Shown here: positions 1 to 50,544 of the stretch, piece by piece
Layout of the letters: every line of letters begins with the position of its first letter
How positions within the stretch are numbered: position 1 is the stretch's first letter
Source of the DNA: Bacillota bacterium
GTDB lineage: Bacteria; Bacillota; Clostridia; Saccharofermentanales; DTU023
Direction of reading: 5' to 3'
Assembly: GCA_029570375.1 (NCBI GenBank)
Contig: JAKPXB010000003.1
Coordinates: 1 to 50,544, forward strand
DNA length: 50,544 nt
The notes under the pieces: model-generated
The model's input: the letters and a program-made list of their open reading frames with translations, nothing else
Told to the model about the DNA's origin: nothing
Database searches by the model: none
Translations under genes and position numbers: made by a program

Positions 1-37
1 GACTGGCTGGACACTCAAGGGATAATCATGCCATATT

Positions 38-727
38 CTACAAATACTGACAGATGAATCCCACAACCTCCTCCGGTTTATCCGCGATATAATCGGGATT
101 GGCGTCACGGAGGCGCTCGATCGGCTGGTATCCCCATGTGACGGCGATGGTGCGCGTGCCGGCGTTCTTCCCGGTAAACACATCGATATCGCTGTCCCCG
201 ACGAAGAACGAACAGCCGGGAAGCGCCTGAAGGTTCTGCAGCACATCGATCGTCAGAGAAGGATCCGGTTTCAGCGGGAATGAAGGCGTGTATCCACGGA
301 TATCTGAGAAAAGATCGGGAGCGAAAGCGGCCGACAGAACGCGCGCGGTCATGGAGGCGTTTTTATTGGTGACGACAGCGAGATCCGCTCCCATCGAACG
401 CAGATCGCGCAGCATCTCCGGCACGCCGTCGAACGGTTCCACCCCATCCGTACAGTGTATTTCGAAAACGTCGAGATAGACCTTCAGCGCTTCTTCAACG
501 ATCAACGGTTCCTCTCTGCCGGCGTGACGCATCAGGCGCTCGACAAGAATGCGGGATCCGTTCCCGATGAACCGAGCCACGAGATCCATGTCAACCGAAG
601 GAAGGCCGAAGTATTTCAGCATCGCGTTTGAAGACACGGTAATGGACGGTAGTGTCTGCAGCAAAGTTCCGTCCAGATCAAAGATGACAACCTGTTTGTC
701 CGGTTTTCCTGTTCCGTTCTCCACCAT
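38..727 (-). CDS. HAD-superfamily phosphatase, phosphoglycolate phosphatase-like
   Basis: The 229-residue protein is a cytoplasmic haloacid-dehalogenase hydrolase. The nucleophile motif DLDGTLLQT lies near residues 17-25, with Asp as nucleophile and the second Asp as acid/base. A helical cap follows. Motif II is the VVTNKN stretch near residue 119, the motif III lysine is in LKPDPS, and the acidic motif IV is VGDSDIDV. Length and cap fit the phosphoglycolate phosphatase / PpaX group, but related enzymes act on pyrophosphate or other phosphate esters, so the substrate is unassigned. It starts with ATG on the minus strand and diverges from the membrane-protein pair to its right. The first 37 bases of the window hold nothing I can call. 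Confidence 0.88.
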   Translation of the reverse strand: MVENGTGKPDKQVVIFDLDGTLLQTLPSITVSSNAMLKYFGLPSVDMDLVARFIGNGSRILVERLMRHAGREEPLIVEEALKVYLDVFEIHCTDGVEPFDGVPEMLRDLRSMGADLAVVTNKNASMTARVLSAAFAPDLFSDIRGYTPSFPLKPDPSLTIDVLQNLQALPGCSFFVGDSDIDVFTGKNAGTRTIAVTWGYQPIERLRDANPDYIADKPEEVVGFICQYL

Positions 728-960
728 CCATGCCCTCTTTCTCTCTTATCACCCGCGGTTTCTCTCCGCGGCAGTCCGCGTACATTAACAAGCGATTTGC
801 GGCCGCCGAGCGGACGGATTCTATTGTAGCCTATACGCCGCGGTTTGTAACGCCGCCAGGGTTCTAACCGATACCATCATCCCGTTCCGCGTCGGCCGCT
901 TTGTGGAAAACAGCGGACAACCGGCGTATACTCAGAACATCCTTATAAAGGAGATTCGTA

Positions 961-1685
961 TGAACTTCTCAGTCAACCACTCCATTCTTTATGTGTTCGC
1001 CGGAATTGTGATTGTGTTCGTTCTCGGTCAGTCGATCTTCTTCCTGCTGAAAGCGCGCAAACGGGCGGTCGAGCTCGGCATATCGAAGAAAATCATCCGC
1101 GGGACGATCACAGGAAGCGCGCTCTTCACGGTCGCTCCCGCGATTGCGATTCTTCTCGGTCTGATCAGTCTGTCCCGCTTCCTCGGGATCCCTCTCCCCT
1201 GGATGCGCCTCTCCGTTCTGGGCGCACTGACCTACGAACTTCCGGCCGCCGCGTCTGTCGCCAAGATACTGAACCTCCCCATGGATCAGTCTGTCGCTGC
1301 CCCCTCCGTGTACATCTCGATCGCCGTCGTCATGACAGTCGGTATTCTTTCGGGAATTCTCATCATCCTCTTTTTCCAGAAGAAGATGCAGGCGCGGCTG
1401 AAGCGCATGAAGGAAAAAGACGCGAAGTGGGGTTCCATCCTCATGGACTCGCTCTTCATCGGCATGATCGCCACTTTTCTGGGTATGGTCTTTTCTGACA
1501 TCCATCTTGGTCTCTCCGGCTGGATCCCCGTCTTTGTCATGCTGTTTTCTTCCGCGCTGATGGCTGTTTGCGGACTTCTTATCAAAAAATGGAAGATGAC
1601 CTGGCTGGAGAATTACGCGATGCCCGTCAGCATGCTGGGCGCCATGGCGTTCGCCATCCCGCTGACATCCTGGATAGGAGGTTAA
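961..1685 (+). CDS. DUF5058-type integral membrane protein
   Basis: I start this at the ATG at 961 rather than at 903, because AAAGGAG lies about 6 bases upstream and the protein then begins MNFSVNHSIL, just before its first membrane helix. The 241-residue product has about six to seven hydrophobic helices with short basic loops (for example KKMQARLKRMKEKD near residue 145), as in a membrane carrier. It resembles the DUF5058 family, which has no established function. The next gene starts one base after its stop and is also a multi-helix membrane protein, so the two are probably co-translated and form a two-component transporter or complex. No ATPase or binding protein accompanies them. Confidence 0.75.
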
Positions 1686-1686
1686 T

Positions 1687-2343
1687 ATGAAATCGTTCTA
1701 CGAAGAAAAAATCCACCGCTGGGGACGCGTTTCACTCGCCCTCGCGATTCTCCTGTTCCTCTCGTACCCCGTACTCGTCTCGGTTTATTTCAAGACGCTC
1801 CCCGACTTCTCGCTCGTGCTGCAGGGTCTTCTGGCTGTCGCCCCCGTTTACTGGACTGTCGGCGCTATCGAGGCGCTGACGTTCGGCCCTATGCTCGGCT
1901 CAGGGGGCGCCTATCTCGGGTTTGTCACCGGCAACCTGACCGCCATGAAAGTCCCCGCCGCCCTCCGCGCCATGCAGATCGCGAAAGCTGAACCGAACAG
2001 CGAAGAGGGCGAGGTTATCTCAACCATTGCCATCGCGGTAAGCTCGATTGTCACCACGCTCATTCTCGTCTTCGGGATGCTGCTGCTCAATACGCTGCGC
2101 CCCGTGCTCGAATCGGCAACACTCGCGCCAGCGTTTGCCAATGTTCTGCCCGCTCTGTTCGGCGGCCTCGCTGTCGTGTTCCTCGCGAAGCACTGGAAGA
2201 TCGCCGTCGTGCCCATGGCGCTGATGCTGACGCTCTTCCTGATCAGGCCGTCGCTCTCGAGCGCGATCAGCCTGCTCATCCCCGTGAGCGCCGTCATCAC
2301 CATTCTCGTCGCGAGAATACTCTATAAGAAGAACAAATTGTAG
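1687..2343 (+). CDS. membrane protein partner of the DUF5058-type protein
   Basis: This 218-residue protein has about five to six hydrophobic helices and a glycine-rich loop in the second third (GPMLGSGGAYLGFVTGN), which looks like a re-entrant or substrate-contact segment. The ATG is one base after the upstream stop and is served by TAGGAGG inside the end of the previous gene, so expression is tightly coupled. I do not recognise a characterised family. Pairing with a DUF5058 protein suggests a two-subunit carrier, but nothing nearby identifies a substrate. The downstream gene is on the opposite strand, so the transcript contains just these two genes. Confidence 0.7.
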   Translation: MKSFYEEKIHRWGRVSLALAILLFLSYPVLVSVYFKTLPDFSLVLQGLLAVAPVYWTVGAIEALTFGPMLGSGGAYLGFVTGNLTAMKVPAALRAMQIAKAEPNSEEGEVISTIAIAVSSIVTTLILVFGMLLLNTLRPVLESATLAPAFANVLPALFGGLAVVFLAKHWKIAVVPMALMLTLFLIRPSLSSAISLLIPVSAVITILVARILYKKNKL

Positions 2344-2463
2344 CGTACTGCCGATGATTAGGGGCAAGCCTTTCCGGCGCGCCCCGGGACACATTCCCCC
2401 ATGGCAGCAAGGTAAAAAACCGCGCTTTTATCATAAAAAACGATCCGTTTACACGCGGAACAG

Positions 2464-3147
2464 TCAAAGCATCGGCCGCTTTAATTTATTCAGATACGCT
2501 TTCCGCTCCGCCGTAATCCGCCTGCTTTCGCGCGCTTTCTGAATCGTCTTGTTGTGAACCCACGCGGTCAGCCTGTTTTCAACAAGATAGGGAACGGCCG
2601 CCTCCCACTGCTTCGCGAGCGCTGTCGCGAAGAACCAGGCGATCATCATCTTCACATAGTATTCGTCCGATGGAATCGACGCCGGTATGTCCAGATACGC
2701 CGGACAAAAATCCTCGTCGAGAAAATGGCTCATCAGCATGCCGAGTCCGAACCGGGATGTATACGTGTGTTTCGATGCCGACCACTCCCTGATTTTCGCG
2801 AGCAGGTCCGGCCGGTTATTTCTGAAGACACGGGGCGACATGATATCGCAGACAGCCCAGTTATCGACAAAGGGAAGAAAGGCGTCGACCGCCTCCACGC
2901 ACGCGCCGTACTCCTTCATTTCAGAGATCAGAAGTCCGTGCAGCATATTCTCATCGTAATAGCGGTGCGGAAGCTCTTTCATGAAAATCAGAGACGCCGG
3001 ATGGCCGCTGATCGCTCTGGCAAGCCTGCGCGCTTCCGGCACCCGCACGCCGATGAACAGCTCCTCTGCCACCGTCGGCGTCAATTTGCTTTGAAAAACT
3101 GCGTATGTCTGATCGCGCAGCGCAAACAATTCCCTTTGTATGTCCAT
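2464..3147 (-). CDS. AlkD-like DNA alkylation repair protein
   Basis: The 227-residue protein has the all-helical HEAT-like repeat pattern of the AlkC/AlkD DNA glycosylase family and about its usual length. The family's signature is visible as VDNWAVCD near residues 92-99, whose Trp and Asp correspond to the residues that contact the alkylated nucleotide. WFFATALAK (about residue 170) and the basic C-terminal region, rich in Arg and Lys, suit binding to the DNA backbone. Family members excise positively charged N3- or N7-alkylpurines without base flipping. It is a single-gene unit downstream of the tRNA-Ala gene on the same strand and convergent with the membrane pair. Some members of this fold are not glycosylases, so the activity is inferred. 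Confidence 0.85.
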   Translation of the reverse strand: MDIQRELFALRDQTYAVFQSKLTPTVAEELFIGVRVPEARRLARAISGHPASLIFMKELPHRYYDENMLHGLLISEMKEYGACVEAVDAFLPFVDNWAVCDIMSPRVFRNNRPDLLAKIREWSASKHTYTSRFGLGMLMSHFLDEDFCPAYLDIPASIPSDEYYVKMMIAWFFATALAKQWEAAVPYLVENRLTAWVHNKTIQKARESRRITAERKAYLNKLKRPML

Positions 3148-3249
3148 GCGCGCATTTCCTCTCCGTGATTCCGTTTGTCTCTTACTTCTTTCCGTTAGTC
3201 TTCTGCGTCATTCCGCTTGTCTCTTTTCGTCTCTTATTTTATGGCAAAA

Positions 3250-3285
3250 GAAAACCCGCGCAAACTCTTGATCTGCGTGGGTTTG
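3250..3285 (-). terminator. intrinsic terminator after tRNA-Ala
   Basis: Read on the minus strand, an AAACCCACGCA / TGCGCGGGTTT stem (one mismatch) with a loop of about 11 bases is followed by TTTTCTTTT. It lies only a few bases beyond the tRNA 3' end, as expected for a tRNA transcription unit. Confidence 0.75.
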
Positions 3286-3289
3286 TTGT

Positions 3290-3365
3290 TGGTGGACGAT
3301 AAGAGATTCGAACTCTCGACCTCTGCGATGCGAACGCAGCGCTCTCCCAACTGAGCTAATCGCCC
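3290..3365 (-). tRNA. tRNA-Ala (anticodon CGC)
   Basis: On the minus strand this 76-base sequence folds as a complete tRNA with an encoded CCA. The acceptor stem is GGGCGAT paired with ATCGTCC and contains a G3:U70 wobble pair, the identity element of alanyl-tRNA. The D arm is AGCTCAGTTGGGAGAGC, the anticodon stem CTGCG/CGCAG closes the loop TTCGCAT giving anticodon CGC (reads GCG), and the T arm contains GTTCGAATC. Confidence 0.95.
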
Positions 3366-3395
3366 GTCATGCCCCGCAATGGCAGGCACCATGCT

Positions 3396-3423
3396 ATTCT
3401 AACATAAATTTCGGATTTGTCTA
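3396..3423 (-). promoter_or_regulatory. predicted sigma-A promoter for tRNA-Ala
   Basis: On the minus strand, TAGACA and TAGAAT are separated by 16 bases. The -10 box lies about 30 bases upstream of the mature tRNA 5' end, leaving a short leader to be removed by RNase P. Assigned from sequence match only. Confidence 0.5.
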
Positions 3424-3574
3424 CAACATAAATCAGAAGGACGTTCCGTGCACGTTGAGCGATTCAACGATCAATTCGACGGCATTCAGCAAGCTTTCAG
3501 AAGGCGTTTGGCCGAACATCCGGCCAGCCTGCCACTGTCAAAGAACGAACGATCACCCAAGTTTCCGCGGGGGT

Positions 3575-4384
3575 TCAGCCATACATCCGGCCAACCACCC
3601 AGTTGGCGAAACGTATCGGCAGTATTTTAAAAAGAAGCAAAACCAATCGGTAAAAGAGACCGATGCCGTAAAGCGGTTTCGGAGCGTTTTTCTTCGCGAT
3701 CCGGACAAATCTTTCCGCGATCAGCGCCGGCGAAGCGCCTGTCCGTTCATCATGCTCCATCCTGGCGACAGAGCGCTGACAGCGATCGGTCAGAAGGGGC
3801 GCTTCACACGCGATTTTTTCCCTGTTCTCCGTGAAAGATGTCGCGGCGTCGCCAGGCATGATGGCAACGGCGCGGATTCCATAGGGTTTAAGTTCGGTAT
3901 TCAGCGCGAGGGCGAGCATATTCAGGCTCGCCTTGGTAGCGGAATAGAAACTCTGATAGGGAAGAGAGACCACGGCGGCGACAGAACTCGTCAGTACAAT
4001 TCTCCCTTTGCCGCGCGCGAGAAATGGAATGCTCTGCTGGATAACCTCCACAGCCGCAAAAACATTGACATCAAACTGGCGCGCGATTTGTTCTTTAGGC
4101 GTGTCGACAACCGAACCGGAAATGCCGTAGCCCGCATTCGAGAACAGAACATCGAAAAAATCCGTCTGTTCGGCGATTTGACTAAAAGCGTTCTCAACGG
4201 CACGCCCATCGGTAATATCACATGCGATCTGATGAAGCTCTCCCATCTGAACGAAAAAATCGCGGGAGCGGATTGTCCGGGACAGACTGAAGACTTCACA
4301 GCCTTCTCTCAGCAACGTGTCGACGAGCGCCTTGCCAATCCCCGAACTGCCGCCCGTCACAACCGCTTTTCTGATATGGAACAT
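3575..4384 (-). CDS. SDR-family NAD(P)-dependent oxidoreductase
   Basis: The 269-residue protein is a classical short-chain dehydrogenase/reductase. The cofactor motif TGGSSGIG is at residues 10-17, the NAG motif appears in FSNAGYG, the catalytic Ser in VLTSSVAAV, and the YSATK motif near residue 155 carries the catalytic Tyr and Lys. The C-terminal 40 residues are hydrophobic and basic (RLVLLLFKILPIRFANWVVG), suggesting membrane association as in lipid- or sterol-type SDRs. The substrate cannot be read from sequence. It is a single gene divergent from pstS, so their promoters share the 168-base gap. A second, distinct SDR lies at 31911. Confidence 0.88.
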   Translation of the reverse strand: MFHIRKAVVTGGSSGIGKALVDTLLREGCEVFSLSRTIRSRDFFVQMGELHQIACDITDGRAVENAFSQIAEQTDFFDVLFSNAGYGISGSVVDTPKEQIARQFDVNVFAAVEVIQQSIPFLARGKGRIVLTSSVAAVVSLPYQSFYSATKASLNMLALALNTELKPYGIRAVAIMPGDAATSFTENREKIACEAPLLTDRCQRSVARMEHDERTGASPALIAERFVRIAKKNAPKPLYGIGLFYRLVLLLFKILPIRFANWVVGRMYG

Positions 4385-4449
4385 ACCGCACCTCTTTCGT
4401 TAACTGTTTCCTTTCACGCTATTTCATTATAGCGGTGTTCCGCCGCGAA

Positions 4450-4471
4450 TTTACAAATATTTTACATTTAT
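4450..4471 (+). promoter_or_regulatory. PhoP-box-like direct repeat upstream of pstS
   Basis: Two perfect TTTACA hexamers are spaced 11 bases start to start (TTTACA-AATAT-TTTACA-TTTAT), about 80 bases before the pstS start. Tandem TT(A/T/C)ACA repeats with roughly 5-base spacers are the known binding pattern of Bacillus PhoP. The window encodes a PhoB/PhoP-type regulator in the same block, so autoregulation is plausible but inferred. Confidence 0.5.
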
Positions 4472-4552
4472 CATACGACCTCAAAACACTGACTGATTAC
4501 GCTGAAAACGTCAAATGACTGACAAACAGAATGATTTGGAGAGAAGAAAAAT

Positions 4553-5545
4553 ATGAAATTGAAAAAGCGTTTTACGACTCTGTTGACGGTGATCCTCGCA
4601 CTTGCCATGATATTAGCCCTCGCCGCCTGCGATAAAAAACAAGGTACCGACCCGTCACAGCCCGGAGCGGCCAGCGGAACCACGGCCGGGAGTTCTCCCG
4701 GCGGAGACCGTGCCATTCATGTGTACACGCGCGATGCCGCTTCCGGTACGCGTGAGGGTTTTGAATCTGTCGTCGGATTTAAGGGAAAACTCACGGAATA
4801 CGCGAACGAAGTGGCGTCCAATGGAGCTATGGCTCAGCAAGTCGGACAGGACATCAATGGCATCGGTTATGTCTCACTTGTGACGAATTTTGCCGAGAAT
4901 AACCTGAAACCGCTGAAATACGAGGGAGTTGAGGCCACAGAGGCGAATGTGATCAATGGATCGTACACGCTGAAACGGCCGTTCAGCTTTACAACGCGCG
5001 CTGGCAATGATTACGCGAGTGATGAAAAAAAGCAGATCGTCGAAGCCTTTATCGCCTATCTGGCAGACTCGAAAGAAGGCCGTGAAGTAGTAGCCGCCGC
5101 CGGCGGGATTGTCGAAATCGAGACAGGAAAACCCTGGAGCGAACTGAAAGCCCAATACCCCATTGTTGACAAAGATAACAGCGCTCTCGAGATCGTCTGC
5201 GGCGGTTCCACCTCCGTAGAGAAGTGCATCACGGCGGCTCTTGAATCTTTCCAGGGAATCGCCGGGAATGTCCAGTTCAAAATTGACCAGACAGGATCTG
5301 GGGACGGATGGACGCGTGTCCTCGGCGACGAGAAGGATGGCCCGAACGCATCCGATATCGGATTCGCCTCGCGCGACTTCAAAGACACGGAGCCTGTTGA
5401 CGGCGCGCTTCGCCACGGCATCTTCTGTCAGGACGCGATCGTCGCCGTCGTCCATAAAGACAACGCGGTCATGGATCTCACAAAAGAAGAGCTCTACAGC
5501 ATCTTCACCGGGGATACCGGGACATGGGATGCTATCGGCCGATAA
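4553..5545 (+). CDS. pstS: phosphate-binding lipoprotein PstS, apparently circularly permuted
   Basis: The 330-residue protein is the phosphate-binding component of the Pst ABC importer. It has a lipoprotein signal with lipobox LAAC (Cys26) and a low-complexity linker to about residue 52. The order of the two halves is reversed relative to ordinary PstS. Residues 54-187 match the usual C-terminal half (VYTRDAASGTR at 57-67, GIGYVSLV, NGSYTLKRPF, EGREVVAAAGG). Residues 212-330 match the usual N-terminal half (GGSTSV, QTGSGDGWTRV, DIGFASRDF, IVAVVHKDN, LYSIFTG, TWDAIG), ending exactly at the usual mid-protein WxxxG point. Phosphate-contacting segments SGTR (64-67), GSTS (218-221) and TGSGDG are all present, so a working site is expected. 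RBS GGAGAGAAG precedes the ATG. A hairpin separates it from pstC. Confidence 0.88.
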   Translation: MKLKKRFTTLLTVILALAMILALAACDKKQGTDPSQPGAASGTTAGSSPGGDRAIHVYTRDAASGTREGFESVVGFKGKLTEYANEVASNGAMAQQVGQDINGIGYVSLVTNFAENNLKPLKYEGVEATEANVINGSYTLKRPFSFTTRAGNDYASDEKKQIVEAFIAYLADSKEGREVVAAAGGIVEIETGKPWSELKAQYPIVDKDNSALEIVCGGSTSVEKCITAALESFQGIAGNVQFKIDQTGSGDGWTRVLGDEKDGPNASDIGFASRDFKDTEPVDGALRHGIFCQDAIVAVVHKDNAVMDLTKEELYSIFTGDTGTWDAIGR

Positions 5546-5560
5546 GTCCATTGACGAAAA

Positions 5561-5583
5561 GGGCGGGATTCAGTATCCCGCCC
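5561..5583 (+). terminator. hairpin between pstS and pstC (attenuating terminator)
   Basis: A perfect 9-base-pair stem, GGGCGGGAT / ATCCCGCCC with a 5-base loop, is flanked by AAAA and TTCTT, starting 16 bases after the pstS stop. In Pst operons such a site makes the binding protein more abundant than the permease; partial read-through is inferred from the same-strand pstCAB genes that follow. Confidence 0.7.
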
Positions 5584-5641
5584 TTCTTCGCGGATAACCC
5601 GGCAACATAAGGGTCTGGGGAAAAAGATCAATCGAAAACGA

Positions 5642-6610
5642 ATGATGGATATAACGAGAGATAAAAACAGTTCGGAGCGCGCGAGGCTCGCGAGAATACG
5701 CAAGAGGCGCCAGAGAACTGACATGGTTTTCAGGAATTTGTTCAGAATCGCGGGGGTGCTCGCCGCGGTTATGGTCATTCTTATTATCATTTTCGTCACG
5801 TCAAGAGGCATCCGTCCGTTCATTGGCGGAGAAGGCGGGCGGCTTGACCTCAAAGAATTTCTGACAGGTTCCCGATGGCGGTCAGATCAGGGGATCTACG
5901 GATTAGGTTTTGTCATTATCAATACGCTGCTGGTATCGATCGCAGGCGGTGTCCTGGCGTTACCGTCAGCTGTATTAAGCGCCATACTCATCACCCGGAT
6001 CGCGAAAGGAAAAGTCAGCGTCTTTCTCACGACAATCGTGGAAACACTCGCGGCGATTCCCTCCGTCGTCTACGGTGTGTTCGCGGCAGGGAAAATCACG
6101 GTGCTCGTCAGGGATCTGGGACATCTCTTCGGTATTTCGACATATGGCGGCAACTCGTCGCTCGCCGTAATTCTTCTGCTCGCGATTATGACCTATCCCA
6201 CGATGACCACATTGGCTGTGTCGGGCATGCGGTCTGTACCCAGACAGCTCGATTCCGCCTCTCTCGCACTAGGCGCGACACCGACCCAGACCTCGTTTAA
6301 AGTGATCGTTCCCGCGGCGCGGTCCTCCATCGTCACAGGATTTACGCTCGGGCTCGGCCGCGCTTTCGGCGAAGCGACCGCTGTGTCGATGATCGCGGGA
6401 AACGCGCTGACCGGACCGACCTGGAATCCTTTTGATATTACGCGGACACTGACATCGACCATGCTGACGGGGCTTCACGAGACCACCGGACTTGATTACG
6501 AAGTGCGTTTCTCTGTCGGCGTCATCCTCATGGTCGTAATCATTTCGATGAATCTTCTGGTGGCCGCCGCGAAGAAGCGGCTTGAGAAAAAGGGAGGGGC
6601 GGCCCTATGA
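5642..6610 (+). CDS. pstC: phosphate ABC transporter permease PstC
   Basis: The 322-residue inner-membrane permease forms the phosphate channel with PstA. After a basic cytoplasmic N-terminus rich in Arg (about 30 residues) come about six membrane helices. The EAA-type loop that docks on PstB is visible as [25 protein letters not shown] near residue 205, followed by GLGRAFGEATAVSMIAGN, typical of PstC. The start is ATGATG; the second ATG could also be used. No strong Shine-Dalgarno is seen beyond GGGGAAAA. Its stop overlaps the pstA start (ATGA), indicating translational coupling. Confidence 0.93.
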   Translation: MMDITRDKNSSERARLARIRKRRQRTDMVFRNLFRIAGVLAAVMVILIIIFVTSRGIRPFIGGEGGRLDLKEFLTGSRWRSDQGIYGLGFVIINTLLVSIAGGVLALPSAVLSAILITRIAKGKVSVFLTTIVETLAAIPSVVYGVFAAGKITVLVRDLGHLFGISTYGGNSSLAVILLLAIMTYPTMTTLAVSGMRSVPRQLDSASLALGATPTQTSFKVIVPAARSSIVTGFTLGLGRAFGEATAVSMIAGNALTGPTWNPFDITRTLTSTMLTGLHETTGLDYEVRFSVGVILMVVIISMNLLVAAAKKRLEKKGGAAL

Positions 6611-7878
6611 CGCGGGCGCGGAAAGCGAAAGACATTTTAATGCAATCAATCACCTGGGCGGCTTCGGGTCTTTCCGCATGGGTTCTCATCGCGATCCTCG
6701 TATTCATTTTTACTAACGGCTGGAAACTCCTTGACTGGTCCGTCCTTTCCGGCAACTACCATGCGCGGAATATCGTCTCCGGATTTGTGAAAGAATCATT
6801 TGACGAATCGGTCTTCACCCCTCCTCTGTCACTGTCGGCAGAGGATATCGTGTCGGTAAAATTCGGGTTCGCTGTCCGCGATGAGGTAGACAAACAGAAA
6901 AACCATGTTCACACCATCACATGGGTCGACGACCGCTCCCCGCTTCGCGAGGGAACGATCACCACAGCAGGGGCGGCGCAAGGCGATCCGGCGCCTTTTG
7001 CCTCCGGGATGAGTGTTAACAAAATTGTTTTTTCCGACGCGGACGGCCGGGAAGAAACAGTCGGCCGTTTAAAGCAGCAATCCCCTCGAGAGTGGGTGCC
7101 GATCCTCGACAGCAGAGCGGCGTTCATCAAAGAGTTCCATGGAAAAGAACCGGGCGGCGGCATGCGCGGGTCGCTTCTCGCGACGCTGATGCTGATCGGC
7201 CTGTCGCTTCTCTTCTCCGTGCCTGTGGGAATCTTTGCCGCCGTTTATCTTCATGCGGTCGCCAAACAAAACCGACTTACGAAATTTATCCGTTCATCCA
7301 TTGAACTCCTGGCGGGCGTTCCGTCGATCATCTTCAGTATGATGGGGATTACACTCATTTTCCCTCTGATAAAAATCTTCGGGCTCGGAGGGCAGAGCAT
7401 CATCCTAGGCGGCCTCACCATGGCGGTGCTGCTGCTCCCCGTCCTTATCCGGCAGACAGAGGAAGCGCTGCGGGCGGTTCCTTCTTCCTACGCCCAGGCG
7501 AGCCTCGCTCTGGGCGCGACACAGACGGAAACACTCTTCCGGGTTGTTCTGCCTTCCGCCAAAAACGGCATTTTCTCCGCCTGCCTGCTGGCGGTCAGCC
7601 GCATTGTCGGAGAATCTGCCGCACTCATTTTCACGATGGGCACAGCGATCCAGGACTTCCCTAAGCTGACGGAGGGATCGACATCGCTCGCAGTCCAGAT
7701 TTACGTTCTGATGAGGGGTGAAAATCCCAATTTCCGGCTCGCTTCAGCCATTTCCATCGTGATTCTGATCATGATTCTAATACTCAACCTCACCGTAAAA
7801 ATTGTCTCTGAACTGACAGACAGGAAAGGAAATGCATCATGTCCGCCTCGACGCGTCAAAGCCTCAAAAGCCTCTTAA
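6607..7878 (+). CDS. pstA: phosphate ABC transporter permease PstA with enlarged extracytoplasmic loop
   Basis: This is the second Pst permease, 423 residues, well above the roughly 280-300 usual for PstA. Helix 1 is near residues 15-38. Then comes an approximately 140-residue hydrophilic region with no membrane helix (about 40-180), expected to face outside, then the normal permease core beginning [14 protein letters not shown]. The PstB-docking loop [23 protein letters not shown] and the following [15 protein letters not shown] motif are canonical. The gene overlaps pstC by 4 bases and pstB by 40 bases. The C-terminal tail is basic. The extra loop may interact with the unusual PstS, which is inference. 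Confidence 0.9.
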
Positions 7879-8693
7879 CAATAAATAAGAACGCCGCGCA
7901 TTCCGTCAAACCGGTTCAAAGCCTGGTGGCCGGCAATGACGATATCGCGTTTTCACTGAGAAATGTCAATTTATACTACGGCGGTTTTCAGGCATTGAAA
8001 AATATCAATCTCGATATTCCTTCTCGCAGGGTCACCGCGTTTATAGGCCCGTCAGGATGCGGGAAATCGACATTGCTGCGATGTTTTAACCGCATGAACG
8101 ACCTCATCGAAAACTGCCGGGTAGAGGGATCGATCATCCGGAATGGCATCGAATTATACGGTGACAGCGTCGATGTGGTCGACCTGCGCACACATGTCGG
8201 CATGGTCTTTCAACAACCGAACCCTTTTCCCAAGAGCATTTACGATAATGTCGCCTACGGATTGGTCTGCCAGGGAATAAAAAACAGGAAAGTCCTCGAT
8301 GAGGCGGTCGAATCCTCCTTAAAGAAAGCCGCTCTGTGGGATGAGGTGAAAGACAGCCTCCGGCGCGACGCGACTCAGCTCTCCGGCGGGCAGCAGCAAA
8401 GGCTCTGCATCGCCCGTGCGATCGCCCTCGAGCCGGACGTCATTCTGATGGATGAACCGACATCAGCGCTCGATCCGATCGCGACGGCGCGCATAGAAGA
8501 CCTGATCGCGCAGCTCAAAGATGAGTACACAATCGTTATTGTCACCCATTCGATGAGCCAGGCGGCCCGTATCAGCGACAAAACGGCGTTCTTTCTCCTC
8601 GGCGACATGATTGAGTTCGGACCGACTGACGATATATTCCAGAATCCGCGCGACAAGCGGACCGAAGACTATATCACCGGCAAGTTCGGATAA
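7839..8693 (+). CDS. pstB: phosphate ABC transporter ATP-binding protein PstB
   Basis: The 284-residue ATPase drives phosphate import. Walker [10 protein letters not shown] is at residues 70-78, the Q-loop is in [10 protein letters not shown], the signature is [14 protein letters not shown], Walker B is [13 protein letters not shown], and the switch His is in IVTHSM. The [14 protein letters not shown] stretch is characteristic of PstB rather than other importers. The first 35 residues are a poorly conserved extension. The ATG has RBS AGGAAAGGA and lies inside the 3' end of pstA, so the two are coupled. It ends 131 bases before phoU, a gap with no clear terminator. Confidence 0.95.
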
Positions 8694-8824
8694 CGCGCGG
8701 CAGGTTTGAACCGTTGACAGGAATGCGCCCGATGGCGAGGGGGCAGGCGGCAAAGCCGTCATGAGCTTCTTCCTTTTACCGGACAAAGCGTCCATAATAG
8801 AGTTAGAAACAGGAGTACACCGTT

Positions 8825-9607
8825 ATGGTAAACAGACTCGAATTTCAGGAAGATTTATCAAACATTCACCGCGATATGATCCGCCTCGGATCGATGGCGG
8901 AGACGGCGATCAGCAAAGCCATGCAGGCGTTGAGCGATCAGGACGCCGTCCTCGCACACGAAGTTATTCAGGGTGATGACGAAATCGACGACCTCGAACA
9001 GAAGATCACACAGGCGTGTGTCCGCCTTATCGCGCGACAGCAGCCCGTGGCGAGCGATCTCCGCGACATAGCCGCCAGCATGAAACTGGTTACGGATCTC
9101 GAACGCATTGCTGATCACGCCGAGGATATCGCGAATAATACGCTGTCCATCGTCGATTCAGGGCTGCTTATCCGCATACCCGATGACTTTCATATGGTGA
9201 GCAGCCTTGTCACCCGCATGCTGCACGAAGCGCTCGATGCCTATGTGTCGCGCGACCTCGCGGCGGCATATCATGTGATCCGCACGCGAAACCGCATCGG
9301 TTTTGTCGGTCAGGAGCTCGCGAAGCTTATCACTTCCTCAATGCAGGAAGAACCGCGGTCAATCCCGGCGCTCGTGCAGCTTATCCTCGTCGCCAACCAT
9401 CTGCAGCGCGCCGCGGACCACGCGCAGAATGTCGCGGAGTGGATTGTCTTTCATCTGCGCGGAACCTATGCCGCCGAGATAAAGAATGAGGCGCAGGACG
9501 TGGAAGACAGCGGGCAGATTTCCATCGGAACCCCTCAGGCTGCCGACACTCAGCCTGACCGGGGAAAAGACGGATCAGACGCCGGGACGACGAACGCTAC
9601 CCTTTAA
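8825..9607 (+). CDS. phoU: phosphate signalling protein PhoU
   Basis: PhoU is the cytoplasmic three-helix-bundle protein that links Pst transporter state to the PhoR kinase. The two repeats each carry metal-binding acidic/His motifs: DDEIDDLEQKI plus DLERIADHAEDIANNT, and later RNRIGFVGQELAK plus HLQRAADHAQNVAEW. The 260-residue length exceeds the typical 215-225 because of an acidic, Asp/Gln-rich tail after about residue 222 that is probably disordered. RBS AGGAG is about 9 bases before the ATG. It sits between pstB and the two-component genes, matching its regulatory role. Confidence 0.94.
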   Translation: MVNRLEFQEDLSNIHRDMIRLGSMAETAISKAMQALSDQDAVLAHEVIQGDDEIDDLEQKITQACVRLIARQQPVASDLRDIAASMKLVTDLERIADHAEDIANNTLSIVDSGLLIRIPDDFHMVSSLVTRMLHEALDAYVSRDLAAAYHVIRTRNRIGFVGQELAKLITSSMQEEPRSIPALVQLILVANHLQRAADHAQNVAEWIVFHLRGTYAAEIKNEAQDVEDSGQISIGTPQAADTQPDRGKDGSDAGTTNATL

Positions 9608-9640
9608 AATAAGCGTCGCGGAAGGATAACAGGTAAGCCT

Positions 9641-10432
9641 ATGGACCTCATCAACCAGCAAAAACAAACACAGCATATCATCTGTCTCGTCGAGGATGAC
9701 GACTCGATCCGCGAGCTTCTCGTGTTCAATCTCGAAAGCGAAGGCCATGATGTCCGCCCTTTCTCCCGCGGTCAACACCTTCTCGACAGTCTCGCGTCAC
9801 TTCCGGAAGATCAATTCATTTCGCTTTTCATTCTCGATATCATGCTGCCGGATATGGACGGTTACGAAATACTGCGTCATTTGCGGAAAGACCCTCGCTT
9901 TGATTTGTCCTCATTCCTTATGCTGACCGCGCTGTCAGCTGAGAGAAACAAGCTGAGGGGGTTCGATGAGGGTGCAGATGACTACATGACAAAACCGTTT
10001 GGAATGGGTGAACTGATCGCGCGGACAAACACGCTGCTCGCCCGCGGGGATCAGCGTCTCGTACTGGCGGGAAGGGCCGGACAGGCGGATACGGCTGACC
10101 GCAGAAAAGCAATTGAAGAACTCATTGTGCGCCACGGGGATATTGTCGTCAACGAAACGCGCCGCCGCGTGTGGTTCAATGGCACGGAAACAGATACGAC
10201 ACGTATGGAATACAATCTTCTCATCTTTTTTCTGGAGCACCCGGGATTCGTCTTTTCCCGTGATCATCTGCTCTCACGCGTATGGGGATACGATTACGAA
10301 GGCGAGTCAAGGACGGTGGATGTACACATTCACAGCTTGCGGAAAAAACTGGAAGAGAGCGGCTTATCCCCCGATTTGATCGAGACTGTGCACGGTGTCG
10401 GGTACCGTCTAAGGGAGGCCGGACATGCGTAA
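9641..10432 (+). CDS. phoB: OmpR-type response regulator, PhoB/PhoP-like
   Basis: The 263-residue DNA-binding response regulator has an N-terminal receiver domain with acidic residues 18-20 (EDD), phospho-acceptor Asp66 in ILDIMLPDMDG, the switch Thr in LMLTALS and Lys in DDYMTKPF. After a longer than usual linker containing RKAIEELIVRHGD comes a winged-helix domain with the family pattern YNLLIFFLEHPGFVFSRDHL and DVHIHSLRKKLE. Its place after pstSCAB-phoU and before a PhoR-type kinase assigns it to phosphate starvation control. The stop overlaps the kinase start by 8 bases. Confidence 0.92.
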   Translation: MDLINQQKQTQHIICLVEDDDSIRELLVFNLESEGHDVRPFSRGQHLLDSLASLPEDQFISLFILDIMLPDMDGYEILRHLRKDPRFDLSSFLMLTALSAERNKLRGFDEGADDYMTKPFGMGELIARTNTLLARGDQRLVLAGRAGQADTADRRKAIEELIVRHGDIVVNETRRRVWFNGTETDTTRMEYNLLIFFLEHPGFVFSRDHLLSRVWGYDYEGESRTVDVHIHSLRKKLEESGLSPDLIETVHGVGYRLREAGHA

Positions 10433-12218
10433 AAAAATAACGCTGATTGTATTGATTGTCCTTATCATCGCCATCCTGGCGACATCCGCGATGGCAATCC
10501 GGGAAGCGCGGGGCATGAACCGGACGACAACGCGCAATCATGTCATGGCGATCACAAACTGGCTGACAAGAGAATACACCCAGTCGTCCGATTGGCGCCG
10601 TGTCGCCGAGGGGCTCGTCTCCCCTTACGAAGCCCGAGGCATCCCCCTCCGCGTCACTCTGATCAGCAGGACGGGAGAAGTGCTTTACGATTCTGAGGCG
10701 CAGGATCTCGGAAATCATCTGATGCGGCCGGAAATACAGAAAGTTCTGACAACAGGGGAACCGGCGGAAGAAATCCGTTATTCCAATACCCTGAAATATG
10801 ACCTCTTCTATTACGCCGCCCCTTCATCAGATCACGAGGTAATTATCCGAATCGCCTATCCTCTGGCCCTTGAAGATAACACCATCCGGTCTGTCCGCTC
10901 ACATGTCCTGCTGATCGGTATCGCCTCGATTGTACTGATGAGCCTGATCCTTGCCTTCGCGATAAAAAAAGTCACAGAACCGCTCGAGACCATAACGGAA
11001 TCGTTCGAGAGCCTTGCGGGCGGCAATTACGCGGCTCGTATTGAGGAAAGCCATCAGGTGTACCCGGAGGTTCAGCGGCTGTCTTCCGCATACAACCGAA
11101 TGGCTGACACGCTTGAAGAACAGCAGACCTCTCTTCTGCAGAAACAGAGTTTTCTCGACGCGCTTATCGGCAGCATTTCTTCGCCGCTTGTCGTCATCGA
11201 TCAAAAAGCGGATGTCATATTTATTAACGAACACGGCATGCAGGCATTCAGCCGTTACATTGATCCTGTCAAACACCCGTACCCGCTCTTTCTTCTCACC
11301 CATGACGAGGAGATCTCCCGGCACGCGATCGAAATCCTGAGCGGCCAGACCAGAGACCGGACATTAGTCAAGTCACTGCCGACATCTGAGGGAACGCGCA
11401 GTTACCAACTGACCTTCTCTCCCCTCCACAGGCATCGTATCGCGATTCTTTTCCACGATCGCACAGCAGAAGAAGAAGCCGCCCGCCTGCGTTCTGACTT
11501 TGTCGCGAATGTCACACATGAATTGCGCACGCCGCTGACCTCGATCCGGGGAATGATCGATACGCTTCGCTCCGGCCGTGTAACGAGACAAGAACAGTCG
11601 GAGCGTTTTCTGCAACTGATGGATGTAGAAAGTGAACGACTTGAACGTCTCGTCTCGGATCTCCTGGTACTGTCCGATATCGAGCAGAATCCCACCCGGT
11701 CCTATGATGAGACCTTTGACCTCGCGGTGCTGGCCGATGAAGTGATAGCTCAGCTTGAAAAATACGCCTCGGAGAAGGATGTCACGCTGAAACTATCGGA
11801 GAGCAGACATCTTTCCATTATTGCCAACCGTGACCGCGTAAAGCAGCTTATGCTGAACCTAATTGACAACGGGATCAAATACAACCGCCCGGGCGGAACA
11901 GTAACCGTCAGCTGGTCAGTCAGCGCGTCCGGCGCCGGAGAGAGCCAGCTTCCCGGCAAAGGGATCACAGCGCGCATCACCTTATCAGTGGAGGATAACG
12001 GAACAGGTATTCCGGAATCTGCTCAAAGCCGCATCTTCGAACGTTTCTACCGCATTGACCGCAGCCGCTCGCAGGAGCCGAAAGGAACAGGGTTAGGACT
12101 TGCCATCGTCAAACATATCGCCCTGCTCTACAACGGAGATGTCAGCGTAAAGAGCACTCTCGGAGTGGGAACCATCATCCGCGTCACTTTATTAGTCCCC
12201 GCGGAGGAACAGGAATAG
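10425..12218 (+). CDS. phoR: PhoR-type sensor histidine kinase
   Basis: The 597-residue membrane kinase has a first helix at about residues 5-24, an extracytoplasmic domain of about 130 residues, a second helix near 163-183, HAMP (EPLETITESFESLAGGNY), a PAS-like domain (about 235-345), then HisKA with the H-box FVANVTHELRTPLTS (His near residue 365). The ATPase domain shows the N box LMLNLIDNGIKYN, G1 VEDNGTGIP, F box IFERFYRID and G2 GTGLGLAIVKHI. This architecture is that of PhoR/PhoR-WalK kinases. It is translationally coupled to the response regulator and closes the phosphate block. Confidence 0.93.
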   Translation: MRKKITLIVLIVLIIAILATSAMAIREARGMNRTTTRNHVMAITNWLTREYTQSSDWRRVAEGLVSPYEARGIPLRVTLISRTGEVLYDSEAQDLGNHLMRPEIQKVLTTGEPAEEIRYSNTLKYDLFYYAAPSSDHEVIIRIAYPLALEDNTIRSVRSHVLLIGIASIVLMSLILAFAIKKVTEPLETITESFESLAGGNYAARIEESHQVYPEVQRLSSAYNRMADTLEEQQTSLLQKQSFLDALIGSISSPLVVIDQKADVIFINEHGMQAFSRYIDPVKHPYPLFLLTHDEEISRHAIEILSGQTRDRTLVKSLPTSEGTRSYQLTFSPLHRHRIAILFHDRTAEEEAARLRSDFVANVTHELRTPLTSIRGMIDTLRSGRVTRQEQSERFLQLMDVESERLERLVSDLLVLSDIEQNPTRSYDETFDLAVLADEVIAQLEKYASEKDVTLKLSESRHLSIIANRDRVKQLMLNLIDNGIKYNRPGGTVTVSWSVSASGAGESQLPGKGITARITLSVEDNGTGIPESAQSRIFERFYRIDRSRSQEPKGTGLGLAIVKHIALLYNGDVSVKSTLGVGTIIRVTLLVPAEEQE

Positions 12219-12230
12219 AAATAGCGGCAA

Positions 12231-12283
12231 AATAAAGGGACGGCCCCTTCATCTGAAGAAAGGAACCGCCCCTGTCCTGTGGA
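12231..12283 (+). terminator. weak, imperfect hairpin after phoR
   Basis: GGGACGG...CCGCCCCTGTCC and the inner TTC/GAA can pair imperfectly in the gap between the convergent kinase and pyrophosphatase genes. There is no clear U tract, so function as a terminator is uncertain. Confidence 0.3.
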
Positions 12284-12308
12284 TCTTTACCTGATACTGA
12301 CCTGTCGT

Positions 12309-14492
12309 CTAGCCGATCAACGAACGGAGCCAGTCGAGCAGATTGAAGCGGGCGAACACGGATCCCATCACGAGAGAAACGACTGACATGATCTTGATGA
12401 GGATGTCAAGCGACGGTCCGACTGTATCCTTCAACGGATCTCCGACTGTATCGCCGACGATTGCGGCGTCATGTTCAGGTGTATCTCTTTTGATGCCTTT
12501 AATCCCGCCGATTTCAATGAACTTCTTCGCGTTGTCCCACGCGCCGCCGATATTCCCGGTAAAGAGCGCCAGCATGATCGCTGAAAGAGTCGAACCGATC
12601 AGCAATCCCGCAACGAAGAGAGGACCGAAGAACAGACCGCAGATCACCGGAATGACAACCGCGAGAATGGCGGGCGCTCTCATCTCGCGAAGCGCTCCCT
12701 TCGAAGCGATCGCGATACAGGTCTCATAATCGGGGAGCACTTCTCCGGTGATCAGCCCTTTGATTTCTCTGAACTGCCGCCGGACTTCAACAACCATGAT
12801 ACGCGCTGTCTTGGTGACAGAATCGATCAGCATCCCCGAGAACAGCCAGGGGAACGCCGCGCCGACAATCATGCCGACAAGCGTCAACGGCTGAATCGCG
12901 TTCAGCATGAGCTTGTCTTCCGAAGGCGTAAAAGAATACAGATACGATGTCATCATAGAAAGCGCGGCCAGCGCGGCAGACCCGATCGCGAATCCTTTGC
13001 CTATAGCCGCTGTCGTATTGCCGACTGCGTCGAGCGTATCGGTAATCTGTCGCACTTCCTCGTCGAGATAGCTCATCTCGGCGATTCCGCCGGCGTTGTC
13101 GGCGATCGGTCCGTATGTGTCGACGGAAACAGTGGTGACGACAAACGACAGCATGCCGGTAGCAGCTACCGCCACACCGTACATACCGGCGAGCAGATAC
13201 GCGCCCAGAATAGCCACGCCTAATGTAATACTCGAATACATCGTCGACTTCATGCCGACAGACATACCCTCTGTGATCGTCAGCCCCACGCCTTCGCGCG
13301 TCGCTTCGGCAATTGTTTTCGTCGGTTTAAACGAATAGCTCGTGTAGTACTCGGCAAAAACGCCGACGACAATACCGCTGACAACACCCATCGCCGCCGC
13401 GAGAACGGGGGAAACCCATCCCGCTCTGAAGCCGGCATTGGAAAGATCTCCGGCGCCTACTTTTGAGAAAAGCAGCCAGGCCGTTAAAAAGCCGAAGCCG
13501 ATGGTCAGCGTGGCGGAGATCCATGTGGATAAATTGAGTTCCTTGTGAGGATTATCCGAAAGTTTCTTCTTCAGGAGAAGCGACATAATGCCGAGAACAC
13601 AAGAGATAAGACCGCCGGCCGCGAAAACCAGCGGGTAGTTGATCATCGCCCGCACGAGATTTTCACTCACCACGACGTGCACATCGCGGAAGACCTCGAG
13701 GGCGAGAATGACGGCTGACAACACAGCACCGACATAAGATTCGAGCAAGTCCGCGCCGAGACCGGCGACATCGCCGACGTTGTCTCCGACGTTATCCGCG
13801 ATGGTAGCGGGGTTGCGAGGATCGTCCTCGGGGATATGGTATTCCGTCTTCCCGACGAGGTCGGCGCCCATGTCCGCGGCTTTCGTGTAAATGCCGCCGC
13901 CGACACGGTTAAACATCGCGATAATCGAGCAGCCGAGCGCATAACCGGACAGCGTGACAGTAAATGTCACCGGAAGTCCCCACCAGTTTTTATTCACGTT
14001 TCCGGCAATCAGGGCATCCATCTGCCCCATCGCCTGACCAAAGATCAGATAAACAGTGATAATACCGAGCATGGCGAAACCGCCGACACTCAATCCCATC
14101 ACCGTTCCCCCGCGGTACGCGACTTTCAGCGTGTCAGCGAGACTGCGCGTTTTCTGCGCTGTATTCGTGACACGGACATTCGCATATGTCGCTATCCTCA
14201 TTCCGACAAAACCGGCCATCCCGCTCATAATCGCGCCGATGACAAATGAGACGGCCATCTGCCAGTGAATGAGAACGCCGAGAATAACAGCGATGACAGC
14301 TGCGATCATGGCGACCACTCTATATTCATAGTTAATAAATGTTGAAGCACCGAGACGAATCGCGGACGCAATCTCGCGCATCCGCTCATTCCCCTCCTCC
14401 ATACGCTTAACAGCAAAATAATTTATGGCCGCGTATCCGAGCGTCAGAACTACGCCGAAAGCCATAATGATTGTTAAGACAACAAGACTCAT
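12309..14492 (-). CDS. hppA: membrane-bound ion-translocating pyrophosphatase
   Basis: The 727-residue protein couples PPi hydrolysis to export of H+ or Na+ across the membrane, with about 16 helices as in the family. The substrate-binding motifs are intact: GGGIYTKAADMGADLVGK, DDPRNPATIADNVGDNVGD, and the C-terminal NIGGAWDNAKKFIE with HDAAIVGDTVGDP. In the K+-selectivity motif it reads GNTTAAIGKG: Ala and Gly at the two diagnostic positions, where K+-independent enzymes have Lys and Thr, so it belongs to the K+-dependent group. Sequence alone does not settle H+ versus Na+. It is monocistronic with its own promoter; RBS AAGGAG lies about 8 bases upstream. Such pumps save energy in anaerobes. 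Confidence 0.95.
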   Translation of the reverse strand: MSLVVLTIIMAFGVVLTLGYAAINYFAVKRMEEGNERMREIASAIRLGASTFINYEYRVVAMIAAVIAVILGVLIHWQMAVSFVIGAIMSGMAGFVGMRIATYANVRVTNTAQKTRSLADTLKVAYRGGTVMGLSVGGFAMLGIITVYLIFGQAMGQMDALIAGNVNKNWWGLPVTFTVTLSGYALGCSIIAMFNRVGGGIYTKAADMGADLVGKTEYHIPEDDPRNPATIADNVGDNVGDVAGLGADLLESYVGAVLSAVILALEVFRDVHVVVSENLVRAMINYPLVFAAGGLISCVLGIMSLLLKKKLSDNPHKELNLSTWISATLTIGFGFLTAWLLFSKVGAGDLSNAGFRAGWVSPVLAAAMGVVSGIVVGVFAEYYTSYSFKPTKTIAEATREGVGLTITEGMSVGMKSTMYSSITLGVAILGAYLLAGMYGVAVAATGMLSFVVTTVSVDTYGPIADNAGGIAEMSYLDEEVRQITDTLDAVGNTTAAIGKGFAIGSAALAALSMMTSYLYSFTPSEDKLMLNAIQPLTLVGMIVGAAFPWLFSGMLIDSVTKTARIMVVEVRRQFREIKGLITGEVLPDYETCIAIASKGALREMRAPAILAVVIPVICGLFFGPLFVAGLLIGSTLSAIMLALFTGNIGGAWDNAKKFIEIGGIKGIKRDTPEHDAAIVGDTVGDPLKDTVGPSLDILIKIMSVVSLVMGSVFARFNLLDWLRSLIG

Positions 14493-14564
14493 CTTTACTA
14501 CTCCTTGACTTTATTCAGATTGACTGAACGAATATCGATAGACCTCCGATCTATTATGCTGTAG

Positions 14565-14592
14565 ATGATAGCACGTTCAAAAAACTTGACAA
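14565..14592 (-). promoter_or_regulatory. predicted sigma-A promoter of hppA
   Basis: On the minus strand TTGTCA and TATCAT are separated by 16 bases, about 73 bases upstream of the hppA start. Both boxes are close to consensus. The intervening leader contains no obvious regulatory hairpin. Confidence 0.55.
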
Positions 14593-14728
14593 CCGCCAAA
14601 GACGCACACAATCATATGACATCTGTCCGAAAGTCGTTGACATAATGACTAAATAATTACGCTGTTTTTAATTGTAATACGGGGAATAAACGGAATTCAG
14701 AGAATCCGGACCATTCGTCTGAAAAGGA

Positions 14729-14760
14729 GAAGCCCGGGGTGTGAAGATATCCCGGGCTTC
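14729..14760 (-). terminator. intrinsic terminator of the opp operon
   Basis: A perfect 10-base-pair GC-rich stem, GAAGCCCGGG / CCCGGGCTTC with a 12-base loop, lies about 70 bases beyond the oppA stop and is followed on the minus strand by TCCTTTTC. Confidence 0.75.
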
Positions 14761-14830
14761 TTCAGAAGCGGATCAAAACACCGCTATGAACACGCTTGGC
14801 GGAAGAAAGTGTTCCGCTCCCTGCTCTCTC

Positions 14831-16570
14831 TTATTCGAAGCGTCCAAACTGCGCGTCGTTGTTGCCGCTGGTGCTTGACCACATCTCAAGCATGTTGATC
14901 GGGTCGTTGAAGTCAGCTACCCAGCCGTGTCTCGCGACGTCGAAGTTACCGGCTTTACGTTCTGCCAGAGTGGTATCCCAGTCCATCAGGCTGATGGTCA
15001 TCTTGATCCCGAGTTCGGCGAAGTCGTCGTAAATAATCTCGGCAATCTTGCTGTGCCCTGACGTCTTGTTAGTGATGTAATTCACGTGCAGTGGCGTCTC
15101 AGCGGAAAGCTTCCCGTCTTCACCGAACTTGTAGCCGGCTTTTGTCAGCAGTTCGCGCGCCCTGTCGAGATCTTTCGCGGGGCTGAAGTAACCGGCTGTC
15201 GCCTCATCGGGATATTTGTAAGCGCCGCTGTTCACCTTGAATTCTTTACCCTGGCCATCATACATTCCCGGCGGGATAAAGGCGTTGGCGAGCTTCTGCC
15301 CCGTCTGTCCGACGGTATCGACAATGTACTGGCGGTCGATCGCGGCGGCGAGGCCTTTGCGCATATTCGCGGCTTCTTCCACTGTCTTGCCCGCGAACAT
15401 GTCGGATTTGACGTTAAAGCATACGAAGTAGGTGCCGAGCTGGTCGATCACATGGAACTCCGGATTCTTTGTCTCAAGCAATACTTTCACTTCGTCGGTC
15501 GGCACGCTGTCGATGAAATCGAGGTTGCCCGCTTTGTAGGCGGAGTAGATCGTCGTGTCATCGTCTGACAGCATAAATGCCAGTTTCTTGATTTTGACAT
15601 TTTCGGCGCGGTGGAAGTGCTCATTTCTCTCAAACGTAATACTCTGCTTGTGTGTCCACCCTGTGTTCTTGAACGGACCGTTCGAGACGTAATTGCCGTT
15701 CTCTGTCCACGCCGCGGGGTTCTTGATGTTCCCGCTTTCGTCGAGATATCCGGGGGCGGATTCGACGGCGTCTTTCTTGACAGGGAAGAATGTCGGGAAC
15801 GCACAGAGATCCAGGAAGTAGGAAGTGACGCTCTTCAGTTTAACGGTGAAAGTTTTACCGTCTTCAGAGGCTTTCGCTTCGAGTTTTTCGACGTCGCCAT
15901 TCTCATCTTCCGGCCATCCCTCGATGCAGTCGAGCATGTAGCGGTAGTCCGCCCCGATCTTCGGGTTGGCGGCGCGTTTCCACGAATACTCAAAGTCTTT
16001 TGCGTTCAGTTCGGAGCCATCCGACCATTTCAGACCGTCGCGGAGTGTGAACACGTATGTTTTGCCGTCTTCGGAAATGTCAACTTTCTCGGCGCAGTCG
16101 GGAACAATTTCAAGGTTCTCATTATAGGTATAAAGACCGGAGAATGAGTTTACCGCCATCACAGCGCCGTCAACGGCTGAGTTCAGGGCGGGGTCAACAT
16201 AGTCAGGCTCAGAGGCAATACAGAGATCAATGGTGTCTTTGTCGCCGTTCGTAGCCTTCTCAAAATATTTGTACCCGTAGAGCGTCGCGTAGTAGCCTTT
16301 GAGGGCTTCTTTCGCCATATACTCATCGTTGTAGTAATAGATGGGGCAGATCGCGCCTGTGTCCATCAGCTTGTCTTCCGCCGCGTGCATCATCTTCATG
16401 CGCGCTTCCATGTCCTGTGTTGTCTTGATGTCTTTGATCAGCTTGTCATACTCGTCCCACGGGAAAGCGGCGACTTTGCCTTTTTCCTCCCCGCCTTCTT
16501 TCTTAGGGCCGCAGGCGACAAGACTGATGACCATGAGGAGCATCAAGATAATTGCCAGTGCTTTCTTCAT
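14831..16570 (-). CDS. oppA: oligopeptide-binding lipoprotein OppA, apparently circularly permuted
   Basis: The 579-residue protein is the peptide-binding component of the Opp importer (family 5 binding proteins). The signal peptide has lipobox LVAC (Cys20). Residues 37-106 correspond to what is normally the C-terminal end of this family: DEYDKLIKDIKTTQDMEARMK, HAAEDKLMDTGAICPIYYYND, KGYYATLYGYKYF. Only then comes the usual N-terminal start (LCIASEPDYVDPALNS at about 116-131, GLYTYNENLEIVPDCAEK, LRDGLKWSDGSELNAKDFEYSWKR). The protein stops after DVARHGWVADFNDPINMLEMW and SGNNDAQFGRFE, where ordinary members continue into the EYD segment. The reading frame is continuous and the RBS AGGAGG is strong. 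It is the last gene of the opp operon, 154 bases after oppF. Confidence 0.88.
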   Translation of the reverse strand: MKKALAIILMLLMVISLVACGPKKEGGEEKGKVAAFPWDEYDKLIKDIKTTQDMEARMKMMHAAEDKLMDTGAICPIYYYNDEYMAKEALKGYYATLYGYKYFEKATNGDKDTIDLCIASEPDYVDPALNSAVDGAVMAVNSFSGLYTYNENLEIVPDCAEKVDISEDGKTYVFTLRDGLKWSDGSELNAKDFEYSWKRAANPKIGADYRYMLDCIEGWPEDENGDVEKLEAKASEDGKTFTVKLKSVTSYFLDLCAFPTFFPVKKDAVESAPGYLDESGNIKNPAAWTENGNYVSNGPFKNTGWTHKQSITFERNEHFHRAENVKIKKLAFMLSDDDTTIYSAYKAGNLDFIDSVPTDEVKVLLETKNPEFHVIDQLGTYFVCFNVKSDMFAGKTVEEAANMRKGLAAAIDRQYIVDTVGQTGQKLANAFIPPGMYDGQGKEFKVNSGAYKYPDEATAGYFSPAKDLDRARELLTKAGYKFGEDGKLSAETPLHVNYITNKTSGHSKIAEIIYDDFAELGIKMTISLMDWDTTLAERKAGNFDVARHGWVADFNDPINMLEMWSSTSGNNDAQFGRFE

Positions 16571-16724
16571 ATTATCCTCCTAAGGTGAGCTCCTTTAACA
16601 GGAAGCTCGCTTGACCGGAACGCTATTCTATTTGCGAACCGGGATGTCACCGATGGAGCCGATGGACCATAAGGCGACGGGCCGACAACTATCAGTCCCG
16701 CGATACAATCGCGTTCACGCATTT

Positions 16725-17759
16725 CTATCGATTCCAGCAGGCAACAAAGTGCTCATGGCCTCGATCTGTAAAAGGCGGCTCTTCCAGCGAACACTTCTCG
16801 GTCGCGTACGGGCAGCGCGTATGAAACGCACATCCGCTCGGCACGTGGAGCGGGCTGGGAACATCGCCTTCCAACACAATTCGATGGCTCTCGCGCGCGG
16901 TGATCGGATCAGGGATCGGCACGGCGGAGAACAGGGATTCCGTATAAGGATGGATGGGGTGATCGTTGATCTCATTTGTCTCGGCGAGTTCAACGATCTT
17001 CCCGAGGTACATGACAGCGATGCGGTCGCTCATGTAGGTCACAATCAGAATGTCGTGGGCGATAAACAGGTAACTCAGATTGAGTTCATCCTGCAGATCT
17101 TTAAACATGTTGAGGATCTGCGCCTGAATGGAGACATCCAGAGCCGAGACCGACTCGTCGCAGACGATAAATTTCGGGTTGATCGCGAGCGCGCGCGCAA
17201 TCCCGATGCGCTGGCGCTGACCGCCGGAGAATTCGTGAGAGTAACGCGTGGCGTGTTCCTGGTTCAGTCCTACGAGATGCATCAGCTCGTAGACGCGTTC
17301 ACGCCTCTCGCTCTTATCCTTGTACATTTTGTGGACATCGAGCGGTTCACCGATAATATCTTCAACCGTCATCCGCGGATTGAGTGAGGAGTACGGATCC
17401 TGAAAGACCATCTGCATATTGCGCCGGAGCGTGCGCACATTCTTTTCGGTAATCCTCTCCCCGTCAAAAAACACCTCGCCGGAAGTTGGCGGGTACAGCC
17501 ACATGAGCGTCCGCCCGACCGTCGTTTTCCCGCAGCCTGACTCTCCTACCAGTCCCAGCGTCTCTTTGTGCCTGATAAAGAATGACACATCGTCGACAGC
17601 CTTCAGCGGCAGTTCTTTGAAAAAACCTGTTTTAACCGAGAAATGCTTGCTGAGATGGTGGACTTCGAGAATATTTCCGCCGTCCGGCTCGTATTCATTC
17701 CAATCGGTGTCTGACAGCTGTCCCTGGCCGAACACTGATTTCGTTTGAGTGTTACTCAT
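16725..17759 (-). CDS. oppF: oligopeptide ABC transporter ATPase OppF
   Basis: The 344-residue ATPase of the Opp importer has Walker A GESGCGKTT, Q-loop MVFQDPYSSLNPRMTV, signature FSGGQRQRIGIARAL, Walker B FIVCDESVSALDVS and switch AHDILIV. Replacement of the usual glutamate region by CDESVSALD is common in OppF. The C-terminal oligopeptide-transporter tail carries the conserved cysteines CAFHTRCPYATEKC and a final HFVACW, which in related OppD/DppD proteins bind an iron-sulfur cluster. The N-terminal 25 residues are an extension. The start codon overlaps the oppD stop by 4 bases (ATGA). Confidence 0.94.
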   Translation of the reverse strand: MSNTQTKSVFGQGQLSDTDWNEYEPDGGNILEVHHLSKHFSVKTGFFKELPLKAVDDVSFFIRHKETLGLVGESGCGKTTVGRTLMWLYPPTSGEVFFDGERITEKNVRTLRRNMQMVFQDPYSSLNPRMTVEDIIGEPLDVHKMYKDKSERRERVYELMHLVGLNQEHATRYSHEFSGGQRQRIGIARALAINPKFIVCDESVSALDVSIQAQILNMFKDLQDELNLSYLFIAHDILIVTYMSDRIAVMYLGKIVELAETNEINDHPIHPYTESLFSAVPIPDPITARESHRIVLEGDVPSPLHVPSGCAFHTRCPYATEKCSLEEPPFTDRGHEHFVACWNR

Positions 17760-18790
17760 CTGGTTTCACCTCCACGGTCTTCCACGGCGGCTCCGGCAGG
17801 CGCCCCTTCTTCAGTCAGTATCTTCCGGATATTCACCCAGCACGACGCGTAATGCGTATCCGATATCGCGATCTCTTCGGGATGTTCTTCAAGACAGATC
17901 TTCATACATTCTTTACACCTGGGGGCGAACGCACATCCCGGCGGAAGGTTCAAAAGATCGATCGGAGTCCCCGCGATCGGGATAAGGCGCTCGTCAGTCT
18001 TCCGATCCTTCGGAATGGACTGCAGAAGATTGCGCGTGTACTCATGGGACGGTGAATAGAAAATATCATCGGTTGTACCGCGTTCGCAGACGGATCCGGC
18101 ATACATCACGATGATCTCGTCGCACATGTCGGCGATCACACCGAGGTCGTGCGTGATAATAATGACGGCCATACCGATTTTCGCTTTGAGCTCCGCGATC
18201 AATTCCAGAATTTGCGCCTGAATGGTGACATCAAGGGCGGTTGTCGGTTCATCCGCTATCAGGATATCCGGTTCGCAGGCGAGCGCCATCGCGATCATTA
18301 CACGCTGGCGCATACCGCCTGACAGCTCATGAGGGTACTGTCGGACGCGTCGTTCCGGATCGTTGATACCCACGAGATGGATCAGTTCAATTGTCCGCCT
18401 GCGGATGTCGGCGCCCCGGCGGTCCGTGTGGAGCCTGATCGCCTCGTCGATCTGGTGGCCGATCGAGAACACGGGGTTGAGAGAGGTCATCGGATCCTGG
18501 AAGATGATACTGACGCTTGAACCGCGGAATTCCCGCATCTGCTTGCGCGAGTACTCCAGGAGATTGTCACCCTTGAAAAGAATCTCGCCCCCGATAATCC
18601 TGCCAGGGAATTGCAGGATCTGCATAATCGAATAAGCGGTTACACTCTTGCCGCTGCCCGATTCCCCCACGATACCGAGTACTTTGCCTTTCTCAAGTTC
18701 GAAAGAAACGCCGTTGACGGCCTTGACTTCGCCCGCGTCCGTCATAAAGGATGTTCTTAAATCTTTAACTTGCAAAATCGTCTCTGACAT
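17756..18790 (-). CDS. oppD: oligopeptide ABC transporter ATPase OppD
   Basis: The 344-residue ATPase has Walker [10 protein letters not shown] near residues 40-48, Q-loop [16 protein letters not shown], signature [15 protein letters not shown], Walker [15 protein letters not shown] and switch ITHDLGV. The C-terminal tail has the Cys-rich oligopeptide-transporter motif [14 protein letters not shown]...HYASCW. It pairs with OppF to form the heterodimeric ATPase of the importer. It starts 2 bases after the oppC stop and overlaps oppF by 4 bases, so the four genes are translationally linked. Confidence 0.94.
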
Positions 18791-18792
18791 GT

Positions 18793-19869
18793 CTATTTCC
18801 TCAACTTGGGATCAAACGCATCACGGAGACCGTCTCCGATCAGGTTAAGCGTCAAAACAATCAGTGAAATCATGACAGCGGGGAAAATCAATTTGAACGG
18901 GTAAATCTGGATGCCCTCTCTCGCTTCACTCGCGAGCGAACCGAGCGAAGGCATGGGAACCGCGACACCTAATCCCAGAAAGCTCAGAAAACTTTCGGTA
19001 AAAATGGCGGAAGGGATCTGGAGTGCGGTCGAAATAATAATCACGCTGATACAATTCGGCAGGATATGTTTCCGGATGACCCGCGATTTCGACGAACCCA
19101 CGGCATTCGCCGCAAGCACGAATTCATTCTCTTTTATCGACAGGATCTGGCCTCGGATAAGCCTCGCCATGCTCACCCAGTACAAAAGCCCGAAGACAAT
19201 AAACATACTGAGCATGCCGGTTCCCATCCGCGCGAAGATCGTCCCCTGAATCTGTTTGCCGATTGTCTCCTTCAGCACAAACGACAGGAGGATGATCATC
19301 AGCGTATCCGGCAATGAATAGATGACATCGACAATCCTCATCATCACCAGGTCAACCTTGCCGCCGAGAAAACCCGAAACCGAACCGTATAACAGTCCGA
19401 TCACCAGCACAATCAGACTGGCAAAAAAACCGACAATCAATGAGATGCGCGTCCCCACCACCACGCGGATGAAATAATCGCGGCCGAGCTGGTCGGTCCC
19501 CATAATATGAGGAAACAGCTTGCCGCCGTTATCGATATACTCCTGTTCTTTTTCCGACCATTTCATCGGATACAGGTTCGAAACAGTCTGATCCCGCTGG
19601 CCGTTGATGCGGATGGTCTCTCCATACTTGTAGGGAATCACGGCGGGAAGGATCACAATCGCGATGATAATCGCAAACAACGCGATGAGGCTCACCATAG
19701 CCATCCGGTTCTTCCTGAAATTTCTGAAGCCATCCCGCCAGAAGCTGCTCGGTTCGCGCATCACATCCAGATTCCGTTTCTCTTCGTCTGACGCAAGCGT
19801 AAACTTCGACAGATCGATCTGAAGACTCAGGGGATGCTTCTTAAACTCCTTTGAATGATCATCTTTCAT
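18793..19869 (-). CDS. oppC: oligopeptide ABC transporter permease OppC
   Basis: The 358-residue permease has a long hydrophilic N-terminus (about 55 residues) ahead of helix 1 (MAMVSLIALFAIIIAIVI), as in OppC. An extracytoplasmic segment of about 70 residues ends in PHIMGTDQLGRDYF, the OppC/DppC hallmark. The EAA loop docking to the ATPases is FVLAANAVGSSKSRVIRKHILPN. Further helices and the C-terminal LIGDGLRDAFDPKLRK motif are all present, so the gene is intact. It lies 15 bases after oppB on the minus strand. Confidence 0.93.
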   Translation of the reverse strand: MKDDHSKEFKKHPLSLQIDLSKFTLASDEEKRNLDVMREPSSFWRDGFRNFRKNRMAMVSLIALFAIIIAIVILPAVIPYKYGETIRINGQRDQTVSNLYPMKWSEKEQEYIDNGGKLFPHIMGTDQLGRDYFIRVVVGTRISLIVGFFASLIVLVIGLLYGSVSGFLGGKVDLVMMRIVDVIYSLPDTLMIILLSFVLKETIGKQIQGTIFARMGTGMLSMFIVFGLLYWVSMARLIRGQILSIKENEFVLAANAVGSSKSRVIRKHILPNCISVIIISTALQIPSAIFTESFLSFLGLGVAVPMPSLGSLASEAREGIQIYPFKLIFPAVMISLIVLTLNLIGDGLRDAFDPKLRK

Positions 19870-19884
19870 ATCAATATGCCTGCC

Positions 19885-20796
19885 CTACTCAAATTTAATT
19901 CTCGGATCGATTACCTTGTAGATGAGGTCGCTGACCAGCGTCATAAACACCATGAAAATAGCGAGAAAAATCGTCGTTCCCATGATCATCGTATAATCGC
20001 GGTTCATAATGCTCTTAACAAACTCCAGTCCAAGTCCCGGCAGTGTAAACACCGTCTCCACCACCATGCTCCCTGTCAGCGTATAAGCGATCATCGGCCC
20101 GAGATAGGTAACAACCGGAAGAACCGCGTTCCTAAGCGCATGCTTGGCGACGACGGCGACGGGATGCACGCCTTTCGAACGAGCTGTCCGGATATAATCG
20201 TCAGCCAGCACGTCCAGCATGCTCGATTTTGTCAGGCGTGTAATGTAAGCGATCGGATATAAGGACATGGACAGAACCGGCAGAAAGTAGCTCGGGTTGC
20301 CCTGCCGGTAGACAGGGAACCAGCCCAGCTGCTGCGCGAATATCAGGAGAAGGAGTGTCGCCATGACAAAACCGGGGACCGACTGGAACAGCGTCGTGAA
20401 AAAGATAATCACCCGATCGATCAGCTTATTCCTCCTCAGCGCGGCGATCATTCCGAGCGTGAGACCCACAACAAGCGAGACAAGCACTGAATAGCCGCCA
20501 ACTTTGGCCGAAACAGCAAAGGAATCGCTGATTGTACGGGAAATTTCCCGCCCATTGCGCATCGAAATACCAAGGTCTCCCTGGAAGAGCTTTCCTATAT
20601 AGGAGAAAAACTGCTGTCCAAGGGGTCTATGTAGGTCGTACCGTTCCAGGAGTGCCTTGATCACCGCCGGATCAGACGCTTTTTCCTTATCAAAAGGACC
20701 GCCCTTGATCGCATGCATAGCGAAAAACGTGATCGCGATGACAATAAAAACTGTTACGATCGCGAGTAAAACACGTTTGACAATATACTGCCACAT
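19885..20796 (-). CDS. oppB: oligopeptide ABC transporter permease OppB
   Basis: The 303-residue permease has six predicted helices and begins MWQYIVKRVLLAIVTVFIVI, a standard OppB/DppB start. GDLGISMRNGREISRTI and the docking loop DDYIRTARSKGVHPVAVVAKHALRN are canonical, as is the C-terminal ending VIDPRIKFE. It is first in the minus-strand opp operon; the leader of about 200 bases holds a good promoter at 21005-21033. RBS GAGAGGTG lies just upstream. Confidence 0.93.
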   Translation of the reverse strand: MWQYIVKRVLLAIVTVFIVIAITFFAMHAIKGGPFDKEKASDPAVIKALLERYDLHRPLGQQFFSYIGKLFQGDLGISMRNGREISRTISDSFAVSAKVGGYSVLVSLVVGLTLGMIAALRRNKLIDRVIIFFTTLFQSVPGFVMATLLLLIFAQQLGWFPVYRQGNPSYFLPVLSMSLYPIAYITRLTKSSMLDVLADDYIRTARSKGVHPVAVVAKHALRNAVLPVVTYLGPMIAYTLTGSMVVETVFTLPGLGLEFVKSIMNRDYTMIMGTTIFLAIFMVFMTLVSDLIYKVIDPRIKFE

Positions 20797-21004
20797 ACTC
20801 TCGCACCTCTCCGTTCTACGCCCAGGCAGGACATACGCGATTCTAAAGCCGGGAGGATTTTAGATAGACAAAAGCCTTGTGCCGGCATAACCCCGACACT
20901 CGCCCCTCCCTTTACGCTTTCCAAGAACATCAAGCATCAGCGCATCGTATTCGTTACCGCCGCTTGTCAATTGATGGCATTTGTATGCATCTCAGCTAAT
21001 GTTA

Positions 21005-21033
21005 AAAATATATGAACAGAACCATTTTGTCAA
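21005..21033 (-). promoter_or_regulatory. predicted sigma-A promoter of the opp operon
   Basis: On the minus strand a perfect TTGACA is followed after 17 bases by TATTTT, about 205 bases upstream of oppB. A second TTGACA at about 20964-20969 has only a poor -10 partner. The long leader leaves room for post-transcriptional control, but I see no known riboswitch. Confidence 0.5.
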
Positions 21034-21253
21034 ACTGAAATAACACCGTCATAAGAGCTTTGATCAAGTATATTGCACCATTCTTTCCCTGTATTGCGCC
21101 GTTTTATTTATTAAATATATGCATATATCAATTAAATATCTTTCGGTTTGAACAAGATTCCGCTTTACTTCCTTGAATCTCTTAGCCAAATAGCAGAATA
21201 TTTATGCACTGGCAACCCTTATTCTCCTATCGTGTTTCTGCTGACCTCACATG

Positions 21254-21318
21254 CAGTGTTTAATGATCAAAACAGCGGATCGCTTTAGGCGATCCGCTGT
21301 TTTGATCATTAAACACTG
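21254..21318. repeat. perfect 65-bp palindrome (30-bp arms, 5-base loop)
   Basis: The left arm 21254-21283 and right arm 21289-21318 are exact reverse complements around TTTAG. The inner part, AAAACAGCGGATCGC / GCGATCCGCTGTTTT, looks like a bidirectional intrinsic terminator with A and T tracts. Complementarity continues a further 15 bases beyond the T tract (GATCATTAAACACTG), which an ordinary terminator does not need. It lies between the 3' end of the zinc-ribbon gene (same strand) and the opp promoter, so it could terminate that gene. It might instead be a small mobile or recombinational element. Confidence 0.85.
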
Positions 21319-21428
21319 AACAGCCGCGGCTTAACCACAGCCGACACACTCGTTCAGGCTCAGTTGTTACTAAGCCGGCCTCTGCCGGCCACTTCGTCAG
21401 TTCCTGGCTGTTTCTACGCTTGCGGCGA

Positions 21429-21971
21429 TTATTTAATCAGCTTGATTTTACCGATAACGGGCAGCTCTTTTGCTTTCCCGTTAATGGCATTCAAAATGCC
21501 GATAATGGCCACGACCGCCAGCGGAATCATAAGCAGCCACAGAATGGTGACAAGGAACCCAAGTCTCCATGATATGGCAAGCAAAATCGCCTGAAGAATT
21601 GATAAAACAATGACAAGTCCCACTTCGCACAGAAAGAGTACCAATCCCTGGTTTGCATGAAAGCGGGCGAACCTCGAATCTTTCACCGCGAGCAGCGGAA
21701 TCAGCACCAGAAGGCCAAAATAGGACAGAACAGCCATGCCCTTGTTCTTCTCAATATCATCATAAGCAAACTCGGCTGTGTGGTCTTTGGTATCCATAAA
21801 GCCGGGGGTATTGTATCCACCGCCCGGAGCACCATACTGGCCGCTCTGGTTGGGAGCGCCGCCCTGCCCGGCATTCGGTGCCGCCTGAGCCACGGGAGCC
21901 CCGCACCTGGGACAGTTAGCTCCTGCCGGCACCCCATCTAAAGGATTCCCACAATTTCTACAAAAAGCCAT
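21429..21971 (-). CDS. zinc-ribbon protein with DUF4870-like membrane domain
   Basis: The 180-residue protein opens with a zinc-ribbon pattern, CRNCGNPL...CPRCGAPV (Cys4, within residues 4-24), then a Gly/Pro/Gln-rich linker to about residue 60. The membrane domain of three to four helices contains the DUF4870-type features GMAVLSYFGLLVLIPLL and FARFHANQGL. Such proteins are common in Bacillota; their function is unknown. The charged FARFHANQG loop is the best-conserved part of the family. It is a single gene in its own transcription unit; the 65-bp palindrome is about 110 bases beyond its stop. Confidence 0.82.
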   Translation of the reverse strand: MAFCRNCGNPLDGVPAGANCPRCGAPVAQAAPNAGQGGAPNQSGQYGAPGGGYNTPGFMDTKDHTAEFAYDDIEKNKGMAVLSYFGLLVLIPLLAVKDSRFARFHANQGLVLFLCEVGLVIVLSILQAILLAISWRLGFLVTILWLLMIPLAVVAIIGILNAINGKAKELPVIGKIKLIK

Positions 21972-22346
21972 AAACTACCTCCTTCAACCGCCCGCAGGCA
22001 GGAAATCACCCGGAAGCCTTTCCGAGCATTGTGTTCGACGCGGCACTCTTTCCTTCTGACGCGAACCGGATATAAGACGGTGCAACATTACACATTGCTT
22101 GCTCGCGGAAATTAGCGTCGGGTTCATCTGACTTCCGGCTCTCCGATCAGATTCACCCGACAGAAAGCAGAATACTCGCCGATATTTTTATTATACATAT
22201 AAAATAGTATAAAACAACGTATAAATTACGATATTTTCTATTTATTGACAGATGATCTGACTCTGTTTTAATGGAAAAATGACTGGAACGAATCATTTTG
22301 GTACAATGACTTCCACGATAAAGATGAGTGAATGAGGTTTTTGTAT
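21972..22346. other. divergent intergenic region of 375 bases
   Basis: This holds the promoters of the leftward zinc-ribbon gene and the rightward acetyltransferase-like gene. It is AT-rich at 22185-22285. A TTGACA/TTTAAT pair faces right (22245-22272). No other feature is seen. Confidence 0.55.
22245..22272 (+). promoter_or_regulatory. predicted sigma-A promoter of the acetyltransferase-like gene
   Basis: TTGACA and TTTAAT are separated by 16 bases, about 75 bases upstream of the preferred start at 22347. Confidence 0.45.
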
Positions 22347-22916
22347 ATGGAGTTCAGACTGGCTGATTTACAAGATATTCCCCGCGTTGAAGAGATTCAG
22401 CAGCGTTATCACGTAAGCACGATCGCAGACGAAGACAAACCGGATGGCTTTGTGACGACGCTCTTTACCTCAGACCAGTTCCGTTCTCTCATTGAGGATG
22501 AGAACGGGCTGGTTATCGCCTTGGATGACGATAAGGTCATCGGTTATGCGATGGCGGCTTCCTGGGATTACTGGTCCCAGTGGCCGCTCTTCCGGTTTAT
22601 GATTGATGATCTCCCGCATATGAGCTTCAGAGGAACCCCCCTCAATACAGAGAACTCTTATCAATACGGCCCTATCTGCGTTGAGAAAGCATATCGTTCC
22701 ACTCGCGTGTTTCCGAATCTCTTCGAATTCTCGCGAAGAGAAATGAACAAGCGTTACCCCTTTTTGGTTACTTTTATCAACCGCGTCAACGGCCGCTCTT
22801 TCCGTGCTCATGAAAAACTGGCGCTTGAGATCATCAAACCATTTGAATTTAATGGGAACAACTATTACGCGCTCGGTTATGACACCGCGGTCCCTGTGGC
22901 CGGCGCAGGCATGTAA
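22347..22916 (+). CDS. GNAT-like N-acetyltransferase domain protein
   Basis: I prefer the ATG at 22347 over 22332, because GAGG lies 8 bases upstream and the protein then begins MEFRLADLQDIPRVEEI, a usual GNAT opening. The 189-residue product has the N-terminal beta-alpha pattern of acetyl-CoA-dependent acyltransferases, a central strand (LVIALDDDKVIGYAMAASW) and later strands. The classic R/QxxGxG/A pyrophosphate loop is not evident (EKAYRSTRVFPNLFEF sits in its place). Either the cofactor loop has diverged or the protein is no longer an active acetyltransferase. The substrate is unknown. It may be co-transcribed with the DUF2079-type gene 22 bases downstream. Confidence 0.6.
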   Translation: MEFRLADLQDIPRVEEIQQRYHVSTIADEDKPDGFVTTLFTSDQFRSLIEDENGLVIALDDDKVIGYAMAASWDYWSQWPLFRFMIDDLPHMSFRGTPLNTENSYQYGPICVEKAYRSTRVFPNLFEFSRREMNKRYPFLVTFINRVNGRSFRAHEKLALEIIKPFEFNGNNYYALGYDTAVPVAGAGM

Positions 22917-22938
22917 TCAAGGGGATAATTGCTGTTTT

Positions 22939-25116
22939 ATGAGTTTCTACTCCGGTAACACAACGCGTCCCGAACGTGACGAGATGGGAGGGAGTGAGCG
23001 CGCATCACAGCTTTTTTCTTCCCTTCTTCAGGCCTTTTTTCTGACACAGGGGTTCTTTCTGCTCGCATTCGGCCATCAGATCAATGTGGATAGTGCGAAG
23101 CTGATTACGGAGCAGCATTACAGCTTTGTGATTCCGTCCACCATTGTAATCACATCCGTTATCTTCTACATGCGGGGGAAAGAGCATCGCGCCTCCGAGC
23201 ATTTGACGACGCTCCGCGCGTGGCTTTTTTACGCTGTTGTGCTGGCGGCCGTGACGCCGCAAGCCAGCGTGGTGTTGGGGCTGTTTCTCGTCAGCACCGC
23301 TATCGCGTGCTATAAAAATACAAAAGAACTCCCTTTATTTATCGCTTTATTATTCTTCATCTGCCGCCTGACTGCGCTTCTGCTGAAAAGCGGCGGCGAA
23401 CTCCCCGCCTATCTCAAAGGGCTCCCGGCTTCCCCGCCTCTATCAGGAGAAATAACATCTGAGCTCGCCGTCATCATTCCCCTTGCCTTAATAGCATACG
23501 GTTGGTACTGGATCAATCAACCCCGTGGCGGGATGGTCTCCCTTGTCAGGAGACTGCCCCTCTCCTTTTACCGCGCTCTCCTCATCGCCTGTTTATCGAT
23601 CCATCTCCTGTGGTCCGGATGGTTTCTTCTGGCAAGACTTCGCACCTTTATGGCCCCCACATATGACATGGGCATCTTCACCCAGATGTTTCACAGCATG
23701 AACCGGACAGCGCTTCCCCTCACGACTCTTGAAAGAGATATACCCCTCTCGCATTTCAAGGTGCACATTTCGCCCATTGTCTACCTACTGCTGCCGGTTT
23801 TTAAACTTTTCCCGCACCCGGCAACGATTCAGCTTTCGCAGGTCGTACTGACGGCATCCGGCGCGTTCCCCGTTTATCTTTTAGCGGGACACTACGGGCT
23901 CGGGAAAAGGACGCGCTTTTTGTGGACATGCGCCTATCTCCTATTGCCGGCCATGATCCTGAGCAGCTTCTACGATTTCCATGAGAACGTGTTCCTCGCC
24001 CCCGTTCTGCTGTTTCTGGTGTATTTCATCGCCAGAGGAAAACTCACGGCGACCGTTCTTTTCTCTTTATTGACGCTCATGGTCAAAGAGGACGCCTTTC
24101 TATACCTTTCCGCTGTCTCACTGCTCCTGCTGTTTGGCTTCCGTGACAGAAAAATCACCTCATTTACGCCGCGGACGGCGGTGTGCCTCGGCATCGGCAT
24201 GCTTTTGGCAGGTGTTTCCTGGTTTGGCCTGGCCGTCAGCTATCTCTCAATTCACGGAACGGGCGCCATGACGGGGCGTTTCAACAACCTTTCCGGTATA
24301 CCGGCATGGGGGATCCTGTCGGTCATCCCAACGGTATTCCTGAACTTCACTCTTTTTATGGAAACTGTGTTCGTCAGAGCCAAGATCGGCTACCTGCTGA
24401 CGTCTGTCATTGCGCTGGGTTTTTTACCGCTTCTGAACAGAAAATTCCACAGGCTCTTCCTCTGGATTCCTTTTGTGGTGATGAACCTCATGAGCAATTA
24501 TGTATACCAATACCGAATTGATTTCCAGTACAACTACGGAAGCGGCGCGTTATTGTTCCTATTGGCCCTGCTGACATACAGTGAATATGCGTCCCGGACG
24601 GCCGGCTGCAGGCGCAATGATCTGACGTCGGCCGGCAAACAGCGTTCGCCGTTAGAAAGGCTCGCAGCCATGAAGGAGCGATTGGCGGCGCGGCCATCTC
24701 TTACGGCACGGCAGACGCTCGTCCACTTTCTCTTATTATTGGCGATCGCCGCGTCTCTCGTCCAAACCTGTCATATGCTGGCCATCCGTTCGCTGAACGC
24801 GCGCCGTATTCAGCAAACAGCCCGCTACACATACAGCGATACGATCCGGTTACTGGATCAGATACCGCGCGACAGCGTCGTCGCAGCGGACGGCATGGTC
24901 ACCGTTCACCTGGCCGATATCGAAGAGCTCTACGATTTTTCCTATTACAAGTGGCGTAAAGACCGGCCATACCCCGACTTTATTGTTCTGAGACGTGCTG
25001 CCACAGTAAACTATACGAATTATCCTATGATCTTATCGTTAGGATACAGAGAAGTCCCCGGTCTCTCGTCCGACTGGCTCCTCGTGATGCGGCGCGATAT
25101 TCAGCCTGACCCGTAA
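22939..25116 (+). CDS. DUF2079-type polytopic membrane protein
   Basis: I place the start at the ATG at 22939, since the upstream open frame overlaps the acetyltransferase gene. AAGGGG lies about 14 bases before it, so the spacing is long. The 725-residue protein has many hydrophobic helices across residues 25-600 and an extracytoplasmic C-terminal domain (about 640-725). The segment APTYDMGIFTQMFHSM with ISPIVYLLLPVFKLFPHPATIQLSQ and FHENVFLAPVLLF fits the DUF2079 family, which resembles GT-C-type lipid-linked glycosyltransferases; the Asp in TYDMGIF would be the catalytic-type acidic residue. Glycosyl transfer is inference by fold resemblance. Its first 200 residues look like an additional membrane module. 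Confidence 0.75.
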   Translation: MSFYSGNTTRPERDEMGGSERASQLFSSLLQAFFLTQGFFLLAFGHQINVDSAKLITEQHYSFVIPSTIVITSVIFYMRGKEHRASEHLTTLRAWLFYAVVLAAVTPQASVVLGLFLVSTAIACYKNTKELPLFIALLFFICRLTALLLKSGGELPAYLKGLPASPPLSGEITSELAVIIPLALIAYGWYWINQPRGGMVSLVRRLPLSFYRALLIACLSIHLLWSGWFLLARLRTFMAPTYDMGIFTQMFHSMNRTALPLTTLERDIPLSHFKVHISPIVYLLLPVFKLFPHPATIQLSQVVLTASGAFPVYLLAGHYGLGKRTRFLWTCAYLLLPAMILSSFYDFHENVFLAPVLLFLVYFIARGKLTATVLFSLLTLMVKEDAFLYLSAVSLLLLFGFRDRKITSFTPRTAVCLGIGMLLAGVSWFGLAVSYLSIHGTGAMTGRFNNLSGIPAWGILSVIPTVFLNFTLFMETVFVRAKIGYLLTSVIALGFLPLLNRKFHRLFLWIPFVVMNLMSNYVYQYRIDFQYNYGSGALLFLLALLTYSEYASRTAGCRRNDLTSAGKQRSPLERLAAMKERLAARPSLTARQTLVHFLLLLAIAASLVQTCHMLAIRSLNARRIQQTARYTYSDTIRLLDQIPRDSVVAADGMVTVHLADIEELYDFSYYKWRKDRPYPDFIVLRRAATVNYTNYPMILSLGYREVPGLSSDWLLVMRRDIQPDP

Positions 25117-25173
25117 TCACAAGTCTTTCCGACACGGCTCCGGAGAAAGTTGAAAGTGTGTCCGCGCCGCTCG

Positions 25174-26487
25174 TCAGGATGAAGATACAAAATATTCATC
25201 CTGGCTTCGATCCTGCAGATAAATTTTTTTCGCGCCCTGTCCTTTCATCACCTCAAAGCGTCGATACCCTTCTTCACGGCACGCGTGACAGGCGTTCCGG
25301 GGAATCGTCACGCCGATCATGCTCGCGCCTCTGTCATTCTTCGAACGGACGGTGCTGATGCCGGGACATGCATGGCAGACATTAAACTCCTGGACCTGGT
25401 ATTCCATGATGCCCGCCGTATCGTAGTATACCCGGCGGCGCCGCGTCACTGTTTCGAGGCCGGCGATCACCCTCGCGGACAGTTCTTCCCGCGACTGCCA
25501 TAACGCGATGACATGCCGCGCAATTTGCTGCACCTGCCGCGTCACTTGTTCCGGCTGCGTCCATTTCCCCAGGTGATAATCGGGCTCACAGACACCTGAG
25601 TAATCCAGACCGGCCATCGCCAGTACGATGCCTGTGTTGACATAAGGAAGCGCTCCCTGAATCGAGTAACCTCCTTCCAGAACGGCGATATCCGGGTTCA
25701 GCCGCTCATTGAGCGCCGCGTAACCCTGCGCGGAAAAATTCATATTCGTCAGAGGATCCGTGTAATGGTTGTCCTGTCCCGCTGAATTGATGATAAGGGC
25801 AGGCTTGTACTCGTCGAGGATCGGCATCACGACATTCTCCAGAACATACAGAAAACCGGCGTCACCCGTATGAGGGGGAAGCGGAATATTGACATTGTAT
25901 CCGTACGCCCCTGGCCCGCCGAGGTCCTCGACCGGACCTGTCCCCGGATAGAGCGTCCTCCCGTCCTGGTGAAACGAAATATACAGCGTATCCGGGTCGT
26001 TCCAGTAAATATCTTCCGTTCCATCTCCGTGGTGGCAGTCTGTGTCGACGATGGCGACGCGCATATCGCCGTACTTCTGCCTCGCGTACTCCAGGCCGAC
26101 CGCTTCAATATTGACAATACAGAAGCCCCGGTCCCCGTAGACGACGCGCTGCGCGTGATGCCCCGGAGGCCTGACGAGCGCGAATGATTTATCCGTTTCA
26201 CCGCTGAGGACGGCGTCAAACGCCCGCATCACGCCGCCGGCGGCAATCCGATGCGACTCCGTTACCAGACTCTCCGCGCCCGGATAGCAGAAATGGACGC
26301 GGTTTATATCGCGGTCGGAAGCGATCCCGGGATTGAAAAACTCAACGCCTTCAATGTCTTCAATACCCTCCTCCAACAGCTGATCCTGCGTGTAGAGAAG
26401 TCTCTCTTCTCTCTCCGGATGTGTCGGGGAAATCGCCCAGTCAAATGCGGGAAACAGGATAAGCCCGAGTCTGTTCGCTGCTTTCAT
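25174..26487 (-). CDS. HDAC-family deacetylase with C-terminal cysteine motifs
   Basis: The start is the ATG at 26487 (MKAANRLGLILF), with GAGGTG 5 bases upstream. The 437-residue zinc hydrolase belongs to the histone deacetylase / acetylpolyamine amidohydrolase family. The active-site pair PPGHHA, zinc ligands in VDTDCHHGDG, the third ligand in SAGQDNHYTDP and the catalytic Tyr in VLEGGY are all visible, so it should be active on an N-acetylated amine or a related amide. The last 70 residues are unusual: they carry CHACPG and, about 26 residues later, CHACREEG, a four-cysteine arrangement like a small zinc ribbon. The gene starts one base after the stop of the hydantoinase-like gene, so the two are translationally coupled. 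Confidence 0.87.
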   Translation of the reverse strand: MKAANRLGLILFPAFDWAISPTHPEREERLLYTQDQLLEEGIEDIEGVEFFNPGIASDRDINRVHFCYPGAESLVTESHRIAAGGVMRAFDAVLSGETDKSFALVRPPGHHAQRVVYGDRGFCIVNIEAVGLEYARQKYGDMRVAIVDTDCHHGDGTEDIYWNDPDTLYISFHQDGRTLYPGTGPVEDLGGPGAYGYNVNIPLPPHTGDAGFLYVLENVVMPILDEYKPALIINSAGQDNHYTDPLTNMNFSAQGYAALNERLNPDIAVLEGGYSIQGALPYVNTGIVLAMAGLDYSGVCEPDYHLGKWTQPEQVTRQVQQIARHVIALWQSREELSARVIAGLETVTRRRRVYYDTAGIMEYQVQEFNVCHACPGISTVRSKNDRGASMIGVTIPRNACHACREEGYRRFEVMKGQGAKKIYLQDRSQDEYFVSSS

Positions 26488-26488
26488 C

Positions 26489-28165
26489 TCACACCTCATC
26501 CCTTTCAAGTTTATAGAGAAGCCCCGGTCTGATCTGCGCTTTGACGCGTATGTTCTTTTCCATTCCGCCCCCATACCCCTGAACCATGTTGAAGCAGCTC
26601 GATTCGACTATTTCCGGTTCTGTCTGCGCTTCCGTGAGACCGAGAGAAGCGCCGGCCTTTCGCACTTCCGACAGGGCAAACTGTTCCGCCCTTTTCTGTG
26701 TATATTGCCGGTCAATCGGCTGATAAATGCCGAGTTCAGGAATGGATACGGTCTTACGCTCCGTATCGGCAATCATATGGACTTCAACCGTCGGTTTCGC
26801 CAGCGCGGCGCCGATCGCGTTCGCAATTGCATGGTGCGCGGGGCAGAAAACAGGCATGCTGAGCGCTTTTTCGAGATAGCCGGCCAGCGCCTTCGCGGGG
26901 CCGCCGATCACTTCGACGGCCCGCGGCCTGATCATCCGGTCCCGCAGCAGCTCCTCGATCGTATAAACAGGACTCGCGTTCAATCTTTGCAGGATGCGGT
27001 CGATCTCCTCGCGGATCCGCCCGCACATACGCGTGACAATCAAATCCGCTAATTGTCCGGCGGACAAATCATTCTCAGAGGCCAAGGCTTCCAGTGCGCG
27101 GCGGCTCTTCCCGGGGTACTTCCCCTCCATTTTATTCAGATACACCAGGGCGTCTGTCGGCGTTACAGCGTCTCCTCCGAAGGCGACTGCGAACCCCAGG
27201 CGCCGCGGTCCGATCTGCAGTTTACCGTTATCAAAGAATACCCGGCTGTCGCCGCCGATGCCGACAGACTGACTGAAGATCGCTCTCACGAGCGTTTTGC
27301 GCCCATCGATTTCGATCCCGAGCGGTTCAAAAACGGGGACACCGTCGACCAGGAAAAACAGATCGGTAGTCGTACCTCCGATATCGAGCAGCACGCGGTC
27401 GGACCGGTCCGCCTCAGAGAGAGCGTGCATCCCCATGAAGCTGGCCGCCGGACCGGAGAGTATCGTCTCCACCGGCTTGCGCAGGGCGCTGGTGAAATCA
27501 ATGGTGCCGCCATCCGCCTTTAACACGAAGACCGGCGCGCGGATTCCCTCCCGTTCAAGCGCCTCGCGCATATGACCGGCAAACAGCCGGAATGTCCGGC
27601 TCACCGCCGCGTTCAGGTAGGCTGTCTGAACCCTCCGTGGGAAATTCAGTTTTCCCGACAGCGTGTGCCCCATCGTAATGTCATCATAGGAATCTTCAAA
27701 ATAATCCCGGATACGCTGCTCGAATACAGGATTTCTCGTCGAGAATTTGCAGACCACCGACAGCGCCCCGGCTTGGCTCGCGAGCAGCCTGCCGCGCGCG
27801 CGCCGGAGCTCCTCCATGTCCAGATCGCGCACAACCTTGCCGCGGTGATCGACGCTTCCCGAGAGATACACAACAGTATCGCCCATTCGCTCAAAAGGCC
27901 ATTTCAAACCGGGTCCTGTCTGCAGAACGAGACCGACTTCGGAAACCTGCCCTTCGACGATGGCATTTGTGCAGATCGTCGTACTCAGATGAATACGCGT
28001 GATATCGCGCCTTCCTGTTTGATAAATCAATTCTTCCAGACACTGCCAGATGCTCAGGAAATAATCATCGCGGTTTACCTGATGTTTGACTGAGGCAAGC
28101 AGAACACCTTTTTCGATCGCGGCACCGTCAATATGCGTACCGCCCATATCAATGCCGAGAATCAC
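26489..28165 (-). CDS. hydantoinase/oxoprolinase-family ATPase (HyuA-like)
   Basis: The start codon is GTG at 28165, with GGGAGG 5 bases upstream. The 558-residue protein has the hydantoinaseA/oxoprolinase layout. Its N-terminal actin-fold phosphate loop is GIDMGGTHIDGA, the STTICTNAIVEGQ region follows, and the second phosphate loop is LLDIGGTTTDLF. A third conserved motif, GVPVFEPLGIEIDG, is typical of the family. Members open cyclic amides using ATP, or act as acetone/acetophenone carboxylase subunits. No HyuB-type partner is present. Coupling to a deacetylase suggests a shared amide substrate pathway, which is inference. It diverges from the gene at 28398. Confidence 0.85.
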   Translation of the reverse strand: MILGIDMGGTHIDGAAIEKGVLLASVKHQVNRDDYFLSIWQCLEELIYQTGRRDITRIHLSTTICTNAIVEGQVSEVGLVLQTGPGLKWPFERMGDTVVYLSGSVDHRGKVVRDLDMEELRRARGRLLASQAGALSVVCKFSTRNPVFEQRIRDYFEDSYDDITMGHTLSGKLNFPRRVQTAYLNAAVSRTFRLFAGHMREALEREGIRAPVFVLKADGGTIDFTSALRKPVETILSGPAASFMGMHALSEADRSDRVLLDIGGTTTDLFFLVDGVPVFEPLGIEIDGRKTLVRAIFSQSVGIGGDSRVFFDNGKLQIGPRRLGFAVAFGGDAVTPTDALVYLNKMEGKYPGKSRRALEALASENDLSAGQLADLIVTRMCGRIREEIDRILQRLNASPVYTIEELLRDRMIRPRAVEVIGGPAKALAGYLEKALSMPVFCPAHHAIANAIGAALAKPTVEVHMIADTERKTVSIPELGIYQPIDRQYTQKRAEQFALSEVRKAGASLGLTEAQTEPEIVESSCFNMVQGYGGGMEKNIRVKAQIRPGLLYKLERDEV

Positions 28166-28397
28166 ATGAACCTCCCGCCGGCTCTGCCGGCCGCCGCAAA
28201 CGCGCGCCCTCGTTCATGACGACGTCACCCTTATCAACACCTTATCACTTCCGCGTTGATTTGACATGCGGCCGTAAAGCCGATAGATTGAATTCCGGGC
28301 AGGCTCTCTGTTCGTGGATACATAATCCTTGAGGGAGCCGGAGTATATCCACAGACACAGCGGTTTTGAACCTTCTTCATCAAAAGGAATACAAATA

Positions 28398-29180
28398 ATG
28401 AGGACTGCTTACACTGTTTTATTTACTCTCACCGGATGGCCGCTCGTGCTCGTCATCACAGGCTCCGCCCTCCTGCTGAGCGTCATCGTGATTCGTTCTC
28501 TCATGGACAGATTCAGGCAATCGACGTTAGGCGCTTTGATTGCGGCATTGAGACGGGTGATCCGTTCCGGCGAAATAGACCGCTGGATTGATGAACCCCG
28601 CAGTGTCAGCGGATTGGATTCTATCCTGATCCCGCGGATTGCCCGCGATTTTCCTACTCTCAACATCGATGAAATGAAAAATGTCGCAAAACGCCTGCTG
28701 CGCGCGACCCTGGAGTCTCTCGAAAGCGGGAAAATCAAGGACCTTGTCAACGCGAGTGAGACGTATCGATCAAAGCTCCGGCAGATGATCAGCGACAGGG
28801 AGGAGCGCGAAATTGAGACTACCTACGAAAATGTCATCGTGCACAGAGTTGTGATCAGCGATTATAAGAAAAGCGCGGGGAGCTGCCGGATCAGTTTTCA
28901 GATACCCTTCCGCGCCGCTTACAAAGAGATCAACCGGGAAGGAGCGGTCATCGCCGGAACGGATGAACACGACTCGCAGCTCCGCTGTACGATGACTATG
29001 GTGTATGTACAGGATATCGATCAGCTGCCGTCAGGGGAACAGACAGCGGTGACGACAAACTGTCCGAATTGCGGCGCGCCGCTCACCGAACTCGGCTCTT
29101 CCTCGTGCCGGTACTGTGGCTCTCCGGTTGAACCGATTCACATCCGTGTCTGGCAGTTCGATGACTTTCTTCAGGACTAG
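28398..29180 (+). CDS. membrane-anchored Tim44-like protein with C-terminal zinc ribbon
   Basis: I start at the ATG at 28398 (MRTAYTVLFTL), preceded by AAAAGGA. The 260-residue protein has one N-terminal helix (about residues 8-28), an amphipathic region, and an alpha/beta domain resembling Tim44/MBA1-like domains (about 55-210): LGALIAALRRVIRSGEIDRW, ENVIVHRVVISDYKK, LRCTMTMVYVQDID. A Cys4 zinc ribbon, CPNCGAPL...CRYCGSPVEP, follows at about 221-240. Similar proteins occur in Bacillota without a proven function. The stop is 3 bases from the end of the convergent aminopeptidase gene. Confidence 0.65.
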   Translation: MRTAYTVLFTLTGWPLVLVITGSALLLSVIVIRSLMDRFRQSTLGALIAALRRVIRSGEIDRWIDEPRSVSGLDSILIPRIARDFPTLNIDEMKNVAKRLLRATLESLESGKIKDLVNASETYRSKLRQMISDREEREIETTYENVIVHRVVISDYKKSAGSCRISFQIPFRAAYKEINREGAVIAGTDEHDSQLRCTMTMVYVQDIDQLPSGEQTAVTTNCPNCGAPLTELGSSSCRYCGSPVEPIHIRVWQFDDFLQD

Positions 29181-29183
29181 CGT

Positions 29184-30413
29184 CTAATCCATCGCCCATT
29201 CGCCGTTTATCATGACAGGGACTTCTGTTCCGTCTTTCCTGTGGCCGATCACATTGAGCTCCGGACCGCCGACCATAAAATCGATATGGATCATCGAATC
29301 GTTCGCTCCGAGTGCTTTGCGCTCATCTTCCGTCATGGACGTCCCCTCCCGCAGCGCTTCCGCGTAAGATTTGCCGAGGGCGAAGTGGCACGACGCGTTC
29401 TCGTCGTACAGCGTGCTGTTGAACAAAAGACCCGATTGCGATATCGGAGACGAATGCGGGACGAGCGCCACTTCCCCCAAGCGCCCGGCGCCTTCATCCA
29501 TACTTAAAAGTGTTCTGATCACATCCTCATTTTTCCCCGCTTCAAAGTGAATCACACGGCCCTGCGCGAATGTAAAGCTGAAATCTTCGACAATCTTTCC
29601 CATCACGACGAGAGGCTTGGTCGCCTTGATAAAACCGGACACTTTGCTCGCATGCGGTGTTGTGAAAAGCTCCTCTGTCGGAATATTCGCCATATAGGAC
29701 ACACCGTCAGGCGTCACTGAGGAGCCGCCTATCCATTTGTGATGATCCGCAAGACAGACATGAAAATCAGCGTCCGGCGCGGTGTACTGCAGACGGTCAA
29801 AATCCTGTCCGTCGAGCCATCGCTCACGCGCTTTCAGCTTCGCATCGTGTTCCGCCCACGCGGCCGCGGGGTCATCGCAGTCGATACGGCAGATATGAAA
29901 AATCTGCTCCCACAGCGCGTCAATGGCTTCGCTCTCCGTCAGATGCGGAAACACTTTCTTCGCCCACAGGGCTGAGGGCAAGCCGGCGACAACCCATTTG
30001 ATATCGCCTGCATCCATATATTTGAAGACTGGTTCCAGCGCCGTGTTCGAGGCTTTTTGCGAACGTTGGATCCGATCCTGGCTGATATGGCTGAAAAGGT
30101 CAAGAGAAGGCGCGCGCAGAGCGATACGATGGTATTTATGCTTCATCATGCTCTCCAGATAATCCGCTTCAAAATCGGGGAAAACGTCGAAGACGTCATC
30201 GCGGCCCTCCTCATACCGGGCGAGCGCCATCTGCTCGTCTTTGATCACGGTAATGACATCTTTCGCGCCCCGCCGCCAGCATTCGCGCACGACAGCCCGT
30301 GAGAGTTCGAGCGATTCCGTACCGGCGTTTATATAAACATGATCTCCTTCCTGCACATTGACACCGATAGCAACGATGACTTCCGCGTATTTTTTTATCA
30401 ACGATTGATCCAT
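29184..30413 (-). CDS. M29-family metallo-aminopeptidase (AmpS/PepS type)
   Basis: The 409-residue cytoplasmic exopeptidase matches the thermophilic-aminopeptidase (M29) family in length and order. Candidate metal ligands appear in the conserved segments: Glu in ANIPTEELFTTP, Glu in GRLGEVALVPHS, His in NASCHFALGKSY, and Asp in MIHIDFMVGGPEL. The N-terminal Rossmann-like half (KYAEVIVAIGVNVQEGD) is also typical. It would release N-terminal residues from short peptides, consistent with the peptide importer elsewhere in the window. It is separated by 110 bases from the upstream Gate-domain gene on the same strand. Confidence 0.9.
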   Translation of the reverse strand: MDQSLIKKYAEVIVAIGVNVQEGDHVYINAGTESLELSRAVVRECWRRGAKDVITVIKDEQMALARYEEGRDDVFDVFPDFEADYLESMMKHKYHRIALRAPSLDLFSHISQDRIQRSQKASNTALEPVFKYMDAGDIKWVVAGLPSALWAKKVFPHLTESEAIDALWEQIFHICRIDCDDPAAAWAEHDAKLKARERWLDGQDFDRLQYTAPDADFHVCLADHHKWIGGSSVTPDGVSYMANIPTEELFTTPHASKVSGFIKATKPLVVMGKIVEDFSFTFAQGRVIHFEAGKNEDVIRTLLSMDEGAGRLGEVALVPHSSPISQSGLLFNSTLYDENASCHFALGKSYAEALREGTSMTEDERKALGANDSMIHIDFMVGGPELNVIGHRKDGTEVPVMINGEWAMD

Positions 30414-30523
30414 ATGATCACCTTCCTTCTTTCTTTTACAGTTCCGGCCAATTCGACGGAACGACCTATTGTGCCGTCAGGCCGCACGGTTGTTCAAACG
30501 GTCCATTCCCATTTAAGGAAAGA

Positions 30524-31678
30524 CTAAAAGATAAGGATAAGCAGACGGAAAAGCCAGTTGGCGGCGATTCCCGCTGTAAGGCCGCCGACGGTATGACTGG
30601 CAATCGCCGCGCCGGATAGCTCACGATGTTCCAGCGCGTCCATCATCGCGACATGCGTACTGAGATAGCCCGACCAGCACATGCACATCGCGGTAAATAC
30701 GGCAAAATCATTCGCCGCCACTTTCCCGCTTTGATACAGGCCAGGCAACAATCCCAGGGCCGCCCCGGCCGATCCCAGTGACGTCAGCGGAACAGATAAG
30801 GCGTCGGGGGAGGTGAACCCGAACACGGGAACCAGCATAAAGTTCAGCTTCTCACCGATCCAGGGAAGCAGCCCCACACCGGGATGGGGATCGCCCGGCC
30901 CGTTGGTCAGCAAAATCACAAGGGTACAGATCACGAGCACACCGGGGATAATCGACAGCCCGACCTTTACACCGGAAGCGCCTCCCTCCATCAGCGCGTC
31001 CATCAAACGGCGCGGCACACTGCCGACACGCGTCTCGCGGTAATCGATCAGGGATACATCCGGTGTCTCTTCCCGCGTCACATCGCTCTCCGCCGCTGTG
31101 CCGAATATTTTTCTCATACGCCGGATCATCAGGCGCGTGCTTACAATGCTTCCCAGAACGCCTCCGAGCACACCCGCCGCCACCGCAAGCCCGACCGGGT
31201 CACCCGGGCGGGCGTCGATACTCAGAATAAAAACAATCACGATCAGCCCCATCCCGAAAGATGTCCCGAGATTCGTCAGGGCGGGGAGCTGGTACTTCTT
31301 GAAATAGGAACAATACCGTTTATCGTCGCAGAGCGTCAGAATCGCCGGATTGTCTGAGAGAAATGTCGTGACAATACCGACGGCGGCAGCGCCGGGGAGA
31401 CGGTAAACAGGCCACATCAGAGGAGACAACAGCCGGTTGATCAGAGCGACTATACCAAATTCCGTCAGCACACCCGCCAGAGCGCCCGCGAGCACCGCGA
31501 CCGCCATAATATAAAAGACCGTGTTCATCAACAGATCGTACGCGATGGAAAACATCGACCGTATGAGGGCAATGCCGCTCATCCTGGCGCCGAGAAGAAC
31601 GAAAATGAGCACTAATACCGCCAGCGCGATAATATTCTCAGGACCGACCGCTTTCTTGTAACGATACTTATCCTTCAC
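30524..31678 (-). CDS. nucleoside-recognition (Gate) domain membrane protein
   Basis: The 384-residue integral membrane protein has about nine to ten helices and two Gate-like halves: FYIMAVAVLAGALAGVLTEFG with DNPAILTLCDDKRYCSYFKKYQLPAL in the first, and SGVKVGLSIIPGVLVICTLVILL with PLTSLGSAGAALGLLPG in the second. This resembles the YjiH/SpmA-type nucleoside-recognition family. No transported molecule has been shown for this group. The start codon is GTG at 31678; GGAGGGG lies about 14 bases upstream, so the exact start is uncertain. It shares the strand with the aminopeptidase gene and may be co-transcribed. Confidence 0.78.
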   Translation of the reverse strand: MKDKYRYKKAVGPENIIALAVLVLIFVLLGARMSGIALIRSMFSIAYDLLMNTVFYIMAVAVLAGALAGVLTEFGIVALINRLLSPLMWPVYRLPGAAAVGIVTTFLSDNPAILTLCDDKRYCSYFKKYQLPALTNLGTSFGMGLIVIVFILSIDARPGDPVGLAVAAGVLGGVLGSIVSTRLMIRRMRKIFGTAAESDVTREETPDVSLIDYRETRVGSVPRRLMDALMEGGASGVKVGLSIIPGVLVICTLVILLTNGPGDPHPGVGLLPWIGEKLNFMLVPVFGFTSPDALSVPLTSLGSAGAALGLLPGLYQSGKVAANDFAVFTAMCMCWSGYLSTHVAMMDALEHRELSGAAIASHTVGGLTAGIAANWLFRLLILIF

Positions 31679-31910
31679 CCCAAGATACCGTCCCCTCCTA
31701 ATTGGCTGCCCGACACACGGGCTGCTTCACAAATATCAATATACCGATTCGCCGGTTATTGTCAATTCCATCGCGTGAACTTGCGGGGATGCTATTTGTT
31801 TTCGCGCTTTTCCGCCTGTTATATTTAATTGATCCATTGTTTATCAAAGAGTATCATTTATAAGAAGACAATTATCTATATTACTGTTTACACCAGCACG
31901 GAGGCCGCGC

Positions 31911-32723
31911 ATGAAATACGTTCTTCTCACAGGATCCACAGGCGGGTTGGGGACTCCATGCGTCGAGCGCTTATCGAAGAATGGCTGGACGGTTTTCGCT
32001 GTTGGAACGAACCGTGACAAGCTTAAAAAACTGGGCGAGCTCCCCGGTGTTATCCCGATTGGCGCAGACATCACAGACACAGACAGCATGTACGCCGCAC
32101 GGAGGGCTGTCATGGAACATACCGATCGCCTGGACGCCGTTGTCAATCTGGCGGGCGTTTCCTTTTTCCATTCTCTTGTCGAGAACGATCCGCTACCCTG
32201 CGTGGAGCGGGCGCTCGCAGTCAATGTTCTGGGGACGGCCAGGACGAACGCCGTTTTCTTTGAATTAATTGAACGCGGGCACGGCAGGATCATCAATTGT
32301 TCTTCTTCAGCCGGCTGGATGACCGCGCAGCCCTTCGCGGGCGCGTATATCATGTCAAAACGGGCGGTCGAAGGATACAACGACAGCCTGAGACGCGAAC
32401 TCGCTATTCTCGGCATACCCGTTATCAAATTACAGCCGGGATCCTTCAGAACGTCCATCACAGGCGATGTTGAACATGGTTATGATGAGACGCTGAAACA
32501 AACGAAACGCTACCGCGCGGTCCTAACGAAACTGAAACCGTTGATGGACAAGACATTGCGCAAATCCGAACACCCCGATGTCTTCGCCGATACAGTAATC
32601 AAGGCGCTTGAAACAAAACATCCAAAGATACAATACCGTAAAAACAGCAGCTTTCTTCTTCGATTGTTAGACCTGCTCCCCGAGACGTGGATTGACCGCA
32701 TTTACCGCATCGCGTCCCGCTGA
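31911..32723 (+). CDS. second SDR-family oxidoreductase
   Basis: The 270-residue short-chain dehydrogenase/reductase has the cofactor motif TGSTGGLG at residues 7-14, Asp in GADITD for adenine contacts, VVNLAG, the catalytic Ser in IINCSSSAGW and the YIMSK motif near residue 148. It differs from the SDR at 3575 and shares only family motifs with it. After the core, residues 185-250 form a helical segment (DETLKQTKRYRAVLTKLKPLMD) seen in retinol- or lipid-dehydrogenase-like SDRs. RBS ACGGAGG is close to the ATG. It is a single gene between divergent and downstream units. Substrate unknown. Confidence 0.88.
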   Translation: MKYVLLTGSTGGLGTPCVERLSKNGWTVFAVGTNRDKLKKLGELPGVIPIGADITDTDSMYAARRAVMEHTDRLDAVVNLAGVSFFHSLVENDPLPCVERALAVNVLGTARTNAVFFELIERGHGRIINCSSSAGWMTAQPFAGAYIMSKRAVEGYNDSLRRELAILGIPVIKLQPGSFRTSITGDVEHGYDETLKQTKRYRAVLTKLKPLMDKTLRKSEHPDVFADTVIKALETKHPKIQYRKNSSFLLRLLDLLPETWIDRIYRIASR

Positions 32724-32824
32724 CAGGGCTGTTTCACTTCTGTTTTGTATAATTAGTAAATGCGAACAATCGAATTCTACTCATAAAACAGCAAATCTCC
32801 TATAAATACTGTGCGTTTTACAAA

Positions 32825-32854
32825 TTGACAGATACAATCGATCTGCCATATCTT
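32825..32854 (+). promoter_or_regulatory. predicted promoter of the Liv-type operon
   Basis: TTGACA and TATCTT are separated by 18 bases, about 80 bases before the binding-protein start. An inverted repeat follows directly downstream at 32864-32894. Confidence 0.45.
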
Positions 32855-32863
32855 GTATTTTAT

Positions 32864-32894
32864 ATTATCTAATATGTATATTCATTTAGATAAT
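32864..32894. promoter_or_regulatory. operator-like inverted repeat before the Liv-type operon
   Basis: ATTATCTAA and TTAGATAAT are perfect 9-base inverted arms separated by 13 bases. They lie just downstream of the predicted -10 box, where a repressor dimer could bind. No regulator gene is adjacent. Confidence 0.4.
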
Positions 32895-32932
32895 AGAGCA
32901 AGTGCAATTTTTCTGGAAGAGGTAAGTGGAAA

Positions 32933-34135
32933 ATGAAACGAAAGGGTTTAACAATTCTGGCGGCTATGCTGGTCGTGCTGATGGCTTTCACGGCTTTCGG
33001 CTGCCGAAGAAAGAGTGACGATCCAAAAGGAGGCAACGGAGACAAAATCATCATCGGCGGAGCGATGTCCATGACCGGCATCCAGGCGCCGCTTGATTCG
33101 CCCGCTATGGAGGGTATTGAAGTCGCCATTGCAGAACTCAATGAAAAAGGCGGAATCGACGGCAAACTGCTGGAATTCCGCAACATGGACTCGAAGTCGG
33201 ATTCAGCCACGGCATCTGAAGTGGCGAAACAGCTGGTGGACCAGGGTGCCGTCGCCATTATCACATCGTCCGACTACGACTTCGGAGGCCCTGCCGCGCG
33301 CGCCGCACAGGAAGCAGGTATCGTCGGTATCAGCTCAAACGCTTCCTCACCGCTGTTCGGCAGCACCATGCTGGGCGATCTGCAGTTTACTCTTTCCATG
33401 TGGAACACCACCATGGGAGCTGTTATTGCCGAAAAAGCGTATGTGGAAGACGGTTTGCATTCGGCGTATGTGATTACGGATGACTTTATCGACTACACAA
33501 AGAGCTTATCGCGGTACTTTGTCGAGTGTTTCACGAAGCTGGGCGGTAAAGTCCTGAGAGAAGATATCTTCAGCCAGGGCAAAGTAGATACAGCGGCTCT
33601 GATCGCTCACTACAAAGCGCTTCCGGAAAAACCTGATTTCATTTACATCAGCTCCTATATGCCTGACCTCGGTACCATCATCAAGGAAATGCGCACCGCG
33701 GGCATTGATTCTCCCGTATACGGCGGCGACGCGTACGACGATCCGGCTCTGTTTGAGCTTCTCGGCCCTGAGTTCGGCAACGATATCATCTGGGACTCTC
33801 ACACATTCAGCAGCAAAGAAGCTGTCCCGAAATTCGAAGAATACAACGCGGCGTACAAGAAAATGTTCAACCGTGAAGTGGACGCCCCCTGGTCAATGTC
33901 GGGGTATGATGTCATGATGGTTCTCGCGGAAGCGATCAAAGCGGTCGGGACAGACGGCGCCAAAATGGCTAAATACATGGAGGACCATACCTTTGAACTG
34001 CTGACCGGGACACTTGACTGGTCGGACGCCGCATCCGGTCACGAACCCAATAAGGCGGCCGCGGTGATTAAACTCGTCAAGGGGAAACCCGAATTCATCA
34101 AATGGGCCATCCCCGACTACCTGCCTGCGCCGTAG
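32933..34135 (+). CDS. Liv-type (type I) ABC substrate-binding lipoprotein
   Basis: The 400-residue protein has a lipoprotein signal ending FTAFGC (Cys near residue 24) and the two-lobe fold of leucine/amide/urea-binding proteins (Peripla_BP_6). Family landmarks in the usual order are IIIGGAMSMTG, AMEGIEVAIAELNEKGGIDGK, ASEVAKQLVDQGAVAII, the YVITDDFIDYTKSL region and FIYISSYMPDLGTIIKEMR. It therefore has ordinary domain order, unlike PstS and OppA here. Ligand cannot be read directly; the downstream amidase suggests an amide or urea-like compound rather than leucine. RBS AAGAGG is about 10 bases upstream. A hairpin (34213-34248) follows before the ATPase genes. Confidence 0.88.
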   Translation: MKRKGLTILAAMLVVLMAFTAFGCRRKSDDPKGGNGDKIIIGGAMSMTGIQAPLDSPAMEGIEVAIAELNEKGGIDGKLLEFRNMDSKSDSATASEVAKQLVDQGAVAIITSSDYDFGGPAARAAQEAGIVGISSNASSPLFGSTMLGDLQFTLSMWNTTMGAVIAEKAYVEDGLHSAYVITDDFIDYTKSLSRYFVECFTKLGGKVLREDIFSQGKVDTAALIAHYKALPEKPDFIYISSYMPDLGTIIKEMRTAGIDSPVYGGDAYDDPALFELLGPEFGNDIIWDSHTFSSKEAVPKFEEYNAAYKKMFNREVDAPWSMSGYDVMMVLAEAIKAVGTDGAKMAKYMEDHTFELLTGTLDWSDAASGHEPNKAAAVIKLVKGKPEFIKWAIPDYLPAP

Positions 34136-34212
34136 TTAACAACCAGCGATTGTGCGCCTTAATTATTTTTTTTCCAGGGTGCGCTCCCAATCTTATTGGC
34201 TCATAGAAACTT

Positions 34213-34248
34213 TCGGCAAGTGTGTTCCGTTCACGGACACACTTGCCG
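34213..34248 (+). other. strong hairpin between binding protein and ATPase genes
   Basis: CGGCAAGTGTGTTCCG pairs with CGGACACACTTGCCG with a single bulged T and a 5-base loop. No U tract follows (GTATTTGG), so it is more likely an mRNA-stabilising or attenuating structure than a plain terminator. It could raise binding-protein output over the permease. Confidence 0.55.
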
Positions 34249-34267
34249 GTATTTGGAGTGTGAAGCA

Positions 34268-34999
34268 ATGAATAAAAAATCCTTCTTCAATGTAGAGGGA
34301 CTCAACAAGTCATTCGCCGGACTAAAGGCCGTCAACGACGTGAGTATGCACATCGAAACGGGTGAAATACTGGGACTGATCGGCCCGAATGGTTCGGGCA
34401 AAACGACTGCTATCAATATCATGACCGGCATGATAAAAAGAGACAGCGGAAAGATTACCATCGACGAGCACAATATCGGAGATATGCCCGCCTATCTCGT
34501 TCCTGTGTACGGTCTGGTTCGAACATACCAGACAATTCGTCTGTTTAAGAGCATGACTTGCCTCGAAAATGCGATGATGGGTGCGATCGGCGTCGGGATC
34601 GGGCGCCGTGCGGCTTCTGAGATCGCGGGAGAACTGCTGGAGGAAGTCGGCCTGGGGGAAAGCATCGGCCTCCCTGCGGAAAGGCTGACTTTCCGCGATC
34701 AGCGGCTTCTCGAAATAGCGCGCGCCCTGGCGGCCAGCCCGAAATTCCTGTTGCTTGACGAACCGGCGGCAGGGCTCAACGAAGAGGAGACAGATATGCT
34801 GCTGTCTCTTCTTAAAACGCTTCCGGGAAGCAGAAATATCGGTATTCTCATCGTCGACCACGATATGCGGCTCATCATGAATCTCTGCAACCGCCTGCAA
34901 GTCCTCAACTATGGGCGCACCATCGCGGAAGGTCTGCCGAAAGACGTTCAGAAAAACCCCGAAGTCGTCAATGCTTATTTAGGAAGTACCGCATCATGA
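34268..34999 (+). CDS. livG: Liv-type ABC transporter ATPase (LivG-like)
   Basis: The start is the ATG at 34268 (MNKKSFFNVEGLNKSF) with GGAGTG 7 bases upstream; the open frame before it is not coding. The 243-residue ATPase has Walker A GPNGSGKTT, the LivG-type YGLVRTYQTIRLFKSMTCLEN Q-loop region, Walker B FLLLDEPAAGLN and switch IVDHDM. The signature is RLTFRDQRLLEIARAL: the usual LSxGQ has become LTFRDQ, a weakened C-loop. The C-terminal NPEVVNAYLG motif is typical. The stop overlaps the next gene by 4 bases. Confidence 0.92.
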   Translation: MNKKSFFNVEGLNKSFAGLKAVNDVSMHIETGEILGLIGPNGSGKTTAINIMTGMIKRDSGKITIDEHNIGDMPAYLVPVYGLVRTYQTIRLFKSMTCLENAMMGAIGVGIGRRAASEIAGELLEEVGLGESIGLPAERLTFRDQRLLEIARALAASPKFLLLDEPAAGLNEEETDMLLSLLKTLPGSRNIGILIVDHDMRLIMNLCNRLQVLNYGRTIAEGLPKDVQKNPEVVNAYLGSTAS

Positions 35000-35793
35000 A
35001 TAAATTATGGAAGACAAAAACCAGCGTGGTCAATCCTGAGAGCGAATCGCCCGCGCCACAGGATCTCATTCTGCAGGTTTCAGACCTTGTGGTCAGTTAC
35101 GGTTCCATTCAGGTCCTGCATGGAGTTTCACTCGATATACGCCGAGGCGAACTCGTCAGTATCTGCGGCGTGAACGGGGCCGGCAAATCGACTATTCTTA
35201 AATCGATCGCCGGTATTTTAAAGCCTCGCTCCGGATCTGTCTGTTTCAAAAATATGGACGTCACCGGCAAGAAACCAGAACAGCTCCACAAACTCGGCAT
35301 CTCGCTCGTCCCTGAAGGCCGGGATATTTTCCCGACGCTGACCGTCGAAGAAAATCTCCGGATCGGTTCTTTCGGAAGACATGAACCGAAGCGTTACGCG
35401 GAGGATCTTGAAGACTTTTTCCATCTCTTTCCCATTTTGAAAGAGCGTTACCATCAGGCGGGGGGATTGCTCTCCGGCGGTGAACAGCAGATGCTGGCGA
35501 TCGCAAGAGGCCTTATTTCACACCCCGACCTCCTGATGATGGACGAGCCTTCTCTCGGGTTGTCGCCAAACAGGGTTGATCAGATTTTCGACCTCATTTT
35601 GGAACTGAAATCGCGCGGCATCACAATCCTTCTCGTCGAGCAAAACGCCAGCCGTGCTCTGAGAATTGCCGATCGCACCTACCTGTTCTCCAACGGCAGA
35701 ATCGAGTACGCGGGGAAACCGGACGAGATGGGCAGTGAAGTCGATATAACCTCCGTTTACCTCGGAGCAAAAGAAGGAGGAATGGCTTCATGA
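34996..35793 (+). CDS. livF: Liv-type ABC transporter ATPase (LivF-like)
   Basis: The 265-residue ATPase has a 25-residue N-terminal extension, then the LivF core: Walker A GVNGAGKST, LVPEGRDIFPTLTVEENL, signature LLSGGEQQMLAIARGL, Walker B LLMMDEPSLGLSP and switch VEQNASRAL. These are LivF/UrtE-specific forms. It forms the ATPase pair with the LivG-like protein. Start and stop both overlap neighbours by 4 bases (ATGA). Confidence 0.93.
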   Translation: MNKLWKTKTSVVNPESESPAPQDLILQVSDLVVSYGSIQVLHGVSLDIRRGELVSICGVNGAGKSTILKSIAGILKPRSGSVCFKNMDVTGKKPEQLHKLGISLVPEGRDIFPTLTVEENLRIGSFGRHEPKRYAEDLEDFFHLFPILKERYHQAGGLLSGGEQQMLAIARGLISHPDLLMMDEPSLGLSPNRVDQIFDLILELKSRGITILLVEQNASRALRIADRTYLFSNGRIEYAGKPDEMGSEVDITSVYLGAKEGGMAS

Positions 35794-36692
35794 ATACGGA
35801 TATTCTGATTGAATTTGCCATCAATGTCCTCAGCATGGGCAGCTTATACGCCCTGATCGCGATGGGCCTCTGCTTTGTCTTCGGCATTTGCCGGCTTATT
35901 AACTTCGCGCACGGCGAGTTTATCACGGTGAGCGCTTATACGCTCTATTACCTTGGCACCTTTACGAACATTCCGTGGCCGTTCGTCTTCCTGCTGGTGG
36001 TGATTGTCGGCCTTGTCGTCGGGTATTTGAGTGAATTGATCGCGTACCGTCCTTTTCGCGGCCGGTCGCTCGACGCGCTACTCGTCACATCATTTGCGAT
36101 CAGTATTATTCTGCAGCGTTTATTCCAGCTCGGTATCAGCCCGCGATCCCGTGCCGTGCCTGTCCCCGCCTATTTCAATATGAACGTGACGCTCTTCGGC
36201 GTGATCACGCCGCTTCGCAATCTGCTGCTGGTCGGCACAACGGTCATTCTGCTGGTTGTTGTGATGCTCATCATGAAATACACACCGCTCGGTATCGCGA
36301 TGCGCGGCGCGTCAGAGGATTTTGTCACAGCCCGCCTGATGGGTGTGCCCGCCAACCTTGTCATCTCTGTCGCTTTTATCATCAGCGGGCTCCTCGCCGG
36401 TGTCGTCGCCGTGTTCTGGTCCGCTCGCACAGGATCGGTGGAACCGCTGATGGGCGCGACTCCCCTGCTTATAGGGTTTATTTCCATTGTCATCGGCGGT
36501 ATGCACTCGCTGCCGGGCTCGGTTGTCGGCGGATATGTCTACGCGCTGATCGCCAACTTGCTGTCGTTGACACTGCCTTCCACTTTGCTGTCATTCCGTG
36601 ACGCGATCATGTTTGTCATTGTCATCTCATTTCTCATTTTGAAACCGGAAGGACTGCTGCGCGGAAGCTATCAGGAGGAGCGTGTAGGATGA
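35790..36692 (+). CDS. livH: Liv-type ABC transporter permease (LivH-like)
   Basis: The 300-residue permease has about eight helices. MGSLYALIAMGLCFVFGICRLINFAHGEFI near the N-terminus is the LivH/UrtB hallmark (cited in parts: GSLYALIAMG and INFAHGEF). The docking loop is GIAMRGASEDFVTARLMGV, followed by FIISGLLAGVVAVFW and the C-terminal GGMHSLPGSVVGG. It ends with a basic tail and overlaps the LivM-like gene by 4 bases. Confidence 0.93.
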   Translation: MNTDILIEFAINVLSMGSLYALIAMGLCFVFGICRLINFAHGEFITVSAYTLYYLGTFTNIPWPFVFLLVVIVGLVVGYLSELIAYRPFRGRSLDALLVTSFAISIILQRLFQLGISPRSRAVPVPAYFNMNVTLFGVITPLRNLLLVGTTVILLVVVMLIMKYTPLGIAMRGASEDFVTARLMGVPANLVISVAFIISGLLAGVVAVFWSARTGSVEPLMGATPLLIGFISIVIGGMHSLPGSVVGGYVYALIANLLSLTLPSTLLSFRDAIMFVIVISFLILKPEGLLRGSYQEERVG

Positions 36693-37828
36693 GTACTCAC
36701 CGTCACTTTTTATCGAATTGTGAAGCCGCTCCGGCGGCGCGTCCGCAAAGCACAAGTTCCTACTTCAGCTTTGCAAACAAATGGTCTACAGTCGTGCTGC
36801 TGATCTCCGGGCTGGTGGCTATCGGAGCCTTTATATGGTGGCTCAATATCCCTTTTATTGAAGATATTTTTACATCAAGCGCGATCACGCTGACGATGGT
36901 GCTCGGCTTCCAGCTGTATATGGGTAATTCGGGTATTTTGAACTGGAGTTACATCGGATATGCCGGTATCGGCGCCTTCGCTTCCGCTATATTTTCCATG
37001 GAACCGGCGGTAAAAACGATGCAGATACCGACCATGTATCCTTTTTTGATCAAACTCCATCTCCCCTTTTCCCTCGCCCTGATCGCCGGCGCCCTGACGG
37101 CCATGGCTGTGGCCGCGCTCGTCGCATGGCCGCTCATGCGTCTCTCCGATTCGGTAGGCGCCATCACGCAGTTTGCCTTACTGATCGTGTTCAATGTCGT
37201 GCTGTCGCAGTGGTCGCAAGTTACAAACGGCCCGCGCACATTCACACTGGGCGGTCTGCGCTATACCACACTATGGGTCGCCCTCGGCGTCGCCTCGGTT
37301 GTGCTCGCGGCTGTTTTCTATTTCAAAGAGTCGCCCGTCGGTCTGAAGCTTCGCGCCACGCGCGATGACAGGCACGCCGCCCGCTCAAGCGGCATCAACC
37401 TTGTCTCGACCCGCTACATCGGATACATCACAAGCGCCTTTATCGGCGGGCTTGCCGGGGGATTGTTTTCCCACTACATCCTTTCCATCACTGCCGCCTC
37501 CTTTTACCTGCACGATCTTTTCGTCATTCTTTCCATGCTGGTGATCGGCGGCTCCATGTCAGTATCCGGAGCTTTCTTCGGAACTCTGCTGGTCACGCTT
37601 GCCCGTCAGGGGTTGAGGCAGGTAGAATTGGGATTGACGAGAAGCGGTTTTGAGGCATCCGGCGCAACTGAAATTGTTTTGGCGATTCTGATGATCGTCT
37701 TCTTAATCTGGAGACCGAACGGTATTACAGGCGGCGAAGAACTGACCTGGAACAGTATCCGGCGCCGCTTGAAATCCTTCACCGGCAGAAAAAAACAATC
37801 CGCAAAGTCTCAGCAACAGGAGGATTAG
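36689..37828 (+). CDS. livM: Liv-type ABC transporter permease (LivM-like)
   Basis: The 379-residue permease has a hydrophilic N-terminus of about 30 residues before helix 1, then about nine to ten helices. Family landmarks are LNWSYIGYAGIGAFASAIFS, the docking loop GLKLRATRDDRHAARSSGIN and LFVILSMLVIGGSMSVSGAFFGTLL. The C-terminus is basic and Gln-rich. It completes the permease pair and is followed after 2 bases by the amidase gene. Confidence 0.92.
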   Translation: MSTHRHFLSNCEAAPAARPQSTSSYFSFANKWSTVVLLISGLVAIGAFIWWLNIPFIEDIFTSSAITLTMVLGFQLYMGNSGILNWSYIGYAGIGAFASAIFSMEPAVKTMQIPTMYPFLIKLHLPFSLALIAGALTAMAVAALVAWPLMRLSDSVGAITQFALLIVFNVVLSQWSQVTNGPRTFTLGGLRYTTLWVALGVASVVLAAVFYFKESPVGLKLRATRDDRHAARSSGINLVSTRYIGYITSAFIGGLAGGLFSHYILSITAASFYLHDLFVILSMLVIGGSMSVSGAFFGTLLVTLARQGLRQVELGLTRSGFEASGATEIVLAILMIVFLIWRPNGITGGEELTWNSIRRRLKSFTGRKKQSAKSQQQED

Positions 37829-37830
37829 AA

Positions 37831-38742
37831 ATGAAAACTCTCGAAAACGACAAGGTGTTCTACGCCTTTTCACCGGACATGACGCCACAGTTAACTGTCA
37901 AACAGGGCGAACTCTTTCTGCTTGAGACGCGCGACTGTTTCGCCAATCAGCTGTGTTCCAATGAGGATACGCTGGAAGAGCTCGATTGGGACAGGATCAA
38001 CCCCGCCACCGGCCCGGTCGCCATTGAAGGCGTAAAAGCGGGTGATATGGTTCGGATTGATATCAAGAAAATTGAACTGAGCGGCCGTTCGGTAATGACA
38101 ACCATCCCGGGAGCCGGTGCAATCCAGGGGATCAGCCAGTTTTCGACGCGGGTCTTTGACAACAGCCGCGGTACACTTTTAGTTGAAACGGCTAAAGGCA
38201 CGCTTGAACTCCCCTTGAAGCCGATGATCGGAGTGATCGGCCTCGCCCCTCCGGAGGGGAGCATTCCGAATGGAACTCCTGGGAAACACGGCGGCAATAT
38301 GGACTGCAAACTGATCGGCGAGAACACCTCCCTTTATTTGCGGGCATCTGTTGATGGAGGGCTGTTCGGGTGCGGCGATGTGCACGCATTGATGGGCGAC
38401 GGGGAAGTCCTCGTCTGCGGGGCCGAAACTCCCGCCAAAGTGACACTTGCCGCGTCGGTTGTTGAAGCAGCGCCACTCCCTGTGCCGTTTCTGGAAACAG
38501 ACTCTTTATTTGTGGCTATCGCGACCGCCAGGTCGGCAGAGGAAGCCTTTAAAACGGCCATCGACCACATGTTCTCCTTCCTGATAGAAACCGCCGGCTT
38601 GGAAGAAGGGGACGCCGGGCGTCTGATGACACTGGTCGGAGAGCTGAAATTCTGCCAGGTCGTCGATCCTGAGGTCACCATACGCTTTGAATTCCCGAAG
38701 TCTGTTCTGGCGGAACTCGGATTCCCGGGGATTACTCAGTAA
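37831..38742 (+). CDS. acetamidase/formamidase family hydrolase
   Basis: The 303-residue enzyme belongs to the FmdA/AmdA family, which hydrolyses formamide, acetamide or related short amides to ammonia and acid. Landmarks in order: VKQGELFLLETRDCFANQL, GPVAIEGVKAGDMVRIDI, MIGVIGLAPPEG, the metal-site region NGTPGKHGGNMDCKLIGENTSLYL, and LFGCGDVHALMGDGE. The length is normal for the short bacterial form. It begins 2 bases after the permease stop with RBS CAGGAGG, so it belongs to the same operon. This link suggests that the transporter imports its substrate. Downstream is a good terminator. Confidence 0.9.
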   Translation: MKTLENDKVFYAFSPDMTPQLTVKQGELFLLETRDCFANQLCSNEDTLEELDWDRINPATGPVAIEGVKAGDMVRIDIKKIELSGRSVMTTIPGAGAIQGISQFSTRVFDNSRGTLLVETAKGTLELPLKPMIGVIGLAPPEGSIPNGTPGKHGGNMDCKLIGENTSLYLRASVDGGLFGCGDVHALMGDGEVLVCGAETPAKVTLAASVVEAAPLPVPFLETDSLFVAIATARSAEEAFKTAIDHMFSFLIETAGLEEGDAGRLMTLVGELKFCQVVDPEVTIRFEFPKSVLAELGFPGITQ

Positions 38743-38799
38743 CCGCTTATCGGATGGTGATTCACCTCATTTGAACAGCCGGCGGGTACACCGGCAAAT

Positions 38800-38846
38800 A
38801 AGGGTGTCTCTCCACACTTTTCAAGTGTGAGGAGATACCCTTTTAG
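38800..38846 (+). terminator. intrinsic terminator of the Liv/amidase operon
   Basis: AAGGGTGTCTCTCCACACTT pairs with AAGTGTGAGGAGATACCCTT (a near-perfect 20-base stem with a 3-base loop), running into a T-rich end (TTTTAGTTTT). It isolates the operon from sigI. Confidence 0.8.
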
Positions 38847-38944
38847 TTTTCCGCTCTTTTGAAACGAAAATCCTTATTTTTCTCTCCCTGTCCCGCTTTT
38901 CCGGAGAGCCCCGCGTATTCTATAGTAGGAGCAGGAGGTAGCCC

Positions 38945-39655
38945 ATGCGCAGGGAACAGGATATCGCTGAGCGCGTCTGCGCCGCGAGGCAGGATGACGA
39001 GCTCGCAGAAGAATTGATCAGCCAGTATCTCCCCTTTATCCGCGCTGAGGCGGCTCGCTACCTTGGGCGCATCTGCACGGAACAGGATGACGAACTGAGT
39101 ATCGCCATGATCGCGTTTCACGACGCAATGAAGAGCTATCAACGTGAGCGTGGCGCCTTTATTCCCTACGCTTCGCTCGTCATCCGAAACAGACTGACCG
39201 ATCACGGCCGAAAAGAACAAAGACACCGGACGACCGTTTCTCTGGATGCCGCTCAGCAGGATGATGACCTTCCCCTCTCTGACGTTATCGCATCCGAAGG
39301 ACAGGATCCTTTACAAAACGAAAATCTAAAGGCCGCCATCGCAGAAATCATTGAGTTTAAGAAACAGCTGAGCGATTACAATATCACGCTCCTGGAGCTG
39401 ACGGAACAGACGCCGAAGCAGCAGCGCAGCATGGATATATGCAAAAAAGCCCTCCTCTACATTCTCGGAAACGGGGAGTTATTCCACCGGATTATCGAGA
39501 CAGGGAAACTACCCCTGAAAGAGATAGCCGGCTGCGCAGGATTACCGCGAAAAACGCTCGAGCGTCACCGCAAGTACCTGATTGGAATCATGATCATCTT
39601 CAGCAACGGTTACACTTTGATGCGCGGCCATCTGAAAGAAATGTTAAGGCGCTAG
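38945..39655 (+). CDS. sigI: RNA polymerase sigma factor SigI
   Basis: The 236-residue sigma-70 family protein is of the SigI type. Its region 2 spans about residues 22-90 (ELISQYLPFIRAEAARYLGR, DDELSIAMIAFHDAMKSYQ, ERGAFIPYASLVIRNRLTDH), and the SigI-type C-terminal region includes LPLKEIAGCAGLPRKTLERHRKYL, a helix-turn-helix that reads the promoter. RBS AGGAGG is 6 bases before the ATG. The next gene encodes its anti-sigma factor, 14 bases downstream, matching the sigI-rsgI arrangement of Bacillus and clostridia. SigI factors answer envelope, heat or extracellular-polymer signals relayed by RsgI. Confidence 0.9.
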   Translation: MRREQDIAERVCAARQDDELAEELISQYLPFIRAEAARYLGRICTEQDDELSIAMIAFHDAMKSYQRERGAFIPYASLVIRNRLTDHGRKEQRHRTTVSLDAAQQDDDLPLSDVIASEGQDPLQNENLKAAIAEIIEFKKQLSDYNITLLELTEQTPKQQRSMDICKKALLYILGNGELFHRIIETGKLPLKEIAGCAGLPRKTLERHRKYLIGIMIIFSNGYTLMRGHLKEMLRR

Positions 39656-39669
39656 AGGTTAGAAGCAAT

Positions 39670-40464
39670 ATGAACTACATCGTGTTGGAAACTCAAAAAG
39701 AATCCGCTGTCGTCCTGGATGAGGAAGGCCGCTTTCTTAAAGTGCTGAACGACGGATACACCGTCGGGCAGACAGTCCCGAAGGTCACGCCCTGCCACGC
39801 TTTCACCGAGGGGAGCGTACCGAAAAGAGTGTGGCTTCAGCGCGTATCGGCCGCCGCCGCGTGTTTTATCATTGCCCTTTTCGCCTATTTCCAGATATTC
39901 GAACGTCCGATCGCGGCCATGCGTCTGAAAATCAACCCCGCGTTCCGCATCGAATGGAACCGCCGCGAAAAAGTGACGGGCATCCGGGCAGAAAATGAGG
40001 ACGCGGTTTCAATCCTTGAAAACTATTCAGGCAAACAAAAAAGCCCCTCGACGGTTACGCGGGAACTGATTGAGTTATCCGCGCGACACGGTTATCTCAA
40101 GGAACACGGTTCTGTCACAATTCAGATGGGGTTCGGTGACCGCGATTCCACCCGGAGCGTATGGGATGATCTTGAAAAGAACCTAAAAGAACAAACCGCT
40201 CATTTGGGTATGCTCACCATCCATATGGAAATGAGCGGAGGACAAAACGCGCCGGTACCAACGACGCTGTTAACATCGGCAAGTGAGCCTCCGGAATCCG
40301 GCTCTTCCGTGGAAACTTCCAGCCCTACTGCAGATCCTGGTACTTCGAATACCGTTCATCCGACTGACGATGATGACGACGATGATGATGACGACGACGA
40401 AGAAGACAACGACCATGATCCGGGTGATGATCCGGATGACGACACGGATGACGAAGATGCCTGA
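39670..40464 (+). CDS. rsgI: RsgI-type anti-sigma factor with poly-aspartate tail
   Basis: I start at the ATG at 39670, where the RsgI N-terminal domain begins (MNYIVLETQKESAVVLDEEGRF cited as MNYIVLETQK and VVLDEEGRF). GAGG lies upstream; the longer open frame overlaps sigI and is not used. The 264-residue protein has a cytoplasmic SigI-binding domain (1-52), one helix (about 58-77), then the RsgI periplasmic-type domain containing KINPAF. Its Asn89-Pro90 bond matches the self-cleavage site known in the family. After a Ser/Thr/Pro linker the extracytoplasmic end (about 230-264) is nearly all Asp/Glu, including eleven consecutive Asp. Other RsgIs end in sugar-binding or similar sensor modules. 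An acidic tail suggests metal-ion or cationic-surface sensing, which is inference. Confidence 0.85.
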   Translation: MNYIVLETQKESAVVLDEEGRFLKVLNDGYTVGQTVPKVTPCHAFTEGSVPKRVWLQRVSAAAACFIIALFAYFQIFERPIAAMRLKINPAFRIEWNRREKVTGIRAENEDAVSILENYSGKQKSPSTVTRELIELSARHGYLKEHGSVTIQMGFGDRDSTRSVWDDLEKNLKEQTAHLGMLTIHMEMSGGQNAPVPTTLLTSASEPPESGSSVETSSPTADPGTSNTVHPTDDDDDDDDDDDEEDNDHDPGDDPDDDTDDEDA

Positions 40465-40615
40465 CGCGAACACGTTGGCAGCGATTTCCAGCAGAACAGC
40501 GCGTCTTTACGATTCATGCGGCCCCGGTTTTCCGAATGTTCACCCGCATTCTTTAACAGAAAGATAACTTGCCGGGCGGCATGCGCGGCCCTCCTTGAAG
40601 GAAAGAGGTGATCAC

Positions 40616-41329
40616 ATGAAACGAATGAAGTTAATAATCGCACTGGTAATTGTCGGGTTAATTTTCAGCGCAGCGATATCTTACGGCACGACTAACGCGA
40701 AGGAGATTACCGGGGAACAGGCTCTCTCTATTGCTTTGCAGCACCAGGGGCTTCAGCCCGATCAGGTAACAGGCTGCGAGATCGAGTACGAAAGAGAGAA
40801 CGGGATGAATGTCTATGATATTGAGTTTTTCTGCGAGAACGTGAAATACGATCTCGACATCCACGCAGAGACCGGTGAAGTGCTGGATGTTGAAACGGAA
40901 CGGCACATTCCCCGCCCTTCCGATCCCGCCGCCTCGGACGTAACGGCGCCTGCCACGGAAGAACCAGCCGGTTCAATCAGTGAAGCAGAAGCACTGCGGA
41001 TCGCTATGGAACATCTCAAGGTTTCACCCGATCAGCTGTCGATGATTGATATCGAGCGTGAGATGGAAAACGGAAAAAAGATCTACGAAGTTGAGTTTGT
41101 TTTGGAAGGAACAGAGTACGAATTTGATATTGATGCCATATCCGGAAGAATTCTGGAAATCACAACCGAGACCTATTTAGGCCAAAGTGAAGATACGACA
41201 GCTTTTGACGACGATGATGACGATGGCGACGACGACGAAGACCCGGATGACGACGAAGACCCGGATGATGACGATGATCCTGACGACGATGAAGACACGG
41301 ATGACCACGAAGACGACGACAAAGACTGA
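40616..41329 (+). CDS. exported double-PepSY protein with acidic tail
   Basis: I start at the ATG at 40616, served by AGAGGTG 6 bases upstream. The 237-residue protein has a signal or anchor helix (about residues 5-22) and two PepSY-type domains: residues 30-102 (EQALSIALQHQGLQPDQVTGC, YDIEFFCENVKYDLDIHAETGE) and about 125-195 (EAEALRIAMEHLKVSPDQLS, YEVEFVLEGTEYEFDIDAISGR). A Pro/Ala/Thr linker joins them. Residues 200-237 are an Asp-rich tail with repeating DPDDDE units, like the tail of the neighbouring RsgI. PepSY domains often modulate proteases or signalling. The gene lies 151 bases after rsgI on the same strand and is probably part of, or regulated by, the SigI unit. Confidence 0.8.
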   Translation: MKRMKLIIALVIVGLIFSAAISYGTTNAKEITGEQALSIALQHQGLQPDQVTGCEIEYERENGMNVYDIEFFCENVKYDLDIHAETGEVLDVETERHIPRPSDPAASDVTAPATEEPAGSISEAEALRIAMEHLKVSPDQLSMIDIEREMENGKKIYEVEFVLEGTEYEFDIDAISGRILEITTETYLGQSEDTTAFDDDDDDGDDDEDPDDDEDPDDDDDPDDDEDTDDHEDDDKD

Positions 41330-41347
41330 GGTCCGGGCAGGACACAA

Positions 41348-41397
41348 AAGGACGGTTCTTTCACCCGGTTGAAAAACCGGACGAAAGAACCGTCCTT
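41348..41397. terminator. bidirectional terminator between PepSY and DUF2284 genes
   Basis: A perfect 15-base stem, AAGGACGGTTCTTTC / GAAAGAACCGTCCTT, encloses a second inner stem (CCGGTT/AACCGG). A-rich and T-containing flanks on both sides fit termination of the two convergent transcripts. Confidence 0.75.
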
Positions 41398-41420
41398 GCT
41401 GCTTCTCTGTTACTTTCCCC

Positions 41421-41987
41421 TTACGGTTTCAATAGCCCGCCAATCAGAAAAAGGTGCTGCGGCAGATGGCCTTCCTTCTCCCAGATCAGCTTCTCGCCAA
41501 AGTATTTTTCGACGGCTTGCACAACATCGCCGCCCAGCGCCTCGATGGAATAGCGGCATAGATGCGGGTTGCGGCAGGGCAGATTCTGAAGGCGGGTGCA
41601 TACAACGCAGATTTCGCATTTGCCGGCTGAAAGTGCCATGCTGCCGGGGTGCTCTGCTTCAAGCGCCAGCAGTTCCATGAGAAGTGCATGTTTGAATGGC
41701 GCGAGCAGTTTGTTGCAAACCATCGCCACTTCCGCTTTCTGGAACGTTTTCTCCCTCAGATCCTGAGGGACGATCACCTTTTTACCGATGAGAAGCAACG
41801 ATTTATATGATTTCCAGATGTCTTCAGACGAAAAATCGTAAGGCGGACAGGACCAGGTTTTGCCATACGTCGGACAAGCCTGACAGCAGCGCAGGAACCT
41901 GGGTACATCAACACAGGTTTCCATGAACTCCCGTACCGAAACATCTTTCCGAAATGATTCAACAGAACATCCACTCATATCAATCAT
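41421..41987 (-). CDS. DUF2284 cysteine-rich predicted metal-binding protein
   Basis: The 188-residue cytoplasmic protein carries many cysteines in the DUF2284 pattern: CCQACPTYGKTWSCPPY near residues 34-50, and KCEICVVCTRLQNLPCRNPHLCRYSIEALGGD in the second half (seen in parts as CEICVVC and LPCRNPHLC). The family is predicted to bind a metal or iron-sulfur cluster. Its role is not established. The start is ATG at 41987 with only a weak RBS (AAAGAAAT); the ATG three codons later is an alternative. It diverges from cooS, so a link to CO metabolism is possible but only by position. Confidence 0.82.
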   Translation of the reverse strand: MIDMSGCSVESFRKDVSVREFMETCVDVPRFLRCCQACPTYGKTWSCPPYDFSSEDIWKSYKSLLLIGKKVIVPQDLREKTFQKAEVAMVCNKLLAPFKHALLMELLALEAEHPGSMALSAGKCEICVVCTRLQNLPCRNPHLCRYSIEALGGDVVQAVEKYFGEKLIWEKEGHLPQHLFLIGGLLKP

Positions 41988-42116
41988 ATTTCTTTTTTAC
42001 CACAAATCCGCCGCAATAGGAAGACTTCTCGCCATCTTTCCGGCGATAAGGCGGCCTTTCTGAACAGTCTGTTGAATTGACGCGGTTATTTTCTGACGGT
42101 CATTTTCTGCGAAAAG

Positions 42117-42145
42117 TTCCACTAATTTCTCTATTATGCTACAAT
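42117..42145 (+). promoter_or_regulatory. predicted promoter of cooS
   Basis: An extended -10 box (TGCTACAAT) lies 17 bases after a weak -35 (TTCCAC). The 5' leader is about 85 bases. No CooA or RcoM gene is in the window. Confidence 0.4.
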
Positions 42146-42233
42146 ATATTTGTGAAGTTCTATTCAATTTTGTGCATATCAAGCAGCAAAATGAATATCA
42201 TGCCGTTACAACGTTATCAAATGGGAGGTTTCT

Positions 42234-44117
42234 ATGGAAGAAAAAAAATTTAGCGAGCGTTCCATTTGGAAGGACGCTCAGGCGATGTTGGAAAAAGCTG
42301 ATAAGGAGGGCGTGCAAACCGTTTGGGACCGCAGAGAACTGCAAAACCCAGGCTGTACTTTCTGCCAGGGCGGCACGTCCTGCCACATATGCAGTATGGG
42401 ACCCTGCCGTGTCATAGAGGGCAAAGTAGGTAAATGGCAGTACGGCGTCTGCGGAGCAGACGTACATACCATTGTCGCGCGCAATTTCGGACGGTTTGTC
42501 GCCGCAGGCAGCGCGAGCCACTCTGACCATGGCCGCGACCTGGTCGAGACATTATCAGAGGTATTATCCGGCCAGGCGCCCGGATACAGTATCAGGGATG
42601 AGGGAAAGCTGCGGGCTCTGGCGGCGGAGCTGGAGATTGAAGGCGCTCAGGACAGGCCTCTCTATGATGTGGCCGCGGATCTCGTTGACGAATTTTATGA
42701 CAACTTCTCTTCCCGCCGCAAGGAGGTCAGCTTTGTTAAGCGTGTCCCTGAACAGCGGAGAGCGATCTGGAAGAAATATGGCATGACACCCCGCGGGATT
42801 GACAGAGAGATCACTGAAATGATGCACCGCACGCACATGGGTGTGGATAACGATTACGCCAGCCTGCTCCTTCACGCGGCCCGCACGTGCCTCGGGGATG
42901 GCTGGGGCGGCTCAATGATCGGCACGGAGATCTCCGATGTGCTGTTCGGAACGCCGGAACCGCGCATGTCGAAGGTCAACCTGGGCGTTCTCAAAGAAGA
43001 CCACGTCAACGTCCTTGTACACGGACATAACCCTGTCGTCTCCGAAATGGTTCTGGCAGCCTCCCGCGACGAGGATCTTCTGAAAGAAGCGGTCTCCGCC
43101 GGCGCCAAAGGGATCAATGTCGTCGGACTTTGCTGTACCGGTAATGAACTCCTGATGCGCCAGGGTATTCCCCTGGCGGGCAACCATCTCATGACGGAAC
43201 TCGTCATTGTCACAGGTGCCGCCGATGCCGTCGTTGTCGATTACCAGTGCATCATGCCCAGCCTGGCGAGAATTGCGCAGTGCTATCACACCGCGTTCTT
43301 CACCACATCTTCAAAGGGTCGTTTCCCGGAGGCCACCCATGTGCCGGTTGAACCCGGGAATGCCCGCGAACAGTGCCGCCTGATTGTCAGGAGCGCGGTA
43401 CAGGCGTATACGAAACGTGATCCCCGCCGCGTCCTTATCCCGGACAAACCGGTTGAAATGATGTCGGGCTTTTCCGTCGAGGCGATCACCAAAGCGCTGG
43501 GAGGATCCCTGCAGCCCCTGCTGGATGCTATCGTATCGGGCCACATAAAAGGGATCGTCGGTGTTGTAGGCTGCAACAACCCGAAGATTAAACACGACTC
43601 CGCCAATGTCGCGCTTCTGGAAGCTTTAATCAGGAGAGATATCCTCGTGGTCGTGACCGGCTGTGTGACATCCGCTGCCGCCAAAGCCGGCCTGCTGGTG
43701 CCGGCGGCAGCCAGAGAGAAAGCCGGCGCCGACCTAGCCGCCGTTTGTGAATCACTCGGCGTACCGCCTGTGCTGCACATGGGAAGCTGTGTCGATAACT
43801 CGAGAATTATCCATTTCGCGGCGCTGGCGGCAAAAGCGCTTGGTGTCGATATCTCCGATCTTCCCGTCTGCGCATCCTCTCCCGAATGGTATTCCGAGAA
43901 AGCGGCGGCCATCGGGCTTTACGCCGTCACCAGCGGTATCCCTACACACCTCGGTCATCCTCCGATGATTCTGGGGAGCAGCAAAGTAACGCAGCTCGCC
44001 GTTTCCGGTCTTCAGGATCTGGTAGGCGCGCACTTCTTAGTCGAAGGAGATATGGAAAAAGCCGCCGATCAGCTTGAAGGCATTATCCTCGAGAGAAGGG
44101 AGAAGTTAGGTATTTAG
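42234..44117 (+). CDS. cooS: anaerobic carbon monoxide dehydrogenase, catalytic subunit CooS
   Basis: The 627-residue Ni-Fe-S enzyme oxidises CO to CO2 reversibly. Iron-sulfur ligands near the N-terminus are C41, C44, C50, C53, C58 and C73. C50, C53, C58 and C73 match the B-cluster. The intersubunit D-cluster pair is spaced CX2C (C41, C44), and a Ser replaces the usual Cys at position 49; ordinary CooS uses CX7C. The C-cluster ligands are intact: His in LVHGHNPVVSEM, and Cys in VGLCCTGNELL, VDYQCIMPSLA, VVGCNNPKIK, VVTGCVTSAAAK and MGSCVDNSRI. The catalytic lysine is in SPEWYSEKAAAIG. RBS GGGAGG is strong. Only cooC follows; no ferredoxin, hydrogenase or acetyl-CoA synthase is nearby. Confidence 0.96.
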   Translation: MEEKKFSERSIWKDAQAMLEKADKEGVQTVWDRRELQNPGCTFCQGGTSCHICSMGPCRVIEGKVGKWQYGVCGADVHTIVARNFGRFVAAGSASHSDHGRDLVETLSEVLSGQAPGYSIRDEGKLRALAAELEIEGAQDRPLYDVAADLVDEFYDNFSSRRKEVSFVKRVPEQRRAIWKKYGMTPRGIDREITEMMHRTHMGVDNDYASLLLHAARTCLGDGWGGSMIGTEISDVLFGTPEPRMSKVNLGVLKEDHVNVLVHGHNPVVSEMVLAASRDEDLLKEAVSAGAKGINVVGLCCTGNELLMRQGIPLAGNHLMTELVIVTGAADAVVVDYQCIMPSLARIAQCYHTAFFTTSSKGRFPEATHVPVEPGNAREQCRLIVRSAVQAYTKRDPRRVLIPDKPVEMMSGFSVEAITKALGGSLQPLLDAIVSGHIKGIVGVVGCNNPKIKHDSANVALLEALIRRDILVVVTGCVTSAAAKAGLLVPAAAREKAGADLAAVCESLGVPPVLHMGSCVDNSRIIHFAALAAKALGVDISDLPVCASSPEWYSEKAAAIGLYAVTSGIPTHLGHPPMILGSSKVTQLAVSGLQDLVGAHFLVEGDMEKAADQLEGIILERREKLGI

Positions 44118-44238
44118 GATTCTCAGTGAGGCATGACACGCGCGGTATATCCGGAACAAGCCGCGCGCATACTGTTGTTAACACATAAACCGGCAGCCGG
44201 CGATCTATTCGCTATTATTGAAAAGTCGAGGAATAGCT

Positions 44239-45024
44239 ATGAAATACGCTGTTGCGGGAAAGGGAGGCAGCGGTAAAACGACCATTGCCGCCTGGCTTGG
44301 TGATTACCTGTCGCGCCGGGGAAAGAACGTATGGCTCATCGACGCCGACACCGCTCTGTCTCTTGGAATCAGCATGGGGCTGCAGCGCTCGGAACTGCCG
44401 ACGCCCCTTATACAGGAAAAGGAACTGATCAATGAACGCATCGGAGAAGGCCTGATATCGCTCTCCCCGGATGTAACGGATTTACCGGAACGCCTCGCTG
44501 TCGACATCCCCCTCGGGTGTTCAGAAGACAAACCATCGTGTGAAAATAAACGGGGAATGCTCCGGCTTTTAGTGATGGGGACAGTCGCTCAGGCGGGAGA
44601 AGGATGCGCCTGCCGACCGAACGCCCTTCTCAAAGCTGTACTGGCCCATTTATTGACAACCGAAGATGACGATGTAGTAGTAGATCTCGAAGCAGGTGTT
44701 GAGCATCTGGGAAGAGGGACAATCGAAGCTGTCGATACTCTCCTCATCGTCACGGAGCCAAGTATCCGGTCGCTGGAGACAGCCTGTTTTATTTCGAGGC
44801 TGGCGAAGGAACTTGGCCTTGAGAAGCAGCTTCTGATCATGAACCGCTTCTCCGAAGAGCAGGAGCTGCCAGAACCCTATGCGAGCACTCTGCCCGCCGT
44901 CCGTATAAAAGTACCTTGCATGGCCGGGTTGACAGAAAAGATGCTCGACAACCCGTCGGTTTTGAATCTGCCCGAGCAGGAAAAAATAGACGAAATCATC
45001 GCGCAGATCGTGCGCAGCCGCTAA
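44239..45024 (+). CDS. cooC: CO dehydrogenase nickel-insertion ATPase CooC
   Basis: I start at the ATG at 44239 (MKYAVAGKGGSGKTT) with GAGG 7 bases upstream. The 261-residue protein is a MinD/SIMIBI-class ATPase. The deviant P-loop GKGGSGKTT is at about residues 7-15, and switch I is IDADTALSLG. The CAC motif at about 118-120 gives the CxC nickel/zinc site expected of CooC, and the Walker B-like DLEAGVEHLGRG follows. It inserts nickel into the C-cluster of CooS, the gene 121 bases upstream. The last residues look regular and the gene is intact. Confidence 0.93.
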   Translation: MKYAVAGKGGSGKTTIAAWLGDYLSRRGKNVWLIDADTALSLGISMGLQRSELPTPLIQEKELINERIGEGLISLSPDVTDLPERLAVDIPLGCSEDKPSCENKRGMLRLLVMGTVAQAGEGCACRPNALLKAVLAHLLTTEDDDVVVDLEAGVEHLGRGTIEAVDTLLIVTEPSIRSLETACFISRLAKELGLEKQLLIMNRFSEEQELPEPYASTLPAVRIKVPCMAGLTEKMLDNPSVLNLPEQEKIDEIIAQIVRSR

Positions 45025-45038
45025 TGATCATCCACCAT

Positions 45039-45063
45039 GCCGCGGGCATTCCCCACCCGCGGC
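45039..45063 (+). terminator. GC-rich hairpin after cooC
   Basis: A perfect 8-base stem GCCGCGGG / CCCGCGGC with a 9-base loop lies 15 bases after the cooC stop, between convergent genes. It lacks a U tract, so it may only partly terminate. Confidence 0.4.
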
Positions 45064-45073
45064 CTGGGAGAAG

Positions 45074-45907
45074 CTAGAACGCGTGACCGCCGGAGCTTCC
45101 GCCGCCGCCACCGCCACCTCCGCTGCTTTCTCCGCCTCCGCCACCGCCACCTCCGCTGCTTCCTCCGCCTCCGCCGCCGGATGATGAGCTTGAGCGGCGC
45201 GATCTCGTTTCCGATGTCATTGTCACTTTTATACCCCTGATAAAATCGGTCCTTTCACTGAAACCGGAGCCTTCAATCACCTGCTCCCTGTCGATCTCCC
45301 TGATCGACACTTTTCTCCTTCTGTTGACTGCCACAAACAGGAAATTCAGCAGGAGGCCGAGACATACGGCTATGAGCGCGTTTGTCACATGCCTCATCGG
45401 GGTGGATATTCTCCCTCCCTTCAGGATGATAAGAACCTGGTTGAAAGCCTCTTTGGCGCATTCAAAATACTTCTCGCCGGAAGCGTATTGATATATATTA
45501 TCCGCCATCTCGTTCGACTTCGCGCTATTGATCAGCTTTGCAAACCGGCCGTCCGAGTAGAACTGAATCCTTCTGTTGTCCATGTCGATCAGGAAAAGAG
45601 TACCCGACTGGCTGCCAAATAGGGAGTTATACCTGCTTTTTGCGTAAGTCTCCGCCGTATCGTGGTTTTCGGAGACGGTGACAAAAGCGGCGTGCCCGTA
45701 TTCTGTCACATGCTTCATATTCTCGAGCAGACGCTCCTTTTCCCCTTCTCCGAGAAGTCCCGCCGTATCATGGATCACAGCCATGTTGCCGTTATCGGCA
45801 GTGAATGTTAACCCTGCCGCCCCCTCCGCGAAAGCGGGAACCGCGGACATCAATACAAGCAAAAATGCGAGCAGCACCACGGCCACCCGTCTCCTTTTAA
45901 TTTCCAT
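45074..45907 (-). CDS. TPM-domain exported membrane protein with glycine-rich tail
   Basis: The 277-residue protein has a signal peptide (cleavage likely after AFA, about residue 27), then an extracytoplasmic TPM domain (about 40-160): AVIHDTAGLLGEGEKERL, AAFVTVSENHD, and RYNSLFGSQSGTLFLIDMDNRRIQFY. A second helix follows near 175-195. The cytoplasmic end is basic and then, from about residue 240, almost all Gly and Ser, ending GGHAF. The TPM domain occurs in YgcG-like proteins and photosystem II repair proteins; catalytic phosphatase activity is not certain here. The start overlaps the upstream gene by 11 bases. Confidence 0.83.
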   Translation of the reverse strand: MEIKRRRVAVVLLAFLLVLMSAVPAFAEGAAGLTFTADNGNMAVIHDTAGLLGEGEKERLLENMKHVTEYGHAAFVTVSENHDTAETYAKSRYNSLFGSQSGTLFLIDMDNRRIQFYSDGRFAKLINSAKSNEMADNIYQYASGEKYFECAKEAFNQVLIILKGGRISTPMRHVTNALIAVCLGLLLNFLFVAVNRRRKVSIREIDREQVIEGSGFSERTDFIRGIKVTMTSETRSRRSSSSSGGGGGGSSGGGGGGGGESSGGGGGGGGSSGGHAF

Positions 45908-46367
45908 GGTCCGCGCCCTCTCTTCTGAAGAAGTCCGGCACCGGCCTGGTGGTCAGATAGTTCAAATAATTTATCATTGAAATCATATTCGCCAGCATGC
46001 CGAAAAAACAGAGAATCGCCATCCCGTAATACCAATAATCGTACACGGGATTCATAATTCCTATCACCATCCCTGTCGCGAGTACAATGATTCCAATCAG
46101 CATCGGTATAAAAGCTGTCTTTTTTTCTATTTTTGCAGCTTTGCCCGACGTCTTCAGAAAGAGTCTGGTTTGGATCAGCAGCGCGATGGCGTAGACTATC
46201 GGGTTCATCAGGTTCCCGTCACGATTCAGTTTTCCCCATACGGGAAACAACGCGATCACCGCAACCAGGGTGAGTACAAACAGTATGCGAAGCATGCCGA
46301 TTATTCTCCAGGATTTTTCCACTTTGCTATTTATCTGTTTTTCCTTCCCGGGATTCACGTTTCCCAT
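45897..46367 (-). CDS. small polytopic membrane protein of the TPM operon
   Basis: The 156-residue protein has four hydrophobic helices (about residues 22-45, 53-70, 83-105 and 110-135) with lysine-rich cytoplasmic ends. It resembles no named family I can confirm, though it looks like the small membrane proteins encoded beside TPM-domain genes. Its end overlaps the TPM gene by 11 bases, so translation is coupled. Just upstream, one base away, is the stop of a broken gene (46369-46765), so this was formerly gene two of a three-gene unit. Confidence 0.65.
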   Translation of the reverse strand: MGNVNPGKEKQINSKVEKSWRIIGMLRILFVLTLVAVIALFPVWGKLNRDGNLMNPIVYAIALLIQTRLFLKTSGKAAKIEKKTAFIPMLIGIIVLATGMVIGIMNPVYDYWYYGMAILCFFGMLANMISMINYLNYLTTRPVPDFFRREGADHGN

Positions 46368-46368
46368 G

Positions 46369-46765
46369 TCAAAAAGATGATTCTCCCGGTAGTAGATTTT
46401 CGAAATTTCGCGGAAAAAAACAGCCGTAGGTCTCGGGTGGAGTTGTCAGCTTATCCGAATAAAACCCGGCTATGTACGCTTCACTGAAATCTTCCTGCGC
46501 GGCTGTATTAAAAGGAGCGATCTCTCTGGCAATTCTGTCGTCGAATGAAGAGGATCCGTCGAAACGTATACCCTTGATGGTTCCGCCCGCTTCGGCGTCT
46601 ATGTCATACTCCTCGTGGACATCCCAATCTCTGGTCGTATAGTCCCTTGTTGCCTTCAGATTAAACGTGTTGTCCGGGATATCAACCTCGTTTGCTGATA
46701 AGCCTGTTTTATCATGGTCGGGATTTTATTGACGGGCTCGTTTGCCGCATCTTTATCCAACGCCG
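46369..46765 (-). pseudogene. remnant of a zinc-ribbon-type TPM-operon protein
   Basis: Too broken to appear as one ORF. In the minus-strand frame ending at the TGA at 46369-46371, from about 46690 onward, the translation reads like real protein: LSANEVDIPDNTFNLKATRDY, WDVHEEYDIDAEAGG, TIKGIRFDGSSSFDDRIARE, APFNTAAQEDFSEAYIAGFYS. Upstream the coding-like signal moves to another frame (DKDAANEPVNKIPTMIKQAY), implying a frameshift near 46690. The whole N-terminal part, where a zinc ribbon would sit in relatives as I remember them, is missing. Beyond 46765 lies the ATPase remnant. Family assignment is tentative; the decayed state is seen directly. Confidence 0.7.
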
Positions 46766-46768
46766 CCT

Positions 46769-46856
46769 GATCCCCTCTTACGGAGCAATCTGCCCGACGC
46801 AAACATTGAGCCCCACTTCTGAAAAAGTTTGGAGAATTCCCTCTTCGCTGATCTGA
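46769..46856 (+). pseudogene. 3' fragment of a DUF4143-type ATPase gene
   Basis: Reading on the plus strand this gives PSYGAICPTQTLSPTSEK and VWRIPSSLI followed by a stop, almost identical to the end of the intact ATPase at 47030-48235 (YYGVICPTQTLSPISEK, VWRIPASLI). Nucleotide identity continues a few bases past the stop (ACGGC). It is a remnant of a second copy, adjoining the broken end of the TPM-operon pseudogene. Confidence 0.85.
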
Positions 46857-46875
46857 CGGCACGTCAATACAGCGT

Positions 46876-46906
46876 TGGAGCCACCTGCTGGATTCGAACC
46901 AGGTTA
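46876..46906 (-). pseudogene. 3'-end fragment of a tRNA gene
   Basis: On the minus strand this reads a T arm (CTGGTTCGAATCCAG), an acceptor-like AGGTGGC and a final CCA. The D arm, anticodon arm and 5' acceptor half are absent. A 19-base block, CTGGTTCGAATCCAGCAGG, is identical to the 3' part of tRNA-Asn at 50346. Such fragments are typical of integration-site scars, but random decay is possible. Confidence 0.55.
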
Positions 46907-46974
46907 TCCCGTAAGAGAAAATATTCGTCCATGATATTCAAGGATTTAATCCCTGTTTTTCATGGATGCAATCC

Positions 46975-47003
46975 TTGATTTTCATAGATTTGCATATTAT
47001 AAT
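46975..47003 (+). promoter_or_regulatory. predicted sigma-A promoter of the DUF4143 ATPase gene
   Basis: TTGATT and a perfect TATAAT are separated by 17 bases, ending 26 bases before the start codon. Upstream lie imperfect direct and inverted repeats (about 46928-46996), including CAAGGATT/AATCCTTG overlapping the -35 box. Confidence 0.6.
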
Positions 47004-47029
47004 CAAAAATTACAAGGAGGTGTATCGAT

Positions 47030-48235
47030 TTGATTCCATATCGCAGACGACAAATTGAAGCCTACTTTCTGCAGGAAACACAGTATTATCCCGCGATTTT
47101 GATAACCGGTCCTCGCCAGGTAGGCAAAAGCACGCTTTTACAGCATTTGAAAGAAAAGAAAAGGGCCTATGTCAGCCTTGATGATCCTGCTTTGAGAAAC
47201 TTGGCTCGATTTAGTCCGGATCTTTTTTTTGAGCGTTATCAGCCTCCTCTCATTATCGATGAAATCCAGTATGCGCCTGAACTTCTTCCATACATAAAAA
47301 TGATCGTCGATACTAAGAATGAGAACAGTCTCTTCTGGCTCACCGGTTCACAGATTTATCCTCTCATGCGCGGCGTACAGGAGTCACTCGCAGGCCGAGC
47401 ACGTATTCTGCAGTTAGATGGTTTTTCCAGAAAGGAAAGTCACGGGCAGGAACAATGCCCTTTCCCTCGCGATTTGTCCAGTATGATGCAGGAAGCCGCT
47501 GTATCCTTTTCTATTGCGGATACGGTTCTCCAAGGCTCCATGCCGAGAGTTCTTTTCCAAGAGGAGATTGATATCGCAGGCTACTATCAATCATACGTCG
47601 ATAGCTACATCGCCCGCGATGTGCGGGACATTACGAATGTGCTGGATACAGGGCAATTTTTGCATTTTATAACTCTGTTGGCGACACGCACCGCACAGGA
47701 ATTAAACCTGGCGAGCATCGGCAAGGATCTCGGTGTTGACAGTAGTACTGTGAGAAGATGGCTGGATGTTCTTTTAACGAGCGGACTGGTGATTGAGTTG
47801 CCTTCCTATAGCCGCAATTTAGGAAAGAGAATAATAAAACGCCCGAAGGTACATTTCAGTGATGTCGGACTGGCTGCTTACCTATGCTCTATAAGAACCG
47901 CTGAGGCCTTTGAATTGAGTCCATTGAAAGGAAATCTCTTTGAGAGCTGGGTCGTATCGGAGATTTATAAGTCCTATCGGCATAACGGAGTCGACCTTGA
48001 ACTGTACTACTATCGCGACAGCAACCAGAGAGAGATCGATCTGCTGATTGAGAGAGATGGAAAACTATACCCTATAGAGATTAAACTCAGCGCCGACCCT
48101 TCGCATGCGAATAAAAACTTTTCTGTTCTGGCTCCGGAAGATTCTCGTATTCCCTATTACGGAGTGATCTGTCCAACGCAAACATTGAGTCCTATTTCTG
48201 AAAAAGTGTGGAGAATTCCTGCCTCACTGATCTAA
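47030..48235 (+). CDS. AAA ATPase with DUF4143 and PD-(D/E)XK-like C-terminus
   Basis: The start codon is TTG at 47030, with AAGGAGGTG 6 bases upstream, which decides the choice. The 401-residue protein has an AAA_14 domain with Walker A GPRQVGKST at residues 27-35, Walker B PLIIDEIQYAPELLPYI and a sensor LFWLTGSQIY. A winged-helix part, LNLASIGKDLGVDSSTVRRWLDVL, comes next. The DUF4143 C-terminus contains a nuclease-like pattern, REIDLLIERDG...YPIEIKLS. These genes are frequent, often multicopy, in anaerobes. Their role is unknown. Lower GC than its surroundings, its own promoter and an adjoining second-copy remnant suggest mobility. Confidence 0.85.
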   Translation: MIPYRRRQIEAYFLQETQYYPAILITGPRQVGKSTLLQHLKEKKRAYVSLDDPALRNLARFSPDLFFERYQPPLIIDEIQYAPELLPYIKMIVDTKNENSLFWLTGSQIYPLMRGVQESLAGRARILQLDGFSRKESHGQEQCPFPRDLSSMMQEAAVSFSIADTVLQGSMPRVLFQEEIDIAGYYQSYVDSYIARDVRDITNVLDTGQFLHFITLLATRTAQELNLASIGKDLGVDSSTVRRWLDVLLTSGLVIELPSYSRNLGKRIIKRPKVHFSDVGLAAYLCSIRTAEAFELSPLKGNLFESWVVSEIYKSYRHNGVDLELYYYRDSNQREIDLLIERDGKLYPIEIKLSADPSHANKNFSVLAPEDSRIPYYGVICPTQTLSPISEKVWRIPASLI

Positions 48236-48357
48236 CGGCGTCGAATTAAGAAAGAATGCCCTGCGCCTCCGCGGCTTCAGATCCGTATCATGAGAGGATA
48301 CCCGCAAGCGGGTTGGACCCCCTCGCGGCTGGATAAGCCGCCGCGGCGGATAACACA

Positions 48358-49137
48358 TTATTTCATTTTTTCTATAAGCCTTTCATAGACAAGACGCGCG
48401 AAATCAATCACTTGCTCTTCTTCCGCCGGTTCATCCGGCCAGCCATCCGGGGAAACAGTCTTTAAAGTGATGTGCAAATTCACTGAGTCTGTCACCATGA
48501 TGCCGATCGAATTTTCGCTGCTTATCACCGCGCGTTTTCCCGCAACCTCGATTTCGCGGTCATCCTCGCTGCTGAAAAAACTATTTACGGCAGCGGCCGC
48601 TTCCGGGCTGCCATAATCTGAGATAGTGATGGTGGCAGAGCCCTTCCTTTTTGATGTTTCCGTGTCATACAGAAGATATCGCTCCCAGTCTTCGTTCTCC
48701 GTGACAAAATGGGAGCTGCTGTCTTCCACGGTCACTTTCATACCGAAATACTCTGTCAGTTCCTCAACGGTGAAGAGATCGATGACTTTGGGCAATTCGC
48801 TTGACTTCTGCGGGTTTTGCTGCTCACCTGCAATGTTTCCCAGACCGAAAAAAACGGATTTGCCGGCGTCTGCCGACGAAGGCAGGGGGGTGTTCCAGTC
48901 GGTGGGAACATTGATCTTTAAGCGGTATCTCTCGGGGATGCCCGCCTGGAAATCGTCTGAATCCGTACTTTCCATTTGTTCCGAAGGCTCCTCTTTGCTC
49001 CCCGGTTCCGCAGAGGGCTCTGTCTTCGCCTCGGATTTTCTTTCGGCAATAGACTTGAAGAGTGATTCTTTGAAAGAACAGGCCGACATACTTACCAGAA
49101 GCAGCGCCAAAACAACCAGCACGAATACTCTTTTCAT
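48358..49137 (-). CDS. orphan lipoprotein
   Basis: The 259-residue protein has a lipoprotein signal ending VSMSAC (Cys20), then a Glu/Ser/Pro-rich linker to about residue 55. The remaining domain has alternating strands and acidic residues (IDLFTVEELTEYFGMKVTVED, YLLYDTETSKRKGSATITIS, REIEVAGKRAVISSENSIGI). I recognise no family; the layout is of a small extracellular ligand- or partner-binding lipoprotein. It starts 3 bases after the stop of the upstream gene on the same strand, so the two are one operon. It is last in that unit. Confidence 0.7.
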   Translation of the reverse strand: MKRVFVLVVLALLLVSMSACSFKESLFKSIAERKSEAKTEPSAEPGSKEEPSEQMESTDSDDFQAGIPERYRLKINVPTDWNTPLPSSADAGKSVFFGLGNIAGEQQNPQKSSELPKVIDLFTVEELTEYFGMKVTVEDSSSHFVTENEDWERYLLYDTETSKRKGSATITISDYGSPEAAAAVNSFFSSEDDREIEVAGKRAVISSENSIGIMVTDSVNLHITLKTVSPDGWPDEPAEEEQVIDFARLVYERLIEKMK

Positions 49138-49140
49138 AGC

Positions 49141-49977
49141 TTATTCACCTCCCTCTGACACATCTTCCTTTTCGATGCGGCTCAAGACCATGAACGTTTG
49201 TACGCGTACGGGGCCGGGCGGACCGGGGAAAGCTTCAATGATCATGATCCCGCCTTTTTTGACGCGGGCAATGAATTTGTAACCAACGGGTGCGATCGGT
49301 TTCGGATTTTCAAAATACATGCGCCCGCCTCCCATATTCCGGTAACGGGTGATCGGAACGCGCGTTTCCATCACTTCGGAAACCTCGTACACGTAACCGT
49401 TGTCAAAACTCAGAATAAGCCGCTTATCACCGGTTATGCTTCCCTCCATGACTTCATCATTGGTCATCTCCATAGATATAGGATAATCAGGAGAGATCGC
49501 GGTCACGACTTCAAACAACCAATCGCCGACCATGTCTTCCTTCGTGTATTGTTCCAGCTTCTCCACTTCCTCTGTGTCGACATAATGGCCTTCTCTTACA
49601 AAAATGAGACCCTGTCCGGAAACATCGATCAGCCCGCCCGCTTGGTTCTCGAGCACAATCTCAATGCCAAGGGCAGGATCGAATTCCAACCAAAGGGTAT
49701 CCGGCTTACCGTAGTCTTCATTTCCGGGCGTAAAAATGATATCACCGGTGAAGTCCTGATAGTCATTGTATAAATGGTACTGATCGCCCTCGATCTCCAG
49801 CACCCAGTCCGTGTCCACCTCTAATTGCCCGTTAATAATCCAAAAGCCATCATAATCCAACAGATCTCCGCTATAGGCATCGGGATGCGGGCGAGGACCG
49901 TAATGTGCTATTACGGCCAGCGGCGGTAATAGCAATATCGCCAACAAAATGACAAGAACCTTGATCATTTTTTTCAT
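49141..49977 (-). CDS. orphan exported beta-rich protein
   Basis: The 278-residue protein begins with a basic N-terminus and a hydrophobic signal or anchor segment (about residues 5-24), then HYGPRPHPDAY. The rest is acidic, beta-strand-rich and aromatic: FWIINGQLEVDTDWVLEIEG, DTLWLEFDPALGIEIVLEN, GDWLFEVVTAISPDYPISME. There is no cysteine lipobox. No family is recognised. It is first in the two-gene unit with the lipoprotein at 48358; AGGAAAGGAG lies about 11 bases before the ATG. The pair probably works together at the cell surface. Confidence 0.65.
   Translation of the reverse strand: MKKMIKVLVILLAILLLPPLAVIAHYGPRPHPDAYSGDLLDYDGFWIINGQLEVDTDWVLEIEGDQYHLYNDYQDFTGDIIFTPGNEDYGKPDTLWLEFDPALGIEIVLENQAGGLIDVSGQGLIFVREGHYVDTEEVEKLEQYTKEDMVGDWLFEVVTAISPDYPISMEMTNDEVMEGSITGDKRLILSFDNGYVYEVSEVMETRVPITRYRNMGGGRMYFENPKPIAPVGYKFIARVKKGGIMIIEAFPGPPGPVRVQTFMVLSRIEKEDVSEGGE

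Positions 49978-50544: not shown

Follow-up and report, generated by a model that had tools for sequence, protein, structure and literature searches.

The whole stretch of DNA analysed here (50,544 nucleotides, hereafter the window) carries, at positions 14,831–16,570 on the minus strand, a gene for an OppA-like family-5 solute-binding lipoprotein of 579 residues in which the C-terminal segment precedes the rest of the chain. The gene very probably encodes a naturally circularly permuted OppA, the peptide receptor of the adjacent OppBCDF importer, with the ordinary three-domain cluster C fold; peptide binding and delivery are inferred, in the absence of biochemistry. This arrangement, which hundreds of relatives share, is called type A below.

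All features are on the minus strand. The ATG start codon lies 5 nucleotides downstream of a Shine-Dalgarno sequence, AGGAGG (16,576–16,581). Residues 1–20 (16,511–16,570) form a lipoprotein signal peptide with the lipobox LVAC, whose cysteine at position +1, Cys20, fulfils the requirement for a bacterial lipoprotein. A linker of residues 21–36 (16,463–16,510), where the confidence of the structural model is low, connects Cys20 with the new N-terminus. Residues 37–106 (16,253–16,462) are the moved segment, assigned by homology to the canonical C-terminus. It corresponds to about 444–517 of Salmonella OppA, which comprises the end of domain III, the hinge strand, and the final part of domain I. 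A short joint of residues 107–112 (16,235–16,252) connects the old C-terminus to the old N-terminus, and the body, residues 113–579 (14,834–16,234), begins at the canonical N-terminus, includes most of domain III, and terminates at the cut with ..SGNNDAQFGRFE. The gene is encoded with oppB (19,885–20,796) and oppC (18,793–19,869) for the permeases and oppD (17,756–18,790) and oppF (16,725–17,759) for the ATPases, as the receptor of an Opp importer should be.

The crossed homology is observed directly in alignments with solved structures. In a phmmer search of the PDB with the native order, the protein matches Bacillus subtilis OppA (8are) in two pieces that are crossed: residues 109–573 align with 17–450 (211 bits) and residues 39–106 with 455–522 (20 bits). 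The second piece is also found in DppE (8ay0, at 451–512, i-E 3e-7), and residues 31–93 align with 438–500 of MppA. When the body and residues 37–106 were joined computationally in this order, the rotated query gave one continuous alignment to each top solved chain. With 8are, rotated residues 3–541 align with 19–522 in a single alignment of 242.5 bits, as compared with 230.2 bits for the two native pieces. The break in the alignment falls at 443/444 of Salmonella OppA. An unrelated or chance N-terminal segment is ruled out by the i-E value of the DppE match together with the rotated alignment over the whole chain. The canonical chain order, with a domain I strand first and the C-terminal segment last, is not met, since the C-terminal segment occupies residues 37–106; the protein therefore belongs to a permuted subclass and is not a canonical OppA.

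The position of the Pfam match should be noted. SBP_bac_5 (PF00496, 'Middle') covers residues 154–571 with 273.1 bits against a cut-off of 32.4 (profile positions 1–367 of 368). This match ends before the moved segment, so that the permutation is invisible to domain annotation. No dedicated NCBIfam model matches the protein above its cut-off. A profile spanning the joint (A1, the C-segment plus the N-terminal part), which detects any permuted family-5 protein, matches PDB chains only on one side of the joint, and thus no solved permuted relative was found there.

The structure was predicted by AlphaFold2 from 54 permuted sequences without templates. The model has a pLDDT of 91.3 and a pTM of 0.87, with pLDDT values of 94–96 in the moved segment. 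It matches OppA with Z scores of 29–30 across 425–430 residues, which satisfies the assignment to the class II cluster C fold, and a Foldseek search with the model retrieved the same family. In an order-preserving structure alignment, residues 105–579 of the model correspond to OppA 1–445 (Z = 29), and both reciprocal ends are left unmatched. Exactly two unmatched reciprocal ends are expected of a circular permutation. The OppA-like packing of the moved segment is a prediction that rests on the model confidence and these reciprocal gaps, not on a direct superposition. Trp550 and Asp553 (14,912–14,923), which correspond to the residues that hold the N-terminus of the peptide in this family, Trp416 and Asp419 of OppA, are invariant in all 54 aligned permuted sequences. 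For the Ami receptors, the equivalents of this tryptophan and aspartate have been shown to hold the N-terminus of the peptide (PMC11192437). In nearly all permuted relatives measured, the joint between the two profile matches is 6–10 residues long. A joint this short is consistent with the location of both the old C- and N-termini in domain I (PMC6305025), the source also of the OppA domain limits used here, in which domain III (270–486) constitutes lobe 2.

These results bear out what the initial annotation had proposed from the letters alone, namely that residues 37–106 are the C-terminus of the family, that roughly the last 70 residues have moved to the front, and that the frame is intact with a well-placed signal peptide and ribosome-binding site. 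The segment is homologous to the C-terminal part of OppA, DppE, and MppA, the rotated alignment spans the chain with one break, and the predicted structure is that of a permuted chain. The permutation is thus real and in frame, and its conservation is seen in the relatives. The suggestion that similar proteins might exist unremarked in clostridial databases also proved right, as homologues of the same order were found.

When a single genome from each species was scanned at the protein level, 325 related stretches were obtained, and the C-terminal segment is in front in all of the 80 best loci. The same order is found in an isolate, Proteiniclasticum aestuarii SCR006 (contig NZ_JAFNJU010000008.1, locus L108), and in a single-contig genome (G988). 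The permuted form with intact reading frames extends across dozens of species. Where sufficient flanking sequence is available, most loci show the arrangement of the window, with the permuted gene downstream of oppB-oppC-oppD-oppF as the last of the series. Among the 37 relatives from the family to which the window belongs, the permuted form is present in about 11, either complete or as a remnant, and a canonical homologue with 42–45% identity in seven; these frequencies are rough, being drawn from genome samples. One relative of the same family (G036) carries a broken permuted copy (L157, contig C11), and a genome of the same genus (G030) carries only a fragment of the permuted gene (L030, contig C86).

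The window comes from an incomplete genome in 51 contigs, of which it forms one, and in principle a misjoin could have moved the 3' end of oppA to the front of the gene. Such an assembly or binning artefact has practically no chance of being the explanation: the frame, signal peptide, and ribosome-binding site are intact, and an assembly join is ruled out because the order recurs in many independent assemblies, including those of the 80 best loci, the isolate, and the single-contig genome. The broken copy in G036 and the fragment in G030 would also fit a protein that has lost its transport function and become a sensor or is decaying. This is very improbable, given the intact oppBCDF next door, the invariant ligand residues, and the reading frames conserved across dozens of species.

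The initial annotation could not show that the chain has been cut at two other points in relatives, that permutation originated repeatedly, or that genes of canonical order occur inside the permuted clade. Profile A1, together with a rotated profile, revealed the two further cut sites. The type B cut lies at about 352–358 of OppA, between the preceding helix and the following strand. It is found in L135 and L140 (family f49), in L145 (family f4), and in a clade of L159, L162, L164–L169, and L185. The type C cut lies at about 278–285, near the start of domain III, in L146 (G343, on a 3.1 Mb contig) and L147 (G100), in both of which the gene is the last one after oppCDF. The same operon slot is used by canonical, type B (L135 and L140), and type C forms. 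An initial broad tree with long, distant outgroups was replaced by trimmed trees that were built carefully. In the latter, type B is placed on three separate branches, kept apart by starred supports, and type C on one. Since all solved family-5 chains matched by the joint profile are canonical, that order is treated as the ancestral one. Type A, the three type B branches, and type C then amount to at least five origins. All three cut sites are in domain III, which could be a coincidence, given that this domain accounts for about 42% of the chain and that the events number only about five.

The order has also changed within the type A clade. Eight canonical-order proteins (L118, L119, L199, L202, L203, L204, L206, and L208) of a Lachnospiraceae-like family, f27, are nested in the clade, and they occupy the same operon slot as the permuted forms. 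A tree of the bodies only, with the columns of the C-segment and the cut excluded, needs at least four changes of order. By the AU test, one clade for all permuted sequences is rejected (p = 7.6e-5), and so is one clade for the nested canonical ones (p = 3e-5). At the old cut, the nested canonical proteins read, for example, GNNDMQLGK-DSTSSAPDW-KEYD, in which the type A C-terminus is followed by a linker like that at the type A N-terminus, whereas ordinary canonical proteins have GNNDAQWSNAEYD at this site. In the sister canonical clade (L017–L023 and L136–L144), most members have a conserved insertion of about 28 residues exactly at the type A cut, with a loop that reads GNNDVQFGKG...GTWAETYD. 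This loop suggests that the permissive character of the site probably predates the cut.

Two loci, L086 (4551–8471) and L093 (4452–8438), each have two permuted OppA domains fused in one open reading frame of about 1300 residues. The linkers in these fusions are rich in Ala, Val, and Glu, and the fused genes are positioned after oppBCDF. The middle of the fused frame, consisting of body 1, the linker, and C-segment 2, is a canonical-order protein. Tandem fusions of this kind are plausible intermediates for a change either way, and the direction of each switch is not readable from the counts alone. A search next to type A genes revealed no leftover of a tandem duplicate, the extra hits there being the main genes of other loci or fragments; the duplication route is consequently only inferred. 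The switches might instead have come about without re-circularisation of any one gene, if canonical and permuted copies that were present together recombined or one replaced the other. The shared operon slot and the interleaved phylogeny would fit such exchange, and the body-only trees trace nothing except the body, which could itself be swapped. We nevertheless consider exchange unlikely, as in the nested canonical proteins a C-terminus of type A (GNNDMQLGK) is joined to a linker resembling the type A N-terminal one (SSAPDW..YD), which ordinary canonical proteins lack, and fused tandem copies do exist.

A mechanism may be proposed on the basis of these observations. In a resident operon gene, the two original termini, each located in domain I, would have been linked by the short joint, and the chain would have been reopened in a domain III loop at OppA 443/444. 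In one Lachnospiraceae-like lineage the order would then have switched more than once, plausibly via copies arranged in tandem or fused, as in L086 and L093. The new termini are in domain III, which would put the N-terminal anchor on lobe 2; the lipid anchor at Cys20 is thus inferred to be attached to lobe 2 rather than lobe 1. The permuted receptor is presumed to close around bound peptides in the usual way and to pass them to OppBC, so that the permutation would alter the geometry of the tether and not the binding. Most likely, the permuted proteins are working OppBCDF receptors with switched tethering, binding and uptake being inferences. The anchored side could matter, because models of the Ami receptors place the two lobes on different permease subunits (PMC11192437).

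The lipoboxes should be noted in this context. By a simple scan, which gave a few false negatives, about 27 of the 94 type A proteins have no lipobox, and several type B proteins also lack one. L014, L015, L041, L042, L087, L164, L167, and others have a signal peptide and no lipobox (e.g. ALASSAPDW), which is odd for permuted solute-binding proteins if the hosts are monoderm. The type A proteins without a lipobox may be secreted, or the signal peptide itself may retain them. Since they account for about a quarter of type A, a purely lipid-anchor reading is weakened.

The same absence would also fit a permutation that is real but neutral, that is, if the fold were tolerant and the old termini adjacent, so that the order drifts without effect on tethering or transport. 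Neutral drift is a serious possibility, only a little short of an even chance. Within a single clade, both orders alternate at one and the same operon position, and the cuts are in loops, one of which is enlarged to about 28 residues in the sister clade. On the other hand, separate events occurred at three sites that are all in domain III, type B recut the same loop on three branches, and the permuted form has become fixed in dozens of species. These points do not exclude neutrality.

The window protein shares whole-chain homology, the predicted three-domain fold, the ligand residues, and the oppBCDF partners with the family-5 cluster C proteins OppA, DppE, and MppA (8are and 1ola), and differs from them in having the last approximately 70 residues first and the new termini in domain III. 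AliC and the other Ami oligopeptide receptors (PMC11192437) are also of cluster C, with domains I and II as lobe 1 and domain III as lobe 2. AliC, however, has the canonical order, and its rearrangement is a domain-swapped dimer between chains. The only natural permuted solute-binding protein of an importer that we found in the open-access literature is TpMglB-2 (Tp0684) of Treponema pallidum, described as 'Type Ic / Cluster Bc'. It is membrane-tethered, retains ligand binding, and has relatives in Gram-positives; its authors propose anchoring as a possible reason for the permutation (PMC4990184). TpMglB-2 is, like the window protein, a naturally permuted and tethered solute-binding protein, but it has a sugar-binding cluster B fold, its N-terminal strands are moved to the C-terminus, the permuted part is poorly conserved in sequence, and a single arrangement is reported. 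The window protein, which matches family-5 cluster C and has a moved C-terminal segment, does not belong to Type Ic / Cluster Bc. No open-access paper that treats circular permutation and OppA together was found (subscription papers and preprints were outside the scope). The permuted cluster C subclass thus appears to be new, no report on family 5 having been found, and the repeated origins are the surprising part.

Natural circular permutation is usually regarded as rare and one-off. Here, one of the best-studied receptor families was cut independently several times, and it includes a large, conserved clade of permuted proteins in which canonical members occupying the same operon slot are nested. 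Such permutations are hidden by domain annotation, as the Pfam model stops just short of the moved segment, and the natural permutation sites of OppA are usable for sensor design. A wider generalisation, which we regard as doubtful, is that the order is switchable in the peptide-binding proteins of Bacillota, with at least five permutations at three domain III sites, at least two to three further switches in one lineage through tandem fusions, and selection on which lobe is anchored. Because the nested canonical genes share the operon slot with permuted forms, cause and effect can be compared among close relatives, and the family lends itself to testing, on naturally occurring proteins, whether anchoring is what drives such topologies, as was suggested for TpMglB-2.

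Follow-up and report, generated by a model that had tools for sequence, protein, structure and literature searches.

How might a membrane-bound anti-sigma factor sense its surroundings through an outer part that ends in a run of aspartates, and why would the exported protein encoded next to it carry a tail of the same kind? This question is raised by a sigI-rsgI locus in a 50,544-nucleotide stretch of DNA (herein, the window) from a genome of 1.73 Mb whose assembly is about 96% complete. SigI and RsgI are known from cell wall stress in Bacillus subtilis and from cellulosome regulation. RsgI is reportedly cut constitutively in its SEAL domain into pieces that stay together, and the dissociation of these pieces, perhaps by force, is said to be the regulated step. 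In B. subtilis the sensor of RsgI is an extracellular disordered region that has been proposed to extend into the wall and find gaps there (PMC13059805), which makes incomplete the view, taken in a preliminary description of the locus, that the known RsgI sensors are often sugar-binding. Depletion of teichoic acid triggers SigI, the anionic teichoic acids probably keeping the anionic disordered domain out of wall pores (PMC13270295), and the genes under SigI include the wall genes lytE and mreBH among others (PMC10128001). A literature search found no paper treating RsgI and PepSY together, and no description of the arrangement considered here.

The locus belongs to a SigI clade of uncultured digester Clostridia and named strains (Merdimmobilis, Gemmiger, Olsenella, Atopococcus) in which the regulon appears to have one product type, a copy of the outer half of the sensor. 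Such a single-output system makes it directly testable what disordered RsgI ectodomains sense, provides the tail-bearing PepSY lipoproteins with a hypothesis of function, and yields a sharp, searchable promoter motif.

Organization of the unit

Two hairpins bracket three genes, sigI, rsgI and a gene for an exported double-PepSY protein (Table 1). The unit of these genes envisaged in the preliminary description is upheld, with the correction that the PepSY gene has a predicted sigmaI promoter of its own. A longer rsgI frame starting at 39439 was rejected in favor of the start at 39670, and the ATG at 40616 is the most likely start of the PepSY protein. Candidate sigma-70 promoters in the unit were set aside, as 2 matches were obtained where 2.2 are expected. 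Upstream (35790-38742), two membrane proteins like branched-chain amino acid/amide ABC permeases precede a short formamidase of the FmdA/AmdA type. Downstream, a DUF2284 predicted metal-binding protein (41421-41987, minus strand) adjoins an anaerobic CO dehydrogenase catalytic subunit (42234-44117, plus strand) and a CbiA/ParA-type ATPase that is possibly CooC-like (44218-45024, plus strand).

Table 1. Features of the sigI-rsgI-PepSY unit, in window coordinates.
Feature	Position	Strand	Details
Hairpin	38792..38852	+	-29.1 kcal/mol, z -6.8; probable terminator of the upstream formamidase-like gene, parting that gene from sigI
SigmaI-type promoter of sigI-rsgI	38891..38923	+	TCCCGCTTTT-N13-CGTATTCTAT; PWM 28.6; exact pattern match
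sigI, sigma-I factor, 236 aa	38945..39655	+	TIGR02895 2e-50, Sigma70_r2 8e-11
rsgI, membrane anti-sigma factor, 264 aa	39670..40464	+	RsgI_N and RsgI_M above cut-offs
SEAL (RsgI_M) domain of RsgI, aa 80-189	39907..40236	+	Predicted scissile Asn89-Pro90 at 39934-39939
Asp-rich tail of RsgI, aa 233-264	40366..40461	+	22 D and 3 E of 32 residues
Second sigmaI-type promoter, before PepSY gene	40522..40554	+	CCCCGGTTTT-N13-CGCATTCTTT; PWM 27.4; exact pattern match
Exported double-PepSY gene, 237 aa	40616..41329	+	Pfam PepSY 2e-23
PepSY domain 1	40706..40894	+	PF03413, 44 bits
PepSY domain 2	40976..41161	+	PF03413, 43 bits
Asp-rich tail of PepSY protein, aa 198-237	41207..41326	+	29 D and 4 E of 40 residues
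Strong hairpin at unit end, probable terminator	41336..41402	.	-38.6 kcal/mol (+), -39.5 kcal/mol (-), z about -8

The sigma factor and its anti-sigma factor

The sigma factor matches TIGR02895 across its full length and, because its score of 171 bits falls under the 185-bit equivalog cut-off of that model, it is classed from its sequence as a divergent member of the SigI family. RsgI is a member of the known anti-sigma family, with an N-terminal sigma-binding domain, one transmembrane helix (aa 52-78), a SEAL domain and the acidic tail, which takes the place of the carbohydrate-binding domain that Pfam did not find in its ectodomain. Its predicted model (pLDDT 89.7) superimposes on the SEAL domain of B. 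subtilis RsgI (8t9n) with a Z of 16.1 and an rmsd of 1.7 over 107 residues, and on the periplasmic domains of Clostridium thermocellum RsgI1, 2, 6 and 9 with Z of 9.7-12.0; the N-terminus of the model matches RsgI1-N (6ivs) with a Z of 6.3. Asn89-Pro90 is invariant in 29 aligned RsgI proteins, and the post-cleavage chains (chains B) of the autocleaved C. thermocellum structures begin at the position equivalent to Pro90. As modeled, the window RsgI keeps the Asn-Pro site and the fold of its B. subtilis counterpart, and by analogy with known RsgI proteins it would undergo autocleavage, dissociation and site-2 cleavage. A site-2 protease homolog is present in the genome (4e-53).

The double-PepSY product

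The PepSY protein starts with a signal or anchor helix that has no lipobox Cys, and its two PepSY domains are the sole ones in the 1.73-Mb genome. Its sequence matches PDB 9vy3_A (E 6e-7), a double-PepSY protein with eight entries, possibly LanPepSY. A single-sequence fold of the window protein (pLDDT 78) resembles YpmB, CD1622 and YpeB (Z 9.2-9.7); 9vy3_A is absent among the structural matches listed for this model, though it is found by the sequence search.

How this protein relates to other products of such loci became clear from a survey of the family, in which RsgI_M proteins occurred in 49 of 98 related genomes and were read in context. Nearly all family RsgI proteins with the sigma-binding N-terminus end in Asp-rich tails (DDSDYDDSDYDD or poly-Asp) unless a contig end truncates them. 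The product of a second gene, adjoining rsgI or located elsewhere, has a lipoprotein signal (e.g., VVGC), an RsgI_M that lacks the sigma-binding part, in many cases a single PepSY domain, and an Asp-rich tail. Because this is the usual makeup of the second gene, the PepSY and tail protein of the window, which has no SEAL domain of the kind present in most relatives' products, is on sequence grounds a reduced form of a common target type. Intermediates occur in two genomes (G045 and G053), in which rsgI is followed by a gene whose product combines one or two PepSY domains with a degraded RsgI_M. The suggestion that the PepSY protein is a partner or target of the system gains support, as most relatives fuse PepSY to an RsgI-type domain in a protein under apparent sigmaI control.

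The same survey turned up SEAL (RsgI_M) proteins that carry 2-4 PepSY domains and differ in their cytoplasmic N-terminus (L039, L042, L054, L059, L060 and L244, from G004, G007, G027, G031, G032 and G062, respectively), and at several of these loci the end of the upstream gene appears ECF-type sigma factor-like. They appear to represent a second SEAL-PepSY anti-sigma type in the window's family.

Distribution of the module

The SigI profile was run against named genomes, and the analysis kept the best 80 of the 463 relatives that it detected. Among these 80, Clostridiaceae-labelled MAGs are the closest kin of the window, and the further genera include Olsenella, Thermophilibacter, Faecalibacterium, Gemmiger, Merdimmobilis, Lachnoclostridium, Eisenbergiella and Atopococcus, together with Erysipelotrichia. 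An acidic-tailed RsgI followed by an adjacent target was seen at 53 of the 59 loci within the best 80 that had enough downstream sequence, and the module thus spans two phyla, Bacillota and Actinomycetota. The adjacent targets in named loci are exported, usually as lipoproteins, and have an autocleaving-type SEAL domain, often PepSY and usually an Asp-rich tail; many consist of SEAL and tail with no PepSY. Four of the six loci that have no adjacent target are kin of the window, and the targets of G001, G002, G009 and G018 lie elsewhere in their genomes. The other two are from Ruminococcus and show neither an Asp tail nor an adjacent target, and the promoter motif is missing as well. In Atopococcus tabaci there is a double-PepSY gene like that of the window, with its own sigmaI-type promoter and no long Asp tail. 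The SEAL Asn-Pro pair is invariant in 19 target lipoproteins, and the profile of these lipoproteins aligns with the RsgI structure 8t9n at 4e-6 and with cleaved RsgI chains that begin at that Pro. Among the carriers are both biogas-digester and gut bacteria. A phage origin was considered and set aside after a target protein had been compared with viral contigs in a single scan and no relative turned up.

The acidic tails

The preliminary description had pointed to Asp-rich tails on both RsgI and the PepSY protein. Both were confirmed, with the exact ends now given in Table 1, and such tails recur in close as well as distant relatives. Elsewhere in the window, whatever the frame, the richest 30-residue stretch contains 8 D, and a search of the 1.73-Mb genome for seven Asp codons in a row found them in this rsgI alone. 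Because GAT and GAC are irregularly mixed in the tail codons, the tails are not a slipped DNA repeat. Strong acidity of both tails was found in all 54 complete linked pairs of RsgI and target, from two phyla, where the net charge is at least -13 (median -38) for RsgI tails and at least -16 (median -40) for target tails, with the caveat that some target tails are short, or neutral across their last 40 residues. These figures bear on the proposal that the tails are neutral low-complexity expansions that have no function, which we regard as highly improbable. The fast turnover of the tail repeat sequence between lineages is what would be expected of neutral sequence, but neutrality accords poorly with the mixed codons, with the acidity of both partners in every pair and with the finding that strict repeats in the window's family are largely at these loci; nor was tail loss seen in many carriers that keep promoter and target.

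Within a locus the two tails match in flavor strongly relative to random partners (0 of 2000 permutations), but the excess is weak when judged against the nearest relative (p 0.09) and the match is mostly lineage-level; tail-flavor matching was accordingly dropped as proof of co-evolution. No Pfam match to TSP3 or a similar calcium-binding repeat was obtained for the tails of nine target proteins, and the idea that the tails are TSP3-type calcium repeats was rejected. Asp-rich tails are also seen elsewhere in the family. A metal/siderophore-type substrate-binding protein (L233:2378-4288 of G028; weak Peripla_BP_2 match) has a long DDWDDDDD tail and is unconnected to SigI, and PepSY proteins with poly-Asp tails occur at two loci where no SigI/RsgI was found (L245:1916-2938 of G061 and L246:2045-3608 of G044), with G044 having Asp-rich tails on two neighboring genes.

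SigmaI-type promoters and the regulon

Published sigmaI promoters have the elements ACCCCC/CGAA in Bacillales and CCCYYAAA-N13-14-CGWA for C. thermocellum SigI3 (PMC4711584). The site before sigI in the window, with its CGTA -10 element and spacing of 13, fits a putative autoregulated promoter of the SigI type. The consensus CCCCGSTTTT-N13-CGTAWYCTAT is shared by the DNA ahead of sigI and ahead of the target genes, unlinked ones included. Throughout the clade the -35 half, CCCCGSTTTT, has a T-run on this strand and hence an A-run on the other, which may serve as the A-tract expected next to the -35 element of SigI promoters. A matrix built from 24 relatives' sites with the window left out (lowest training score 25.1) recovered both window sites, and the next score in the window, over 101 kb of strand, was 8.9. 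For the window's genome the regulon was approached by pattern scans. The degenerate pattern gave two sites at 0 mismatches, none at 1-2 and twelve at three in the 1.73-Mb genome, compared with six at three mismatches for a reversed control; this pattern was composed after both sites had been seen, while the matrix excluded them.

The motif behaves in the same way in other genomes. Of the 32 exact sites in the window's family, 30 lie before sigI or before a target gene, and across 188 genomes of the order the sites are confined to module carriers with three exceptions. In the named loci a score of at least 10 was reached by 54 of 63 target genes; the controls gave 0 of 79 for rsgI starts and 30 of 800 for random stretches, some of which overlap true sites. 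In 30 further genomes 41 sites were found, nearly all before sigI or a SEAL lipoprotein target, and in Merdimmobilis there is such a site before an unlinked SEAL lipoprotein. The pattern scan of the window's genome revealed no transporter or metalloenzyme with the promoter. Taken as promoter predictions, these sites suggest that the wiring very probably holds, that the PepSY gene is not independent of SigI, and that sigmaI of this clade appears to have few targets beyond itself and these products. A larger regulon is possible, because in G053 a site of this type precedes a CAP/Ig-domain surface protein (L232:678-2342), a possible extra target from another family.

A possible homeostat and its alternatives

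Read together from the sequences, the tails, domains, conserved cleavage site and promoter wiring suggest a sigmaI/RsgI module with a private regulon of one product, and on balance it seems somewhat probable to us that sensor and product mirror each other as a homeostat. The RsgI ectodomain would consist of an autocleaving SEAL domain and then a long tail that is acidic and disordered. When this tail feels a change beyond the membrane, the cleaved ectodomain would be pulled away, and with the ectodomain gone a site-2 protease would cut RsgI in the membrane to free SigI. Freed SigI would then transcribe sigI-rsgI and the exported tailed protein, which is double PepSY and tail in the window and elsewhere a lipoprotein with SEAL, PepSY and tail. 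This product would supply the missing surface polyanion, together with cations held by its tail and PepSY domains, and the RsgI tail would be quieted. In other words, the polyanionic RsgI tail would serve as a gauge of the wall's polyanion or cation state, to which SigI would respond with a like-tailed surface protein. We infer polyanion or cation as the quantity sensed, which is the most likely of several readings, and negative feedback as the logic. That no tagA-type teichoic acid enzyme is found in the window's genome fits the polyanion reading, but its absence is shared by most relatives that have no module (the WecG/TagA family is over cut-off in 6 of 98 genomes of the order), and the presence of tagA was therefore discarded as non-discriminating. 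A bolder version must be put tentatively, since we find it rather doubtful: the acidic-tailed anti-sigma factor would gauge wall polyanion and a dedicated sigma factor would restore it with acidic-tailed copies of the ectodomain, a proteinaceous functional counterpart of teichoic acid that is widespread in Bacillota and Actinomycetota.

Of the signals proposed in the preliminary description, metals remain plausible by analogy, because double-PepSY proteins bind lanthanides, Ca2+ or uranyl, and mineral surfaces have gained no specific support. A metal module is a possible alternative, if a doubtful one, in which the RsgI tail, the target tail and the PepSY domains would bind a hard cation (Ca2+, Mg2+, Fe3+ or a lanthanide), occupancy of the RsgI tail would control SigI, and the product would buffer, store or sequester the metal. 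The closest solved relative of the double-PepSY protein, 9vy3_A, speaks for it, as do LanP, with two PepSY domains that bind lanthanides (Ln3+) and Ca2+ (PMC11845868), and UipA, whose tandem PepSY domains have a negatively charged face and bind uranyl (PMC8963506). PepSY proteins with poly-Asp that exist apart from SigI, the tail on a metal-type substrate-binding protein in one relative, and DSDYD repeats and a NNDGVTDYNDTDYG motif that look like Ca2+ loops point the same way, but Pfam finds no calcium-binding repeat in the tails and in the window's genome the promoter is not on any transporter or metalloenzyme.

The shared charge of sensor and product would also suit a decoy against cationic peptides or proteins, where a cationic antimicrobial would bind to the RsgI tail and pull on it, and SigI would then make a like-tailed surface protein that mops the agent up. 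The product is exported or lipid-anchored, a regulon of one product would be enough for a decoy, and a comparable logic is seen in the anti-sigma factor RsiV, which binds lysozyme (PMC5014341). We nevertheless judge a decoy unlikely, as the carriers include biogas-digester bacteria besides gut ones and a decoy would not account for the conservation of SEAL and PepSY in the product. The PepSY domain might instead be the active part, with the PepSY protein directly inhibiting a protease that acts on RsgI, or serving as a ligand of the RsgI ectodomain much as DbfQ does for the kinase DbfS, and with the tails merely tethering. PepSY proteins adjoin two-component sensors >60-fold above chance and DbfQ binds DbfS (PMC12714742), and SEAL-PepSY fusions occur in many relatives. 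Such a checkpoint seems to us quite unlikely: the many targets with SEAL and tail alone make PepSY optional and the tail the commoner element, and SEAL cleavage needs no site-1 protease.

Comparison with known systems

The module has one of its nearest likenesses in SigI-RsgI of B. subtilis, with which the window shares SigI, RsgI_N, the transmembrane helix, a SEAL domain with Asn-Pro, a disordered extracellular sensor region, a putative autoregulated promoter with a CGWA -10 element and a site-2 protease in the genome. It differs in that the targets of the window SigI seem limited to its own genes and a tailed mirror protein, and in that the RsgI tail is Asp-rich and has a partner protein with a like tail. 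In the SigI/RsgI biomass sensors of C. thermocellum, as here, the ectodomain of the sensor is similar to the part of the regulated products that does the binding, and the -10 CGWA and the spacing of 13-14 nt are also alike (PMC4711584). The window clade, however, has no carbohydrate-binding module and no glycosidase targets, and in place of the -35 half CCCYYAAA it has the T-run of CCCCGSTTTT.

LanPepSY (LanP) and UipA are likewise exported tandem PepSY proteins, with acidic metal-binding surfaces, a trait that is putative in the window protein, but they are not under an RsgI and are not known to have a comparable acidic tail. DbfQ-DbfRS provides a parallel of an exported PepSY protein encoded beside a transmembrane sensor and co-regulated with it, although that sensor is a histidine kinase and not an anti-sigma factor, and DbfQ has one PepSY domain and is predicted to be co-transcribed with the kinase. 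Relative to these systems, the novelty lies in the apparent regulon of one product, in a target whose SEAL domain, PepSY and acidic tail mirror the sensor, in a distribution that reaches across two phyla, and in a promoter specific to the clade.
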